Assembly (NCBI RefSeq): GCF_006874465.1
Contig: NZ_VIRL01000004.1
Location: 186,001 to 250,000, forward strand
From: Microbispora bryophytorum
GTDB taxonomy: Bacteria; Actinomycetota; Actinomycetes; Streptosporangiales; Streptosporangiaceae
Reading direction: 5' to 3'
DNA: 64,000 bases
The position numbers and the translations under genes were made by a program. A model generated the notes under the pieces. The model was given only the letters and a program-made list of their open reading frames with translations. It made no database searches and was not told the origin of the DNA. This document shows, piece by piece, positions 1 to 64,000 of the stretch. Each line of letters starts with the position of its first letter. Within the stretch, counting starts at the first letter, position 1.

Positions 1-2531
<2,531 letters not shown>

Positions 2532-2540
2532 GGGGCGTGC

Positions 2541-5039
2541 TCAGCCGTTGGGGAAGAGCAGGCCGTACTGTCCGAGCGCGGTGGCCACATCGGTCTGCGC
2601 CCAGAAGCGGTGGTAGTGGAAGACCGGAGCCGATCCACCGTTCAGGTAGGACTGGACCTTCGACCAGTCCGGGTCGTTCTTGTACCAGGACCGGATGGAG
2701 ATGAAGGTCGAGTTGCTGTTGATCGTGTCGCCGTTCGGCATCTTGCCGGTCCAGCCGGACGGGACGTAGATCGGGTCGTCGAGGCGGTTGTAGTCCGTCT
2801 TGGTCTCGGCGACCGACACGCCCTTGGAGTCCTGGTTGTTCTTCCAGATGCCGTCCAGCAGCGCCTTGGCCGTGCTCTTGGCCTGGGCGTTGCCCGACTT
2901 GGCCGCGTAGAACATCAGCGTCTTGGCGTAGGAGCCGGCCACGCCGATGTCGTCGGTGTAGTCGGCGATGGTCACGTGCAGGCCGGTGTTGGCCGACGGC
3001 ATCCCGGTGCCGCTGAAGCTGGCGTCGGGCTGGCCGGTCCAGTGCAGCGTCGAGGGGATCTGGAAGGTGCCGTCGGAGTTCACCGTGGTGCCGGACAGGG
3101 CCCAGGAGACCCACTTGTCGAGCACCGTCTTGGCGTCGGCGTTGCCCGTGGCGTAGTAGTACTCCGCCACGCGCTCCATCGACCACGCCTGGAAGCCGAA
3201 CCACTGGTTCGACGGCGGGTCGTGGTAGACCGGCTCCCAGTCGTAGGCCATGCCGAAGAACTTCGGCAGGCTCGACGGCGGAGCGGCGTAGTGGCCTTCC
3301 CAGCTGTTGGTCGCGCCACCGGCGATGGCGCCCTCGGCCGACTGCAGCCACTTGTAGAACTGGATCTGCCGGGTGAGGCTGGTCGACCAGTCGCTGACGG
3401 CGGTGGAGCCCTTCGGCTTCAGCGCGTTGACGTTCGACAGCGCCCAGGCCGCCATCGGGTTCTGGTAGCCGCCGTGGTTGTGGCTGGAGCCGATGCGCCA
3501 GGCCCAGCCGGCCGACGTGTCGGTCGCGCCGCCCCAGGCGTAGTACCAGGACAGCAGGTAGTTCGACGCGTTCTTGCCGGTGCCCGCCGCGCAGGAGGTG
3601 CTGGTGCAGCCCGGCTGCTTGAAGTACTTGTCGTACATCGCGTAGCGCAGGTAGTCGCCCATCTTGGCGGCGTTGGACACCGCGGTGGAGATCTGCGACT
3701 GCTTGCCCTGCTCGGTCGCCCAGGTCAGCGCCCAGTAGGCGGCCTGGACGGCGCGGGCGTCGGCGTCCGGCGCGTTGGTGTACTTCCACTGCTTCGCGTA
3801 CGACGCGTCACCCGTGAACAGGTCGAGGAACCCGTTCGGGCCGCCGAACTTGAAGGTGTCGCAGGACGGCTGCGGGATGGTCTCGAAGACCGACTCCTCG
3901 GGACCGCGCTGGTAGGTGTTGATGTAGGCGGGCTTGGTGGTGCCGTCGCCGCAGCGGCCGAAGCCGTAGGTGTTGTCGACGTCCAGCAGCCAGTGCATGC
4001 CGTAGATGTCGGAGGTGCCGTACGCGCTCTTCAGCTCGCCCGCGATCGGGTCGCTGCCGACGCTGACGCCGCTGTCGAGCCTGGACGGGTACTGGCTGAT
4101 GTCGTTCCACTCACCCGCGTACGTCGCCGGCTTGCTGGCGTCGTACTTGTCGTTGGTGGGCTGGTCGTTGTGCGACGGGATGATGTACTTCTCCATCGTC
4201 GTCCACGCGGTGTTGAACTTCGACCAGTCACCGCTGATCTTGCCGTACATCGCCTCCAGCCACAGGTAGTAGCTGAACGCCTCGGACGTCGTCTCGTGGC
4301 CCTGGTCGGGAGCCTCCACGAGCAGCGTCTCGACCGAGTGGTACGGCACGCCCTGGGGCGAGAAGTACCCGTTGGCCGGGTCGTGGATCTTGTTGTACAT
4401 CGTCATGAAGTTGTTGATGTACGCGTTGGTCCCCGGCGAGGGGCTCGCCGACGGCGACGCGGACGGCGACGCCGAGGGAGAGGCGGAGGGCGAGGCCGAC
4501 GGCGACGCGGACGGGCTGGCCGACGGGCTGGCCGACGGGCTCGGGGAGGGGCTGGGCGATCGGCTCGGCGAGGGGCTCGGTGAGGGACTGACCGTCGCCC
4601 CACAGGTCACGCCGTTGATGGAGAACGAGGAGGGCTTGTTGTTGCTGCCGGACCACGTTCCCTGGAACCCGACGTTGGTCGTCGCGCCGGTGCCGAGGTT
4701 CCCGTTCCAGGACATGCTCGTGCCCGTGACGGTGGAGCCGCTCTGGCTCCAGTTCGCGGACCAGCCGTTCGACAGGCTCTGCCCGTTCGGGAAGTTGAAC
4801 CGGAGCGTCCAGTTGCTGATCGCGTCGCCCAGGTTCTTGATGTCCAGGCTGGCCGTGAAACCGCCTGATCCGGAACCCCAGGAGTTGAGCGCGTACTGGA
4901 CGTCGCAGGAGACGGCGGCGGACGCAGGAGTCTGCGCCAGTCCGACGAGGAGGCCGCCCGACACGGAGGCGGCCGCCAGCAGGGCGAGCCGTCTCCGCGA
5001 TCGTGGGAGCGCTCCCGTACTCAGAGCTCTCGTTCGCAT
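2541..5039 (-). CDS. GH48 reducing-end cellobiohydrolase, CBM2-linker-GH48
   Basis: Secreted processive exocellulase, 832 aa. Residues 1-42 are a twin-Arg-rich/Sec-like signal ([18 protein letters not shown]). CBM2 spans about 44-147 with flanking cysteines and several Trp; a Pro-Ser-Ala linker runs about 150-204; GH48 fills 205-832. The block [23 protein letters not shown] carries the family catalytic acid (Glu near 237). The N-terminal CBM2 order matches actinomycete Cel48A. I chose ATG 5039 because the 41 upstream codons of the open frame lack signal-peptide character and cover the operator; GGAG lies about 13 nt upstream of 5039. It is the first gene of the cellulase pair and has CelR-like boxes both in its promoter (5148-5161) and just inside the coding start (5004-5017). 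Confidence 0.94.
5004..5017. promoter_or_regulatory. Second CelR-like box inside GH48 coding start
   Basis: TGGGAGCGCTCCCG differs from the 14-bp palindrome TGGGAGCGCTCCCA at one end position. It overlaps codons 8-12 of the GH48 signal peptide, 131 bp from the box centred at 5154. Two boxes on both sides of the start would allow looping or roadblock repression; this is inference. Confidence 0.55.
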
Positions 5040-5147
5040 TTGAGGAGGGTCTCCAAAGGGGATTGGGGGTGGGAGCATCGGATGGAGAAATGCCAGGTAG
5101 TGGATTTCGCGACCGATGCGGGCAAGGGTGGATCTGGACCGATACGA

Positions 5148-5161
5148 TGGGAGCGCTCCCA
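5148..5161. promoter_or_regulatory. CelR-type operator upstream of GH48
   Basis: Perfect 14-bp palindrome TGGGAGCGCTCCCA, identical to the site described for the LacI-family cellulase repressor CelR of Thermobifida fusca, where cellobiose releases the repressor. It lies 109 bp upstream of the GH48 start. No celR homologue recognisable by position is next to it; the LacI gene at 45591 has a different operator. Confidence 0.82.
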
Positions 5162-5300
5162 CCTCAGGATTGTGGATTGGGCCCCCGGTATGTCAATGAC
5201 GGGTTGCCGACGCCTCACGCGGTGGCTCTCTCGGGCGGTGAGCCGGGGCCCCTTGCTGGCCTTTTGCCCGCCTCTGGCGGACGTCGCGCTGATACATGAC

Positions 5301-5311
5301 TGAAACTTTCA
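5301..5311. promoter_or_regulatory. GAAACTTTC palindrome between GH48 and holin genes
   Basis: Perfect 11-bp palindrome TGAAACTTTCA, 262 bp upstream of GH48 and 95 bp upstream of the divergent 5406 gene. The same core recurs upstream of the xylanase and both sugar dehydrogenases in this window. Which flanking gene it serves is unresolved. Confidence 0.4.
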
Positions 5312-5405
5312 CGTGTAACAGCCTGGCCGTTCACCCCGCCGGGGCCCGTGGTTAGGGCTCTCGGCTGCGGGTAGGCGCTTCCCAACCCTGGAAGGGAGGC
5401 AGGCC

Positions 5406-5804
5406 ATGACCATCCAGAAGGAGTCGCCGTCCACAGGCGAACTCGTCCGCCGTCTGTCCGAGGACGTCTCCCGGCTGATCCGCGACGAACTGCGGCTGGC
5501 GCGGCTGGAGATGACTCGTAAGGGCAAACGCGCAGGCATGGGCGCGGGCCTGCTCGGCGCCGCGGGACTCATCGCGTTCTACGGCGGAGGAGCCCTCGTG
5601 GCCACCGCGATCCTGGCGCTCGCGCTCGTGCTGCCGGCCTGGGCAAGTGCCCTGATCATCGGCGCCGCGCTGCTGGCGCTCGCCGGACTGCTCGCCCTGG
5701 TGGGCAAGGAGCAGGTGTCCCGTGCGGCGCCGCCCACTCCCGACGAGGCGATGCGCAGCCTCAAAGCAGACATCGACGTCATGAAGGAGAGTGCGCGCAG
5801 ATGA
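5406..5804 (+). CDS. Phage holin family (Actinobacterial holin, DUF1469-like) membrane protein
   Basis: 132 aa. An amphipathic N-terminus (LVRRLSEDVSRLIRDELRLARLEM) precedes two hydrophobic segments (about 46-68 and 74-98), then a short charged tail. This is the layout of the PF07332-type small membrane proteins common in actinobacteria. Despite the family name there is no phage context. Their role is unknown, probably in the cell envelope. GGGAGG sits about 7 nt upstream of the ATG. It overlaps the next gene by 4 bp (ATGA), so the two are translated together; that partner is a DUF3618 protein, a pairing common in this phylum. Confidence 0.85.
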   Translation: MTIQKESPSTGELVRRLSEDVSRLIRDELRLARLEMTRKGKRAGMGAGLLGAAGLIAFYGGGALVATAILALALVLPAWASALIIGAALLALAGLLALVGKEQVSRAAPPTPDEAMRSLKADIDVMKESARR

Positions 5805-6769
5805 CCGAGACCGACCCCGGAGCGGCCCGGCCGAACGCCGGTGCCGTGGGTGTGCACAGACAGGACGTGTCCGATCCGGTCACCGAGCCGGAGTCGCTGA
5901 ACGCCGTACGGCAGTCGCGGCCCGGCCCCGAGCCCGTCGCCGCGGCCCGGGACACCGAGACCAGAGGCGGACACGAGAAGAAGGGGCACGACGAGATCGC
6001 CGAGGTCCGCCAGGAGATCGAGCGGACCCGCGACCACCTCGGTGACACGATCGAGGCCCTTGCCGCCAAGGCCGACGTGAAGGCGCGGGCGCAGGAACGC
6101 GTGCACGCGACCACCGCGGCCGCACGGGCCAGGGTGGCCGGTGTCACCGGGCGGGTGCGCGAGGCCGCGCCGCAGCCGCTGCGCGGAGCCGCGGGCAGGG
6201 TCGGCGAGCAGGCGAAGAGCCGTCCCGGCCTGATCGCCGCCGCCGGAGCCGCGGGCACCGCGTTGCTGCTGCTGCGCCGGTTCACCCGGGGCCAGGGCCG
6301 TACGACGAGGCCCGGAGCGTCGAGCGTGTTCCAGCGGAAGTCGGCGGTCTCCGGCACGGGGGGCATGTCGAGGACGCGCGGCACCGGTGGGGCCCGCATG
6401 GGCAGGGGGATGCTCGGCACGTCCGGCAGGATCGGCAGGACGCGCGGCGGATCTCGGATGTCCGGCTTCCGGATGTCCGGCGCCAAGAGCGGTCTCGGCG
6501 CCAAGAGCAGGTTTGGCGGCATCGGCCCGATCGGCGGCAAGGGCGGCGCCTTCGGCCGCAAGGGTGTGTCCGGCGGGAAGGGTCTGTTCGGCCGCAAGGG
6601 TGTGTCCGGCGGGAAGGGTCTGTTCGGCGGCAAGAGAACGCTCGGCCGCGAGAGCATGTTCGGCGGGACGGGCATCCGCGGCCTGTTCGGCCGGTCCCGC
6701 ATGTCCGGCGGTCGCCGGATGCCGCTGCGGTCACGCCGCGCGCTCATGCGGAGGCTCGCGCACCGATGA
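5801..6769 (+). CDS. DUF3618 protein with Gly-rich repeat tail
   Basis: 322 aa. The DUF3618 motif is at about 60-100 (EVRQEIERTRDHLGDTIEALAAKADVKARAQ), followed by a short hydrophobic stretch near 142-157 that could be a membrane anchor. The last 140 residues are rich in Gly, Arg, Lys, Ser and Phe and contain degenerate FGG/GGKGLF repeats; near 6553-6630 an exact 36-bp unit is duplicated in frame. Such a basic Gly-rich tail is unusual for this family and should be disordered. Function is unknown. It is translationally coupled to the holin-family gene upstream. Confidence 0.8.
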   Translation: MTETDPGAARPNAGAVGVHRQDVSDPVTEPESLNAVRQSRPGPEPVAAARDTETRGGHEKKGHDEIAEVRQEIERTRDHLGDTIEALAAKADVKARAQERVHATTAAARARVAGVTGRVREAAPQPLRGAAGRVGEQAKSRPGLIAAAGAAGTALLLLRRFTRGQGRTTRPGASSVFQRKSAVSGTGGMSRTRGTGGARMGRGMLGTSGRIGRTRGGSRMSGFRMSGAKSGLGAKSRFGGIGPIGGKGGAFGRKGVSGGKGLFGRKGVSGGKGLFGGKRTLGRESMFGGTGIRGLFGRSRMSGGRRMPLRSRRALMRRLAHR

Positions 6770-6979
6770 CCGAGCCCTAGCCCGGCCCGAGCCCTAGCCC
6801 GGCCCGGGCCCGAGGACAAGCCCGATGACCGAGCCCGGGCCCGAGGACGAGCGGGGGCCGCTGCGAGTCCGCCGCGGAGCCGTACGCCGGCCCCCGTGAT
6901 CCCCCGGAAACCCCCGAGCCCGAGGCGGGCCTGAGCGAGGCTCCCGCGACCCGGCGTGAAGACCCCGCCCGGAGCTGAT

Positions 6980-6996
6980 CCAGAATAGTATTCTGG
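6980..6996. promoter_or_regulatory. Perfect 17-bp palindrome abutting the MaoC start codon
   Basis: CCAGAATA-G-TATTCTGG is a perfect inverted repeat ending one base before the GTG at 6998. No Shine-Dalgarno sequence separates them, so the transcript is probably leaderless, with the operator over the promoter and start. The form suits a TetR-family dimer. No regulator gene is adjacent. Confidence 0.65.
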
Positions 6997-6997
6997 T

Positions 6998-7516
6998 GTG
7001 ACGGTCCATGAAGCCCACCTCGGGCGCTACTACGAGGACTTCGTGGTCGGCGACGTCTACCAGCACCCGCTCGGCCGGACGATCGGCGAGGCCGACAACA
7101 CCTGGTTCACGCTGCTGACGATGAACACCAACCAGAACCACTTCAACGCGCACTTCGCCGCCCGGGCTCCGGTCGGGAAGATCATCGTGAACTCTGGGCT
7201 CTCGGTGGCGATCGTGCTCGGGCTGTCGGTCATCGACGTCAGCCAGACGGCCATGATGAACCTCGGCTGGGACGAGATCCGGTTGACCCATCCGGTCTTC
7301 GTCGGCGACACGCTGTACGCCGAGTCGATCGTGGTGGACAGGCGAGAGTCGCGGTCCCGGCCGTACGCGGGCATCGTCACCTGCCGCACCCGGGGCCTCA
7401 ACCAGGACGGGGACGAGGTGATGTCCTGGCGGCGCGCGGTGATGGTCTACAAGCGGGACGCGCCACACGACAAGGGGTACTTCCCGCGTGCCAAGACCGG
7501 GCCGATGGAGGCGTAG
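6998..7516 (+). CDS. MaoC-like dehydratase (hot-dog fold)
   Basis: 172 aa, single hot-dog domain, predicted enoyl-CoA hydratase-type enzyme. The region TMNTNQNHFNAHFA aligns with the D-x-N-P-x-H active-site motif: the His is kept but Asn stands where the catalytic Asp usually is. Whether activity is retained cannot be judged here. The GTG start follows a 17-bp palindrome directly and is probably leaderless. Its stop overlaps the start of the acyl-CoA dehydrogenase gene by one base, so the pair likely acts on the same acyl-CoA in fatty-acid or branched-chain degradation. Confidence 0.85.
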   Translation: MTVHEAHLGRYYEDFVVGDVYQHPLGRTIGEADNTWFTLLTMNTNQNHFNAHFAARAPVGKIIVNSGLSVAIVLGLSVIDVSQTAMMNLGWDEIRLTHPVFVGDTLYAESIVVDRRESRSRPYAGIVTCRTRGLNQDGDEVMSWRRAVMVYKRDAPHDKGYFPRAKTGPMEA

Positions 7517-8676
7517 TGGACTTCGAGCTGAACGAGGAGCAGCGGCTGTTCCGGCAGACGCTGCGGGAGTTCGTGGACAAGGAGATCGTCCCCGTCGCGC
7601 CGGAGTGGGAGCGCAGCGGCCGCTATCCGGAGGAGATCGTCCGGCGGTTCGCGCAGCTGGGGCTGTTCGGCATCACGGTCCCGGAAGAGTACGGCGGGCT
7701 CGACCTCGACCGGGTGTCGTTCGCCCTCGTCTTCGAGGAGATCGCCCGGGGCTGGATGGGCGTCGCGGGGATCCTCGGCTCCCACTCCCTGTCCACCTGG
7801 ATGATCGCCGCATACGGCACCGACGAGCAGCGCCGCCACTACCTGCCGGACCTGGCCACCGGCGCCCGCCGCACCGGGATCGCGCTGACCGAGCCGGGCG
7901 CGGGCACCGACCTGCAGGGCATCGCCACCCGGGCGGTCCGCGACGGCGACCACTACGTCGTCACCGGGACCAAGACGTGGATCACCAACGCGCGGCACGC
8001 CGACCCGCTGCCCGTCCTGGTGAAGACCTCGATCGAGACGCCCGCCCACCGCGGGATGTCGGTGCTGCTGGTGGACGCCGCCAGTGAGGGCCTGACCGTC
8101 AGCCGCGACCTGCCCAAGCTGGGCTACAAGGGCACCGAGACGTGCGAGGTCGTCCTCGACGGCGTGCGCGTGCCGGCGTCGCGGCTGCTCGGCGGCACCG
8201 AGGGGCGCGGCATGCAGCAGGTGCTGTCGGCGCTCGAACTCGGCCGCCTCAACATCGCCGCCCGGGCCGTCGGCGTCGCCCAGTGCGCCTACGACGCGGC
8301 CCTGGGCTACGCCCGGGAACGGCAGGCGTTCGGGCAGCCGATCGCCGGCTTCCAGGCGATCCAGCTCAAGCTGGCCGACATGGCGACCGATATCCAGGCG
8401 GCCAGGCTCATGACGTACTGGGCCGCCGTGCGGTCGGAGGCGGGGCCGGTGCGCAGCGAGGCCGCGATGGCGAAGTACTTCGCCTCGGAGACGGCGCTCA
8501 GGACGACGATGGAGGCGATGCGGATCCACGGCGGGTACGGCTACTCGCAGGAGTTCGTGGTCGAGCGTCTCTACCGGGACGCGCCGCTCATGGCGATCGG
8601 GGAGGGCACCAACGACGTGCAGCGGCTGATCATCGCCAAGGCCCTCGTCGAGGGCGACGCCACGCTCGGCTGGTGA
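7516..8676 (+). CDS. Acyl-CoA dehydrogenase
   Basis: 386 aa, full family length. The three-part fold is visible: N-terminal helical domain (FELNEEQRLFRQTLREF), middle beta domain with the FAD/substrate signature (ALTEPGAGTDLQGIATRAV, about 120-138, and TKTWITNA), and C-terminal domain with RQAFGQPIAGFQAIQLKLADM and MRIHGGYGYSQEFVVERLYRDA. It oxidises an acyl-CoA to the 2-enoyl-CoA with FAD. The chain-length or branched-chain class is not assigned. GTG start overlaps the MaoC stop by one base; its own stop overlaps the HIT gene. Confidence 0.94.
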   Translation: MDFELNEEQRLFRQTLREFVDKEIVPVAPEWERSGRYPEEIVRRFAQLGLFGITVPEEYGGLDLDRVSFALVFEEIARGWMGVAGILGSHSLSTWMIAAYGTDEQRRHYLPDLATGARRTGIALTEPGAGTDLQGIATRAVRDGDHYVVTGTKTWITNARHADPLPVLVKTSIETPAHRGMSVLLVDAASEGLTVSRDLPKLGYKGTETCEVVLDGVRVPASRLLGGTEGRGMQQVLSALELGRLNIAARAVGVAQCAYDAALGYARERQAFGQPIAGFQAIQLKLADMATDIQAARLMTYWAAVRSEAGPVRSEAAMAKYFASETALRTTMEAMRIHGGYGYSQEFVVERLYRDAPLMAIGEGTNDVQRLIIAKALVEGDATLGW

Positions 8677-9104
8677 CCGTGGACGGCTGCGTGTTCTGCG
8701 AGATCGCGGCGGGGGAGCGGCCCGCCCGCGTGGTGCTGGACGACGAGGTGGCGGCGGCCTTCCTCGACACCCGGCCGGTGTTCAAGGGGCACGTGCTCGT
8801 CGTGCCGCGCGATCACGTCGAGACCCTGCCCGACCTCCCGGCGGAGGAGGTCGGGCCGTTCTTCGCCCGGGTCCAGGCCGTCGCGCGGGCGGTCGAGGCC
8901 GGCACCGGCGCGGCCGGCACGTTCGTCGCGATGAACAACCGGATCAGCCAGAGCGTGCCCCACCTGCACGTCCACGTCGTGCCGCGCAACCGCAAGGACG
9001 GCCTGCGCGGCTTCTTCTGGCCCCGGGTCAGCTACGACGGCGACGCCGAGATCGAAAACTACGCCGCCCGCATCCGCGCCGCGTTGAACGAACCTCCGCT
9101 GTGA
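8673..9104 (+). CDS. HIT family nucleotide-binding protein
   Basis: 143 aa. It has the HIT signature HxHxHxx (PHLHVHVVPR, about 90-99) with the catalytic central His, and an N-terminal CVFCEI motif typical of zinc-binding HIT hydrolases. It is expected to hydrolyse nucleoside phosphoramidates or dinucleotides; the physiological substrate is unknown. The start used is GTG 8673, which overlaps the preceding TGA by 4 bp; GTG 8679 is also possible. It overlaps the next reading frame, so the MaoC-ACAD-HIT-dehalogenase genes form one transcription unit. Confidence 0.9.
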   Translation: MTVDGCVFCEIAAGERPARVVLDDEVAAAFLDTRPVFKGHVLVVPRDHVETLPDLPAEEVGPFFARVQAVARAVEAGTGAAGTFVAMNNRISQSVPHLHVHVVPRNRKDGLRGFFWPRVSYDGDAEIENYAARIRAALNEPPL

Positions 9105-9127
9105 ATCTACAACGTAAAGGCACCCGC

Positions 9128-10033
9128 ATGGACTTCCTCCGCACGCCCAACGAGCGCTTCGCCGACCTGCCCGGCTTCCCCTTCGAACCCCGCTACGCCG
9201 AGGTGACCGGCGGCGCCCGCATGGCGTACGTCGAGGCGGGCCCGGCGGACGGCCCGCCGGTGCTGCTGCTGCACGGGGAGCCGAGCTGGTCGTTCCTCTA
9301 CCGGCACGTGATGGCCGTGCTGGCCGAGGCGGGCTGCCGCGCCGTCGCCCCCGATCTGGTGGGCTTCGGCCGGTCGGACAAGCCGTCCCGTCCGGAGGAC
9401 CACACGTACGCCCGGCACGTGGAGTGGGTGCGATCGCTCGCCTTCGACGCGCTCGGCCTGCGCGGCGTGACGCTGGTCGGCCAGGACTGGGGCGGCCTGA
9501 TCGGGCTGCGGCTCGTCGCCGAGCATCCGGACCGCTTCGCCCGGGTCGTCGCCGCCAACACCGGCCTGCCGACCGGCGACTTCCCGATGCCCGAGGTGTG
9601 GCACCGCTTCCGGGCGGCCGTCGAGGAGGCGCCCGTGCTCGACATCGCCCGGTTCATCCAGTCGGGGTGCGTCACCGAGCTGCCCGAGCCCGTACGGCGG
9701 GCCTACGACGCGCCGTTCCCCTCGGAGGAGTTCAAGGCGGGGCCGCGGGCGATGCCGGGCCTGGTGCCGATCACCCCCGGCGACCCGGCCGCTCCCGCCA
9801 ACCGCGCCGCCTGGCAGACCCTCGTCTCCCTCGACCTGCCGTTCCTCGTCGCGTTCTCCGACCGCGACCCCATCACCGGCGGGATGGCGCCGATCCTGAA
9901 GAAGTCCATGCGCGGCGCGGCCGGGCTCGACCACCCCGTCATCGCGGGCGCCGGCCACTTCCTGCAGGAGGACGCCGGCCGCGAGCTCGGCGAGGCCGTC
10001 GCCGCGTTCGTCCACACGACACCCGCCAGGTAG
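9128..10033 (+). CDS. Haloalkane dehalogenase-like alpha/beta hydrolase (HLD-I/DhmA type)
   Basis: 301 aa. The N-terminus MDFLRTPNERFADLPGFPFEP is the standard one for haloalkane dehalogenases, so I use ATG 9128 (AAAGG upstream) rather than GTG 9101. The motif HGEPSWSFLYR (50-59) is the oxyanion/halide-binding loop, GQDWGG holds the nucleophile Asp120 with halide-binding Trp121, FSDRDPITG supplies the acid and GAGHFLQED the catalytic His. It would replace a halide with hydroxyl on small haloalkanes. Related hydrolases (epoxide hydrolase-like) share the fold, so the true substrate is open. Confidence 0.85.
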   Translation: MDFLRTPNERFADLPGFPFEPRYAEVTGGARMAYVEAGPADGPPVLLLHGEPSWSFLYRHVMAVLAEAGCRAVAPDLVGFGRSDKPSRPEDHTYARHVEWVRSLAFDALGLRGVTLVGQDWGGLIGLRLVAEHPDRFARVVAANTGLPTGDFPMPEVWHRFRAAVEEAPVLDIARFIQSGCVTELPEPVRRAYDAPFPSEEFKAGPRAMPGLVPITPGDPAAPANRAAWQTLVSLDLPFLVAFSDRDPITGGMAPILKKSMRGAAGLDHPVIAGAGHFLQEDAGRELGEAVAAFVHTTPAR

Positions 10034-10064
10034 ACGAGGATCTGCCGGCACTTCTTGTATGCCT

Positions 10065-10080
10065 CTCCCGGGACCGGGAG
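10065..10080. terminator. Weak hairpin between convergent genes
   Basis: CTCCCG-GGAC-CGGGAG, a 6-bp stem with a 4-nt loop between the dehalogenase and the opposing TetR gene. No T-tract follows. It is the only hairpin seen in this 153-bp gap. Confidence 0.35.
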
Positions 10081-10186
10081 CATCACCATCGGCGAAAGCC
10101 GCGAACCTTCCCCGCCGGGCCACGTCCGCGTAGCTCTGTCAAGCGCAAGACAGGCAGAGAGCACCGCGTAGGCGGATGCTGCGAGG

Positions 10187-10762
10187 TCAAGCCGCCCAGC
10201 CACGCAGCACGGCGGGGACCGTCGAGCGGAACGTGGTCTCGGCCGTGGCGGCGTCGAGGGCCCCGGCCAGTTCGAGAGTCACCAACCCGTGCAAAGTCAC
10301 CCATAGTGACAGCGCGATGGAGGTCGCGTCGCCTGAGAGCGCGGACACCGACAGAGCGCGGTCTATCGCCTCGATGAGCGGCCTGACGGGATCTGCGGCG
10401 CCCACTTCGCCGGACGGGTCGAAGCTCTGCACGCCGCCGAACAACACCGTGTAGAGGTGGCGGTGCTCGCGCCCCCATCGCCGGTACGCGACCGCCAGCG
10501 CATAGAGGTCGGCGAGGGGGTCATCGGAGGCCGCCACCGCCGACAGTTCCCGGAACAGCCCGGCGACCGCCCTGTTGCGCACTTCGGCGATCAGTCCGTC
10601 CTTGCCGTCGAACAGTGAGTAGACCGCGGCGGTCGCGGTCCCGGCGGCAGCGGCCAAGGCGCGGATGGTGATCGACTCCCGTGGACGGGTCGCGAACATC
10701 TCGGTCGCGGACTCGACGAGGCGGTCCTTCACCGTGTCGTCGTTCGTTCTCGGCCTGCCCAC
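10187..10762 (-). CDS. TetR/AcrR family transcriptional regulator
   Basis: 191 aa. The N-terminal HTH (about 8-55: VKDRLVESATEMFATRPRESITIRALAAAAGTATAAVYSLFDGKDGLIAEV) is canonical TetR; the C-terminal ligand domain contains YRRWGREHRHLYTVLFGG, typical of the WHG/TetR_C_33 group. I start at GTG 10762 (VGRPRTNDD) because the frame upstream to 10801 would cover the shared operator and has no family match. It is divergent from the alpha/beta hydrolase gene at 10831 with a 34-bp inverted repeat between them, so it probably represses itself and that gene. Confidence 0.9.
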   Translation of the reverse strand: MGRPRTNDDTVKDRLVESATEMFATRPRESITIRALAAAAGTATAAVYSLFDGKDGLIAEVRNRAVAGLFRELSAVAASDDPLADLYALAVAYRRWGREHRHLYTVLFGGVQSFDPSGEVGAADPVRPLIEAIDRALSVSALSGDATSIALSLWVTLHGLVTLELAGALDAATAETTFRSTVPAVLRGWAA

Positions 10763-10790
10763 GACGACCAGTCTAGCCGAGGTGGTAGGT

Positions 10791-10824
10791 TTTCCAAACA
10801 TCGTTCTGAAACAACGTTTGGAAA
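10791..10824. promoter_or_regulatory. Inverted-repeat operator between TetR and alpha/beta hydrolase
   Basis: TTTCCAAAC (10791-10799) and GTTTGGAAA (10816-10824) form a perfect 9-bp inverted repeat around a 16-bp core that itself has GTT/AAC symmetry. It sits in the divergent promoter region, ending 6 bp before the ATG at 10831. Confidence 0.7.
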
Positions 10825-10830
10825 CTGTCG

Positions 10831-12156
10831 ATGCCTGTCACTGTTCCCCTCCGCCTCGGCCGCCTGAGCCTCGCCGTGCTCGCCGTCGTGGGGCTGGCCG
10901 GGCTGTTCCTCGCCCTCATCGTTCTGACGGACGGCGCGCGCGCCGGGCTTGCCGCCTGGCTGACCGCCTTCGGCGCCGGAGTCATCGCCGCACTGTGGCG
11001 AGGCCGCGGCCGTACCTGGCCGGGTCGCCTGTGGCCCTTCGCGCCGGTGATCGTCGCCGCTGCGCTCACGGCGTCGGTCTGCGTCCCCACTGCCCCCACG
11101 ACCCGGCAGTATCCGCCCGACCTGCCATTCGTCGCGACGAGACACTGGAGCCTGAGCACGGGAAGCCGGGTCGCGGTCTACCACTATCCCCCCGCCGCCG
11201 GCGCCCTCCGGCACCCCACGCCGCTCGTGTACCTCCACGGAGGGCCCGTCCGCAACATCGCCGTGCTCGACCACCGATTCCTTCGACTCCTGGCCGGACA
11301 GGGCTACGACGTGTACGCCTACGAGCAGCCCGGCGGCGGACGCAGCGACCTACTGCCCATGGAGCAGTACACGATCTCCAGGTCCGTACGCGACCTCGCC
11401 GCCTTCATCGATCGCCTGAACAGGGGCCCGGTCGACGTTCTCGGATTCTCCGCAGGCGCGGTCGTGCTCACCCGGGCCCTGGCCACCCCGGACGTCGCCA
11501 TCCACGTGCACCGGGCGATCATCGCCGAGCCCGGCCCCATGGACGGCCCCACCGCGCTGATCAGCGGGCAACAGGGACGACCGTCCGCGCGCGGTCTCGC
11601 ACCGGCCCCGACCGGACCGCGGGCGACGAGCGTCCCCCGGTACGCCGTCGCGCTCGGCCTCATCCAACTCGGGCTCCTCCCGCCCGACACCAGCCTGATC
11701 ACGCAGGCCGAAGGCGTCAACGCCTTCAAGGCCGCCGACCTCGGCAGCGACACCGCCTCCGCCTACTGCGCGCAGGACGCCGGCCGCATCCCTGCCGAGG
11801 ACACCGCGGAGAACTTCTCCTTCAGCGCCGCCGCGAGCCTCCGCATCATGCAGACGATCAAGGACTCACCCTCCATCGCCTCCGACCTGAAACGCTCCCG
11901 CACCCCCGCGATGCTGATGATCGCCGAATGCTCGTCACAGATACGCCAATGGGAGACCGCCGTCCTCGCCGCCGACCCCAGCATCGAGCGAACGCAATAC
12001 ATGCCCGGTGTCGGACACCACATGTGGAACGGCCTCGACGACAACAACGAGCGGGCCGCCGCCGTCATCACAGCGTTCCTCCAGAGAGAGCCGTCGCCCC
12101 TGCGGAACTACCCGACCCGCGCTGATATCCCCGCCTTCCTCCGCGACCACAGGTGA
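10831..12156 (+). CDS. Membrane-anchored alpha/beta hydrolase
   Basis: 441 aa. Three hydrophobic segments near 10-34, 38-55 and 66-86 precede an alpha/beta hydrolase domain beginning about 105. PLVYLHGGPVRN is the oxyanion-hole HG motif, GFSAGA (about 208-213) holds the nucleophile Ser, and GVGHHMWN near 395 the catalytic His. The domain resembles proline iminopeptidase-type hydrolases. The active site should lie on one membrane face, probably outside. The multi-span anchor and dedicated divergent TetR regulator suggest a role in handling a toxic or signal ester, but no substrate can be named. Confidence 0.75.
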   Translation: MPVTVPLRLGRLSLAVLAVVGLAGLFLALIVLTDGARAGLAAWLTAFGAGVIAALWRGRGRTWPGRLWPFAPVIVAAALTASVCVPTAPTTRQYPPDLPFVATRHWSLSTGSRVAVYHYPPAAGALRHPTPLVYLHGGPVRNIAVLDHRFLRLLAGQGYDVYAYEQPGGGRSDLLPMEQYTISRSVRDLAAFIDRLNRGPVDVLGFSAGAVVLTRALATPDVAIHVHRAIIAEPGPMDGPTALISGQQGRPSARGLAPAPTGPRATSVPRYAVALGLIQLGLLPPDTSLITQAEGVNAFKAADLGSDTASAYCAQDAGRIPAEDTAENFSFSAAASLRIMQTIKDSPSIASDLKRSRTPAMLMIAECSSQIRQWETAVLAADPSIERTQYMPGVGHHMWNGLDDNNERAAAVITAFLQREPSPLRNYPTRADIPAFLRDHR

Positions 12157-12247
12157 GGTCCACAGCGGGCCGACCTGGACTTCGGGGCCGCCACTGATCG
12201 TGAAGCAACGCCGGGTTGCCGGCTTCCGGAGGGTAGGCTGCGGCGGC

Positions 12248-13429
12248 GTGGAACCGGTCGTCACCGCGCTCGTCGTCGCCGTCCTCGTCGCCGTGCCGGC
12301 GGTCGTGCTGTGGCGGGTGCTGCGCGGCCGGCGCGACCTCGGCAGCAGCCCCGCCGAGCGGGCGACGTTCGAGACGCTGCACACCGCGTCGCTGGCCGCG
12401 CCGCCGCTGCGCGCCGGACTGACCCAGGCCGGGGCGCTGAAGGCGTCGCGGCACCTGCGCGAGCTGCTCGGCTCCCCGGCCATCGCCGTCACCAACGGCG
12501 AGGAGCTGCTCGTCTACGACGGCGTGGGCGACCACCACGCGGCCGAGGCGTTCGAGCACGCGGCGGAGACGCTGAAGGACGGCCGCACCCAGGTGCTCGC
12601 GCTCGACTGCGCCCGGCCCGAGTGCCCGGTCAGGCACGCCGTCGTCGTCCCGCTCACCACCGACGACCGCGTCGTCGGCTCGCTCGCGGCGTACGGCGAC
12701 CACGCCTCGGCGGGGCTCGTGCGGGCGGCGCAGGAGGTCGCGCGGTGGGTCGACTCCCAGCTGGAGCTGGCCGAGCTCGACCGCTCCCGGACCATGCTGA
12801 TGGAGGCGGAGGTCCGGGCGCTGCGGGCGCAGATCTCGCCCCACTTCATCTACAACTCGCTGACCACCATCGCGTCGTTCGTCCGCACGGACCCCGAGCG
12901 GGCCAGGGAACTGCTGCTGGAGTTCGCCGACTTCACCCGCTACTCCTTCCGGCGGCACGGCGACTTCACCACGCTCGCCGAGGAACTGCGGTCGATCGAC
13001 CGCTACCTCACGCTCGAACGGGCCAGGTTCGGCGACCAGCTCCAGGTCACGCTGCGCATCGCGCCGGAGGTGCTGCCCGTGGCCGTGCCGTTCCTGTGCC
13101 TGCAGCCGCTGGTGGAGAACGCCGTACGGCACGGCCTGGAGGCCAAGCCTGGCGTGGGCCGCATCACGATCGTCGCCGAGGACGCGGGCGCGGAGTGCGG
13201 CATCACCGTCGAGGACGACGGCGTCGGCATGGACCCCGAACGGCTGCGCCGGGTGCTCGCCGGGGAGGACCGCTCGGGCGCGGGCGGGATCGGCGTGGCC
13301 AACGTGGACGAGCGGCTGCGCCAGGTCTACGGCGACGAGTACGGCCTGGTGGTGGAGACCGGCGAGGGCGCGGGCACCAAGGTCACCGTGCGGATCCCCA
13401 AATACCACCCCGGGGTCTCCCTCCACTGA
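12248..13429 (+). CDS. LytS-type sensor histidine kinase
   Basis: 393 aa. One N-terminal transmembrane segment (residues 3-25, VVTALVVAVLVAVPAVVLW) is followed by a GAF-like region (about 40-170) and a His_kinase domain (PF06580 type) with the phosphoacceptor in AQISPHFIYNSLTTIASF, then an HATPase with QPLVENAVRHGL and DDGVGMD. GTG 12248 is chosen because residues upstream in the open frame overlap the preceding gene and lack family features. The LytTR response regulator follows 86 bp downstream and acetate-type symporters after that, so the pair probably controls uptake of a small carboxylate, as YpdAB/BtsSR do for pyruvate in enterobacteria. Confidence 0.92.
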   Translation: MEPVVTALVVAVLVAVPAVVLWRVLRGRRDLGSSPAERATFETLHTASLAAPPLRAGLTQAGALKASRHLRELLGSPAIAVTNGEELLVYDGVGDHHAAEAFEHAAETLKDGRTQVLALDCARPECPVRHAVVVPLTTDDRVVGSLAAYGDHASAGLVRAAQEVARWVDSQLELAELDRSRTMLMEAEVRALRAQISPHFIYNSLTTIASFVRTDPERARELLLEFADFTRYSFRRHGDFTTLAEELRSIDRYLTLERARFGDQLQVTLRIAPEVLPVAVPFLCLQPLVENAVRHGLEAKPGVGRITIVAEDAGAECGITVEDDGVGMDPERLRRVLAGEDRSGAGGIGVANVDERLRQVYGDEYGLVVETGEGAGTKVTVRIPKYHPGVSLH

Positions 13430-13514
13430 CACCGTCTCGTGACAACGAGAGGCGTTGACTTACCGACGGTGTGGTCATCACTCTCTAGGGGATCGGTCGG
13501 TGAAAGGGGTGATC

Positions 13515-14264
13515 GTGAGCGGTCTGCGGGTCCTGGCGGTGGACGACGAGCAGCCCGCGCTGGAGGACGTCGCCTACCTGCTGCGCGCGGATCCCCGCAT
13601 CGGCGACGTGCTCACCGCCCGCGACGGGGCCGCGGCGCTCCGCCTGCTCGACCGCGCCATCGCGGACGGCAGGCCGGTGGACGCGGTCTTCCTCGACATC
13701 CGCATGCGCGGGCTCGACGGAGTGGTGCTGGGCCGGCTGCTGACCCAGTTCACCCGCCCACCGAAGATCGTTTTTGTGACGGCGTACGAGGACCACGCCG
13801 TGGACGCCTTCGAGCTGAAGGCCGAGGACTACCTGCTCAAGCCCGTACGGCCGGAGCGGCTTTCCGAGGCGATCCGCCGGGTGTGCGGCAGCCGGGGCGA
13901 GCCGGGGGAGGGGCCGCAGGCGGACACGATCCCGGTCGAGCTGGGCGGCGTCACCCGGTTCGTGGCGAGCACGGAGGTGCGGTACGTCGAGGCGCAGGGC
14001 GACTACGCGCGGCTGCACACGGCGACCGGCAGCCACCTGGTCCGCATCCCGCTGGCCACGCTGGAGGAACGCTGGGCGTCGGCCGGGTTCCTGCGCGTGC
14101 ACCGCAGCCACCTCGTCGCGGTCAAGCACATCGACGAGCTGCACATCGACTCGGGCAAGTGCGTGGTGCGGGTGGGGGAGACCGAGATCCCGGTGAGCCG
14201 CCGCCACACCCGGGAGCTGCGCGACCTGCTGGTCCGCCGGGCCCGCAGAGGCCAGACCCGGTGA
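13515..14264 (+). CDS. LytTR-family response regulator
   Basis: 249 aa. The receiver domain (about 3-122) has the acidic pair in AVDDEQPALED, phosphoacceptor Asp in VFLDIRMRGLDG and Lys in YLLKPVRPERL. The C-terminal LytTR DNA-binding domain (about 150-245) contains VRYVEAQGDYARLHT and GFLRVHRSHLVAVKHI. GTG 13515 has AAAGGGG 6 nt upstream and gives the normal N-terminus. It is the partner of the LytS kinase upstream; the likely target is the downstream symporter genes. LytTR proteins bind direct repeats, which I could not assign with confidence here. Confidence 0.93.
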   Translation: MSGLRVLAVDDEQPALEDVAYLLRADPRIGDVLTARDGAAALRLLDRAIADGRPVDAVFLDIRMRGLDGVVLGRLLTQFTRPPKIVFVTAYEDHAVDAFELKAEDYLLKPVRPERLSEAIRRVCGSRGEPGEGPQADTIPVELGGVTRFVASTEVRYVEAQGDYARLHTATGSHLVRIPLATLEERWASAGFLRVHRSHLVAVKHIDELHIDSGKCVVRVGETEIPVSRRHTRELRDLLVRRARRGQTR

Positions 14265-14282
14265 GCGGACGGTGAGGGCGCG

Positions 14283-14717
14283 ATGACCGGCAAGCCCCGC
14301 AGGGCGGCGGCGACCGGCCCGCGCGGCCAGGGCGAGGGGGCGGCGCCGACCGGCAAGCCCCGCAGGGTGGTGGTGACCAGCCCGCGCACGGCGGCGGCGC
14401 GCAGGCCGCGGCACCCGCTCACCCGGGAGATCGACGAGCAGACCCGCCTGGGCGAGGTATACATGGGCTCCCTGGTGCGGACCCAGTTCCGCCTGGCGCT
14501 GTTCGTGTGCAGCCTGCTCGCCTGCGTCGTGGGAGGGCTGCCGCTGCTGTTCCTGCTGGCCCCGGAGCTGCGCGCGGCCGAGCTGTTCGGCCTGCCGCTG
14601 CCGTGGGTCGTGCTCGCGGGGCTGATCTACCCGGCGCTCGTCGTCGGGGCCTGGCTGTACGTGCGGCAGGCCGAGCGCAACGAGCGCGACTTCGCCGACC
14701 TCGTGGAGCGCCGGTGA
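14283..14717 (+). CDS. Small two-span membrane protein preceding symporter
   Basis: 144 aa. A basic, Pro/Arg-rich N-terminal 45 residues (two GKPRR repeats) lead into a conserved RTQFRLALFVCSLLACVVGGLPLLFLL first span (about 66-92) and a second span (about 103-127, PWVVLAGLIYPALVVGAWLYVRQAER). The two-helix hairpin and position before a sodium/solute symporter match the DUF485/YjcH-type accessory proteins of acetate permeases, though the sequence is divergent. It probably assembles with the SSF protein encoded at 14798. Confidence 0.75.
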   Translation: MTGKPRRAAATGPRGQGEGAAPTGKPRRVVVTSPRTAAARRPRHPLTREIDEQTRLGEVYMGSLVRTQFRLALFVCSLLACVVGGLPLLFLLAPELRAAELFGLPLPWVVLAGLIYPALVVGAWLYVRQAERNERDFADLVERR

Positions 14718-14800
14718 GGACGGTGCTTCGGTGAGGACGGTGCGCCGGTGAGAACGGTGCTCCAGGAGGACGGTGCGGGGATGAGGACGGTGCGCCGGTG
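14713..14800 (+). repeat. Degenerate tandem repeat, about five GAGGACGGTGC units
   Basis: The 80-bp gap between the small membrane protein and the symporter consists of about five copies of GAGGACGGTGC with GCCGGT spacers, the last covering the symporter start. No separate promoter is visible, so the genes are probably cotranscribed. Confidence 0.6.
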
Positions 14801-16273
14801 AGTCAGATCGCCGCGGTCGTCCTGGTGATGCTGGCGACCGTCCTCGTCGGCGCGTTCGGCATCCGGGTGTCCCGCACCACGTCGGACTTCTACGTCGCCT
14901 CCCGCACGGTCTCGCCCCTGTGGAACGCCTCGGCCATCGGCGGGGAGTACCTGTCGGCCGCCTCCTTCCTCGGCATCGCGGGCCTGATCCTCACCTTCGG
15001 CGCGGACATGCTGTGGCTGCCGGTCGGCTGGACCGGCGGCTACCTTGTGCTGCTGGTGCTGGTGTCGGCGCCGCTGCGGCGGTCGGGGGCCTACACGCTG
15101 CCCGACTTCGCCGAGGCGCGGCTGGAGTCGATGGCGGTGCGGCGGCTGTCCAGCGTGCTCGTCGTGCTGATCGGCTGGCTCTACCTCATGCCGCAGTTCC
15201 AGAGCGCCGGGCTGGTCTTCCGTACGATCACCGGGGCTCCGCCGTGGACGGGCAGCCTGCTGGTTGCGGTGGTGGTCGCCATCAACGTGCTGTCGGGCGG
15301 CATGCGGTCGATCACGTTCGTCCAGGCCTTCCAGTACTGGCTGAAGCTGACCGCGCTGGCGGTGCCGCTGGCGTTCATGCTGGTGGCCTGGTGGTCGGAC
15401 GGAAGGCCGGGGCTCACCCTGGGGGACGAGTGGGTGCTGCCGCTCCACGGCCGCGATCATCCTCTCTACGAGACGTACTCGCTGATCCTGGCGACGTTCC
15501 TCGGGACGATGGGGCTGCCCCACGTGCTCGTCCGCTTCTACACGAACCCGGACGGGCGGGCCGCCCGCCGCACCACGCTCGTCGTGCTGACGCTGCTCGG
15601 CGCCTTCTACCTGATGCCCGCGGTCTACGGCTACCTCGGCCACGTCTACGGCATGCCGGAGAGCGACACCGTGGTCATCGCGCTGCCGGGGCGGCTGGTC
15701 GGGGGTCCGGTGGGCGAGTTCCTGACCGCGCTGGTGACCGCGGGAGCGTTCGCGGCGTTCCTGTCCACCTCGTCGGGGCTGACGGTGTCGGTCGCCGGGG
15801 TGATCGCGCAGGACATCCTGCGCGGCGGAGTGCGCGCCTTCCGCGTCGCGACCGTGCTCGCGGTGCTCGTACCGTTCGCGCTGGCGGGCGTGGCCCGGTC
15901 CCTGCCGGTGGCGACCGTGGTGGGGCTGGCGTTCGCCGTCGCCGCCTCGTCGTTCTGCCCGCTGCTCGTGCTCGGCATCTGGTGGCGCAGGCTGACGACG
16001 GCGGGGGCGATGGCCGGGCTGCTCGCCGGTGGAGGGCTGGCCTGCGCGGCGGTCGTGATCACGATCATCGGAGGCCCGCACACCGGATGGGCGGGGTCGC
16101 TGCTGGCGGAGCCGGCGGCCTGGACGGTGCCCGTGTCGTTCACGGTCATGGTGGTGGTGTCGCTGCTGACGCCGTCGCGGGTGCCGCGCGGCGTGGCGCG
16201 CACGATGGTCCGCCTGCACACGCCGGAGACGCTGAACGTCGACCGGGGCGACTGGCGCCCGCGTTTCATGTAG
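14798..16273 (+). CDS. Sodium/solute symporter (SSF family, acetate permease-like)
   Basis: 491 aa with about 13 hydrophobic segments. SSF features are clear: SRTVSPLWNASAIGGEYLSAASFLGIAGLI near the start, TGSLLVAVVVAINVLSGGMRSITFVQAFQYWLK, MGLPHVLVRFYTNPDGRAARR, and AAFLSTSSGLTVSVAGVIAQDIL. It is expected to import a small monocarboxylate with Na+. It is the first of two SSF genes after the LytS/LytTR pair, shorter than and distinct from the ActP-like one at 16847; two parallel systems with different affinity or substrate are plausible. The start is GTG 14798. Confidence 0.9.
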   Translation: MSQIAAVVLVMLATVLVGAFGIRVSRTTSDFYVASRTVSPLWNASAIGGEYLSAASFLGIAGLILTFGADMLWLPVGWTGGYLVLLVLVSAPLRRSGAYTLPDFAEARLESMAVRRLSSVLVVLIGWLYLMPQFQSAGLVFRTITGAPPWTGSLLVAVVVAINVLSGGMRSITFVQAFQYWLKLTALAVPLAFMLVAWWSDGRPGLTLGDEWVLPLHGRDHPLYETYSLILATFLGTMGLPHVLVRFYTNPDGRAARRTTLVVLTLLGAFYLMPAVYGYLGHVYGMPESDTVVIALPGRLVGGPVGEFLTALVTAGAFAAFLSTSSGLTVSVAGVIAQDILRGGVRAFRVATVLAVLVPFALAGVARSLPVATVVGLAFAVAASSFCPLLVLGIWWRRLTTAGAMAGLLAGGGLACAAVVITIIGGPHTGWAGSLLAEPAAWTVPVSFTVMVVVSLLTPSRVPRGVARTMVRLHTPETLNVDRGDWRPRFM

Positions 16274-16372
16274 CCGGGCGTTCCGATCCGGCCTGTTCGT
16301 GTAGCCGGGCGTTCCGCTGCGGCCCGGCGATTCGGCGATGCGGTGTGTGACCGCTCGGCGCGTGCAACCGAC

Positions 16373-16389
16373 CATTCGTCGCACGAATG
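16373..16389. promoter_or_regulatory. 17-bp palindrome upstream of DUF485-ActP genes
   Basis: CATTCGT-CGC-ACGAATG, perfect 7-bp arms, 117 bp before the GTG at 16506. It is a candidate operator or promoter element in the only sizeable gap of the symporter cluster (232 bp). Confidence 0.45.
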
Positions 16390-16474
16390 CGCCATGTGAA
16401 CGAGCGGGTGGTACGGCTGGGCGACTCGGCGGCCCCCGGGACTCGTCGGCGGACACGGCGCGCTCCTACGTTGA

Positions 16475-16490
16475 AGTGATCCAGATCACT
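16475..16490. promoter_or_regulatory. CRP-like site before DUF485-ActP genes
   Basis: AGTGATC-CA-GATCACT contains GTGA-N6-TCAC, the core of CRP/GlxR-type sites. It lies directly upstream of the AAGGAG ribosome-binding site of the gene at 16506, so if active it is likely within or just downstream of the promoter, or the transcript starts very close. Acetate permeases are under cAMP receptor proteins in other bacteria, which fits. Confidence 0.55.
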
Positions 16491-16505
16491 GTTGAAGGAG
16501 ATCTT

Positions 16506-16850
16506 GTGACCGTCCAGCACGACCCATCGGTCTACGAACGTATACAAGCGGGTGAGCAGTTCCAGGAGCTGCGCCGTCGCTACCGGTCCTGGGCCTTCCC
16601 CATGACCATCGCCTTCCTGGTGTGGTACCTGCTCTACGTGGTGCTGTCGGGCTTCGCCCGGGACTTCATGGGCACCAAGTTGTTCGGCAACATCAACGTC
16701 GCCCTCGTCTTCGGCGTGCTGCAGTTCGTGTCGACGTTCCTGATCGCTTGGGCCTACTCGCGGCACGCGGCGGCCAAGCTCGACCCGATCGCCGACGAGC
16801 TGCGCGACGAGACCAAGAGCGCCGACGAGGTCGGGGAGGGCGCCAAGTGA
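16506..16850 (+). CDS. DUF485 membrane protein (YjcH-like acetate permease partner)
   Basis: 114 aa with two transmembrane helices (about 33-55 and 68-92) and the DUF485 pattern FQELRRRYRSWAFPMTIAFLVWYLLYVVLSGFA..FMGTKL..NINVALVFGVLQFVSTFLIAWAY. GTG 16506 has AAGGAG 5 nt upstream; the upstream part of the open frame is noncoding. It overlaps the next symporter gene by 4 bp (GTGA). The DUF485-ActP pair is the same as yjcH-actP of enterobacteria, indicating an accessory subunit. Confidence 0.93.
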   Translation: MTVQHDPSVYERIQAGEQFQELRRRYRSWAFPMTIAFLVWYLLYVVLSGFARDFMGTKLFGNINVALVFGVLQFVSTFLIAWAYSRHAAAKLDPIADELRDETKSADEVGEGAK

Positions 16851-18457
16851 GTCACGAGACGCTGTCCACGATCCTGTTCCTGGTCTTCGTCGCCCTCACG
16901 CTGGCGATCACGTTCTGGGCCAGCCGCAACACCAAGAGCGCGGCGGACTTCTACGCCGGCGGCCGGTCGTTCAGCGGCCTGCAGAACGGCCTGGCCATCG
17001 GCGGCGACTACATGTCGGCCGCGTCGTTCCTCGGCATCGCCGGCATCATCGCGCTGTCGGGCTACGACGGGTTCCTCTACTCGATCGGCTTCCTCGTCGC
17101 CTGGCTGGTGGCGCTGCTGCTCGTCGCCGAGCTCATGCGCAACTCCGGCAAGTACACGATGGCCGACGTGCTGGCGTTCCGGATGTCGCCGCGCCCTGTC
17201 CGTACGGCGGCGGGCGTGTCCACGATCGTCGTCAGCATCTTCTACCTGCTCGCGCAGATGGTCGGCGCGGGCGCGCTCGTCGGCCTGCTGCTCGGCGTCC
17301 ACTCCGACGCCGGCAAGATCTGGACGATCATCGCGGTCGGCCTGCTGATGATCATCTATGTCGTGTTCGGCGGCATGAAGGGCACCACCTGGGTGCAGAT
17401 CGTCAAGGCCGTCATGCTGATGGTCGGCGCCGCGCTGATCACCCTGTTCGTGCTCGCGAAGTTCGGCTTCAACCTGTCCGGGCTGCTCGGCGACGCCGCC
17501 GCCCAGAGCGGCAAGGGCGACGCCTTCCTCAACGCGGGCCTCAAGTACGGAACCGCCGCCCAGGGGACCTGGGGCAAGATCGACCTGATCAGCCTCGGCC
17601 TGGCCCTGGTTCTCGGCACGGCGGGCCTGCCGCACGTCCTCATCCGCTTCTACACGGTGCCCACCGCCAGGGACGCCCGCAAGTCCGTGCTGTGGGGCAT
17701 CGGCATCATCGGCGTGTTCTACCTGCTGACGCTGGTGCTCGGCTTCGGCGCCGCCGCCCTGGTGGGCTCGAAGACGATCGCCGCGGCCGACAAGGCAGGC
17801 AACACGGCGGCCCCGCTGCTCGCCCAGAAGGTGGGCCAGGACCTCTTCGGCGACGTCGGCGGCACCGTCCTGCTGGCCGTCATCGCGGCGGTCGCGTTCG
17901 CCACGATCCTCGCGGTGGTCGCGGGCCTGACCCTCGCGTCCTCCTCCAGCTTCGCCCACGACCTGTACGCGCACGTGTTCAGGCGGGGCACCGCCACCGA
18001 GCGCCAGGAGGTCGTGGTCGCCCGCGTCGCCGCGTTCGTGATCGGCGCGGTCGCGATCGCGCTGAGCATCTTCGCCCAGTCGCTCAACGTGGCGTTCCTC
18101 GTGTCGCTGGCCTTCGCGGTGGCCGCGTCGGGCAACCTGCCGGCGATCCTCTACAGCCTGTTCTGGAAGAGGTTCAACACGGCGGGCGCGGTCTCGGCCA
18201 TCTACGGCGGCCTGGTCTCCGCCCTGGTGCTGGTGATCTTCTCTCCGGTCGTCTCCGGCGCGCCGACGGCGATGATCCCCGACGCCGACTTCCACCTGAT
18301 CCCGCTGTCGAACCCGGGCATCTTCTCGATCCCGATCGGCTTCCTGTGCGGCTACCTCGGCACGATCCTGAGCAAGGAGTACAACGCGTCGAAGTACGCC
18401 GAGATCGAGGTCCGCTCGCTCACCGGTATCGGCGCCGAGCAGGCCACGGGCCACTGA
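16847..18457 (+). CDS. actP: Cation/acetate symporter ActP-like
   Basis: 536 aa, the usual ActP length, with about 13 membrane spans. The N-terminal region FWASRNTKSAADFYAGGRSFSGLQNGLAIGGDYMSAASFLGIAGIIALSGYDGFLYSIGF is diagnostic of SSF acetate/pyruvate permeases; GLPHVLIRFYTVPTARDARKS and ILAVVAGLTLASSSSFAHDLYAHVF follow. It imports acetate or a related monocarboxylate with Na+ or H+. GTG 16847 overlaps the DUF485 gene. The cluster closes with a strong terminator at 18479-18522. Confidence 0.93.
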   Translation: MSHETLSTILFLVFVALTLAITFWASRNTKSAADFYAGGRSFSGLQNGLAIGGDYMSAASFLGIAGIIALSGYDGFLYSIGFLVAWLVALLLVAELMRNSGKYTMADVLAFRMSPRPVRTAAGVSTIVVSIFYLLAQMVGAGALVGLLLGVHSDAGKIWTIIAVGLLMIIYVVFGGMKGTTWVQIVKAVMLMVGAALITLFVLAKFGFNLSGLLGDAAAQSGKGDAFLNAGLKYGTAAQGTWGKIDLISLGLALVLGTAGLPHVLIRFYTVPTARDARKSVLWGIGIIGVFYLLTLVLGFGAAALVGSKTIAAADKAGNTAAPLLAQKVGQDLFGDVGGTVLLAVIAAVAFATILAVVAGLTLASSSSFAHDLYAHVFRRGTATERQEVVVARVAAFVIGAVAIALSIFAQSLNVAFLVSLAFAVAASGNLPAILYSLFWKRFNTAGAVSAIYGGLVSALVLVIFSPVVSGAPTAMIPDADFHLIPLSNPGIFSIPIGFLCGYLGTILSKEYNASKYAEIEVRSLTGIGAEQATGH

Positions 18458-18478
18458 CGCCGGCTCCCGGCCACACGT

Positions 18479-18522
18479 CGCCGGCCCCCGGCGGTGCCTC
18501 CCACCACCGCCGGGGGCCGGCG
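18479..18522. terminator. Strong intrinsic terminator after actP
   Basis: A perfect 18-bp stem (18479-18496 with 18505-18522) closes an 8-nt loop, 21 bp after the ActP stop. It is GC-only and lacks a T-tract, as is common in actinomycetes. Confidence 0.85.
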
Positions 18523-18527
18523 CACTC

Positions 18528-18679
18528 GCATACGCCCGGCCGCGGGCACTGTGCCTCCCGGCACTGCGCCTCCCGGCACTGCGCCCCCCGGCACTGCGCC
18601 CCCCGGCACTGCGCCCCCCGGCCTCCCGGCGCGGGGGCTCACGGCCTCCCGGCGCAGGGGCTCACGGCCGGGCGTATGC
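18528..18679. repeat. Tandem array bracketed by 15-bp perfect inverted repeats
   Basis: GCATACGCCCGGCCG (18528-18542) and its exact complement (18665-18679) flank five 15-bp units of the GGCACTGCGCCCCCC type (about 18546-18620) and two 23-bp units ending GGGGCTCAC. It fills most of the gap between the actP terminator and the TetR gene. It could be a miniature mobile remnant or a second complex stem-loop. Confidence 0.7.
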
Positions 18680-18724
18680 CTGCCCTGTCCCTCGCGTCAT
18701 GGTGTTGGGGCGCCCACTCTGGTT

Positions 18725-19348
18725 ATGGTTCGGTCCGTGGACAGCCCTCTCCAGACCGCCAAGGCGTGGTCGCGCTCGCGGAGAGGGAAGCAGCCGTCCG
18801 ACGGCGACGCCCGCACCCGCATCCTGGACGCCGCCGAGGAACTGTTCGCGGGCGGCGGCTACGAGGCCACGCCGACCGCGCGCATCGCCGAACTCGCCGG
18901 TGTTCCCAAGGGCCTGGTCTTCCACTACTTCCCCCGCAAGATCGACGTACTGATCTCGCTGGTGGACGAGCGCACCGTGGTGGTGGAAGAGGAGGTCGAG
19001 GAGGAGGCCGAGGCGGTCCCCGGCGACGCGGTCGGCGCGCTGTCGCGGCTCGCCCGCAGGCTGCCGCTGCGCGCGTCCCCCGCGATGCGGCGGATCCTGT
19101 TCCGGGAGGCCGACACCCACCTGTCCGTGCGTGAGCGCCTGAGCCGCCTCAACGCCGAGATCATCCGCCGGGCCAGGTTCGCCCTGGAGCTCGCCCTGCC
19201 GGGCGGGCGCGGTGACGCCGCCCGGCTGGAGGCCGCCGCCGCGACCTTCGCCGCGGTCCTGCTGTATCAGGAGAGCATCTGCCTGCTCACCGGCCATCAC
19301 ATCGACCCCGACGCGGTCGCGGAACTGATCGCCCACGCCCTGCACTGA
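18725..19348 (+). CDS. TetR/AcrR family transcriptional regulator
   Basis: 207 aa. HTH at about 28-75 (ARTRILDAAEELFAGGGYEATPTARIAELAGVPKGLVFHYFPRKIDVLISLV) is canonical TetR. An acidic stretch EEEVEEEAEA follows, then a helical ligand domain with LFREADTHLSVRERL. ATG 18725 is used; GTG 18737 (VDSPLQTAKAW) is an alternative and the open frame upstream runs through the repeat array. It is convergent with the WS/DGAT gene at 19445. The target is unknown. Confidence 0.9.
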   Translation: MVRSVDSPLQTAKAWSRSRRGKQPSDGDARTRILDAAEELFAGGGYEATPTARIAELAGVPKGLVFHYFPRKIDVLISLVDERTVVVEEEVEEEAEAVPGDAVGALSRLARRLPLRASPAMRRILFREADTHLSVRERLSRLNAEIIRRARFALELALPGGRGDAARLEAAAATFAAVLLYQESICLLTGHHIDPDAVAELIAHALH

Positions 19349-19444
19349 CGAGGGCCGTGCTCCTTCCCGGCGCTTCCCGGCATGACCTTCCGGCGAGCCC
19401 AGGCATGACCTCCCGGCGCGGCCCGAGGCGGCGGCCCGAGGCGG

Positions 19445-21106
19445 TCAGGCGGACACCATCGTCTCCTGTTCTTCCCGCGGCCGTGCGGGAGGAGCGTCAC
19501 CCGGTGAGTCCGGGTCATGGGAGTCCGGGTCGTGAGGGGCCGGCTCAAGCGAGGCAGGGTCGCTGGGGGCCGAGTCGCCGGGGGCCGAGTCGTGAGGGGC
19601 CGAGTCGTGAGGGGCCGGGGCGTCCGGGGAGTCGTCGAGCAGGGCCAGGAGTTCGTCCATCGCCTCACGCAGGTGGCCGATCATGCTCCAGACGTCGGGC
19701 AACCGGGTCGGGCAGGCGACGACGCCGAAGTCCAGCCGCCCGTCGTACGACGCGCAGGTGATGCTGATCCCCCCGGTGGCGTCGGTGACCACGGACAGCG
19801 GGTGGTAGGCGAGCATCCGGGCGCCGCACAGGTACAACGGCACGCGGGGGCCCGGCACGTTCGACACGATGAGGTTGACGCCCGCGCCCGTGACCCCCGC
19901 GAGGCGGAACACCATCGGCGTGGCCAGCGCCGCGAAGGCACTCGGCACCATCGCGCACACGTCGTCCAGCCAGGTGCGGTGGGAGACGGCGAAGCGCCGC
20001 TTCGCGGCGGCCAGCGCCGAGCGGACGGCGGCCAGGCGCTCCCCGGGGGAGGCGACGTCCGTGGCCAGCGGTGTGATCATCGCTGAGATCCGGTTGCCGA
20101 CCCGCCCGTCCGCGATGTCCCGGGAGGCCCCGCCCACGTCCGGCGACCGCTGGGAGCGCAGGGCCACCGGCACGGCCGCCACCAGCGGCCGGTCGGGCAG
20201 CGCGTCGTGGGCGAGCAGCCAGCGCCGCAGCGCCGAGGCGCACAGCGTCATCACCACGTCGTTCGGGCCCATGCCGAAGGCCCTGGCCACCCTCCTGACC
20301 TCCGACAGCGGCACGGAGCCGAGGGCGACCTCCCGCTTTCCGGAGATCGGGCCGTTGAACGGCGTGCGCGGCGCGACCAGCGGCGGCGTCTCGGGCAGCG
20401 GCCGCGCGTCTCCCGCGAGCGCGCGGGCGGCCTGGGCCACGAGCCGGGCGTCGGGCAGCGCCGCCATGACCGGGATCGCGTCCAGGTCGGCGGCGGCGCG
20501 GGCGAGTGAGCACAGCGTCTCCACCGGTTGGACGATCGTCCGGGTGATCGCTCCGGCGAGCATCGTGAGCAGCCCGGGCGGCTGCGGCGACGCCGGGGCC
20601 GGGGGCGCCTCGACCCGGCGCGGCTGCGGCGACGGGTCGAGCAACGCGGTCAGGATCTCCGAGCCCGACACGCCGTCGATCGCACAGTGGTGCACCTTGA
20701 TGTAGAGGGCGCAGCGGCCGCCGTCCAGTCCGTGCACGAGGTGTGCCTCCCACAGCGGCCGCCCGCGGTCGAGCCGCCGCGCGTGGACGTCCGCCACGTA
20801 CGCCGCCAGTTCCCGTTCCCCGCCGGGCGCCGGGAGAGTGGTCTCGTGCACGTGCGCGTCGAGGTCGACGTCCGGGTCGTCCAGCCAGTACGGCCGATCG
20901 AGCCCGAAGGGCACGTCGGCCAGCCGCATCCGCAGCGGCGGGGCGAGGTGGAGCCGCTCGCGCAGCAGGGCGAGCAGCGCCTCCCTGGTCAGGTCGCCGG
21001 AGGGCGAGGCCGAAGGGTCGAGTATGGCGACACCCGCCACATGGGTCGCGGTCGTCGCCGACTCCACGCTCAGGAACTGCGCGTCGAGTGCCGTCAACTG
21101 GCGCAT
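19445..21106 (-). CDS. Wax ester synthase/diacylglycerol acyltransferase (WS/DGAT)
   Basis: 553 aa. The acyltransferase motif HHCAIDG is at 139-145; NDVVMTLCASALRRWL and GVNLIVSNVPGPRVPLYLCGARML are the C-terminal family blocks. It would transfer an acyl group from acyl-CoA to a fatty alcohol or diacylglycerol for storage lipid. ATG 21106 has GGAGG 8 nt upstream and starts with the family sequence MRQLTALDAQFLSVE. The last 60 residues are a Pro/Asp/Ser tail with APHDS and SHDPD repeats not seen in the core family, apparently a local repeat expansion. It stands alone on this strand. Confidence 0.93.
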   Translation of the reverse strand: MRQLTALDAQFLSVESATTATHVAGVAILDPSASPSGDLTREALLALLRERLHLAPPLRMRLADVPFGLDRPYWLDDPDVDLDAHVHETTLPAPGGERELAAYVADVHARRLDRGRPLWEAHLVHGLDGGRCALYIKVHHCAIDGVSGSEILTALLDPSPQPRRVEAPPAPASPQPPGLLTMLAGAITRTIVQPVETLCSLARAAADLDAIPVMAALPDARLVAQAARALAGDARPLPETPPLVAPRTPFNGPISGKREVALGSVPLSEVRRVARAFGMGPNDVVMTLCASALRRWLLAHDALPDRPLVAAVPVALRSQRSPDVGGASRDIADGRVGNRISAMITPLATDVASPGERLAAVRSALAAAKRRFAVSHRTWLDDVCAMVPSAFAALATPMVFRLAGVTGAGVNLIVSNVPGPRVPLYLCGARMLAYHPLSVVTDATGGISITCASYDGRLDFGVVACPTRLPDVWSMIGHLREAMDELLALLDDSPDAPAPHDSAPHDSAPGDSAPSDPASLEPAPHDPDSHDPDSPGDAPPARPREEQETMVSA

Positions 21107-21455
21107 CTCGTCATCCTCCCGCTCACGCCGCCCGGTCATGCCACCCGGTCATGCCACCCGGTCATGCCACCCGGTCATGCCCCCCGGACATGCCGTTGGT
21201 CCGCGGCCGGCCCAGCCGTCCGGGATCCGCAGCCCCGGCGCAGGGCGCCGCACGCCGGGGGCCGTTCACCCGCGGCGATCCCCTGGCGCACGATAGTCAC
21301 CCGCCTGCGCACCGTGACCATCATCGACGCATCGCGTTACCGCCGCGTTTCTCCCACGTGCCGCCGGGGGATGTTCAGGCGCGCCCGTGACCCAGGCGAG
21401 ACGAACGCGGTCGCGGCCGGCGCCGGGGGAACCGGCGTCGCCCGCCGGATGCGGG
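21107..21455. repeat. Gap upstream of WS/DGAT with a 14-bp tandem array
   Basis: No gene is supported here. About 21130-21190 holds four to five copies of the 14-bp unit CCCGGTCATGCCAC just upstream of the WS/DGAT ribosome-binding site. The rest is GC-rich and contains the hairpin at 21233-21260. Confidence 0.6.
21233..21260 (-). terminator. Hairpin downstream of DUF574 gene
   Basis: CCCCGGCG (21233-21240) pairs with CGCCGGGG (21253-21260) across a 12-nt loop, about 200 bp after the methyltransferase stop. A moderate candidate terminator. Confidence 0.4.
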
Positions 21456-22271
21456 TCAGGGCTTGCGCGCCACGCCGCCGAAGCAGGCCACCTCGCGGGG
21501 CTCGCCCCACGGGTTGTCCTCCGCCCGCCATCGCGACACCGAGACGATGCCGGGGTCGAGCAGCTCCAGGCCGGTGAAGTAGCCCCCGATCTGCTCGGGG
21601 CTTCGCGGGGTGTAGGGGGTGGCGCCGCTGGCGGTGTTGTAGCGGCCGAGCGCCTCGACGTACGCCGGGTCGGTGTCGGAGCCGTCGTAGAGCGCGAGAT
21701 AGCTGCCGGACGGCAGGGCCGCAAGCAGCCGGCGCACGATCTCCCGGGCCTCGTCGTAGTCCGCCACCAGGCCGAGGATGCCCATCAGCATGAGTGCGGT
21801 CGGCCGCGTGAAGTCGAGCGTGCCGGCCGCCTCCCGCAGGATGCGGCCGGGGTCGCGCACGTCGGCCTCGATGTAGTCGGTGGCCCCCTCGGGGGTGCTG
21901 GTCAGCAGCGCCTGGGCGTGCACCAGCACCAGGGGGTCGTTGTCGACGTAGACGATCCGGGACGCCGGGGCCAGCCGCTGGGCGACCTCGTGGGTGTTGC
22001 CGACGGTGGGCAGCCCCGTGCCGATGTCCAGGAACTGGCGGATTCCGGCCTCGCCGGCGAGATAGCCGACGGTGCGCACGAGCATCTGCCGGGACTGGCG
22101 GGCGATGTCCACCATCCCGGGGAAGACGGCGCGGATCCGTTCCCCCGCCTCCCTGTCGACGGGGTAATGGTCCTTGCCTCCGAGGAAGTAGTTCCAGACG
22201 CGAGCCGAGTGCGGCACGCTGCTGTCGATCCTGCGGACGCCGGGGTCGTCGGCGGGAGAAGTGTCGCTCAT
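21456..22271 (-). CDS. SAM-dependent methyltransferase, DUF574 (Methyltransf_19) family
   Basis: 271 aa. Family hallmarks: IDSSVPHSARVWNYFLGGKDHYPVDREAGERI at the N-terminus, SAM-binding FLDIGTGLPTVGNTHEVAQ (about 81-99), and VYVDNDPLVLVHAQALL. Actinomycetes carry many copies, often near regulators or cell-envelope genes; substrates are mostly unknown. A second copy lies at 25422. It reads alone, with PolX upstream on the same strand separated by a terminator at 22407-22435. Confidence 0.92.
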   Translation of the reverse strand: MSDTSPADDPGVRRIDSSVPHSARVWNYFLGGKDHYPVDREAGERIRAVFPGMVDIARQSRQMLVRTVGYLAGEAGIRQFLDIGTGLPTVGNTHEVAQRLAPASRIVYVDNDPLVLVHAQALLTSTPEGATDYIEADVRDPGRILREAAGTLDFTRPTALMLMGILGLVADYDEAREIVRRLLAALPSGSYLALYDGSDTDPAYVEALGRYNTASGATPYTPRSPEQIGGYFTGLELLDPGIVSVSRWRAEDNPWGEPREVACFGGVARKP

Positions 22272-22406
22272 GGGGGCCCTCGGAGTGGTCGGAACGGAGA
22301 GACGACCGCACCCGCGTCAGTGATCTCCGCTCGTCGCCGGGGGATCGCGCGTCGCGGCCCATCCTTTCCGATCAAGCTACGGCACGCAACCACAGGGCCG
22401 GCGCTT

Positions 22407-22435
22407 CCCCGGCCGACCGGCCGGGTCGGCCGGGG
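22407..22435 (-). terminator. Strong hairpin downstream of PolX
   Basis: A perfect 12-bp stem, CCCCGGCCGACC (22407-22418) with its complement (22424-22435), around a 5-nt loop, about 79 nt past the PolX stop. Confidence 0.7.
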
Positions 22436-22513
22436 TGGGTCGGCCGGGGGTGGGCCCGGCAGGGGCGGGCCGACGGCGGCGCGCCCGATGATCCGCCGGC
22501 GGGAGCCGTGCGG

Positions 22514-24199
22514 TCAGTCCCTGCCCAGATGGGCCAGCAGGCGGTCGAGGGGCCAGGTGTTGACCACGTCGTCCGGGGTGAGCCAGGCCCGCTGCGCGAT
22601 GCCCACGCCGAACCTCTGGTGGGCCAGATGCGGGACGGCGTGGGAGTCGCTGTCGATGGAGAACTTCACGCCGTGGTGGCGCGCGAGCCGTACGAGGCCG
22701 GAGGGCAGGTCGGCCCGATCGGGGTAGGAGTCGATCTCCATGATCGTGCCGGTTCTGGCGGCGGCGCGGAAGACCGCGTCCCAGTCCGCGTCCACCGGCG
22801 GCCGCTTGCCGATCTTCCGCGTCGTGGGGTGGCCGATGACGTGGACGTGCGGATTCTCGCAGGCGGTGATGAAACGGCGGGTCATCTCCTCCCGCGACTG
22901 GCCGAAGTGCGAGTGCACCGACGCGACGCAGACGTCGAATCCGGCCAGCACCTCGGCCGGCCAGTCCACCGAGCCGTCCGGGGCGATGTTCAGCTCGCTG
23001 CCGTGCAGCAGCCGCATATCCGGATATTTCGCCTGCAGTTCGGCGATGCGGGCGCGCTGGGCGAGGGCCTTGTCGAGGGTCATGCGCTGCATGACCAGGT
23101 CGGGCGCGTGGTCGGTCACCGCGTAGTAGGAGTAGCCGCGCATCGCGGCGGCGGCCGTCATGTCCTCCAGCGAGGCGATGCCGTCGGTGAGGTCGGTGTG
23201 GGTGTGCAGGTCGCCCCGCAGGTCGTGCAGCTCGACCAGGCGCGGCAGCTCGCCCCGCAGCGCGGCCGCCACCTCGCCGCCGTCCTCTCGCAGCGCCGGG
23301 TGCACCCACGCCATGCCGAGCGCCTGGTAGACCTCCTCCTCGGTCTCCGACGCGATGAGGCGGTCGCCGTCGAACAGGCCGTACTCCGACAGCTTCCAGC
23401 CCTTCTTGACCGCCATCTCCCGGATGCGGACGTTGTGCTCCTTGCTGCCGGTGAAGTAGACCATGGCCGCCCCCCACGACTCGGCGGGGATGAGCCGCAG
23501 GTCGACCTGCAGGCCGCGGTCGGTCCTGATCGAGGTCTTCCGCTCGCCCTTCGCGACGATCTCGGTGACGTACGGCTGCCGCGCGAACAGCTCCATCAGG
23601 CCGGGGTCGCCGACGGCGAGGACGTCGATGTCGCCGATCGTCTCGCTCATCCGGCGCAGCGACCCGGCGACGGCGATCCGGTCGGCGGGCAGCGAGGCGA
23701 TGACCCGCTCGGCGAGATCCGCCGCGACGCCGAGGTGGACCCGGCCGCCCGACCGCTCCATGTGCTCGATGCCCTTGAGCAGGTTCTCCTCGGTCTTGGC
23801 GCCGAAGCCGCGCAGGCCCTGCAATCGGCCGTCCCGGATCGCGTCTGCCAGCGCCGCGGGGGAGTCGATGCCGAGCTCCTGGAACAGGAACAGCGCCTTC
23901 TTCGGGCCGAGCGAGGGGATCCGGGTCAGCCTGCGCACCCCCTCGGGCACCTTGCCCCGCAGGTCGTCGAGCTGGCGGAAGCTGCCGCGCTCCAGGAACT
24001 CCTCGACCTTCTTGGCGATCGCCTCGCCCACGCCCGGGATCGACCGCGCATCGGTCTCCGCGAGGTCCCCGGGGAATCCCGCGATCGACTTGGCCGCCTT
24101 CTGGTAGCTGCGCACGCGGAAGGCGTCCCCGCCGTTCAGCGCGAAAAGCTCGGCGTACTCCTGCAGCGCCGCGGCTGCCTCGTCATTGGCCCGTCCCAT
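22514..24199 (-). CDS. polX: DNA polymerase X family protein with PHP domain (PolX)
   Basis: 561 aa. Order: helix-hairpin-helix 8-kDa domain (about 1-85, ARSIPGVGEAIAKKVEEFL), a second HhH (LTRIPSLGPKKALFLF), nucleotidyltransferase palm with GSLRRMSETIGDIDVLAV (DxD metal pair) and VDLRLI, then a C-terminal PHP exonuclease domain with LHTHTDLTDG, YAVTDHA, HGSELNI, ASVHSHF, VIGHPT and SDSHA. It should fill gaps in base-excision repair and proofread with the PHP domain. The start ATG 24199 lies 5 bp after the esterase stop, so they share a transcript; the functional link is unclear. Confidence 0.94.
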   Translation of the reverse strand: MGRANDEAAAALQEYAELFALNGGDAFRVRSYQKAAKSIAGFPGDLAETDARSIPGVGEAIAKKVEEFLERGSFRQLDDLRGKVPEGVRRLTRIPSLGPKKALFLFQELGIDSPAALADAIRDGRLQGLRGFGAKTEENLLKGIEHMERSGGRVHLGVAADLAERVIASLPADRIAVAGSLRRMSETIGDIDVLAVGDPGLMELFARQPYVTEIVAKGERKTSIRTDRGLQVDLRLIPAESWGAAMVYFTGSKEHNVRIREMAVKKGWKLSEYGLFDGDRLIASETEEEVYQALGMAWVHPALREDGGEVAAALRGELPRLVELHDLRGDLHTHTDLTDGIASLEDMTAAAAMRGYSYYAVTDHAPDLVMQRMTLDKALAQRARIAELQAKYPDMRLLHGSELNIAPDGSVDWPAEVLAGFDVCVASVHSHFGQSREEMTRRFITACENPHVHVIGHPTTRKIGKRPPVDADWDAVFRAAARTGTIMEIDSYPDRADLPSGLVRLARHHGVKFSIDSDSHAVPHLAHQRFGVGIAQRAWLTPDDVVNTWPLDRLLAHLGRD

Positions 24200-24204
24200 G
24201 TCTC

Positions 24205-25134
24205 TCAGGGTAGGAGAAGCGGCAGCGCGCGTTCGAACGAACGGATCCAGTACGGCCAGGTATGGGTGCCGTTTCCATAGAAATCCGTCGTCACCTTCAC
24301 CCCCGCCTTCTCCGCGGCCCGGGCGAAGTTCAGGTTCTGCCGCATGATCGAGGCTTCGGTGCGATCGACCGGCCCGTCCCCGTGGTCCAGCGGCCCGGGC
24401 TCGCCGTCACCCGCGGACGCGTAGAGGCGCACGCCCTTCAGCCGCCCGGCCAGGCCGGCGGGGTTGTGCTCCGCCCAGGCATCCGGGTCGCCCCACAGAT
24501 CCTCGGTGTCCACGCCGTTGTCCGCCATGAACGCCCGATATCCGGAGACGTCGTCGCGGGTGTCGAGCACCCCGGAGAACGACGCCGCGGCCTCGAACAC
24601 ACCCGGATGCCGGGCCGCGTAGACGAACGCGCCGAGGCCGCCCATGGAGAAGCCGGCGATCGCGCGGCGTGTGCCGACGCCGTATCGCGGCTCGACAAGG
24701 TGCGGCACCTCGGTCAGGTGGAAGGTCTCCCAGGCGGGGCCGTCGCGCCAGTCGGCGTACCAGCCCATCGAACCGCCCTCGGGGACGATGACGACGGCGT
24801 CGAGGCCGGCGGTCAGCCGGGCCACCTCGCCCGTCCTGAGCCAGTCCCAGCCGCCGCCGGCGCAGCAGCCGTGCAGCAGGTACAGCGCGCGCCAGCCGGT
24901 GGAACCCGGCTTCCAGGCCGCCGGCTTCAGCACCCACACCGAGCGCCTCTCGCCCGTGGCCGGCGAGTCGATGACAAGTTTGTCCGTCCGCCCGTCCACG
25001 GCCTCCCGCGAGACGATCGCGGCCGAAGCCGTCGGGCGGACGGGCGGCGGCGCCGCGGACTCGGCGGCGCTCTGGCAGCCGCTCGCCATGACGACGAGGA
25101 CGACGAGGACGAGCCACGGCAGAATCTTCTTCAC
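24205..25134 (-). CDS. Secreted esterase lipoprotein (esterase D/antigen 85-like fold)
   Basis: 309 aa. GTG 25134 opens VKKILPWLVLVVLVVMASGCQS, a lipoprotein signal with Cys near 22. The mature part is an alpha/beta hydrolase of the PF00756 type: LYLLHGCCAGGG oxyanion loop, GFSMGGLGAFVYA nucleophile Ser (about 155-160), and GNGTHTWPYW catalytic His. Such enzymes include acetyl-xylan and feruloyl esterases and mycolyltransferases. A xylanase gene lies 1.3 kb away and a GAAAGTTCC box lies upstream, so a role in deacylating xylan is possible but unproven. PolX follows directly downstream. Confidence 0.82.
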   Translation of the reverse strand: MKKILPWLVLVVLVVMASGCQSAAESAAPPPVRPTASAAIVSREAVDGRTDKLVIDSPATGERRSVWVLKPAAWKPGSTGWRALYLLHGCCAGGGWDWLRTGEVARLTAGLDAVVIVPEGGSMGWYADWRDGPAWETFHLTEVPHLVEPRYGVGTRRAIAGFSMGGLGAFVYAARHPGVFEAAASFSGVLDTRDDVSGYRAFMADNGVDTEDLWGDPDAWAEHNPAGLAGRLKGVRLYASAGDGEPGPLDHGDGPVDRTEASIMRQNLNFARAAEKAGVKVTTDFYGNGTHTWPYWIRSFERALPLLLP

Positions 25135-25339
25135 GAAAAGGTGGATGTCATATCGATCCGCCGCCGTCAATGGCGGAGAGAGTGAATTGCGGCGTTTTAG
25201 GCGAATTGGTGCGCAATTCGAGGACGCAGGCCTTGACCGGCCGCAAGCCGGGCCGCGACCGGCCGGTGAGCGAGCCGGATGGCTTGACCGGCTCCCGGCG
25301 GGACGAATACCGTCTCCCGAAAAATCACTTAATCGGCCG

Positions 25340-25350
25340 CGAAAGTTCCG
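25340..25350. promoter_or_regulatory. Imperfect GAAANTTTC-like box upstream of esterase
   Basis: CGAAAGTTCCG differs at one position from CGAAAGTTTCG. It lies 206 bp upstream of the esterase and 72 bp upstream of the divergent methyltransferase gene. The weakest member of the proposed box family. Confidence 0.25.
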
Positions 25351-25421
25351 CGGCGGTGAGACGGGGCGATCGGGTGCCGTTGTCTCCCCTGTCGATCGAG
25401 AGACAGCAGTAAGGAGCACTG

Positions 25422-26261
25422 ATGTCAGAGCCGACGGACCGCGAACCGGTCGCCAGGCCCGTTCCGCGAATCAATACCGCGGTTCCGCATCCGGCCCGGA
25501 TATACGACTACCTGCTGGGCGGCAAGGACAACTTCGCGCCCGACCGTGAGGCGGCCGAACACCTTCTCAGGGTTTCACCGGGCACCCGCGAAGGCGTTCG
25601 CGCCCACCGGGCCTTCCTCCGCCGGGCGGTACGTCATCTCGCCGGAGAGGCGGGAATGACGCAGTTCCTCGACATCGGCACGGGCATTCCCACCCAGGGC
25701 AACACCCATGAGGTCGCTCAGCAGGTCAACCCCGCGGCCCGGGTGGCCTACGTGGACAACGACCCCATCGTCCTGGTGCACGGCCGAGCCCTGCTGACCG
25801 GCAGCGCCGCGGGCATGACGTCGGTGATCGAGGCCGACCTGCGGAAGCCGGAGACGATCCTGTCCCACCCGGAGGTCCGGGCCGTGATCGACTTCGACCG
25901 TCCGGTGGCCGTCATCCTGGCGGGCGTCCTGCACTTCATCACCGACGAGGAGGACCCGCACGGCCTGGTCGAGACATTCAAGGCCGCCGTGCCCTCGGGC
26001 AGCCACCTGCTGCTGTCGCATATCACGCTCGACTTCGCCCCCCAGGTGAGCGAGGAGGACTTCACCAAGCCCTACGACAACAGCACCGCGCCCATGGTGC
26101 CCCGCACCCTCGACCAGGTGCTGCGGTTCTTCGAGGGCTGGCAGGTGATCGATCCGGGCGTGGTCGAGGTGGTGCGCTGGCGGCCTGACGAGTACAAGGA
26201 CCGGGAGCGCATTCCGGGAGGTCACGCCTGGGCCTACGGCGCCCTTGCGGAGAAGCCCTGA
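25422..26261 (+). CDS. SAM-dependent methyltransferase, DUF574 (Methyltransf_19) family
   Basis: 279 aa, paralogue of the protein at 21456. INTAVPHPARIYDYLLGGKDNFAPDREAAEHL and FLDIGTGIPTQGNTHEVAQ are the family signatures; VVRWRP near the end is also conserved. AAGGAG precedes the ATG by 6 nt. It is divergent from the esterase and convergent with the xylanase, separated from the latter by a strong bidirectional terminator. The substrate is unknown. Confidence 0.92.
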   Translation: MSEPTDREPVARPVPRINTAVPHPARIYDYLLGGKDNFAPDREAAEHLLRVSPGTREGVRAHRAFLRRAVRHLAGEAGMTQFLDIGTGIPTQGNTHEVAQQVNPAARVAYVDNDPIVLVHGRALLTGSAAGMTSVIEADLRKPETILSHPEVRAVIDFDRPVAVILAGVLHFITDEEDPHGLVETFKAAVPSGSHLLLSHITLDFAPQVSEEDFTKPYDNSTAPMVPRTLDQVLRFFEGWQVIDPGVVEVVRWRPDEYKDRERIPGGHAWAYGALAEKP

Positions 26262-26293
26262 CCCGGAACGGGAAGAGGGCGTACGGCCCAACG

Positions 26294-26330
26294 CAAGGCC
26301 TCCGGTGCGACGTGCGCACCGGAGGCCTTG
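26294..26330. terminator. Bidirectional terminator between DUF574 and xylanase genes
   Basis: A perfect 16-bp stem (26294-26309 with 26315-26330) and a 5-nt loop sit between two convergent stop codons. It serves both directions. Confidence 0.9.
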
Positions 26331-26392
26331 CTCGCGACTAGAGCGAGAGGTTCAGCAGGTGGGGCCGGACCGAGTCGGTGGCCCCGCCGGCC

Positions 26393-28409
<2,017 letters not shown>

Positions 28410-29046
28410 ACTCGGCCGTCGACGCCGGCGGATTCCCCGCCATCGCCGGCGGAGTGCACGCCACCGCCGAGCCGCAGCAGGTCATCGACGCCGGCTGGGA
28501 CCTCGCCGCGATCGGCGAGGGGGAGCCGACGATCGTCGCCCTGGTCGAGGCGCTTCGCGCGGACCGGCCGCTCACCGCCGTGCCCGGCCTGGCCGTGCGC
28601 GACGGCGACGGCAGGGCGCTGCGCACGCCACCGGCCCCGCAGTTACCGCTGGACGCCTTTCCGTCCTTCCCCGACCGGCGCGGTCACTTCGGGCCCATCG
28701 AGATCACGAGGGGCTGCGCCTACACGTGCCGCTTCTGTCAGACGCCCTTCATGTTCGGCCTTCATGTTCGGCGGCAGGTTCCGGCACCGCAGCGTGGACG
28801 GCGTGCGCTCACGTCCGCCGGATGGCCGCCCACGGCCTGCGCGACGTCCGTTTCATCACCCCCACCGCCCTCTCGTACGGCACGCAGGGGCCGGAGCCGG
28901 CGCTGGACGCCGTGGAGGAACTGCTGGCGGGCGTCAAAGAGGAACTGCCCCCGAACGGGCGGGTGTTCTTCGGCAGCTTCCCCTCCGAGATCCGTCCCGA
29001 GCACGTGACGCCGGAGGCGATGCGGCTGCTCAAGCGCTACCGAGTT
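28410..29046 (+). pseudogene. Decayed B12-binding/radical SAM protein gene
   Basis: Pieces of one radical SAM protein lie in three frames. The first piece has IAGGVHATAEPQQVIDAGWDLAAIGEGEPTIVALVEAL and the Fe-S motif ITRGCAYTCRFCQTPFMFG (CxxxCxxC). A 13-bp tandem duplication (CCTTCATGTTCGG, about 28746-28771) then shifts the frame, a second indel follows near 28805-28815, and the third frame continues HVRRMAAHGLRDVRFITPTALSYG..GRVFFGSFPSEIRPEHVTPEAMRLLKRY. Homology stops abruptly near 29046; the N-terminal part of the B12-binding domain and the whole C-terminus are missing. It resembles the TIGR04013-type family. Nonfunctional. Confidence 0.8.
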
Positions 29047-29126
29047 GCGGGCCGGTGCTCCGGCCTTCAGGCTCGGGGTGAAGGCCCGCGTGGGAGGGCC
29101 GCCAAGGCCCGAGCGTGCCCTGACGG

Positions 29127-29300
29127 TCAGTGTTCGTCCTGCGCTTGCTCGGCGGTTTCGGCGATCGGTACTGGCACGACGGCGGCGATTGTCCGTCCCC
29201 GGTTGGTGATGTACGTGATCCGGCCGCGTACAGCTGCGTCGTTGAGCACGTCCGCGAACCGGCGGCGCGCTTCCGCGACGCTCATCTCTCCCGAGTCCAT
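29127..29300 (-). CDS. Phd/YefM-type antitoxin, orphan
   Basis: About 57 aa from ATG 29300 (ATG 29285 or 29330 also possible). MSVAEARRRFADVLNDAAVRGRITYITNRGRTIAAVVPV is the Phd/YefM DNA-binding N-terminal pattern. No toxin gene (Doc, RelE or PIN type) is adjacent on either side; downstream lies hairpin-rich noncoding DNA at the broken end of the radical SAM pseudogene. It is likely a leftover of a toxin-antitoxin pair or a stand-alone DNA-binding protein. Confidence 0.7.
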   Translation of the reverse strand: MDSGEMSVAEARRRFADVLNDAAVRGRITYITNRGRTIAAVVPVPIAETAEQAQDEH

Positions 29301-29353
29301 GCACGTCTTGAAACGCGGACGCACGCGCATTTACGTGGATGCACAATTGCTCT

Positions 29354-29494
29354 GTGCAGCTGCGGTACAACTTCCGCCTCTACCCGACCCCGGGCCAGTG
29401 TCAAGCACTGGCCCGGGCGTTCGGGTGCGCGCGGACGGTGTTCAACGACAGGCTGCGCTGCCCGTCTCCGTCCGCCGAGTCCCTGCCCGGATAG
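29354..29494 (+). pseudogene. TnpB (IS200/IS605 OrfB) N-terminal fragment
   Basis: GTG 29354 opens VQLRYNFRLYPTPGQCQALARAFGCARTVFND, the standard N-terminus of actinomycete TnpB RNA-guided nucleases, but the frame leaves the family after about 35 residues and stops at codon 47. RuvC-like and zinc-finger parts are absent. No TnpA or element ends were identified. It marks an old insertion in a decaying intergenic patch. Confidence 0.75.
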
Positions 29495-29531
29495 GCACTG
29501 TCCCGGGCCCGGTGAGCGTGGGGCCCTCCGG

Positions 29532-30506
<975 letters not shown>

Positions 30507-30664
30507 AGCAGCACCCTATTTGCCCCATCACTTCCCGGGCGGGACGGGTGTCGCCCGCGCGCGGAGGGGGCGAATCACCAGCGCGGCGCGGTGACGTCGA
30601 TCGGCCGGGGTGAGAGCGCGGTTGACCCGAACCACGTGGTGATCACGACAAGATGCGGCGCGCC

Positions 30665-32092
30665 CTAGTCGATCTTGGCCTTTCTGCTCAGACTCGCGTA
30701 GTAGTCCTCGAGCATCGCACGCAGCCCCGGGCGATCGGTGAGCTGGATCGACTGGACGAGGTGGGCCACTTCGGAGCCGTTGAAGACGCTGTGCCCGCCT
30801 TGCCAGAGGCGGTCGGTCAGCTCGAAGAGGACGTTTCTGGCGATGGCGTCCGGGGTGCCTTCCGAGGCCCAGCCGAAGGAGACGGTGACCGTGGTCGCGG
30901 TGCGCGTCGTCTCGAAGGTCAGAGGCTGTATGTCGTCGGGTGTCGGCGGCCGCGGGTGCGCGCCGGGATCGTCCTTGGTGCGCTGCTCCGGAGCGCGGTT
31001 GAGCTCGTCGTCCGGCTTGGGTCCGAGCCTGAGGACGAGGTAGGTGTTCACCACGCTCATCAGGGTCTCGAGCTGGGCGAAGAGCTCTCTCAGCAGAGCG
31101 GTGAGCAGAGGTCTGGAGTCTGAAGGCACCGGCGGCAGCCCGCGTAGTTCCTCGGCGGTGATCCGCCCGCTCGCGACCAGGCCGATCAGGTCGTAGACGC
31201 GGACCCAGGCGCGGACCACCCGTGAGCACATCAACGCGTGCACCTGCGCCAGCGAGTCGCCGGCGCCGTCCCGCAGGGCCTTGACATCACCGGCGTTGAG
31301 CTGTCCCGGCATCCCACCGATCAGGTCGATGACCACCTGCTCGTAGTTGCCCGCATTGAGAAGCGCCAGCTTCGGCGGCAGCAAGTAGTGGGCGTGGGCG
31401 TTGCGGTAGGCGAAGTCGACGGTGGGCTCCACCGCGATCGTGTGCGAACCCTCGTGCACCAGCGTGGAGGCGGCCTCCACGTCGGACATGAGATGCGGGC
31501 GAAACCTGGAGCTGAGGTCGATGCACGCCTCCGCGCCGCTGCCCCGCCCGAGCGCCCCCATCGAGCGGGGCAGCTGCGGGTTGTAGAGCATCCCTTTGCT
31601 CTTGCCGTCCGAGCGGGCGTGGATGGCCCGCAGTTGCTGCAGAATCTTCCGGAACCGGGGGGCGGCCGCCGCGGCCTCGTCCCCGAAGCAGGTCCGCAAA
31701 CTCGCCATCGCTCGTGGCGAACCAGTCTCGATCGGGAGGACGACATTCGCCTCGATCAGTTTCAGGAGCCCGATGAACCACGGGCTCTCCGCCACCGGTG
31801 GAAAATCCTCCTCCGGCTGCTGCGCCTGGTCGGCCGCGGGAGAGGGAAGCTGGTTGAGGTCAGTGACGAACTGCGGCAGCTCGGCCGCCCTGCGTCGTCC
31901 CGTAGCCTCCTTGGTCTCCCCGGGAGGGACGAGGTTGAGCTTGCTCCACTGGACGGCGAGCCGCTGGTAGGAGTCGTCGCGCGTGACCTGCTTCGCGAGG
32001 GCGGCACCGATCAGCCGGTGGTAGGAGGCGTAGACGTTGTTCTCGTTTGCCGCGACCTGCTTGAGCAACGCGGGGGTGGGAACGGGGATCAT
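30665..32092 (-). CDS. HExxH metallopeptidase-like protein (aspzincin-type motif)
   Basis: 475 aa from ATG 32092 (frame open to 32230). The centre has STLVHEGSHTIAVEPTVDFAYRNAHAHYLLPPKLALLNAGNYEQV: an HExxH zinc motif, then T-x-D-x-x-Y 10 residues on, then an N-A-x-N-Y block. That spacing resembles aspzincins (M35 and Lys-specific metalloendopeptidases). No signal peptide is visible, which is odd for a family that is normally secreted. Helical N- and C-terminal regions flank the motif. It has no partner gene. I do not recognise the full-length family; the peptidase call rests on the motif. Confidence 0.6.
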   Translation of the reverse strand: MIPVPTPALLKQVAANENNVYASYHRLIGAALAKQVTRDDSYQRLAVQWSKLNLVPPGETKEATGRRRAAELPQFVTDLNQLPSPAADQAQQPEEDFPPVAESPWFIGLLKLIEANVVLPIETGSPRAMASLRTCFGDEAAAAAPRFRKILQQLRAIHARSDGKSKGMLYNPQLPRSMGALGRGSGAEACIDLSSRFRPHLMSDVEAASTLVHEGSHTIAVEPTVDFAYRNAHAHYLLPPKLALLNAGNYEQVVIDLIGGMPGQLNAGDVKALRDGAGDSLAQVHALMCSRVVRAWVRVYDLIGLVASGRITAEELRGLPPVPSDSRPLLTALLRELFAQLETLMSVVNTYLVLRLGPKPDDELNRAPEQRTKDDPGAHPRPPTPDDIQPLTFETTRTATTVTVSFGWASEGTPDAIARNVLFELTDRLWQGGHSVFNGSEVAHLVQSIQLTDRPGLRAMLEDYYASLSRKAKID

Positions 32093-32335
32093 GCTGCCGT
32101 TGTAATCCCCCGCGGTCGGTCCCCGATTGCCAGGCGCTTGCAGAAGGTGACATACCGGTGGGCGCTGTTCCTCCCCATGCCCCGACACGTCGCGTTGGCA
32201 GGCCGGTCGGCTGGTGTTCCAGTCGTACATCCCTGATCCGAATCCGCAGAAGTGCCAGGTGCCGCGGTCGTCGCTTCGTCATCCTGACACGCAGACAGCC
32301 CGCAGGTCCTGACGGCTTCGGTACCGTGCGGGGCT

Positions 32336-32713
32336 ATGGCGGAGAACGTATACGTGGGTAACGCTCAGCTGGACTCGGTCGCCGACCGTGGGTGGCTGCT
32401 GGGGCATTTCAAACCCGCTGCCGATGTGCGGCACAGCGAGGACGTGGAGATCAAGTGGTACGCGCATCCCCGGGGTGACCGGCGTGCGGAATGGGTCACC
32501 GGCGAGAAGCGCACCGCGCTCCTCGTGCTGATCAGCGGCCGTTTCCGCGTCGAACTTCCCGGGCGGAGCGTGCTGTTGGCGAATCAGGGCGATTACGTCG
32601 TGTGGGGCCACGGGGTCGATCACTCCTGGCATGCCGAAGAGGAGTCGGTGGTGCTCACCGTCCGGTGGCCGTCGATTCCGGGATATGCGGTCTCCGGCAC
32701 GGATTCCGCGTAG
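32336..32713 (+). CDS. Small cupin-fold protein
   Basis: 125 aa. The sequence VEIKWYAHPRGDRRAEWVTGEKRTALLVLISGRFRVELPGRSVLLANQGDYVVWGHGVDHSWHAEEESVVLTVRW reads as a cupin barrel: an aliphatic strand pair, G-x-F/R-V turn, GDYVVWGHGVDHSWHA with His residues that could bind metal. No enzyme class can be given. The start ATG 32336 has no strong Shine-Dalgarno. It is followed 92 bp later by an acyl-CoA thioesterase-like gene. Confidence 0.7.
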   Translation: MAENVYVGNAQLDSVADRGWLLGHFKPAADVRHSEDVEIKWYAHPRGDRRAEWVTGEKRTALLVLISGRFRVELPGRSVLLANQGDYVVWGHGVDHSWHAEEESVVLTVRWPSIPGYAVSGTDSA

Positions 32714-32805
32714 CGGCCCGGACCGGCCAGGGCTGGCGGGCGGACCCCGAGTGGCGAGGGCACCGGCCGGAGGGCCCTGCGGAACCGCCTCTAGAATCTT
32801 GTTCC

Positions 32806-33579
32806 ATGGCGATGTACGTCCCTCTCGGCGAGGGCCGCTACCGGGCGACGGAGCACACCCAGGGGCCGTGGGATCCGCGGCATCAGCACATGGGGCCGGT
32901 CACCGCGCTGCTGGTGCACGAGCTCGCCCGCGTCCCCAGCCGGTTCCCCGGGCTTCCGACGGCCCGGCTGGCGGTGGACGTGTTCGCGCCCGTCCCGGCC
33001 GCCGAGGTGGAGGTGCGCACCGAGATGATCAGGGACGGCAGGCGCGTGCAGTGTCTCGGCGCCTCCGTCACCTCCGGCGGGCGCGAGCTGGTCAGGGCGA
33101 CCGCGTGGCGCATCAGGGAGGCCGGCAGCCCGGCGAGCGAGGCCGCGCCGCCGCCCGCGCCGGTCCCGCCGTCCGCCCCCGGCGACGCGGACTCCTGGAT
33201 CGCACGGGATTTCGGGTACGGCAGGGCCACGGACTGGCGGTTCGTCAAGGGCTCCCCGGACGAGGCCGGGCCCGCCGTGGCGTGGGGCAGGGCCCGGGTG
33301 CCGCTGGTGGAGGGCGAGGAGACCACGCCGCTGGAGCGGCTCGCGATGTTCGCCGACAGCGGCAACGGCATCAGCGGCGTCCTGGACTTCGACGCCTATC
33401 TGTTCGCCAACGTGGACCTCACCATCTCGCTGTTCCGCGCTCCCGAAGGCGAGTGGGTCTGCCTGGACGCGGCCACGACGATCGGCCCACGGGGACGCGG
33501 GCTCACCCGCACCACGCTGTTCGACCGGGCCGGTGAGATCGGCACGGCCACGCAGACGTTGTTCGTCGGGCCACGCTGA
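32806..33579 (+). CDS. Acyl-CoA thioesterase family protein (TesB-like double hot-dog)
   Basis: 257 aa. The N-terminal half has WDPRHQHMGPVTALLVHELAR..TARLAVDVFAPVPAAEVEVRTEMIRDGRRVQCLGASV, and the C-terminal half SGNGISGVLDFDAYLFANVDLTISLFRAPEGEWVCLDAATTIGPRGRGLTRTTLFDRAGEIGTATQTLFV, together the double hot-dog fold of 4HBT_3/TesB-like proteins. It likely hydrolyses an acyl-CoA. ATG 32806 is used; ATG 32812 also fits. It converges on the sugar dehydrogenase gene with only 12 bp between stops. Confidence 0.85.
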   Translation: MAMYVPLGEGRYRATEHTQGPWDPRHQHMGPVTALLVHELARVPSRFPGLPTARLAVDVFAPVPAAEVEVRTEMIRDGRRVQCLGASVTSGGRELVRATAWRIREAGSPASEAAPPPAPVPPSAPGDADSWIARDFGYGRATDWRFVKGSPDEAGPAVAWGRARVPLVEGEETTPLERLAMFADSGNGISGVLDFDAYLFANVDLTISLFRAPEGEWVCLDAATTIGPRGRGLTRTTLFDRAGEIGTATQTLFVGPR

Positions 33580-33591
33580 TCCAGACGGGCG

Positions 33592-35100
33592 TCAGGACGC
33601 CGTGCAGGTGACGGACGACGGCGTTCCGTTGGCGCCGCCGGACCAACTGCCGGTGAAGCCGGCCGTCGTCGACGCGCCCGGCGCGAGGGCGCCGTTCCAG
33701 GATTCGTTGGTGACGGTCACCGTGGATCCCGACTGCGTGTAGTGGCCGCCCCACAGCTGGGTGATGCTCTGGCCGTTGGGGAAGGTGAAGGTGACGGTCC
33801 AGGAGGAGATGGCCGCCTTTCCTGAATTGAGCACCGTCAGCGCGCCCTGGAAGCCGCCCGGCCACTGATTGGAGATCTGGTACGCCGCGGAGCACGCGCG
33901 CGTACCGGCCGACGGCGAGGCGCTGGGGGAGACCGTGGGGCTGGCGGACGGCGACACGCTCGGCGACGCCGAAGGGCTGGGTGACGCTGAGGGGCTGGGT
34001 GACGCTGAGGGGCTGGGCGACGACCCGCCAGCGGGCGGAACGCGGACGATGCGGTCGTCGGCGGCGACCGGGGTCCCTCTGCCGTCGCGGTTGCTCGTCG
34101 TCACCCAGAGCCAGCCGTCCGGGCCCACGGCCGCGGCCCGCAGTCGTCCGTACGTCCCCTGGAACTCGGCCACCGCGTTGCCCGTCCTGCTGCCGGCGCT
34201 GACCGGTACGGTCCACAGCCGCTTACCGGCCAGGGCCGTGGCGAAGAGCGTGCTGTTGGCGTACGCGAGACCGCTCGGAGAGGACTCGGAGGTGCTCCAG
34301 GTCTGGATGGGATTGGTGAAGCGCGAGTCGCTGCACACGCCCTCGCAGGTCGGCCAGCCGTAGTTGCGGCCGGGCTGGATGTAGTTGATCTCGTCCCAGG
34401 TGTTCTGGCCGAACTCCGTGGCGTACAGCCGGCCGCTCTCGTCCCAGGCGAGCCCCTGGACGTTGCGGTGACCGTAGCTGTAAACGCGTGATCCGGAGAA
34501 CGGGTTGTCCGAAGGGACCGTGCCGTCGGGCCGCATCCGCAGGATCTTTCCGCCGGGGCTGTTCAGGTTCTGGGCGTTGGCGGAGGTCCCGGCGTCTCCC
34601 GTGGTCACGTACAGCATGCCGTCCGGGCCGAAGGCGATGCGCCCGCCGTTGTGGAACTGGGCGCGAGGAACGCCGGAGAGAAGCACCTGCTGGGTCTGGG
34701 GGGCGCTGAGCCGGAACCGGACCACCCGGTTGTCGGACGAGGAGCTGAAGTAGGCGTAGACCCACTGGTCCTGGGCGTAGGTGGGGGAGACGGCGATGCC
34801 GAGCAGGCCGCCCTCGCCCTGCGGTGACACGTTCGGGACGGTGGCCACCCGCGTCGGCGCCGATCCGGGACGCACCTGCGCGATGGCGGCGGTGTCGCGT
34901 TCGGAGACGAGGGCGCTGCCGTCCGGAAGGAAGGCGATGCTCCAGGGGACCTGCAGCCCGGTGGTGGCGACCTGCGCGCGTGTGAAGTCGAACCCGCCGG
35001 TCGCCGCGCTCGTGGGGAGCGGCTGGGTCACGACGAGCGCGGCGGCGGCGGTCACCGCGCTGAGGGTGCTTGCGAGTGCCGCGGCGAGGCGCTTGGGCAT
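33592..35100 (-). CDS. PQQ-type glucose/sorbosone dehydrogenase with CBM2
   Basis: 502 aa, secreted. Signal peptide 1-33; GSDH-type beta-propeller about 34-357 with VPWSIAFLPDGSALVSERD, GEGGLLGIAVSP, RIAFGPDGMLYVTTGDAG, YSYGHRNVQGLAWD and GRNYGWPTCEG; Pro-Ser-Ala linker about 359-399; CBM2 about 402-502 with binding-face Trp in NQWPGGF, QLWGG and ESWNG. It should oxidise sugars outside the cell, held on cellulose by the CBM. ATG 35100 (GGAG 7 nt upstream) gives the signal peptide. Paralogue of the next gene upstream on the strand, separated by a terminator, so it has its own promoter. Confidence 0.92.
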   Translation of the reverse strand: MPKRLAAALASTLSAVTAAAALVVTQPLPTSAATGGFDFTRAQVATTGLQVPWSIAFLPDGSALVSERDTAAIAQVRPGSAPTRVATVPNVSPQGEGGLLGIAVSPTYAQDQWVYAYFSSSSDNRVVRFRLSAPQTQQVLLSGVPRAQFHNGGRIAFGPDGMLYVTTGDAGTSANAQNLNSPGGKILRMRPDGTVPSDNPFSGSRVYSYGHRNVQGLAWDESGRLYATEFGQNTWDEINYIQPGRNYGWPTCEGVCSDSRFTNPIQTWSTSESSPSGLAYANSTLFATALAGKRLWTVPVSAGSRTGNAVAEFQGTYGRLRAAAVGPDGWLWVTTSNRDGRGTPVAADDRIVRVPPAGGSSPSPSASPSPSASPSPSASPSVSPSASPTVSPSASPSAGTRACSAAYQISNQWPGGFQGALTVLNSGKAAISSWTVTFTFPNGQSITQLWGGHYTQSGSTVTVTNESWNGALAPGASTTAGFTGSWSGGANGTPSSVTCTAS

Positions 35101-35279
35101 CAGAGACTCCAGGTCGGGACGTCGGGTTCCGGCTCGTGACCCATCGAACGCGTCCGCCGTGCTCCGTGCAATCACCGTCCTGTGAACTGAGCGATCATTT
35201 CCGCGCCACGCTCGCGCCGTTTCCCGCTGACCAGCGTGTTGTGTCGTGTGCCACCGACGGGGACGGCGGTCAGGGCCGG

Positions 35280-35288
35280 GAAAATTTC
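35280..35288. promoter_or_regulatory. GAAAATTTC box upstream of first sugar dehydrogenase
   Basis: Perfect 9-bp palindrome 180 bp upstream of the dehydrogenase ATG at 35100. Same core as the boxes before the xylanase and GH48. Confidence 0.4.
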
Positions 35289-35346
35289 ATTGCCAGGGGA
35301 AGGTTTTCCGGCGGCTTCCGCCGCCACGGTGACGCCGTGGCGCGGC

Positions 35347-35373
35347 ATGCGGGACCCGTCCGGGGTCCCGCAT
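35347..35373 (-). terminator. Terminator between the two sugar dehydrogenase genes
   Basis: A perfect 10-bp stem, ATGCGGGACC (35347-35356) with GGTCCCGCAT (35364-35373), around a 7-nt loop, 51 nt after the upstream gene's stop. The 323-bp gap otherwise holds only the GAAAATTTC box. Confidence 0.8.
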
Positions 35374-35423
35374 CCGCGTCTCCCCGGTCTCCCCGCCGGG
35401 CGCGGACAGGACGGACAGGTAAA

Positions 35424-37223
35424 TCAGGCGGCCGTGCAGGTGGCCACCGGCACCTCGACGGTGCCACCGGACCAGCCGATCGCGAAGTCCATCGTCACCG
35501 CCGCGCCCGGCGGCAGCGTGCCGTTCCAGGGCTGGTTGGTGACGGTCACCGTGCCTCCCCGCGGGGTGTAGCCGCCGTTCCCCAACTGCACGTAGCTCAG
35601 GCCGTTGGGGACCGTGAAGGTGACGATCCACGAGGAGATGGGCAGCGTTCCCGTGTTCCGCACCGTCAGCTCGCCCCGTGAGGCCGCCGTCCACGAGAGG
35701 ACGAACCGGATCGTCGCTTCGCACGAGCGGGTACCCGCGGACGGCGACGGACTAGGTGATGGTGACGGACTGGGTGACGGCGAGGGACTGGGTGACGGCG
35801 ATGGTGAAGGGCTGGGCGTGGGGGAGGGGCACGGCGAGGCGCTGGCCGAAGGCGACGGGCTCGGCGAAGGTGACGGGCTGGGTGACGGCGACGGGCTGGG
35901 TGACGGCGACGGACTTGATGATGGCGATGGTGATGGGCTGGGCGAAGAGGAGGCGCCCGGCGACGATGAAGGGCTGGGTGACGGTGAGGGGCTGAACGAC
36001 GGCGAAGGGCTGGGCGACGGCGGCGGTGAGGGGCTGAGCGAGGGGGAGGGGCACGGTGAGGAGCCGCCGGGCGGCGAGGGCGATGGGCTGGGTGACGGTG
36101 ACAGCGGCGGACCGGCCGACGGTGAAGGCGACGGACTCGCCGGCGGCCACGAGCCGACGGGCGGGATCCGGATGATCCGGTCGTCGCCGAAGACCGGAGT
36201 CCCGCCGCTGTCGTAGTTGCTCGTCGTCACCCACAGCCAGCCGTCCGGACCGAGGGCCACGGTGCGCAGCCGTCCGTACCTCCCCTGAAGCTCGGTCACC
36301 GGGGTGCCCACGGCGCCGCCCGCGGCCGGCACCGCCCACAGCCGCGTGCCACGCAGGGCCGCGGCGAAGAGCGTCCCGTTGGCGTACGCGAGGCCGCTGG
36401 GCGACGCCTCGGCCGGGTGCCAGGTCACGAGCGGGTCGCGCACGCGCGAGTCGCCGCACACGCCCTGGCAGACCGGCCAGCCGTAGTTGCCCCCGGGCAC
36501 GATGGCGTTCAGTTCGTCCCAGGCGTCCTCGCCGAACTCCGTGGCGTACAGCCGGTCGCCCGCGTCCCAGGCGAGGCCCTGGACGTTGCGGTGGCCGTAG
36601 CTGTAGACCGGCGAGCCGGCGAACGGGTTGTCCGGAGGGACGGTGCCGTCGGGCCGCACGCGCAGGATCTTGCCGCCCAGGGTGGCAGGGTTCTGCGCGT
36701 TGCCGGGGTTCCCGGCGTCGCCGGTGGAGACGTACAGCATGCCGTCGGGGCCGAACGCGATCCGTCCGCCGTTGCGGGACTGGCCGCGGGGGATGCCGGC
36801 GAGGACGACCTGCTGCGCGTCGGGGTAGCCCCACCGGAACCGGACCACGCGGTTGTCGGAGGCGCCGGTGAAGTAGACGTAGACCAACTGGTCCTGCGTG
36901 AAGGTGGGGGACAGGGCGATGCCGAGCAGGCCGCCGTCGCCCGCCGTGTAGACGTTCCGGATGGTGGTCACCAGTGCAGGGGTGTATCCCGGATACACCC
37001 GCCAGATCTGTGCCGTGGTGCGTTCGGTCACGAGGGCGCTGCGGTCCGGCAGGAAGGCCATTCCCCAGGGTGACCGCAGCCCCGAGACGGCGACCTGCGC
37101 CCTGGTGAAGTCGAACCCGCCGGTGGCCGCCGTCGCGGGGGCCGGCCGGGTCACGGCGAGCGCCGCGGCGGCGGTCACGACGCAGAGGACGGCCGCGAGT
37201 GCCGCGGAAAGACGCTTGGGCAT
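35424..37223 (-). CDS. PQQ-type glucose/sorbosone dehydrogenase with long linker and altered CBM2
   Basis: 599 aa, secreted, paralogue of the protein at 33592. Signal peptide 1-33, GSDH propeller about 34-357 (GDGGLLGIALSP, GPDGMLYVSTGDAG, YGHRNVQGLAWD). The Pro-Ser linker is about 140 residues, over three times longer than in the paralogue, and includes a few stray Cys. The CBM2 (about 500-599) keeps the Trp in QPWNG but has lost the other face aromatics: QLGNG replaces QLWGG and SWTAASRG replaces NQWPGGFQ. Its ligand may therefore not be crystalline cellulose. GGGAG precedes ATG 37223 by 7 nt. Confidence 0.9.
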   Translation of the reverse strand: MPKRLSAALAAVLCVVTAAAALAVTRPAPATAATGGFDFTRAQVAVSGLRSPWGMAFLPDRSALVTERTTAQIWRVYPGYTPALVTTIRNVYTAGDGGLLGIALSPTFTQDQLVYVYFTGASDNRVVRFRWGYPDAQQVVLAGIPRGQSRNGGRIAFGPDGMLYVSTGDAGNPGNAQNPATLGGKILRVRPDGTVPPDNPFAGSPVYSYGHRNVQGLAWDAGDRLYATEFGEDAWDELNAIVPGGNYGWPVCQGVCGDSRVRDPLVTWHPAEASPSGLAYANGTLFAAALRGTRLWAVPAAGGAVGTPVTELQGRYGRLRTVALGPDGWLWVTTSNYDSGGTPVFGDDRIIRIPPVGSWPPASPSPSPSAGPPLSPSPSPSPSPPGGSSPCPSPSLSPSPPPSPSPSPSFSPSPSPSPSSSPGASSSPSPSPSPSSSPSPSPSPSPSPSPSPSPSPSPSASASPCPSPTPSPSPSPSPSPSPSPSPSPSPSPSPSAGTRSCEATIRFVLSWTAASRGELTVRNTGTLPISSWIVTFTVPNGLSYVQLGNGGYTPRGGTVTVTNQPWNGTLPPGAAVTMDFAIGWSGGTVEVPVATCTAA

Positions 37224-37360
37224 CACGTGCTCCCGGGAGGGGACGGGGCCGCATACCGGCTCTCCAATCATCGAAAGCGGCCACCGCGCCCGAGGCAAAC
37301 GGCCCGGCGTGGGCCCGTCCGCCGGCCTGCGCGTTCGTCCGCCGCCGGGGCCGAGGCGAG

Positions 37361-37369
37361 GAAACTTTC
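37361..37369. promoter_or_regulatory. GAAACTTTC box upstream of second sugar dehydrogenase
   Basis: Perfect 9-bp palindrome 138 bp upstream of the ATG at 37223, between that gene and the third dehydrogenase remnant. Confidence 0.45.
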
Positions 37370-37382
37370 AGACCCCGCGTCG

Positions 37383-37492
37383 CGGTGGCCGTAGCTGTGG
37401 ACCGGCGAGCCGGCGAGCGGGTTTGTCCGGAGGGCCCGCACGCGAACCGTCCGCGTTGCGGGTCTGGGCGCGGGGGATGCCCGTGAGGATCG
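37383..37492 (-). pseudogene. Remnant of a third sugar dehydrogenase gene
   Basis: 37383-37435 is nearly identical to 36590-36642 (the YSYGHRN/DNPFAGSP region), and 37443-37492 resembles 36760-36810 (the RNGGRIAFG region) with small indels. The roughly 120 bp that should separate them are deleted. Only two short blocks survive, on the same strand and upstream of the two intact paralogues, so the locus once held at least three copies. Noncoding now. Confidence 0.75.
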
Positions 37493-37581
37493 GCCGCCGC
37501 GTCCGCGGTGCCCTGCCGGATCGCGGCGAGATGGGCTGCGGTCACCGTGCCAATTCATCGGCAAGTGGCTCACAAGTCGCG

Positions 37582-38532
37582 ATGCGTACAAACAGTGGCG
37601 TGAACGACTACGACATCCGGCGGCCGACGCTCGCCGACGCGGCGGCCATCCACGAACTGGTCGCCGAGCACGACATCGAAGTGACCGGCAAGCCCGACTG
37701 GACGCTTGACGACATCGCCGACACTCTCGGCGAGCTGGACCTGGAGCACGACAGCTGGGTGGTCCGCTCGGGCGGGCGGCTCCTGTGCTGGGGCTACGCC
37801 AGGCGCAAGGCGGCGAGCGACAACGTCGACGTCGACGTGCAGGCGCGGGAGCCCGGCGCGGCCGCCCTGATGTGGGACCTGGTGCTCGGCCGGGCCGGCG
37901 ACCTTGCCCGCGAGGCCGGGCACGACCACGCGGTCGTCGACGTCAGCGTCTACGAGCAGGACACGGTCATGCGCGAGTCGGCCAAGGAGCACGGCTTCGC
38001 GCCCGCGACCAGTTTCCACCGCATGCGGACCGACCACGCCGGCGTGCGGCCCCTCTTCCTGCCCGGGGTCACGGTCGAGACCGGCGCACCCGGCGGTGAG
38101 GAACCGCGACGCACGGCGCACGCCGTCCAGCAGGAGGCGTTCGCCGAGCACTTCGGGTTCGTGCCGACGGCGTTCGAGGAGTGGGCCGGCGAAATGGAGG
38201 CGTCCAGCGCGAACGACTGGACGCAGCTGCTGCTGGCCCGGGTCCACGGCGAGCCCGCGGCCATGCTGCTCGGCACCAACCATTTCGTGCCCGACGAGAA
38301 CTGCGGCTACGTCCGCACACTGGCGGTGCGGCCCGCATTCCGCGGGTACGGTCTCGGCCGGCTGTTGCTCACGCGGGCCTTCGAGGCCGACGAGCGGCGC
38401 GGGCGGGTGGGCACGATCCTGCACGTGGACAGCAACAACACCACTCCCGCGCTCGGCCTCTACCGGTCGGTCGGCATGCGCCCGGTGCTCGTCATCGACG
38501 TATGGCGGGCCTTTGTGCGTTCCACGCGTTGA
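37582..38532 (+). CDS. Tandem-GNAT acetyltransferase
   Basis: 316 aa from ATG 37582 (GTG 37600 is equally possible; neither has a clear Shine-Dalgarno). Two GNAT folds: about 5-150 and 165-316. Only the second has a full acetyl-CoA loop, VRTLAVRPAFRGYGLGRLLLTRAF, and the typical end NTTPALGLYRSVGMRPV. The first half is probably structural, as in mycothiol synthase-type double GNATs, although the protein is not clearly MshD. The substrate is unknown. Confidence 0.88.
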   Translation: MRTNSGVNDYDIRRPTLADAAAIHELVAEHDIEVTGKPDWTLDDIADTLGELDLEHDSWVVRSGGRLLCWGYARRKAASDNVDVDVQAREPGAAALMWDLVLGRAGDLAREAGHDHAVVDVSVYEQDTVMRESAKEHGFAPATSFHRMRTDHAGVRPLFLPGVTVETGAPGGEEPRRTAHAVQQEAFAEHFGFVPTAFEEWAGEMEASSANDWTQLLLARVHGEPAAMLLGTNHFVPDENCGYVRTLAVRPAFRGYGLGRLLLTRAFEADERRGRVGTILHVDSNNTTPALGLYRSVGMRPVLVIDVWRAFVRSTR

Positions 38533-38569
38533 GCCGGGGGTGTTCACAACTCGGATATCTCTACTGTGA

Positions 38570-39946
<1,377 letters not shown>

Positions 39947-40018
39947 GCGCCCGCCCGGGTGCTCATCCGGTGCTCGTCCGGGCTCATCCGGTGCTCGGGC
40001 GGGCGCTTGTGCGGGGGC

Positions 40019-41416
40019 TCATCCCGGGTTCCGGCGGGTGCGCAGGAGAGGCAGCGCGCACCCGCCCGCGGCCAGCGAGACCGCGGCCAGCCACAGCGAC
40101 GTCACCGTGGCGGCGTGCGCCGACGGGGCGAGGCTGAGGAACAGCGTGCCGAAGGCGGCCACGCCGACGACCTGGCCGAGCTGGAGCATCATCGCCAGCA
40201 GGCCGCTGGCGTCGGCCGCCTCGGCGGGCGCGACCCGGGCCAGCGCCACCGCCATGAGCGGGCTGAACGTGCCCGCCATGCCTGCACCGATGGCCGCGAA
40301 GCTGATCTCCAGCAGCGGCTCGCCGTGGCCGCCGCCGGACAGCGCCGCCGCCAGGGCCAGCTCGCCCGCGCAGGTGACGACGGCGGACACGACGATCATC
40401 GGCCGGTGCAGGCGGGCCGGCAGCCGCTTCCAGTTGAGGCTGGTCAGCCCGAACGCGGCGGCCGCGGGGATGAAGAGGCAGCCCGCGCGCAGGGCGCTGT
40501 CGCCGAGGTCGCCCTGCAGGTGGAGGGCCATGGCGAACAGCCAGCCGCCGTACGCCGCCATCACGAGGAAGATGCCCGCCGCGGCGACGGCCACCCCGGG
40601 AGCGCGCAGCAGGCGGCCGGGGACGAGCGGATGCGCCGCACGCCGCTCCACGAGCAGGAACGCGCAGAGCGCGAGAACCGACAGGCCCATCGCGACCCAC
40701 CCCCACAGCGGCCAGTCCTCCTCGTGCCCGAGCACGAGCGGCACGACCAGCAGGCAGACCGCGAGCGACAGGGTGACCAGGCCGGGCACGTCGAAACCCT
40801 GCTCACGCCGCATGTGCGCGGCGGGCAGCCTCCGGGCTCCGACGGCCAGCAGGGCGAGCCCGATCGGCACGTTGACCAGGAAGACCGGCCGCCAGGCCGT
40901 GCCGAACAGGTCGGCGGTCACCAGCAGCCCGCCGAGCACCTGTCCGACGACCGCGCCGACCGAGATGACCGTGGCGTAGACGCCGAGCGCCCGCCCCCGC
41001 GAGGCGCCGTCGAAGGTGACCTGGATCAGGCTGAGCACCTGGGGCACCATCAGGGCGGCTCCCGCGCCCTGCACCAGCCGGAAGGCGATCAGCACGCCGG
41101 TCGACGGGGCGAGCCCGCACATCAGCGACGCGGCCGTGAACACCGCGAGCCCGGTGAGGAACAGCCGCCGGTAGCCGAGCAGCCCCCCGAGGCGCGCCCC
41201 GGTGATCAGCAGCATGGCGTACGCGACGGTGTAGCCGGAGATGACGAGTTGCAGCCCGGAGCCGGTGGCCCCGAGATCGGTGCGCATCGTCGGCGCGGCG
41301 ACGTTGACGATGGTGGCGTCGAGGACGGCCATGAACTGCCCCGCCAGGATGACGGTGAGCAGCAGAGTCTGCGAGGTTCGCCGCGCGGCCGGCGCGCGGG
41401 TGGTGACAGTGGTCAT
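40019..41416 (-). CDS. MFS drug transporter, DHA2 (EmrB/QacA) type
   Basis: 465 aa with about 13-14 hydrophobic helices. The N-terminus LLLTVILAGQFMAVLDATIVNVAAPTMRTDL is the DHA2 signature; LGGLLGYRRLFLTGLAVFTAASLMCG is motif A, and RLVQGAGAALMVPQVLSLIQ motif C-like. It likely exports toxic compounds by proton antiport. ATG 41416 gives the standard start. It is divergent from the MmyB-type regulator at 41519; the 102-bp gap contains two direct CTGGTAC repeats that could be its binding sites. Confidence 0.92.
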   Translation of the reverse strand: MTTVTTRAPAARRTSQTLLLTVILAGQFMAVLDATIVNVAAPTMRTDLGATGSGLQLVISGYTVAYAMLLITGARLGGLLGYRRLFLTGLAVFTAASLMCGLAPSTGVLIAFRLVQGAGAALMVPQVLSLIQVTFDGASRGRALGVYATVISVGAVVGQVLGGLLVTADLFGTAWRPVFLVNVPIGLALLAVGARRLPAAHMRREQGFDVPGLVTLSLAVCLLVVPLVLGHEEDWPLWGWVAMGLSVLALCAFLLVERRAAHPLVPGRLLRAPGVAVAAAGIFLVMAAYGGWLFAMALHLQGDLGDSALRAGCLFIPAAAAFGLTSLNWKRLPARLHRPMIVVSAVVTCAGELALAAALSGGGHGEPLLEISFAAIGAGMAGTFSPLMAVALARVAPAEAADASGLLAMMLQLGQVVGVAAFGTLFLSLAPSAHAATVTSLWLAAVSLAAGGCALPLLRTRRNPG

Positions 41417-41518
41417 GCAGGCAACGATGCGGCCGCCCTGGTACGGGTAACGAGAGCCTGCGGATACTGGTACTGACACCACCTGGCAACGCGGTCGCGC
41501 AGCCGCCAGGATGGGGAG

Positions 41519-42406
41519 GTGACGACGGGGACGCGTATCAGGAACACCAGGCGTGAGGAGCTCGCGGCCTTCCTGCGCAGCAGGCGCGAGCGGATCCGGC
41601 CCGAGGACGTCGGTCTGCCGCCCGGGCTGCGCCGCCGCACCCCGGGCCTGCGGCGGGAGGAGGTCGCCCAGCTCGCGGGCGTGGGCGTGACCTGGTACAC
41701 CTGGCTGGAGCAGGGCCGCCCCATCAACGCGTCGGTGCAGGTGCTCGACGCCGTCGCCCGCACGCTGCGGCTGGACGCCGCCGAGCGGGAGCACCTCTAC
41801 CGGCTGGCGGACCTGCCGGAGATCGCCGACCCGGCGGGCGACGGGGAGGGCCTCGACGCCGAGGTGTACACGATCCTGCGCCGGCTCGATCCGCTGCCCG
41901 CATGCGTCTACAACGGGCGATACGACCTGCTCGCCGGGAACGCCGCGTACGGCACGATCTTCGCCTCCGTGGTCGACCGGCCACGGCTCGAACGCAACGT
42001 CCTGTGGCGGGTGTTCACCATGCCGGACTGCTGCTGCCCGCTCGTGAACAGGGACGAGGAGCTCCCGCAGATGGTCGCGACGCTGCGGGCGACCTTCGGC
42101 AGACACGTGGGAGAGCCGGCGTGGACGAGCTTCGTCTCCCGGCTGTCTGCGGCCAGCCCGGAGTTCGCCCGGATGTGGGCGATGCACGAGGTGGCCAGGC
42201 CGGGCGTCCGGGTGAAGCTGTTCAGGCACTCGGCGGTGGGCCTGATCCGCCTGACGTCCACCAGCATGGCGCTGGCGGCGCCGCCGGAGGCCCGCGTCGT
42301 GGTCTACACGCCGATGGACGACGAGAGCAGGCAGCGCATCGATTGGCTGGCGGCCCATCCGGAGGTCGTCCACTGCCCGCTGCATGTGGAGCCCGTCCGC
42401 GGGTAA
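41519..42406 (+). CDS. XRE-family regulator with MmyB-like ligand domain
   Basis: 295 aa. HTH at about 15-75 (LAAFLRSRRERIRPEDVGL..RRRTPGLRREEVAQLAGVGVTWYTWLEQGRPINAS) is the typical N-terminus of this group; a PAS-like MmyB domain follows (about 115-285: VYNGRYDLLAGNAAYGTIF, VARPGVRVKLFRHSAVG), which in relatives binds fatty acids. GTG 41519 follows GGGGAG. It is divergent from an MFS exporter, so it probably controls that pump. Confidence 0.92.
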   Translation: MTTGTRIRNTRREELAAFLRSRRERIRPEDVGLPPGLRRRTPGLRREEVAQLAGVGVTWYTWLEQGRPINASVQVLDAVARTLRLDAAEREHLYRLADLPEIADPAGDGEGLDAEVYTILRRLDPLPACVYNGRYDLLAGNAAYGTIFASVVDRPRLERNVLWRVFTMPDCCCPLVNRDEELPQMVATLRATFGRHVGEPAWTSFVSRLSAASPEFARMWAMHEVARPGVRVKLFRHSAVGLIRLTSTSMALAAPPEARVVVYTPMDDESRQRIDWLAAHPEVVHCPLHVEPVRG

Positions 42407-42416
42407 AGCCGCAGTC

Positions 42417-42788
42417 ATGGCCTGCCGAATCAGTGAACTCATCGTCGACTGCCACGACCCCGAGCGACTTGCCGCCTTCTGGTGCGCGGTGCTGGACTTC
42501 GAGGTGATCGAGAGGAAGGACGGCTGGGTGGAGATCGGCCCGCCCGGCACCGGCTTCGGTGGCCTGCAGCCGACGCTCATCTTCGAGCCGGTGCCCGAGC
42601 CCAAGCGGGGCAAGCTGCGCCTGCACATCGACGTCAACCCCACCGACCGCGACCAGGAGGCCGAGTTGGAGCGTCTGCTCAAGCTCGGCGCCGCACCAGC
42701 CGACGTGGGCCAGACCGGTGAGGAGGACTGGCACGTGCTCGCCGACCCGGAGGGCAACGAGTTCTGCCTGCTGCGCCGCCGCCTGTGA
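42417..42788 (+). CDS. VOC (glyoxalase/bleomycin resistance-like) protein
   Basis: 123 aa, single VOC domain: SELIVDCHDPERLAAFWCAVLDFEVIERKDGWVEIGPP opens the first beta-alpha-beta unit and EEDWHVLADPEGNEFCLLRRR closes the second with the usual DPEGNEFC. Metal ligands cannot be fixed with certainty. ATG 42417 lies 10 bp after the regulator stop, so it may share its transcript. The substrate is unknown. Confidence 0.88.
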   Translation: MACRISELIVDCHDPERLAAFWCAVLDFEVIERKDGWVEIGPPGTGFGGLQPTLIFEPVPEPKRGKLRLHIDVNPTDRDQEAELERLLKLGAAPADVGQTGEEDWHVLADPEGNEFCLLRRRL

Positions 42789-42822
42789 GCCTCGCGCAGG
42801 CCCATGCGGTAGCGTCCGGAGG

Positions 42823-43185
42823 GTGGCGAGGATCTTCACGGTCGACGAGGCCAGATCGCTGATGCCGGCGGTGCTGGAGCACGCCCGCGCATTCGTCGCC
42901 GTGCGCGCCGACCTGGCCGAGCTCACCCACGACCTGCGGCACGCGGGCGCCTCACCCCTCGGCGGCCTGCCGGAGGCCAAGGGTCTGGAGGCGCGCATGG
43001 ACGAGATCCTGAGCTGGTTCGACGCCGAGGACATCGAGGTCAAGGGCGTCGCCCCGCTGCTCGTGGACTTCCCCGCCGTGCTCGGCGAGGTGTCCGTACG
43101 GCTGTGCTGGCTGGAGGGGGAGACCGCCCTCGGCTGGTACCACCGCAGCGACCTAGGCTTCCCCGGCCGCCGCGCCCTGCCGTGA
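42823..43185 (+). CDS. DUF2203 family protein
   Basis: 120 aa. Begins VARIFTVDEARSLMPAVLEHARAFVAVRADLAEL and contains DAEDIEVKGVAPLLVDFPAVLGEVSVRLCWLEGETALGWYHRSDLGFPGRRAL, the full DUF2203 pattern (IKD..GLVDFPA..LCWR..E..I.YWH). A conserved small protein of unknown function. GTG 42823 has GGAGG immediately upstream. A 30-bp tandem repeat begins over its last codons. Confidence 0.9.
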   Translation: MARIFTVDEARSLMPAVLEHARAFVAVRADLAELTHDLRHAGASPLGGLPEAKGLEARMDEILSWFDAEDIEVKGVAPLLVDFPAVLGEVSVRLCWLEGETALGWYHRSDLGFPGRRALP

Positions 43186-43233
43186 CTCGCGGCTGCCGCC
43201 GCGCCCCTGCCGTGACTCGCGGCTGCCGCCGCG
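43174..43233 (+). repeat. Two-copy 30-bp tandem repeat at DUF2203 stop
   Basis: The unit containing CTGCCGTGACTCGCGGCTGC repeats at exactly 30 bp; the first copy includes the DUF2203 stop codon. Further degenerate copies may continue to about 43265. The gap to 43479 otherwise holds only the palindrome at 43452-43471. Confidence 0.6.
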
Positions 43234-43451
43234 CTTTTCCCTGACGACGCGCCTGCCCTGACGTGGCGGCTACGTCCGCGCCTGCCCCTGATCTCGGCCG
43301 CCTCCATCGAGGATTCACCGCCGCGGAAACGGCGGCCGCCCTGGCGACGACGCCTGGCACCGAGCTGACCGGTGCCCGGATTCTCGTGCGGAGCTGACCG
43401 CCGGTTCCGTACGTCATCGCGATTCTGGGAGCACCTCAGGGCTTGCACGTG

Positions 43452-43471
43452 AGTTATCCATGGGGATAACT
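43452..43471. promoter_or_regulatory. Operator-like inverted repeat upstream of membrane protein-TetR pair
   Basis: AGTTATCC-ATGG-GGATAACT, perfect 8-bp arms, 8 bp before the GTG at 43480. CACGTG hexamers flank it on both sides (43446-43451 and 43477-43482). Probable autoregulatory site for the TetR gene at 43871. Confidence 0.6.
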
Positions 43472-43479
43472 TTACCCAC

Positions 43480-43869
43480 GTGGATAATGAACCGATGTGG
43501 CCCGTCGTGCGGGCGCTGTTCGTCGCCGTCCTCGTCATCTCCATCGCCGCACTCGGTGTGGCCGCCGTCGTCGGCGGCAACTGGGTGGTGTGGCTGCGCG
43601 GGGCGGCCGTGGCCGCGGCGTCCGTCTGGCTCGTCGCCCTGACCGGGCAGGCCGCGCGTGGCAAGAGGGCCGCGTACGTACGCATCCGCTTCGTCAGCAT
43701 CGCCGCGCCCATCGGCATCGTGCTCATCCTGCTCGCGCCCGACAGCGGTTATCCGATGTGGATGAAGGCGGAGCAGGGAGTCGTCGGCGTCCTGGTCGCC
43801 GCCGTCGCGCTGATCGTCAACCGGCGCGCGATGCGTGCGGCGTATCCGAAGGGTGGCAAGCTGAGGTGA
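43480..43869 (+). CDS. Small multi-span membrane protein
   Basis: 129 aa from GTG 43480; ATG 43495 is an alternative. Four hydrophobic segments: about 8-30, 33-55, 70-86 and 95-113. No known family is recognised. It is followed after 1 bp by a TetR gene and preceded by a perfect operator-like repeat, so it is probably the target of that regulator and might be a small efflux or envelope protein. Confidence 0.75.
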   Translation: MDNEPMWPVVRALFVAVLVISIAALGVAAVVGGNWVVWLRGAAVAAASVWLVALTGQAARGKRAAYVRIRFVSIAAPIGIVLILLAPDSGYPMWMKAEQGVVGVLVAAVALIVNRRAMRAAYPKGGKLR

Positions 43870-43870
43870 C

Positions 43871-44482
43871 ATGAGAAGCGTTGGGACTCGTCAGGCGGCC
43901 ACCGAGGCGCGCAGAGCTCAGATCGCCTCGGCCGCGATCGCCGTGCTCGCCGAGCGCGGCTACGCGGAGACCACGTTCGAGGCCATCTGCGAGCATGCCG
44001 GGCTCAGCAGCAAAAGGCTGATCACCTACCACTTCTCCAGCAAGGACCGGCTGTTCGAGGCCGTCGTCCAGCAGGTCGTCGCCGACGCCGCGGCCTTCAT
44101 GCGACCGGCGTTGCAGGCCGCGCACGGAGCCCGCGCCCAACTGGAGGCGTTCATCAGGTCGAACATCGCCTTTGTCGCCCGCCATCCCGGGCACGTGCGC
44201 GCGGTGCAGCAGATCGCCTTCAACAAGGCCCCTGCCGGAGGCGCGGAACGGGACGCCGCGATCGCCAGGCTCGTGGCCCTGTTCGCGGACGGGCAACGTA
44301 CGGGGGCCTTCCGGAGCTTCGACTGCACGGTGATGGGAGCGGCGCTGCGCGCGTCCATCGACACGATGGCCGAGCGGGTCGTCGACGGTTCCGATCCCGG
44401 CGTCTGCGCGGACGAACTCGTGGAGCTGTTCGACCGCGCGACCCGTGTGGAGCAGTCCGCCGGCGAGGGCGACCGGCCTTAG
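43871..44482 (+). CDS. TetR/AcrR family transcriptional regulator
   Basis: 203 aa. TetR HTH at about 15-62 (ARRAQIASAAIAVLAERGYAETTFEAICEHAGLSSKRLITYHFSSKDRLFEAVV); the ligand domain contains FIRSNIAFVARHPGHVRAVQQIAFN. ATG 43871 follows the membrane protein stop by one base, indicating a two-gene operon under the palindrome at 43452. The ligand is unknown. Confidence 0.92.
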   Translation: MRSVGTRQAATEARRAQIASAAIAVLAERGYAETTFEAICEHAGLSSKRLITYHFSSKDRLFEAVVQQVVADAAAFMRPALQAAHGARAQLEAFIRSNIAFVARHPGHVRAVQQIAFNKAPAGGAERDAAIARLVALFADGQRTGAFRSFDCTVMGAALRASIDTMAERVVDGSDPGVCADELVELFDRATRVEQSAGEGDRP

Positions 44483-44499
44483 GGAGTGTCGGACACGAC

Positions 44500-45378
44500 C
44501 TAGTCGGACAGGTCGTCGAAGCCGTCGAACTCGCCGAAGGCGGCGCCGTACCGCACGCACACCATGCGGGCCACGGACTCGTGCGCGCCGAGGGGTTCGG
44601 CGCATCCGGCGCCGATCGACTCGGCGGCCGTCGTGATCCGCGCGAGGTCGGCCTCGGGTCCGATGACGTACGGCACCATGGCCAGCCGGTTGGCGCCGAT
44701 GTTGCGCAGGCGCTCGGCGGCGTCGCGCACGCTCGGCTGACCGTCCAGCGCGGCGGGGACGACGGGGAGCGTCAGGCGGGCGGCCAGCAGGACGGCCGTG
44801 GCGTCGGCGCCCCGGGCGGCCTCGTCGCCCCCGGCGGTCGCGACGATGATCCCGTCGACCGGCGAGGAGACGTTGAACAGGCGCATGCGGTCGGCGCGGG
44901 CCAGGCCCGCCTCGGCCAGGCGCACGTGCAGGGCCTCGGCCAGCAGCGGATGCGGACCGAGCGGCTCGGTGACCCGGACCGCGGCCTCGCTCTGCGTCAC
45001 GGCGTCCCGTACGGCGCGCAGCACGCGCGGATGGGGCCCGGTGACGAGCGGGACGACCACCGCGGCCGGTCCGTCCGCGGGACGCTGGGCGGCGATGGAC
45101 GCGAACTCCTTGGTGAGGTCGGCGCCGCCGTCGGCCAGCGAGACGATGCGAAGGTCGATCTGCGGGTTGTCGAACCTGACGATGGAGGCGACCTCCATGG
45201 CAACCACGTCATCGCTCGGGCCCACCGGATCCCCGGCCTTGCCCGGCACCGCCAGAACCAGGGCGGGCGCGTCGGGCGGCAGGTCGGCGGGGAGCGGCCG
45301 TCGGTGGCGGCCGGTTCCGGGCCGAGGAGAGCGCTCTCTGGTGGGGAGCTTCGGAGGATCCTCGTGACCTTCGTTCAC
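44500..45378 (-). CDS. CbiX-like (sirohydrochlorin chelatase family) protein lacking first active-site His
   Basis: 292 aa, two CbiX-type repeats. In active chelatases the first strand reads VxHGSRDP; here it is LVLAVPGKAGDP, so the metal-binding His is missing. The second site is kept as PLVTGPHPRVLRAV, and PLGPHPLLAEAL is also conserved. The second repeat starts DGIIVATAGGDEAARG, again without HG. The protein is therefore probably not a normal ferro- or cobaltochelatase. Start GTG 45378. It is divergent from the LacI operon. A sulphite-reduction or cobalamin gene context is absent. Confidence 0.8.
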   Translation of the reverse strand: MNEGHEDPPKLPTRERSPRPGTGRHRRPLPADLPPDAPALVLAVPGKAGDPVGPSDDVVAMEVASIVRFDNPQIDLRIVSLADGGADLTKEFASIAAQRPADGPAAVVVPLVTGPHPRVLRAVRDAVTQSEAAVRVTEPLGPHPLLAEALHVRLAEAGLARADRMRLFNVSSPVDGIIVATAGGDEAARGADATAVLLAARLTLPVVPAALDGQPSVRDAAERLRNIGANRLAMVPYVIGPEADLARITTAAESIGAGCAEPLGAHESVARMVCVRYGAAFGEFDGFDDLSD

Positions 45379-45514
45379 ACCGGCGGATTCTAGGGCGAAT
45401 CTGGTCGAAGAGCAGAACCAACGCGCGGCTTGTTGCGGCTTGGTGATCTAGACGGTTTACCTGTTCGTTACTTGACGCTCCCCAGGGGACCCGCTTTGAT
45501 ATGGACTCATCCGG

Positions 45515-45563
45515 CCGTAAACGTTTACGGATTGTCGCAGATTACCGGCTGGTAAACGATTAC
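45515..45563. promoter_or_regulatory. Two LacI-type operators upstream of the LacI/ABC/ARH operon
   Basis: CCGTAAACGTTTACGG (45515-45530) is a perfect 16-bp palindrome with the central CG typical of LacI sites. GTAAACGATTAC (45552-45563) is a second, slightly imperfect copy. Centres are 35 bp apart, upstream of the LacI GTG at 45591, indicating autoregulation of the whole operon. Confidence 0.85.
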
Positions 45564-45590
45564 AGGACACTCTCTTCCAAGTGAGGTGCC

Positions 45591-46634
45591 GTGACCGAGG
45601 GTCCCACGATCACTACGATCGCGCAACGCGCCGGAGTGTCGATCGCCTCGGTGTCACGGGTGCTCAACGGGCTGCCGACCCGCGAGGACACCGTGCGGCG
45701 CGTCATGCGCGCGGCCGACGAACTCGGCTACGTCCCCAATTCGGTCGCCCGCTCGCTCCGCAACCGCCGCACCGACCAGATCGCCTTCGCGATGGCCGAC
45801 ATCGGCAACCCGGTCTACGTGGCCATGGTGCGCGAGGTCCAGCCGCTGCTGAAGGAGGCCGGCTACCGGCTCCTGATCCACTCCACCGACGGCGACGCCG
45901 AGGACGAGCTCGGCGTGCTGCGCGGGCTGCGCGAGCGCTACGTGGACGGCCTGATCATCAGCCCGCTGCGCGGCGTCACCGAGGAGCACGTCGAGGCCAT
46001 CGTCGCCGCCCGCGCCCCCGTCGTCGTCATCGGCTCGCTGCCCGAGGACATGCCGGACGGTGCGCTGGTGGACAACGTGCGGACCGACTCCAGAACCGGC
46101 GTGCGGCTCGCGCTGGATCACCTGCACGCCATCGGAAGGCGGCGCATCGGCTTCCTCAACGGACCGCTGGGCACCGTTCCCGGCGCCGCCCGCGCCGCCG
46201 CCTACCGGGAGGCACTGGAGGCGCTGGACCTGCCGTACGACGAGGACCTCGTCGAGGTGGGCGACTTCTACCGCGACAGCGGCGCGCGTGCCGCGCGGGC
46301 GCTGCTGGCGCGCGCGCCCGGCGTGGACGCGCTGATGTGCGCAAACGACCTCATCGCGCTGGGCGCGCTCGACGTGCTGCGCGAGCAGGGAAGGGACGTC
46401 CCGGGTGACGTGGCGGTGGTGGGCATGGACGACACCGACCTCGCCTCCGTGACCTGGCCGACGCTGACCAGCGTCTCGCTCGGGTCGGCCGAGCGCGGCC
46501 GGGCGGCGGCCGGGCTGCTGCTCGACCGGCTGCAGAACGGCCCGCGCGAGCCGCGGGTGGTGGTCGTGCGGCCGAGCCTCACGATCCGCGGCTCGACCAC
46601 TCTTCCCGAGGCGTCGCCGGGAGGTGCCCGGTGA
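45591..46634 (+). CDS. LacI-family transcriptional repressor
   Basis: 347 aa. HTH with hinge at about 6-60 (TITTIAQRAGVSIASVSRVLNGLPTREDTVRRVMRAADELGYVPNSVARSLRNRRTDQIAF), then a periplasmic-binding-like sugar domain with DNVRTDSRTGVRLALDHLHAIGRRRIGFLNGP and VDALMCANDLIALGALDVL. GTG 45591 has GAGGT upstream. It overlaps the permease gene by 4 bp and is first in its own operon. Its inducer should be the substrate of the ABC importer, a sugar or riboside. Confidence 0.95.
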   Translation: MTEGPTITTIAQRAGVSIASVSRVLNGLPTREDTVRRVMRAADELGYVPNSVARSLRNRRTDQIAFAMADIGNPVYVAMVREVQPLLKEAGYRLLIHSTDGDAEDELGVLRGLRERYVDGLIISPLRGVTEEHVEAIVAARAPVVVIGSLPEDMPDGALVDNVRTDSRTGVRLALDHLHAIGRRRIGFLNGPLGTVPGAARAAAYREALEALDLPYDEDLVEVGDFYRDSGARAARALLARAPGVDALMCANDLIALGALDVLREQGRDVPGDVAVVGMDDTDLASVTWPTLTSVSLGSAERGRAAAGLLLDRLQNGPREPRVVVVRPSLTIRGSTTLPEASPGGAR

Positions 46635-47560
46635 CCGCGCTCGTCGAGCGGCCGTACGGCCGCTCGGGAGGCGGGCCGCGTCGTGGGCCCCGTCGTGGGC
46701 CCCGTCGTGGGCCATGGTCCGGGGGCGGGCTCGTGCTGCTGCTCCCGGCGCTCGTGCCGGTGCTGGTCTTCAGCGTGGGCCCGCTGGTCTACGGCATCCT
46801 GCTGGCCTTCACCGACGCGCGGTCCGGCCGCAATGCCGAGACCTCGTTCGTCGGCCTGGAGAACTTCGCCGAGTTGCTGTCGGACGGCGACTTCTGGGAG
46901 TCGTTCCGGATCGGCATGATCTGGGGCCTGTCGGTGACCGTGCTGCAGTTCCTCGCCTCGCTGGGGCTCGCGCTGCTGCTGAACCAGGACCTGCGCCTGC
47001 GCGGCGTCGCCCGGGTGCTGGCGGTCGTGCCGTGGGCCATGCCGCCCGTGGTGGTCGGCCTGATGTGGCGGCTGGTCTACCACCCGGACGCGGGACTGCT
47101 CAACGGACTGTTCGGCTCGGACGTCGACTGGCTGCACGATTTCTCCCTCGCGCTGCCCGCGGTCATCGTCGTCGGGGTCTGGACCGGCATGCCGCAGACC
47201 ACGGTCGTGCTGCTCGCCGGCCTGCAGAGCGTGCCGAGGGAGCTCTACGAGGCGGTCAGCGTCGACGGCGCGGGCGCCTGGCGGCGGTTCTGGAACGTCA
47301 CGCTGCCGCAGCTGCGGCCCGTCGTCGTGGCCATCACCTCGCTCGACTTCGTCTGGAACATCAACCAGTTCAGCCTGGTCTACGTGCTCACCCAGGGCGG
47401 GCCGGGCGGGCGGACGAGGCTGCCCATGCTGTTCGCCTACGAGGAGGGGTTCCGCTACGGCTTCTTCGGGTACGCCGCGACGCTCGGCGTGGCGATCACG
47501 ATCGTCGTGCTGGCCGTGCTGGGCCTGTACCTGTGGCGGCAGGCGCGGGAGGGAGACTGA
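46631..47560 (+). CDS. Sugar ABC transporter permease (MalF-like)
   Basis: 309 aa, six predicted membrane spans. EAVSVDGAGAWRRFWNVTLPQLRPVV is the EAA loop that contacts the ATPase. N-terminal residues 13-30 contain three exact GPRR repeats from a 12-bp tandem duplication, an unusual basic cytoplasmic tail. GTG start overlaps the LacI stop. With the permease at 47562 and the lipoprotein at 48489 it forms an importer of the carbohydrate-uptake-1 class. No ATPase gene is nearby; a shared MsiK-type ATPase encoded elsewhere is likely, as in streptomycetes. Confidence 0.94.
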   Translation: MTALVERPYGRSGGGPRRGPRRGPRRGPWSGGGLVLLLPALVPVLVFSVGPLVYGILLAFTDARSGRNAETSFVGLENFAELLSDGDFWESFRIGMIWGLSVTVLQFLASLGLALLLNQDLRLRGVARVLAVVPWAMPPVVVGLMWRLVYHPDAGLLNGLFGSDVDWLHDFSLALPAVIVVGVWTGMPQTTVVLLAGLQSVPRELYEAVSVDGAGAWRRFWNVTLPQLRPVVVAITSLDFVWNINQFSLVYVLTQGGPGGRTRLPMLFAYEEGFRYGFFGYAATLGVAITIVVLAVLGLYLWRQAREGD

Positions 47561-47561
47561 C

Positions 47562-48380
47562 ATGACCCGCGCGCTGAAATACCTCGCCCTGCTGGGATAC
47601 CTCGTGTTCCTGGCGTTCCCGCTGCTGTGGCTGCTGTCCACGGCGCTGAAGACGCCGCAGGAGATGGCCGCCCTCGACCCCACCTGGATCCCGCGCCGGC
47701 CCACGCTGGCCAACTTCGCCGACGCCTTCGCCGAGCAGGACCTGGTCGGCGCCGGGCTGCGCAGCCTCGTCGTCGCGGTCGCCACCGCCCTGATCACGGT
47801 GGCGCTCGCGCTGCCCGCGGCGTACGCGCTGGCCCGGTTCCGCGGCGTGGCCGGGAAGATCGCGATCGGCTGGGTGCTGGTCAGCCAGGTCTTCCCGGTC
47901 GTCCTGATCATCATTCCGCTGTTCATGGTGCTGCGGCGGATGGAACTGGTGAACACCCTCGCCGGGCTCACGGTCGTGCACGTCACGTTCGTCATGCCGT
48001 TCGCGCTGTGGATGCTGCGCGGGTATGTGCGGGCGGTGCCGCGCGAGCTGGAGGAGGCGGCGGCCGTGGACGGCGCGGGCCGGCTGCGCGCACTGGCCGC
48101 CGTCGTCGCGCCGCTGCTCGCGCCCGGCGTGGTCGCGACGCTGCTGTTCAGCTTCATCTCGTCCTGGAACGAGTTCATGTTCGCCCTCGTGATCCTCAAG
48201 GATCCCGGGGTGGAGACCCTTCCGCTGACGCTGGTGCGCTTCGTCGGCCCGGAGGGGGTCGCCCGGCTCGGGCCGCTGGCGGCGGCGTCGCTGCTCGCGA
48301 CCGTGCCGAGCCTCGTCTTCTTCGCCACCATCCAGCGGCGCCTGCGGTCCGGCCTGATGGCCGGGGCCGTCAAGGGCTGA
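47562..48380 (+). CDS. Sugar ABC transporter permease (MalG-like)
   Basis: 272 aa, six membrane spans. The start MTRALKYLALLGYLVFLAFPLLWLLSTALKTPQEM is standard, and ELEEAAAVDGAGRLRALAAVVAPLLAPG is the EAA loop. FSFISSWNEFMFALVIL is the conserved late segment. It pairs with the preceding permease (1-bp gap). Both lack a cognate ATPase in this operon. Confidence 0.95.
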   Translation: MTRALKYLALLGYLVFLAFPLLWLLSTALKTPQEMAALDPTWIPRRPTLANFADAFAEQDLVGAGLRSLVVAVATALITVALALPAAYALARFRGVAGKIAIGWVLVSQVFPVVLIIIPLFMVLRRMELVNTLAGLTVVHVTFVMPFALWMLRGYVRAVPRELEEAAAVDGAGRLRALAAVVAPLLAPGVVATLLFSFISSWNEFMFALVILKDPGVETLPLTLVRFVGPEGVARLGPLAAASLLATVPSLVFFATIQRRLRSGLMAGAVKG

Positions 48381-48411
48381 CCCGCATGGCGACACCTGAT
48401 AGGAGGTCTCA

Positions 48412-48492
48412 ATGAGCGAGCGTAGCGAGCTGATCGGGAAACACAGCGGTCGACGAATGTCGCTCCGAGCCGAAGGCGAGGAGGCGGCATGA
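48412..48492 (+). CDS. Possible 26-aa leader peptide before binding protein
   Basis: AGGAGG (48401-48406) sits 5 nt before an ATG that opens a 26-codon frame (starts MSERSELIGKHSGRR, Arg/Glu/Ser rich) whose TGA overlaps the ATG of the binding-protein gene (ATGA). The Shine-Dalgarno is stronger than that of many genes here, and no other role for it is apparent. Translation could couple to or boost the binding protein, the most abundant importer part. Similar GAGCGAGCGTAGCGAG stretches occur as intergenic repeats in actinomycetes, so it may instead be repeat-derived. Confidence 0.45.
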   Translation: MSERSELIGKHSGRRMSLRAEGEEAA

Positions 48493-49796
48493 AGAGATTG
48501 AGTGCCGCGCTGGCCGTGGCGGCGGTCGCGCTCGCCGCCGGGTGCGGGAGCGGCGGCGGCGACGGCGGCGGTGACGCGGCGTCCGGGGAGCCGGTGAAGC
48601 TGCGCTTCCTCAGCCTGGCCTGGCAGAAGGAGTCGATCGAGGCCAACAAGCAGATCGTCGCCGACTGGAACACGGCCAATCCGAAGATCCAGGTCGAGTA
48701 CGTCCAGGGGAGCTGGGACAACGTCAACGACCAGCTCGTGACGTCGTTCGAGGCCGGCGATCCGCCGGACGTCATCCACGACGACTCCCCGGCGCTGTCG
48801 AGCTTCGCCTCGCGGGGCTTCCTGCTCGACCTCACCGGCAAGATCCCCGCCGAGCTGAACGGCGACATCCCGCAGGCCGCGTGGGACACGGTCACCTTCT
48901 CCGACGGCAAGAGCGGCCAGGGCGTCTACGGCGTGCCGTTCCTCCAGGAGTCGCAGGTGCTCATCGCCAACAAGAAGCTACTCGACGGCGCCGGCGTGCG
49001 CGTGCCCACCCCGGACTCCCCGTGGACGTGGGACGAGTTCGCCGACGCGGCCGGGAAGCTCACCAAGAAGGGCGCGTACGGCGTGGCCTGGCCGATGAAG
49101 TCGCCGGTCAACAAGGTGCTGAACCTGGCGCTCAACTTCGGCGGCACCTTCTTCGACACCCAGGGCGGCAAGACCACGGTGAAGGTCGGGCCGCAGGAGC
49201 GCGAGGTGCTCCAGCGCATTCACGACCAGCTCTACACCGACAGGTCGGCCGACCCGTCCGCGCTCGGCATGGGCACCGCCGACCCGCTGCCGGGCTTCTT
49301 CGCCGGCAAGTACGCGATCGTCCCGGCCGGGGTGTACCTGCGCCAGCAGGTCGCCGAGCAGGCGCCGAGCGGGTTCGAGTGGGTCACGCTGCCGCCGCTG
49401 AAGGGACAGACCTCCCAGCAGGGCGCGGTCTCCCAGACGCTGTCGGTCGCCGCCGACAGCAAGCACCCCGACGAGGCGCTGAAGTTCATCGCGTACTTCC
49501 TGAACGGCCCGAACCAGGCGAAACTGGCCAAGGGTGACTGGCTGCTGCCCACCAGCACGACCGCCGCGAAGGATCCCGCGCTCACCACGAAGGAGAACGG
49601 GTGGGACGTCGCCACCGCCTCGGCGAAGGACCTCGTCGTCGCGCCGTTCCTCAAGGTGAACGGGTTCGACGAGTGGAAGAGCAAGGTGGCCACGCCGGCG
49701 ATGCAGGAGTACTTCGCCGACAAGATCAGCCTGGACGAGCTGGCCAAGCGACTCGTCGAGGACGGGAACAAGGTGCTGGAGCGGTACAGCCGTTGA
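48489..49796 (+). CDS. Sugar ABC transporter substrate-binding lipoprotein
   Basis: 435 aa. Lipoprotein signal MKRLSAALAVAAVALAAGC with lipobox Cys at 19, then a Gly-rich spacer and a family-1 (MalE-like) binding fold: LRFLSLAWQKESIEANKQIVADWNTANPKIQVEYVQGSW, GDPPDVIHDDSPAL, VYGVPFLQESQVLIANKKLLDGAGV. GAGGAGG precedes the ATG. It captures the sugar substrate for the two permeases. The C-terminus overlaps the first ADP-ribosylglycohydrolase gene by 4 bp (TTGA). Confidence 0.95.
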   Translation: MKRLSAALAVAAVALAAGCGSGGGDGGGDAASGEPVKLRFLSLAWQKESIEANKQIVADWNTANPKIQVEYVQGSWDNVNDQLVTSFEAGDPPDVIHDDSPALSSFASRGFLLDLTGKIPAELNGDIPQAAWDTVTFSDGKSGQGVYGVPFLQESQVLIANKKLLDGAGVRVPTPDSPWTWDEFADAAGKLTKKGAYGVAWPMKSPVNKVLNLALNFGGTFFDTQGGKTTVKVGPQEREVLQRIHDQLYTDRSADPSALGMGTADPLPGFFAGKYAIVPAGVYLRQQVAEQAPSGFEWVTLPPLKGQTSQQGAVSQTLSVAADSKHPDEALKFIAYFLNGPNQAKLAKGDWLLPTSTTAAKDPALTTKENGWDVATASAKDLVVAPFLKVNGFDEWKSKVATPAMQEYFADKISLDELAKRLVEDGNKVLERYSR

Positions 49797-50872
49797 TCTC
49801 CGTACGTGACCGCGCCCGGGGCTGTCTGCTCGGACTCGCCGCCGGCGACGCCCTGGGCGCCCCCGCGGAGAACCTCGCTCCGGAGGAGATCGCGGCCCGG
49901 TGGGGCGTGCTGACCGAGATCGAGCGCGGCGGCACCGACGACACCGAATACACGATCTTCGCCGCCACCGTGCTCCTGCGCCACGGCCACGCGCTCACCT
50001 CCGAGGACGTGGCGCGGGCCTGGCGCGAGGAGATCGTGGCGCGACTCGACGGGCCGATGCGCGGCGCCGGGTTCTCCGAGCTCGGCACCGTCGAGGCCCT
50101 GCGCCGCGGCCTGGAGCCGCCGCTGACCGGCCGGTGGCACGCCCACGGCTGGTCCGACGGCCTGGCCATGCGGGCCGCGCCGTACGGAATCTTCGCGGCG
50201 GGCGACCCGGACGAGGCGGCGCGGCTGGTGGAGGCCGACGGGCGGGTGAGCCACACGGGCGAGGGGATACTCGGCGGCCGGGCGGTGGCCGCGGCGGTCG
50301 CGGTCGCGATGACCGGCGCCCCGCCCGGCGAGGTGGCCGGGGCGGCCCTGCGGGCGGTTCCGGAGGACTCCTGGACGGCCCGCAACCTTCGCGCCGCGCT
50401 CGACGTCGTGGCCCGCACGTCCCGCCCCCTCCGGGGACGTGCGCTGCCCGATTCCTCCGGTCGTGGGCTACACGATTCCCTTGGGCGTGCTCTGCACGGC
50501 TCCGGTTGTGGGCTGCACGATTCCTTTGGGCGTGCTCTGCACGATTCTTTTGGGCGTGCTCTGCACGACACGGTCGTGGTCAGGCACTACCCGTGGACGG
50601 ACCTGGCGCCCGAAGCGGTCGCCCTCGCGTTCGCCGCCTACACGGCGGGTGACGGGGAGGTCGAGGCGTCGGTCGTCATCGCGGCCAACCTCGGCAGGGA
50701 CGCCGACACCACCGCCGCCGTCGCCGGGGCTCTCGCGGGGGCCGGCCGGGGCGAGGCGGCGGTGCCGGCGCGCTGGGCCGAGCGCATCGGCCCGGTGGCG
50801 GGCCGGTGCCTGCCCGTGGTCGCCGGACGCGATGTCCGCGACGTCGCCGACGAGATCGTGAAGGGACTGTAG
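49793..50872 (+). CDS. ADP-ribosylglycohydrolase family protein A
   Basis: 359 aa. The ARH fold motifs are intact: GCLLGLAAGDALGAPAEN (10-26), Mg-binding GGTDDTEYT (46-54) and GRDADTTAAVAGALAGA near 303-317. It should cleave an N- or O-ribosyl bond with two Mg ions. The only start consistent with the motif-bearing frame is TTG 49793, overlapping the binding-protein stop. Residues about 218-262 are a low-complexity insertion of GRALHDS-type repeats encoded by 24-bp tandem units, probably a surface loop. First of four successive paralogues. Confidence 0.88.
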   Translation: MISVRDRARGCLLGLAAGDALGAPAENLAPEEIAARWGVLTEIERGGTDDTEYTIFAATVLLRHGHALTSEDVARAWREEIVARLDGPMRGAGFSELGTVEALRRGLEPPLTGRWHAHGWSDGLAMRAAPYGIFAAGDPDEAARLVEADGRVSHTGEGILGGRAVAAAVAVAMTGAPPGEVAGAALRAVPEDSWTARNLRAALDVVARTSRPLRGRALPDSSGRGLHDSLGRALHGSGCGLHDSFGRALHDSFGRALHDTVVVRHYPWTDLAPEAVALAFAAYTAGDGEVEASVVIAANLGRDADTTAAVAGALAGAGRGEAAVPARWAERIGPVAGRCLPVVAGRDVRDVADEIVKGL

Positions 50873-50878
50873 GACCAC

Positions 50879-52039
50879 ATGCCATCGGGGCACAGGCAGG
50901 ACGGGCGGGACAGGCTCGATCGCGTGCGGGGGGCCTTCGCCGGTCTCGCCGCCGGCGACGCGGCCGGGTGGCCGGCCGCCCGGCACCGGTCCGCGCTGCT
51001 GGCCGGCTGGGCCAGGCGGCTGCACCGGGAGCTCGACGCGTTCGCCGAGGAGCGTCAGGTCACCACGCTGCCGGTGCCGTTCGCGCTGAACCAGCCGGTG
51101 GCGCCGCTGGCGGTCGGCCCGTCGGACGACGCCGAGTGGCTGGCCTGGACGGCCCTGACCATCCGGGAGAACCGGGCGGAGGCGTTCGGCCGCCTCGCGG
51201 GCCGCGACGACTTCCGGGCGCGCATCTCGGTGTGGGCGGCGCTCGACAACCTGGCGGCGGGCAAGCTCCCGCCCGCCAGCGGGCACGACAACCCCCACCA
51301 CTTCGACGACGCCGCCGCCGTGCGGGCCGTCGCCTTCGGCGCGGCCGGGCTGGACCCGTTGGAGGACGCGTGCGTCACCAACGCGGAGGACGGCGTGCTC
51401 GGCGCGGTCGCGACGGCCCGGGCGGTCGCGGCGCTGACGGACGGCGCTCCGATGGCCGACGCGGTGGAGGCGGCGCTCGGCGCGCTGCCGCCGGACACGG
51501 CCATCGGGCACGCGGCGCGCGAGGCGCTCGCGGCGGCGCGGGCGGCGGGCTCGCCCTTCGCCGCCGTGCCGGCGCTGGACGCCGCCGTGCTCGACCACGT
51601 CTACAGCTACGGTGTGGCCGCCGCGCAGACGGTGCCGATCGCGCTGGCCCTCGCGGACGCCGCCGTCACCTCCGCCCGACGGACGCCCGGTGTGGAGAGG
51701 GTCGCTGTGGAGCGGCCCGGCGTGGAGGAGTTCGGTGCGGAGCGGCCCGGTGTGGAGAGGGTCGGTGTGGAGCGGCCCGGCGTGGAGAGGGTCGGTGTGG
51801 AGCGGCCCGGCGTGGAGAGGGTCGGCGCGGAGGCGTTCGGCGCGGGCGTCTCGGCCGCGGCCTGCCTGGCGCCGGTCGCCGACTCCGCGCCGGCGCTCAC
51901 GGGCGCGCTGCTCGGCTGCGCCGCGGGCTACGACGCGCTGCCCGCCGCCTGGCGCGAGCGGGTCCGCACCCTGGCCGGTTGCTGCCTGCCGGAGCTCGCG
52001 GGAGCCGACCTGCTGGACATCGCCGGGCGACTCGCATGA
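50879..52039 (+). CDS. ADP-ribosylglycohydrolase family protein B, degenerate motifs
   Basis: 386 aa. The start GAFAGLAAGDAAGWPAARH and the overall helical pattern (FDDAAAVRAVAFGAAGLDPLEDACVTNAEDGVLGAVATARAVAAL) place it in the ARH family, but the metal sites are altered: TDDT becomes SDDAEW (82-87), and the C-terminal DxDT is replaced by PVADSAPALTGALLG. Residues about 264-320 are tandem GVERVGVERP repeats from 30-bp units. It may have a different metal use or act as a noncatalytic partner of its neighbours. ATG 50879, 6 bp after gene A. Confidence 0.8.
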   Translation: MPSGHRQDGRDRLDRVRGAFAGLAAGDAAGWPAARHRSALLAGWARRLHRELDAFAEERQVTTLPVPFALNQPVAPLAVGPSDDAEWLAWTALTIRENRAEAFGRLAGRDDFRARISVWAALDNLAAGKLPPASGHDNPHHFDDAAAVRAVAFGAAGLDPLEDACVTNAEDGVLGAVATARAVAALTDGAPMADAVEAALGALPPDTAIGHAAREALAAARAAGSPFAAVPALDAAVLDHVYSYGVAAAQTVPIALALADAAVTSARRTPGVERVAVERPGVEEFGAERPGVERVGVERPGVERVGVERPGVERVGAEAFGAGVSAAACLAPVADSAPALTGALLGCAAGYDALPAAWRERVRTLAGCCLPELAGADLLDIAGRLA

Positions 52040-52074
52040 CGCCCGGCACATCTCGGGACAAGGGGGAGGACTGG

Positions 52075-53271
52075 ATGACGCCGCAGGAGGGCCCGCCGGT
52101 CGATGCGCCGGTCGATGTGCTGGCCGACAAGGCGGTCGGATGTGTGGCGGGCGCCGCGGTGGGCGACGCGCTCGGCGGAGCCACCGAGGGCTGGACGCCC
52201 GAGCAGATCCAGGAGCGCTACGGCGGCCGGGTCCGCGGCATCGTCCCACCCTTCAACGAGGACTGGCGCAACGCCCGCCCGATCGCGCCCTACCACAAGG
52301 GGGACGGCCACGTCACCGACGACACGTTGATGACGCACGCCCTCATCCGGGTGTACGAGCGCGTCGGCGGCCACCTCGACGCCTACGCCGCGGCCGAGCA
52401 CCTGGTCCCCGAGATGATGGGGGACAAGCGGTGGATCCCCGAGCTGGAGGCCGAGGCGCTGCCGCTCCACCGGGTGTTCCTCGCCGAGAAGTGGCTCGTG
52501 CTGCGGCTGCACTACGGCCACGCCGACCCCCGCGAGGCCGGCGTCGGCAACATCGTCAACTGCGGCGCCGCGATGTACATGGCCCCGGTCGGCGTCGTCA
52601 ACGCCGGCGACCCCGACGGCGCGTACGCCGAGGCGATCGACCTGGCCGGGGCGCATCAGTCGAGCTACGGCCGCGAGGCGGCGGGGGTGCTCGCGGCGGC
52701 GGTCGCCGAGGCTATGCGGCCGGGGGCGACCCCCGACTCGGTGGTCGCCACCTGCCTGCGGCTCGCCCGCGACGGCACCCGGGCCGCCATCGACGCGGTC
52801 TGCTCGGTCGCCCGGGGCCTCGGCCACTGGGACGGCTCGTTCGAGGCCCTTCGGGCCGCCATCCGGCCGTACGACACGGTGGCCGACACCTACCGCGACC
52901 AGGGTCTCGGGGCGCGGCGGCCGAGCCGGCTGCACAGCATCGAGGAGTTGCCGCTCGCGCTCGCGTTCCTGGTGATGGCCGAGGGCGACTACCGCGAGAC
53001 CGTGCTCGGCGGCGTCAACTACGGGCGCGACGCCGACTCGATCGCCTCGATGGGCGGCGCCGTCGCCGGGGCGCTCGGCGGGCGGGCCGCCGTCCCCGCC
53101 GACTGGCTGGAACAGGTCGCGACGGCCAGCCGCACGGACCTGGTCGGGCCGGGGCTGGCGCTCGCGGCCGTGGCACGGCGGGTCCACCGGGCCGACGCGG
53201 AGCGCCGCCGCGCGCACGAGGCCGCCTTCGACGCCCTGCTCGCGCCGCGCGGAGAAGGGGACGCCCGATGA
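52075..53271 (+). CDS. ADP-ribosylglycohydrolase family protein C
   Basis: 398 aa. All ARH motifs are intact: GCVAGAAVGDALGGATEGW (22-40), HVTDDTLMT (79-87) and NYGRDADSIASMGGAVAGALGG near 314-335. Probably the most conventional enzyme of the four. ATG 52075 is chosen for its strong GGGGGAGGA; ATG 52036, which overlaps the gene B stop, is the alternative. It follows gene B and precedes gene D on one transcript. Confidence 0.9.
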   Translation: MTPQEGPPVDAPVDVLADKAVGCVAGAAVGDALGGATEGWTPEQIQERYGGRVRGIVPPFNEDWRNARPIAPYHKGDGHVTDDTLMTHALIRVYERVGGHLDAYAAAEHLVPEMMGDKRWIPELEAEALPLHRVFLAEKWLVLRLHYGHADPREAGVGNIVNCGAAMYMAPVGVVNAGDPDGAYAEAIDLAGAHQSSYGREAAGVLAAAVAEAMRPGATPDSVVATCLRLARDGTRAAIDAVCSVARGLGHWDGSFEALRAAIRPYDTVADTYRDQGLGARRPSRLHSIEELPLALAFLVMAEGDYRETVLGGVNYGRDADSIASMGGAVAGALGGRAAVPADWLEQVATASRTDLVGPGLALAAVARRVHRADAERRRAHEAAFDALLAPRGEGDAR

Positions 53272-53302
53272 CCCCGGCGGCGCGAAGCGGAGGGGACGCG
53301 CG

Positions 53303-54667
53303 GTGATCCGGCTGACGTGGGTGCAGCCCGAGGACCTCGTCGGCCACGAGCTGCGGCAGGCGGCCGAGGACGGGCGGGGGGCGCTCCCGGAGGTGGCGGC
53401 CGTCGGCGACCGCTGGCACGCCGCCGGGGGACACGACGCGCCGCCCAGGGCGGGCGCCTCCCCGGGGCCCGCGTCCGTAGAGCTGCGCGCCCTGGCCGAG
53501 GGACTGCTCGACGAACTCGCGGCGATCCCCTCGCCGCTGCCCGAGCCCTCGGAGCTCGACGAGATCGTCGCGAGCTGCCCTGACTGGCCCGCCCTGCGTC
53601 CGCAGGCCCGCCCGCTGATCCGTCCGGAGGCGGGCCGCGTACGGGGAGCGTGGTGGGGCCGGGCGGCCGGCTGCCTCCTGGGCAAGCCGGTGGAGAAGAT
53701 CCCCCGCGAGGGGATCAGGGCCATCGCCGAGGCGACCGGCAACTGGCCGATCCGCGGCTGGTTCACCGCGAAGGGGCTGCCGCCCGAGATCGCGGAGCGG
53801 TGGCCGTGGAACCGCCGCAGCGCGGGCACCAGCCTCGCCGAGAACATCGACGGCGTGCCCGAGGACGACGACCTCAACTACGCGCTGCTCGCGCTCGCCG
53901 TGCTCGAACGGCACGGGCGCGACTTCACGACCGAGGACGTCGCGCGGACCTGGCTCGACACGCTGCCCGCCGGGCGGGTCTTCACCGCCGAGCGGGCGGC
54001 CTACCGCAACCTGCTGACGGGTCTCGAACCTCCCGTGACCGCCGTCCATCGCAACCCCTTCCGCGAGTGGATCGGCGCGCTGATCAGGGCCGACGTGTAC
54101 GGCTGGGCCAACCCGGGCGACCCGGCGACGGCCGCGGCCTGGGCGTGGCGGGACGCCCGGCTCAGCCACACGGCCAACGGGATCTACGGCGCGATGTTCG
54201 CCGCCGCCATGTGCGCGCAGGCGCTCGTGGCCGGGGGCGCGGGCGAGGTGATCGAGGCCGGGCTGTCGGTCGTGCCGCCCGGCTCGCGCCTGGCCGGAGC
54301 CGTACTGCAGGCCGTCGCGGACGCCGCGGCGGAGCCGGACTTCGAGCGGGTCGCGGACCGGCTGCACGCGCGGCACGGGCATCTCCACTGGGTGCACACG
54401 GTCAACAACGCGGCGTTGCTGGCGGCGGCCCTCGTCCACGGCGCCGGGGACTTCGCCGCGACCGTCGGCGCCGCCGTGGCCGGGGGCTGGGACACCGACT
54501 CGGCCGCCGCCACGGCCGGGTCGATCGCCGGGGCGCTGGCGGGCGGCGTCCCCGAGCGGTGGACGACCCGGGACCGGCTCGCCAGCAGCCTGCCCGGCTT
54601 CGACGGCGTCAGCATCGAGTCGCTCGCCGCCCGCACGCTCGCGCTCGGTGAGGAGGACCGACGGTGA
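53303..54667 (+). CDS. ADP-ribosylglycohydrolase family protein D with N-terminal extension
   Basis: 454 aa. An N-terminal extension of about 110 residues with no recognised domain precedes the ARH core (RGAWWGRAAGCLLGKPVEKIPREGI). GDALG is replaced by GCLLG and TDDT by EDDD (about 187-190), while the C-terminal GGWDTDSAAATAGSIAGAL is intact. One metal half-site is therefore remodelled with acidic residues kept, which could mean altered specificity rather than loss. GTG 53303; its end overlaps the ribokinase gene by 4 bp. Confidence 0.85.
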   Translation: MIRLTWVQPEDLVGHELRQAAEDGRGALPEVAAVGDRWHAAGGHDAPPRAGASPGPASVELRALAEGLLDELAAIPSPLPEPSELDEIVASCPDWPALRPQARPLIRPEAGRVRGAWWGRAAGCLLGKPVEKIPREGIRAIAEATGNWPIRGWFTAKGLPPEIAERWPWNRRSAGTSLAENIDGVPEDDDLNYALLALAVLERHGRDFTTEDVARTWLDTLPAGRVFTAERAAYRNLLTGLEPPVTAVHRNPFREWIGALIRADVYGWANPGDPATAAAWAWRDARLSHTANGIYGAMFAAAMCAQALVAGGAGEVIEAGLSVVPPGSRLAGAVLQAVADAAAEPDFERVADRLHARHGHLHWVHTVNNAALLAAALVHGAGDFAATVGAAVAGGWDTDSAAATAGSIAGALAGGVPERWTTRDRLASSLPGFDGVSIESLAARTLALGEEDRR

Positions 54668-55560
54668 TCTCGGTGTTCGGCAGCGCCAACATGGACCTGG
54701 TGGCGTACGTCGCCCAGGCTCCCAGGCCGGGGGAGACCGTCACGGGCCGGGAGTTCCGTACGGTTCCCGGCGGCAAGGGGGCCAACCAGGCGATCGCCGC
54801 GGCCCGTGCGGGAGCCGGCGTGGCCTTCCTCGGGGCGGTGGGGGACGACGCGTTCGGGCCGGGGCTGCGGGCCGCGCTCGCCGAGGCGGGCGTGGACACC
54901 GCCGGGCTGCGGGTCGTGCCCGGCCCTTCGGGCGTCGCGCACATCGTCGTGGAGGACGGCGGCGACAACTCGATCATCGTGGTGCCCGGCGCGAACGGCG
55001 CGGTCACCGGCCCCGCCGGGCGGGACGCGGAAACCATCGCCCGGTCCGACGCGCTGCTGCTGCAACTGGAGCTGCCGATGGACGCCGTCGTCGCCGCGGC
55101 ACACGTTCCGCGTGGCGTGTCGTCCCGTGCCGAGGTGATCCTGACCCCGGCCCCGGCGGCGCCGCTGCCCGCCGAACTGCTGGAGGCCGTCGACCTCATC
55201 GTGCCCAACGAGCACGAGGCGGCGGCACTCACCGGCCGCGACGATCCCCGGGACGCGCTGGAGGCGCTGCTCGGCCTCGTCCCCGAGGCCGTCGTCACCC
55301 TGGGGGCCCGGGGCGCCCTGTACGGCTCGCGCGACGGCACCCGCCTGCGCGAGGCCGCCGTACCGGTGCGGGCGGTGGACACCACGGCGGCGGGGGACAC
55401 CTTCGCGGGGGCGCTGGCCGTGGCCAGGACCGAGGGGGCCGGCCCGGCGCGGGCGCTGCGCTTCGCCTCGGCCGCGGCGGCGCTGTCGGTGCAGCGGGAG
55501 GGCGCCAGCACCTCCATGCCGCACCGCCACGAGATCGACCGTCTTCTGGAGGGGCTGTGA
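54664..55560 (+). CDS. rbsK: Ribokinase (PfkB family)
   Basis: 298 aa. ISVFGSANMDLVAYV is the ribokinase start, VPGGKGANQAIAAARAGA the substrate motif, NSIIVVPGAN the lid region and VDTTAAGDTFAGAL the ATP motif with catalytic Asp. It phosphorylates ribose or a close sugar to the 5-phosphate in the cytoplasm. GTG start overlapping ARH D by 4 bp ties it to the hydrolases, so the released sugar is probably ribose-like. Confidence 0.93.
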   Translation: MISVFGSANMDLVAYVAQAPRPGETVTGREFRTVPGGKGANQAIAAARAGAGVAFLGAVGDDAFGPGLRAALAEAGVDTAGLRVVPGPSGVAHIVVEDGGDNSIIVVPGANGAVTGPAGRDAETIARSDALLLQLELPMDAVVAAAHVPRGVSSRAEVILTPAPAAPLPAELLEAVDLIVPNEHEAAALTGRDDPRDALEALLGLVPEAVVTLGARGALYGSRDGTRLREAAVPVRAVDTTAAGDTFAGALAVARTEGAGPARALRFASAAAALSVQREGASTSMPHRHEIDRLLEGL

Positions 55561-55562
55561 CC

Positions 55563-56738
55563 ATGGAAGGCGAGCGGAGCGGGCCGCTCGACGGCGTACG
55601 GGTGATCGACGCCGCCACGCTGTTCGCCGGGCCGACCGCGGCGATGCTGCTCGGCGACTACGGCGCGGACGTCGTCAAGGTGGAGCACCCGCGCCGGCCG
55701 GATCCGTCGCGCGGGCACGGGCCCGAGGGGCTCTGGTGGAAGATGCTCGGCCGCAACAAGCGGACGATGACGCTCGACCTGTCCACCGCGGAGGGCCAGG
55801 ACCTGATGGTCCGGCTCGTCGAGGACGCCGACGTGCTCATCGAGAACTTCCGCCCCGGCACCCTGGAGCGCTGGAACCTGTCCTGGGACCGGCTCAGCGA
55901 GGTCAACCCCCGCCTGGTGCTCGCCAGGGTCACCGGGTTCGGCCAGTTCGGCCCGTACGCCGGGCGGCCCGGCTTCGGCACGCTCGCCGAGGCGATGAGC
56001 GGGTTCGCCGCGATGACGGGGGAGCCAGGCGGGCCGCCCACGCTGCCGCCGTTCGGGCTGGCGGACGGCATCTGCGCGCTGGCCACCGCGTTCGCCGTGA
56101 TGACCGCCCTGCGGTCGGGACGCGGGCAGGTCGTCGACCTGTCGATCATCGAGCCGATCCTGACCGTGCTCGGCGCCCAGCCGACCGTCTACGGCCGGCT
56201 CGGCGTCGTGCCCCCGCGTACGGGCAACCGCTCGGTCAACAACGCGCCGCGCAACACCTACAGGTGCCGCGACGGGTCCTGGGTCGCGGTCTCCACCTCG
56301 GCGCAGAGCATCGCCGAACGGGTGATGCGCCTGGTCGGACGGCCCGACCTGGTGGACGAGCCGTGGTTCGCCACCGGCGCGGGCCGGGTGGCGCACGCGG
56401 ACGAGCTCGACGCGGCCGTGGCGGCGTGGGTCGGCGCGCGGACCCGGGAGGAGGTGCTGCGGGCGTTCGAGGAGGCGGACGCCGCGGCGGCGCCGATCTA
56501 CGACGTGCGTGACGTGCTGGCCGACCCGCAGTTGGGCGCGCTCGACGCCGTGACCACCGTGGAGGACCCCGAGCTGGGCCCGCTGCGCATGCAGAACGTG
56601 ATGTTCCGGCTGTCGCGGACCCCGGGACGGATCCGGTGGACCGGCCGTCCGCACGGCGCCGACACCGACGAGATCCTGCGCGGTCTCGGCCTGACCGGCG
56701 CGGAGATCGAGGCGCTGCGCACCAAGGGAGTGGTGTGA
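55563..56738 (+). CDS. CaiB/BaiF (class III) CoA-transferase
   Basis: 391 aa from ATG 55563 (GGAGGGG 9 nt upstream; GTG 55557 overlaps the kinase stop). PLDGVRVIDAATLFAGPTAAMLLGDYGADVVKVEHP is the family start; Asp168 in PPFGLADGICAL aligns with the catalytic Asp of formyl-CoA transferase; GRGQVVDLSIIEP follows. It moves CoA between carboxylic acids. Next to a CitE-like lyase it recalls the transferase-lyase pairs of itaconate or citramalate breakdown, but no hydratase is present in the operon. Confidence 0.92.
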   Translation: MEGERSGPLDGVRVIDAATLFAGPTAAMLLGDYGADVVKVEHPRRPDPSRGHGPEGLWWKMLGRNKRTMTLDLSTAEGQDLMVRLVEDADVLIENFRPGTLERWNLSWDRLSEVNPRLVLARVTGFGQFGPYAGRPGFGTLAEAMSGFAAMTGEPGGPPTLPPFGLADGICALATAFAVMTALRSGRGQVVDLSIIEPILTVLGAQPTVYGRLGVVPPRTGNRSVNNAPRNTYRCRDGSWVAVSTSAQSIAERVMRLVGRPDLVDEPWFATGAGRVAHADELDAAVAAWVGARTREEVLRAFEEADAAAAPIYDVRDVLADPQLGALDAVTTVEDPELGPLRMQNVMFRLSRTPGRIRWTGRPHGADTDEILRGLGLTGAEIEALRTKGVV

Positions 56739-56759
56739 CATGTCACCAGGTGATCGGGC

Positions 56760-57686
56760 ATGAGCGGCGATCTTCCGGAAAGGGGCACGGAGGATTCGCG
56801 AGGAGTTGACGCCGTGCCTTCTTCCGCACCTTCCGCGGGGCCTCCTTCCGGGCCTGCTGCAGCGTCTGCCGCGGGGTCCGCTACCCGCCCCCTGACGTGG
56901 TTGTACGTGCCCGCCGACCGCCCGGACCGGATCGCCAAGGCCCTCGGCGGCGAGGCGGACATGGTGATCGTGGACCTGGAGGACGCGGTCGCCCCGGAGA
57001 ACAAGGGCGTCGCCCGGGCCGGGGTCGTCGCCCTGCTGGCCACGCCGCAGCCCCGCGTGGAGGTCCGCGTCAACGACGTGCGCACGCCGTACGGCCAGGC
57101 CGACCTGCACACGCTCGCAACGCTGCTGCACGGCGGCGGCGGCCTGCGCGTCCCCAAGGTGGAGTCGGCCGACGAGATCCGCTGGATCGCCGACGCGGTG
57201 CCGGGCGTGCCGCTGCGCCCGATCATCGAGTCGGCCCTCGGACTGGAGCGCGCCTTCGAGATCGCCACCGCCTCACCGGCCGTCGCCGGGATCGGCCTGG
57301 GCGAGGCCGACCTGCGCGCCGACCTCGGCGTGACCGACGAGGCGGGCCTGACCTGGGCGCGTTCCCGCATCGTGGTCGCGGCGCGAGCGGCGGGGCTGCC
57401 GGCCCCGGCCCAGTCCGTGTATACGAACGTCCGCGACCTCGACGGCCTGGCCGCGTCCTGCGCAGCGGGCCGGGCCATGGGCTTTCGCGGCCGGGCGGCC
57501 ATCCACCCCGTCCAGCTTCCGGTGATCGCGGCGGCCTACCGCCCGGCCAGGGAGGAGATCGTGGCCGCCCTGGAGGTCGTCTCCGCCGCCGATCAGGGCG
57601 CGGTCGCCCTCGCCGACGGCCGCTTCGTCGACGAGGCCGTCGTCCGCCAGGCCCGCCGCCTCCTCACCGACGCCGGCGATCACTGA
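56760..57686 (+). CDS. HpcH/HpaI (CitE-like) CoA-ester lyase
   Basis: 308 aa. After a low-complexity Ala/Pro/Ser N-terminus of about 42 residues comes the CitE fold: WLYVPADRPDRIAKAL, MVIVDLEDAVAPENKGVAR, VEVRVND, RVPKVESADEI, PIIESALGLE and GIGLGEADLRADLGV with Mg-binding Glu and Asp. It should cleave a 3-hydroxyacyl-CoA such as malyl- or citramalyl-CoA. Last gene of the LacI operon, 21 bp after the CoA-transferase, and the likely acceptor of its product. Confidence 0.92.
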   Translation: MSGDLPERGTEDSRGVDAVPSSAPSAGPPSGPAAASAAGSATRPLTWLYVPADRPDRIAKALGGEADMVIVDLEDAVAPENKGVARAGVVALLATPQPRVEVRVNDVRTPYGQADLHTLATLLHGGGGLRVPKVESADEIRWIADAVPGVPLRPIIESALGLERAFEIATASPAVAGIGLGEADLRADLGVTDEAGLTWARSRIVVAARAAGLPAPAQSVYTNVRDLDGLAASCAAGRAMGFRGRAAIHPVQLPVIAAAYRPAREEIVAALEVVSAADQGAVALADGRFVDEAVVRQARRLLTDAGDH

Positions 57687-57735
57687 GGCGGGCGATCACT
57701 GAGGCGGGCGATCACTGAGGCGGGCGATCACTGAG
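57672..57735 (+). repeat. Four-copy 16-bp tandem repeat at operon end
   Basis: The unit GCGGGCGATCACTGAG repeats four times; the first copy covers the lyase stop codon (one mismatch). No terminator hairpin is seen before the opposing methyltransferase stop at 57741. Confidence 0.75.
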
Positions 57736-57740
57736 GCGCT

Positions 57741-58469
57741 TCACGTCGCACGCCGCGCGACGAACACGAACTCACGACCCGGGCGATCGGGGGCGTCCCG
57801 CACCTCCAGTACGCGATAGCCGTTCGCGACCAGGCTCGTCTCCACCTCGTCACGGTCGCGGAACCGCAGGGTCGAGTCCGAGGTGACGACCGCGCCGTCC
57901 GCCAGGAACGTGTAGGTGTAGCGGAAGGACACCAGCGGCAGGCTCACATCGGTGACCTCGCGGCGCTGCTCCACGAGCCCGGCCTCCGGGAGGTCGAGGA
58001 CGACCGGACCGGTGTCCGAAGCCCACTCCTGCCACGCCCGGCGTTCGGGACGCCTGGTCTCGAAGACGAGATGACCCTGCGGGCGGAGCGCGCCGCGGAT
58101 GCCCCGCAGAGTCCGCGTCCAGTCGTCGTCGGTGAGAAAGACCTGCGCCACGTTCCCCGTCATCACGGCGAGGTCGGCGCCGAACGCCGGCACTCCGGTG
58201 GCATCGCCGTGGATCCAGGTGATCCTTCCGGTCCGATCCTTCGATCCGGCGATCTGCAGCGACGCCTCGGCGGGATCGACGCCCATGACCGTGCGTCCGC
58301 TGTCCGCCAGCAGAATCGCCAGGCACCCCGTTCCGCAGCCGACGTCGAGCACGCGGTCGGCGCCCAGCTCGTCGGCGATGGCGAGATAGGCGTCCAGGTC
58401 GGCGCGGTCACCGTCGAAGGCGTCGTAGACGGCGGCCAGGCGAGGATGGTCGAAGATCGGGTCAGGCAC
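57741..58469 (-). CDS. Class I SAM-dependent methyltransferase
   Basis: 242 aa. Motif I is VLDVGCGTGCLAILLADSG (about 40-58), with VMGVDPAEASLQIA and GDATGVPAFGADLAVMTGNVAQVFL following. The N-terminus FDHPRLAAVYDAFDGDRADLDAYLAIADELGA is typical of actinomycete methyltransferase_25-like proteins. The substrate is unknown. It is convergent with the LacI operon and follows the LuxR-type regulator gene on the same strand by 64 bp. Confidence 0.9.
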   Translation of the reverse strand: MPDPIFDHPRLAAVYDAFDGDRADLDAYLAIADELGADRVLDVGCGTGCLAILLADSGRTVMGVDPAEASLQIAGSKDRTGRITWIHGDATGVPAFGADLAVMTGNVAQVFLTDDDWTRTLRGIRGALRPQGHLVFETRRPERRAWQEWASDTGPVVLDLPEAGLVEQRREVTDVSLPLVSFRYTYTFLADGAVVTSDSTLRFRDRDEVETSLVANGYRVLEVRDAPDRPGREFVFVARRAT

Positions 58470-58533
58470 CTGGCGACCCTATCCACCCCTTCGGCCGGCG
58501 GCAGCGTCATGCTGGTGGGGAGCCGACAGCCGG

Positions 58534-61400
58534 CTACGACTCCCGGTCGGGGCGCTCTTCGGCGAAGATGCGGGCGAGTTCGGCCCGGGACGCGATGTCG
58601 AGCTTGGCGAAGATCCGGCGCAGATGGGTCGAGACCGTGTGCGGAGACAGGAACATCTGCGCGGCGGCCCGGCGATTGGTCAGTCCTCGGGCGATCAGCT
58701 CCGCCACCGCGCGTTCCGTGTCGGTGAGGCTGTCCCAGCCGAATTCCTGCTGGTGTGACTGGGCCCAGTGCCGGCGCCGGACGCCCAGTGCGCGCAGGCG
58801 CGCCCGCGCGCGGGCCGCGTCCCTGAGGGCGCCGATCTGCTGGTAGCCGTCGTGCGCCTGGTCGAGGCTGCTGATGGCCCGCTCGCGGTCGGCGCAGGCG
58901 CCGGACGTCGTGAGCAGGACCCCGAGGTCCTCGGCGGCCGAGGCGCGCTCCCACAGTTGCGGGTGGTTGGCGGCGGCGAAGGCGAGGTCGCCGGGGTCGG
59001 CGTGGAGAAGGCCGCGAGCGTGCGCGGCGGCGGCGGCGAAGATGGGGTAGGCGGGGTTTCTCCGTGCGAGGTGGCCGACCGTGTCGACGGTGGTCTGCGC
59101 GTACGCCCGGTTTCCCGAGGCCAGCGCGAGCCGGGTCATCCAGGCCGCCGCGAGGGGCGCCGTGACGAGCATCCATTGCTGTTTCTCCGCGTCGGTGTAG
59201 GTGGGGCCGAGGATGTCCATCGCCCGTTCGCGATCGCCCTGGGCCTCGGCGACGACGGCCTCCACCCACTCGCACGCCGATCCGAAGAGCATTCCGGCGG
59301 CGCCGGGCTCGCGCGCGTACCTCCTGATGTTCCGGCCCGCGGCGTTCATGTCGCCGCGCCGCACGGCGATGTACGCGAGTATCGACAACCCCACGCGGAT
59401 GAACCCGTGCGTGCCCATGTCGTCCGCGATCCTCATTCCGGCCTCGGCCTCGGCGGCGGCGTCGTCGAGCCGGGCGGCGGCCAGTTTCACGCGGGCGCGG
59501 AAGAGCGCGGGCTGCGCGGCCAGCACGGTGACGCCGAGGGACTCGATCTCCTCCTCGGCCGCCCGGATGGCCAGGTCGGCCGCGTCGAACTGACACAGGC
59601 ACCGGTGAAGATGACCCAGCAGCAGCCATGCGTACGGCCGCTGGACGGCCTCGACGGTGCCGCTGTTCCCGATCCGCATGGCCTCGTGCAGATGCGTGAA
59701 CGAGTCGTCGAACCGTCCGTCGATCATGGCGCACCGGGAGAGCATCAGCAGGGCGCCCATCACGGCCGTGTCGGAATGCCCGTCGCGATCGGCGAGGACG
59801 GCCTCCGCTCGCCGTCGTCCCTCCCTCAGGTCGTTCAGGGAGATGAGCCCCCAGAACACCGTCCATTCGGCGACGTCGCGAAGGTCGCGGGAGACGTCCT
59901 CCCGGCTGAGCAGGCTTTCGGCCTGGGACACGGCGTCGGCCGGCCGGCCGCTCAGAAGCAGGATGTACGCCAGCGCGCAGCGCAGGCGATGCGCCACCAC
60001 GGGGGGAGCCCTGCTGAGCGCGGGACGAGCGAGATCGGCGGCCTCGCACAGCCGCCCGACGGCCGTCAGGGCGTCCACCGCGATGGCGGCCCGACCCACC
60101 CAGTCGGGATCGGCGGCGTCGGTCAGCTCCAGCGCCCGGACGGCGAGATCGGCGGCGGTCTGCGGCGAGGACCGCAGCACCTCCCGCGCCGCCCGGTCCA
60201 GCGCGCGCAGGGCGCACATGTCACCGTGGCCGGCGCTGTGGATGAGGTGCGCGGCGGCGGGAATGGTCGATCCGCCGCGTTTGAGCAGCATCTCCCCTGC
60301 CTCGCGGTGCAGGGCCCGCCGGACGGCGCTGGACAGGGTCTCCGTCACCGCCTCCCACAGGAGTTCGTGCCGGAAGGCCAGTTCGTGCCCGGCGGATTCG
60401 ACGATGCCCGCCGACATCGCCTCCTCCAGCATGGGCAGCAGATCGCCCGTCGTTTCGCCGAGCATCTCGGCCAGGTCCTTCACCGAGAACGAACGGCCCA
60501 GGACCCCGGCGACCTGGAGCATGTGCCTGGTCGGTCCGGACAGCTCCTCCAGGCGCTCCCGGGTGACCGCCTGAGCCGGCGGCAGCCGCGTCGACACCAA
60601 CGACGCGCGGCCGTCGGCGATCCGGAACCCCCCCTCGTGCTTGAGCTTCTCGATGAGGTCGACGAGCAGGAAGGGGTTGGCATCCGCTATGTCGGCCAGT
60701 GCCAGCACGTCCGGCTCGGGCGCCGCCCCGAGGACGTCGGTGACCACCTCGGCCACCGCCGCACCGTCCAGAGCCTTCAGCCGGATCCGCGTCGCCCCCT
60801 CGCGCTCAGCGTGTTGAACATGCGGTCCAGGCGGAGGGCGTCGCCGCCGCCGGTCGTACGGGCCAGCATCCAGATGAGCGGGGTGGAGGCGAAGTCCACG
60901 GTCAGCGACCGCAGCGCCAGCAGAGTCATGGGGTCGGCCCAGTGCACGTCGTCCAAGGTGAGCAGCACGGGCCCGTGCGCCACCAGCGCCTCCAGCGGTC
61001 CCTGCAGACGCTCGAGCAACAGCAACCGCCGGTCGACCGGACCGGGCACACCGTTGTCGCCGGTGCGGAGAGGACAGCCCGACTCCTCGAGCGCCGAGAT
61101 CAGAGGGGCCAGCGGCATCAGCTGGGCCAGCTCGTCCGCGACGCCGCGGACCACCCGGAACCCCCACCTGGTCGCGGTGGCGGCGGCCACGTCGAGCATG
61201 CGGCTCTTGCCGACGCCCGGCCGGCCCTCGACCAGCACGACCCCGCCCCTGCCCACACGCGCCGCCCGGAGCAGGCCGGCGACGAGTTCCCACTCCCGGG
61301 CGCGGCCGCGCCAACCAGGCCAGGAAGTCTCCCGGGAACCGGGTCCCTCCGCCGCATCCAGGACATTCCGGGATACGTCCCCAATAAATCCATGAGACAC
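58534..61400 (-). pseudogene. LuxR-type large ATPase regulator (LAL), frameshifted
   Basis: About 955 aa if the frame is restored. The N-terminal AAA-type ATPase (Walker A EGRPGVGKS, Walker B VLLTLDDVHWAD) is in one frame and ends MFNTLSARGRR..stop at 60777. The rest (TRIRLKALDGAAVAEVV onward, TPR-like helices, then LuxR HTH LTDTERAVAELIARGLTNRRAAAQMFLSPHTVSTHLRRIFAKLDI) is in another. A single missing G in a G5 run near 60797-60801 explains the break. It is a recent null, an assembly error or a slippery site. The start is uncertain; GTG 61400 (VSHGFIGD) is used. Confidence 0.82.
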
Positions 61401-61709
61401 CCGGCGCACACGGCCCCGCAACAGGCCCGCGCGGTGCGCCCGTCCATCGCCTCGCGATCACGGCGCGACCTGAACCGTTGATCGCAGGCCCGCGAGCAGG
61501 AGCGCAACGCTACACATATGTGCGATACGGCCTGCTTCTCCGCCGTTCAGAATCGTATCCGTCAACTCATTCCTTGATTTTGAGCTGACGTGAAAGGACC
61601 CCACGACTGAGCGGTACCGGGAAACGTGCGCAGCGGACCACGCGCCCACGCCTCCCCGGCCCTCTCAGGAGCCTGGCATCCCTCGAATTCCTATTTCGAA
61701 AGGATGGCG
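61401..61709. other. Divergent gap between LuxR-type regulator and sensor kinase
   Basis: 309 bp with no supported gene. It is less GC-rich near 61500-61580 than its surroundings, suitable for divergent promoters, but I could not name a palindrome or terminator in it. Confidence 0.5.
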
Positions 61710-63548
61710 ATGGTGGACCTGACGGATAAGTTGCTGATACTCCTGTGGCCTCTGTTCGCGCTGCTCACGTCGGTAGCCGCCGCCAAGGGCCTCGCACACG
61801 TGCTGACCGGCAGGTCGTCGAGCGTCACCTGGCACGCACTTCTGACGAGCGACAGGACAGACCGCGCGAAAGCCTCTCGCGTGGAGAGCGGCGAACACGG
61901 ACCCGGGCGGCGGGTCCCCCGCCGCCCCCCGAAAGCCGACCGGCCGCAGCACCGGCCCTTTGTGACCGGCTCCGCCGGCCACGCCTCCGCCGAGCACGCG
62001 CACGCGCACGAGACCTCCGGCCCCGCCGGCGCGTCGTCACCCGGCTCGATGAGGCGTGAGAACGGATACCGGCGTCCGGACCGGCGGCGTCCGGACCGGC
62101 GGCGGCCGGGCCTGCGGGGGGCGGGCCTGCGGGGGGCGGGCCTGTGGGCGCGCCTGGCGCCCCGCTCGATCCGAGGGCAGATGACCCTGCTGGTCACCAT
62201 CATGACCGTCTTCACCCTCCTCCTGGAGGGCGGGGGGATGTACCTTCTGGCGAGAGCCGGGACCGTCGGACGGCGATGGGATCCCTGCGGCACCGCTGTC
62301 ACGGGCGCCGAGAGTCGCCAGCCGGCGCACGGCCATGTGCGACATGCGGTGCAAGAGGGTGCGGTGCGGCAGGGTGCGCAACAGGGCGCGGTGCGACGGG
62401 GCGCCGGCGGCGTCCGCCGGGTCACCGGTCTGCTGGCGGCCGGCCCCGCGGGGTCCTCACCGCCCGCCTCATGGGGAACGCCGCCCCGGACCTTTTCAGG
62501 GGACCTCGAGCCGCGCACGGGCACCCCGCAGCCCACGCCGGCGTGTAGCGCCGTCTTCCCCGCCGGGTCCCGGGTGGTCGTCGAGGCGGGGCAGCCGCTG
62601 CTGGGCCTCACGCCGCCCGGCTCACTCCCGTTGCTGGTGGCGCTGGAGACCGCCGAGCTGATCGCCCTGAACGCCTGGGTCACCTGGAAGGTGAGCAAAC
62701 GGCTGCTCCGCCCCCTGGATGCGGTGGGCGCCGAACTCTCCCGGATCGACTTCGGCCACCTGGCCGCCGGTATCTCGGTGCCGAGGAGGGCGCAGGAGAT
62801 CACCCGGTTGGGCCGTACGATCAACCAGGCTCTGGGGGGCGTGCATAAGGCCAAGGAAGAACTTGAGGAGCTCGCCCGCCGCCAACGGCGGTTCGCGTCG
62901 GACGTCGCCCACGAACTGCGCACTCCCATCGCGGGGCTGAGGGTGCAACTGGAAGCGGCACAGCAGGATCCCGGCGAGGTGCCGCTGCCGGAGCTGCTCG
63001 AGACGTTGCTGGATCAGGTGGACCGGCTTCAGACGATCACCGAGGACATCCTGTCCATCGCTCGCATGCCCCACTGCCCACCCGCCGAGTGGCGGCAGCT
63101 CGACCTCGCGGCCCTGGTCAAGGCCGAGATCGCGCGACGTGCGGATCGGCACCCGGTGCGGCTCCGCATCACCCACGGGGCCACCGTCACCGCCGTACCG
63201 TCCCAGATCAGCCGGCTGCTCGCCAACCTGCTGAACAACGCGCAGCGGCACTCCAGCCGTGTGGTGTGTGTCGAAGTGCAGGCCGAGCCCACCGCGGTCG
63301 AGCTCGCGGTCAGCGACGACGGGCCGGGGATCGCCGAGGCCGACCGCGAGCAGGTGTTCCAACGCTTCACCCGGTTGGACGACGCCCGCCGGCTCGACCG
63401 CCACGGCACCGGACTGGGCCTGGCCATCGCCCGCGACATCGCCCAGGCGCATCAGGGGACCCTCCGCGTCGAAGAAAGCACAGCCGGCGGGGCGCGGTTC
63501 GTCCTGCGGCTGCCCCGAGTCCGGCCGACTGGGACGGGATCGTCATGA
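61710..63548 (+). CDS. Sensor histidine kinase
   Basis: 612 aa from ATG 61710 (AAAGG 6 nt upstream; 61704 possible). Hydrophobic spans near 5-25, 155-180 and 308-330. H-box FASDVAHELRTPIAGL near 396-411, dimerisation helix, N-box SRLLANLLNNAQRHS, G-boxes DDGPGIA and GTGLGLAIA. Between spans, residues about 60-150 and 190-280 are low complexity (RRPDRRRPD, GLRGAGLRGAGL, AVQEGAVRQGAQQGAV), so a folded sensor domain is not evident. It overlaps the next kinase gene by 4 bp; no response regulator is seen upstream. Confidence 0.88.
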   Translation: MVDLTDKLLILLWPLFALLTSVAAAKGLAHVLTGRSSSVTWHALLTSDRTDRAKASRVESGEHGPGRRVPRRPPKADRPQHRPFVTGSAGHASAEHAHAHETSGPAGASSPGSMRRENGYRRPDRRRPDRRRPGLRGAGLRGAGLWARLAPRSIRGQMTLLVTIMTVFTLLLEGGGMYLLARAGTVGRRWDPCGTAVTGAESRQPAHGHVRHAVQEGAVRQGAQQGAVRRGAGGVRRVTGLLAAGPAGSSPPASWGTPPRTFSGDLEPRTGTPQPTPACSAVFPAGSRVVVEAGQPLLGLTPPGSLPLLVALETAELIALNAWVTWKVSKRLLRPLDAVGAELSRIDFGHLAAGISVPRRAQEITRLGRTINQALGGVHKAKEELEELARRQRRFASDVAHELRTPIAGLRVQLEAAQQDPGEVPLPELLETLLDQVDRLQTITEDILSIARMPHCPPAEWRQLDLAALVKAEIARRADRHPVRLRITHGATVTAVPSQISRLLANLLNNAQRHSSRVVCVEVQAEPTAVELAVSDDGPGIAEADREQVFQRFTRLDDARRLDRHGTGLGLAIARDIAQAHQGTLRVEESTAGGARFVLRLPRVRPTGTGSS

Positions 63549-64000
63549 AGCTTGAAAACTGTTCGATCCGCGCCCGGCTGGCGCTGTTCGTCAGCATCGC
63601 GGTCAGCGTCCTCTGTATCGCGTTCTCCATCGTCCTGTTGTTCGCCCTCAACAAGATGGCCACCCAGAACCTCACCAAAGAGGTGACGGCGGTCGGCGAG
63701 TTGACCGCGTACGGCGTCGACCACGGCCAGCTCGTCAATCCGCTGCCGCCGATCCCGCAGAACCTGATCCGCCCCGTCCAGGTGGTCGACCCGCAGGGAC
63801 ATGTGGTCGCCGCGACCAGGGATTTGCAGCACCGGCCGCTCATGGCGCATTTCACGCCGAAAAGCCCCAGGCGGGTGGCGAGCGCCGTGGTCTGCAATTC
63901 CGTCTTTCCATCCAGCGGCTGCCACATCGTCGTCGCGCAACAGGTGTATCGCAACGGCGACTGGACCGTGTACAGCGCCGCACCGACGCTGCCGTTCTTC
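63545..64000 (+). CDS. Second sensor protein, N-terminal part (cut by window edge)
   Basis: 152 codons visible. MKLENCSIRARLALFVSIAVSVLCIAFSIVLLFALNKM is an N-terminal anchor (span about 13-35), followed by an extracytoplasmic domain with two Cys (AVVCNSVFPSSGCHIVVAQQVY) and NGDWTVYSAAPTLPFF, the usual lead-in to a second span and HAMP/kinase domains. ATG overlaps the previous stop (ATGA). Most likely a second histidine kinase; the catalytic part lies outside the window. Confidence 0.75.
   Translation, partial: MKLENCSIRARLALFVSIAVSVLCIAFSIVLLFALNKMATQNLTKEVTAVGELTAYGVDHGQLVNPLPPIPQNLIRPVQVVDPQGHVVAATRDLQHRPLMAHFTPKSPRRVASAVVCNSVFPSSGCHIVVAQQVYRNGDWTVYSAAPTLPFF

Follow-up and report, generated by a model that had tools for sequence, protein, structure and literature searches.

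The eleven-gene set described here, from Microbispora bryophytorum, is probably a pathway not studied before, for consuming a ribose-tagged acid, since much the same gene set recurs in related bacteria. All eleven genes lie on the forward strand, at 45591-57686 of the window (the whole stretch of 64,000 nucleotides analysed), downstream of two LacI-type operators (Table 1). They encode, in order, a LacI repressor, two CUT1 permeases, a binding protein, four PF03747 proteins (ADP-ribosylglycohydrolase family, ARH-A to ARH-D), a ribokinase, a class III CoA-transferase and a CitE-like lyase. Gene content, order, operators, conservation and co-occurrence of the parts were read directly from the sequences compared. 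The family names proposed in the preliminary description were returned by hmmscan for all eleven genes. A search of the open-licence literature, with subscription journals mostly outside its scope, found no description of this set.

Table 1. Operators and genes of the locus, with window coordinates.
Feature	Coordinates	Strand	Remarks
LacI-type operator O1	45517..45528	.	perfect palindrome GTAAACGTTTAC; pattern conserved upstream of LacI orthologues
LacI-type operator O2	45552..45563	.	GTAAACGATTAC; pattern match
LacI-family repressor	45591..46634	+	Pfam LacI; best NCBIfam model RbsR
CUT1 ABC permease 1	46631..47560	+	BPD_transp_1
CUT1 ABC permease 2	47562..48380	+	BPD_transp_1
Solute-binding protein	48489..49796	+	SBP_bac_1
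ARH-A	49793..50872	+	PF03747; all metal motifs (Glu, TDDT, DADT) retained; start codon TTG, overlapping stop of binding-protein gene
ARH-B	50879..52039 (start 50879 or 50924, a gene-caller choice)	+	divergent PF03747; SDDAEW retained
ARH-C	52075..53271 (start a gene-caller choice)	+	PF03747, canonical metal motifs; best conserved ARH of the set
ARH-D	53303..54667	+	PF03747 behind an N-terminal extension of ~110 residues; EDDD for TDD, DTDS intact
PfkB kinase, ribokinase-like	54664..55560	+	PfkB; TIGR02152 295.7 bits
Class III (CaiB/BaiF) CoA-transferase-like protein	55557..56738	+	CoA_transf_3; RPGFGTLAEAMSG at the GYD position of relatives
CitE/RipC-like C-C lyase	56760..57686	+	HpcH_HpaI; active-site residues conserved

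Judging by spacing and conservation, the eleven genes would form one transcript. Junctions computed from the called coordinates are -4 bp (LacI/permease 1), +1 (permease 1/permease 2), +108 (permease 2/binding protein), -4 (binding protein/A), +6 (A/B), +35 (B/C), +31 (C/D), -4 (D/kinase), -4 (kinase/CoA-transferase) and +21 (CoA-transferase/lyase). The earlier statement that nearly every junction measures about 35 bp or less therefore holds for nine of the ten, with permease 2/binding protein as the single exception. A promoter scan of 45300-57900 found no sigma-70-like promoter, and three terminator-like sites were found there against 1.5 expected by shuffling; both are weak tests in a GC-rich actinomycete. 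Neither the Rfam scan nor the tRNA scan of the window gave a match.

The repressor scores 181 bits with the RbsR model, under its NCBIfam cut-off of 382. Apart from O1 and O2, the window contains no match to GTAAACGNTTAC (0.03 expected with up to one mismatch), and the whole 7.85-Mb genome contains no other exact match. In its stricter form, the operator pattern lies no more than 250 bp before LacI in 58 of 61 loci, 37 of which have at least two sites; as a chance control, this form was found twice in the remaining 1.19 Mb of the same loci. A looser form matches in 70 of 70 upstream regions, a count made without such a control. The parts of a CUT1 sugar importer identified by hmmscan are SBP_bac_1 and two BPD_transp_1 permeases, and no ATPase gene was found by it among the eleven operon genes.

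Four of the five PF03747 matches of the genome fall within the operon. ADP_ribosyl_GH scores for A, B, C and D are 190.3, 62.9, 163.8 and 164.7 bits, all above the Pfam gathering cut-off of 26.2 (hmmscan), and a tree of 82 ARHs places the four in separate clades. In ARH1, ARH3 and DraG, Glu, TDD and DxDT(S) motifs supply the metal-binding residues. Among 86 distinct aligned rows of ARH-A, Glu and TDDT are present in all; DADT is found in 84 and falls in a gap in the other 2 (2 rows have a DSDT-type middle residue). ARH-C retains TDDT and DxDS in 105 of 105 distinct rows and Glu in 104; in ARH-D the Glu and the two Asp motifs are kept in all 101 rows, of which 97 have E for T. ARH-B lacks the Glu, and in its last motif the first Asp is replaced by V. 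In the alignment of its relatives, Glu is not among the commonest letters at its position, and the first Asp is V or L in the 18 rows aligned there, 64 of 82 being gapped.

The CoA-transferase scores 403 bits with CoA_transf_3 (Pfam cut-off 23.3). In formyl-CoA transferase, the Asp of the GYD motif is the nucleophile. Gly stands at its position in all 63 distinct cluster rows, and the Asp is also absent from 10 of 10 further copies; GYD with Asp is present in two solved relatives in view and in the paralogue from the same genome. The lyase scores 119 bits with HpcH_HpaI, and the key positions of its VDLED, VRVN, ES/ET, GEADL and VD motifs are conserved in 59-60 of 60 rows. It scores 184 bits with the RipC equivalog, below the cut-off of 375. 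GGKGAN and AAGD are functional motifs of ribokinase; GGKG and GD are conserved in the kinase alignment (87 of 87 rows each, duplicates kept).

Conservation was counted in the best 80 of 544 ARH-C loci, of which 64 had enough flank; these loci are the nearest of the 544, so close kin are over-represented. Among the 64, LacI, both permeases and the binding protein were found in 51 each, A and B in 62 each, D in 64, the ribokinase in 52, and the CoA-transferase and the lyase in 43 each. Twenty PF03747 genes from outside these clusters served as a contrast: within about 15 kb, none had LacI, a permease or a binding protein, and three had PfkB. The linkage of ARHs to importer and ribokinase on which the preliminary description relied is thus strongly borne out. 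Parts missing from a cluster are mostly encoded at another place in the genome. Thirteen Streptomycetaceae genomes have an importer-less cluster, and 11 of them encode an importer elsewhere; in a phylum sample, an importer accompanied a close ARH-D in only 5 of 10 genomes, a count with 4 or 6 candidates scored per genome and absences that are not firm.

Related operons are found outside this group. Three rhizobial plasmid records read LacI-permease-permease-binding protein-ARH-C-like-ARH-UgpC, and one of them also includes a ribokinase. They share the gene order and the ARH-C/D clades with the M. bryophytorum operon, but encode their own ATPase (UgpC) and have neither A/B nor the CoA-transferase-lyase pair. 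Their second ARH also differs by a C-terminal part of ~400 residues, for which Pfam gave no match beyond PF03747 and solved structures gave chance-level matches only (levanase binding module, E 0.17). No study of these rhizobial operons was found in the open-licence literature. In Mycolicibacterium arabiense the order is LacI-ARH-D-like-binding protein-permease-permease-ribokinase-UgpC, without the CoA-transferase and lyase.

The preliminary remark that ARHs are not discussed together with importers is only partly right, because ARH-permease-kinase triplets are already annotated in E. coli and staphylococci. In PMC10819704, yegTUV of E. coli, with GgaR/YegW, appears as one repressed operon of an ARH, a sugar kinase and a transporter, its function unproven. 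This arrangement under one repressor resembles ours but differs in its MFS nucleoside-type transporter, GntR regulator, single ARH and absence of CoA-transferase and lyase. Orthology of YegU to the operon ARHs was rejected: in the tree of 82 ARHs it falls outside clades A-D and groups with PfkB-neighbouring ARHs (100/99 support). An ARH, a permease and a ribokinase also adjoin in the staphylococcal triplet SERP2216-2218 and its SCC relatives, according to PMC3637587 and PMC3321955; compared by description rather than sequence, this triplet differs in its cytosine/purine-type permease, single ARH and absence of an acid module. Regulated scavenging of ribose and nucleoside ribose is described for the rus locus BT2803-2809 of Bacteroides thetaiotaomicron in PMC12596196. 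Uptake there is of the outer-membrane type, unlike in our operon. We presume that this locus also encodes an ARH. Degradation of itaconate and citramalate (RipC/Ccl; CitE-like lyases) likewise couples CoA activation to a CitE-like C-C lyase, but the operon has no itaconyl-CoA hydratase, its lyase is below the RipC cut-off and its transferase is without the canonical Asp.

We give about an even chance to a substrate-induced catabolic operon that imports a ribosylated acid, cleaves it in the cytosol, salvages the ribose and, after activation of the acid with CoA, breaks the acid down by retro-Claisen cleavage. The local LacI would repress the operon through the two operators, and the CUT1 importer, with an ATPase supplied from elsewhere, would bring in a small ribosylated compound. 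ARH-fold enzymes, with A perhaps partnered by its degenerate paralogue B and C by its paralogue D, would split the ribosyl bond or bonds in the cytosol, and the ribokinase would phosphorylate the released ribose. The aglycone would be a hydroxy-acid or a precursor of one, which the CaiB-like protein may load onto CoA and the Mg-dependent CitE-like lyase may cleave to an acyl-CoA and a 2-oxo acid. Every reaction, the substrate and both partnerships are predictions from sequence. Candidate substrates would include the tetrahydromethanopterin side chain, alpha-ribazole, imidazoleacetate riboside and citramalate glycosides; the data favour none of these. Conserved linkage supports the earlier interpretation in part, whereas the 12 of 64 clusters without the ribokinase, an ARH-B without the metal ligands and a CoA-transferase without the canonical Asp speak against it or are not covered by it. 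Also counted against the pathway are the 21 of 64 clusters without the CoA-transferase, the distance from the DraG and Tri1 cut-offs and the importer counts in the phylum sample.

Catabolism of a glycoside whose sugar is not ribose appears rather unlikely to us. The ARH fold would then provide a furanosidase or lyase of general use, with an oligosaccharide or sugar-acid as its substrate; the kinase would phosphorylate a pentose or hexose other than ribose, and the sugar part would be the source of the acid. The closest solved relatives of the binding protein are indeed sugar and oligosaccharide binders, for example an arabino-oligosaccharide protein, and the kinase misses the ribokinase equivalog TIGR02152 marginally, by 4 bits (cut-off 299.65). 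However, all 15 solved proteins listed as closest in sequence to the kinase are ribokinases, the motifs of the kinase are conserved, and a ribokinase-like gene recurs in the one rhizobial operon and in M. arabiense. Some clusters encode one more cytosolic-looking protein, in which strands and helices alternate in one region, another region is rich in strands and the end is FGE-like. It is possibly a glycoside hydrolase, which would suit a non-ribose sugar; its AlphaFold2 model from four sequences is poor (pLDDT 40), so this reading remains a guess. Reversal of ADP-ribosylation of proteins or nucleic acids in regulation or immunity, with the neighbours incidental, we regard as highly improbable. 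It draws on family membership, on DraG, Tri1 and ARH3 among the solved relatives, and on the immunity ARHs described in PMC3482391. Against it, these ARHs are linked in many genera to LacI, an importer and a kinase, a linkage that the 20 other ARHs lack, and no toxin or ADP-ribosyltransferase partner was found among the operon genes. A and C retain the metal motifs; similarity to DraG, ARH3 and Tri1, which belong to the same PF03747 fold family, is low, and the best scores with the DraG (TIGR02662, 69.9 against 337 bits) and Tri1 (NF041672, 44.6 against 490 bits) equivalogs stay below the cut-offs.

The preliminary description also placed the CoA-transferase and lyase in the same process as the ARHs. 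That importer, ARHs and kinase form one pathway while the pair is an unrelated acid-degradation module sharing the transcript in some lineages seems unlikely, yet several observations agree with it: the pair is missing from 21 of 64 clusters, from the three rhizobial operons read and from M. arabiense, and a CoA-transferase of this kind occurs in 25 of 150 genomes without ARH-C. In the one case looked at, a separate pair in Nonomuraea adjoins a GntR-FCD regulator and a TRAP DctM permease, neighbours that fit an organic-acid substrate; as a unit of its own with these two, the pair can act on acid from another source. The placement is nevertheless backed by co-occurrence even without linkage. 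In a family sample, the CoA-transferase was present in 50 of 50 ARH-C-positive genomes against the 25 of 150 ARH-C-negative ones, with nine candidates scored per genome and absences not firm; the Fisher test on these counts ignores shared ancestry and genome size. In 18 of the 50 it was not within 12 kb of ARH-C, 17 of these carrying an unlinked, second type of the gene (66-72% identity) and one lying at a contig edge. For each of the 12 Nonomuraea clusters that lack it, a copy is present at another place in the genome.

More tentatively, at somewhat under an even chance, the ribosylated-acid pathway may be widespread in actinobacteria and serve a new class of such acids, with catabolic ARH glycosidases working in intact/modified pairs (A/B and C/D) and retro-Claisen cleavage via a CaiB-like enzyme without the canonical Asp. 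Because the operon is compact and controlled by a single repressor, its binding protein, this repressor and the purified enzymes offer direct means of testing what the substrate is. If the pathway is real, it would give a catabolic role to a family, the ARHs, that is best known for removing ADP-ribosylation, and could lead to the function of yegTUV and of the staphylococcal ARH triplet. It would also mean that an environmental ribosylated acid is common enough for many actinomycetes and some rhizobia to maintain an importer and enzymes devoted to it.

The eleven consecutive genes of the operon are LacI, perm1 and perm2 (CUT1 permeases), SBP (binding protein), ARH-A, -B, -C and -D (ADP-ribosylglycohydrolase family, PF03747), RbsK (PfkB ribokinase-like), CoAT (class III CoA-transferase-like) and CitE (CitE/RipC-like lyase), in that order, and their ten junctions measure -4, +1, +108, -4, +6, +35, +31, -4, -4 and +21 bp. 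Two operators lie upstream of LacI, and GTAAACGNTTAC is found nowhere else in the 7.85-Mb genome. The gene with the weak CbiX match also adjoins LacI in several Microbispora relatives and, among the other genera mapped, in Microtetraspora fusca (L091) only. A tandem repeat of a 16-bp unit (4.7 copies) spans the CitE stop codon and extends into the gap before the methyltransferase gene.

Features of the operon, its flanks and related loci (window positions unless prefixed with the locus)
Feature	Position	Strand	Remark
Weak CbiX (cobalt chelatase-like) match	44500-45378	-	Left neighbour, divergent from operon
Operon, LacI to CitE	45591-57686	+	Eleven genes
Repeat in ARH-A	50428-50568		24-bp unit
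Repeat in ARH-B	51685-51832		15/30-bp unit
Repeat at CitE stop codon	57664-57738		16-bp unit
Methyltransferase gene	right of operon	-	Convergent with CitE
FGE-like C-terminus protein	L132:12591-14834; L123:13429-15396; L116:13749-15779; L052:6471-8414		Cluster-associated
A/B-like pair without C/D	L054:7562-11273; L055:8291-14652		Beside LacI and CUT1 genes
Less similar CoAT copies	L201:9756-15582; L202:8207-12147		Adjoin amidohydrolases

In the family search PF03747 was present in 42 of 60 relatives, and several genera had three or four such genes clustered; we mapped 20 stretches, almost all of them surrounding a cluster of this sort. An ARH-C profile identified at least 544 confirmed relatives in genomes with a name; we retained the 80 best, and the 64 of their loci with enough flank on both sides are the base for gene counts. 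LacI, perm1, perm2 and SBP are each found in 51 of these 64 loci, ARH-A and ARH-B in 62, ARH-D in all 64, RbsK in 52, and CoAT and CitE in 43 each. Most frequent are the full set seen in the window (22 loci), the set without CoAT-CitE (20) and A-B-C-D-RbsK-CoAT-CitE without the importer (8). In 58 of 61 loci the operator pattern was found no more than 250 bp upstream of LacI, and 37 loci had at least two sites; the remaining 1.19 Mb of those loci contained two matches. For contrast, 20 PF03747 genes lying outside clusters of this kind, mostly high-scoring, were picked down the family-search list rather than at random: none of the 20 had a LacI, permease or SBP match, and three had a PfkB match nearby (two adjacent, one four genes off).

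Parts missing from a cluster tend to lie elsewhere in the genome. In a family sample of 200 genomes, CoAT of the operon's kind (E ≤ 1e-140) was counted in 75 and ARH-C in 50; CoAT was present in all 50 ARH-C genomes versus 25 of the 150 without ARH-C (12 of 150 at ≥65% identity). In 32 of these 50 genomes CoAT and ARH-C are no more than 12 kb apart. This does not hold for 18, of which one has its CoAT at a contig edge and 17 have copies of a second type (66-72% identity), also present in seven genomes that have a linked copy. All 12 Nonomuraea genomes with a CoAT-less cluster carry a 66-69% copy elsewhere. Unlinked CoAT adjoins CitE in eight of ten such places examined; at L193 the pair has a divergent GntR-FCD regulator and is followed by a TRAP DctM permease, and gene lengths and order at L200 match. 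The amidohydrolases at L201 and L202 are allantoinase/hydantoinase-like; one of these neighbourhoods has a cyclase-family and an MmgE/PrpD protein, and a luciferase-like oxidoreductase was also noted, so that a ring-opening pathway using the same CoAT type is possible.

Similarly, among 13 Streptomycetaceae genomes whose cluster is without an importer, 11 encode a perm2 elsewhere at 61-64% identity (the second-best match reaches 40-45%). It always stands in a perm1-perm2-SBP set, next to a gene of about 288 codons in the opposite orientation, which belongs to the APH family in both cases scanned; LacI and its operator are absent at these 11 places. In the other two (G650, G652) no importer was found elsewhere. 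With partial scoring of candidates, the importer was found in five of 396 phylum genomes, all with a close ARH-D, and not in five others with a close ARH-D. Streptomyces scopuliridis RB72 has two cluster copies (L142, L150), one with LacI and importer and the other without.

A tree of 82 ARH sequences gives A, B, C and D a single group each (supports 99/92, 100/100, 100/100 and 100/100) and places A as sister to B (96/80). YegU of E. coli clusters with further ARHs, of which three neighbour a PfkB gene. Rhizobial and Mycolicibacterium arabiense ARHs fall within C and D. Rhizobial plasmids carry ARH-C relatives of about 44-55% identity; three plasmid stretches each show LacI-permease-permease-SBP-ARH-ARH-UgpC, with a ribokinase next in one, and M. 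arabiense has LacI-ARH-D-like-SBP-permease-permease-ribokinase-UgpC. CoAT-CitE is absent from these four stretches as shown.

The family metal motifs are kept in ARH-A and ARH-C, and ARH-D retains every Asp but carries Glu in place of the first Thr in 97 of 101 rows. ARH-B is without the metal-motif Glu, and in the 18 rows aligning there its last motif lacks the leading Asp; SDDAEW is retained in 81-82 of 82 rows, and this strict conservation argues that ARH-B is not simply decaying. A and B occur together in 62 of the 64 loci and are both missing in two; C and D without A and B are seen in these two full-flank loci and also in L052 and L053. The A/B-like pairs at L054 and L055 are a second, related system. 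We infer two working pairs, A-B and C-D. In-frame tandem repeats precede the last metal motif in ARH-A and ARH-B, and the matched ARH-A length is 359 residues in the window versus 320 to 344 in seven Microbispora relatives.

A GH/FGE-like protein of about 650-750 residues is also encoded in L052 and in four full-flank loci, two from Jiangellaceae and two from Microbacteriaceae; its gene either follows ARH-D or separates the ARHs/kinase from CoAT. Its C-terminus is FGE-like, and its N-terminal part had no Pfam match; predicted secondary structure alternates strand and helix, and the structure model was poor. It is fused to the kinase in L053 and lies on a different contig in one Cryobacterium genome bin. 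It was not seen among the 396 phylum genomes (three candidates scored per genome) or in five of 12 cluster genomes tested.

CoAT belongs to the CaiB/BaiF proteins (403 bits), and its best model is succinate-glutarate CoA-transferase (228 of 750 bits). It carries RPGFGTLAEAMSG where two solved relatives (alignments compared) and a same-genome paralogue have GYD, the motif to which the nucleophilic Asp is assigned in the literature; thus either another residue would serve or the reaction would differ. For CitE the nearest model is RipC, and the alignment shows that it keeps the residues which, in CitE, malyl-CoA and citramalyl-CoA lyases, coordinate Mg, hold the 2-oxo acid and serve as the acid. 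These features of CitE suggest a 3-hydroxyacyl-CoA with a carboxylate at C3 as the substrate type.

Gene content and order, the operators and the co-occurrence of parts are direct observations; the most likely mode of action adds a putative chemistry to them: the ABC importer would take up a compound, ARH enzymes would cleave it, ribose would be converted to ribose phosphate, the acid to an acyl-CoA and then to an acyl-CoA plus a 2-oxo acid, and the substrate or ribose would relieve LacI. We give this chain as a whole an even chance. Earlier annotations already place an ARH beside a transporter and a sugar kinase, in yegTUV (PMC10819704) and in staphylococci (PMC3637587, PMC3321955), where its reaction is putative. 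As far as the open-licence literature searched shows, it is new that one operon combines four distinct ARH clades, that the setting is LacI-CUT1 and comes with a conserved operator, that rhizobia have a counterpart, and that the ARH cluster co-occurs tightly with an acid-degrading pair. Very probably, the genes form a catabolic operon under LacI control that serves an imported compound, and the ARHs have a part in it.
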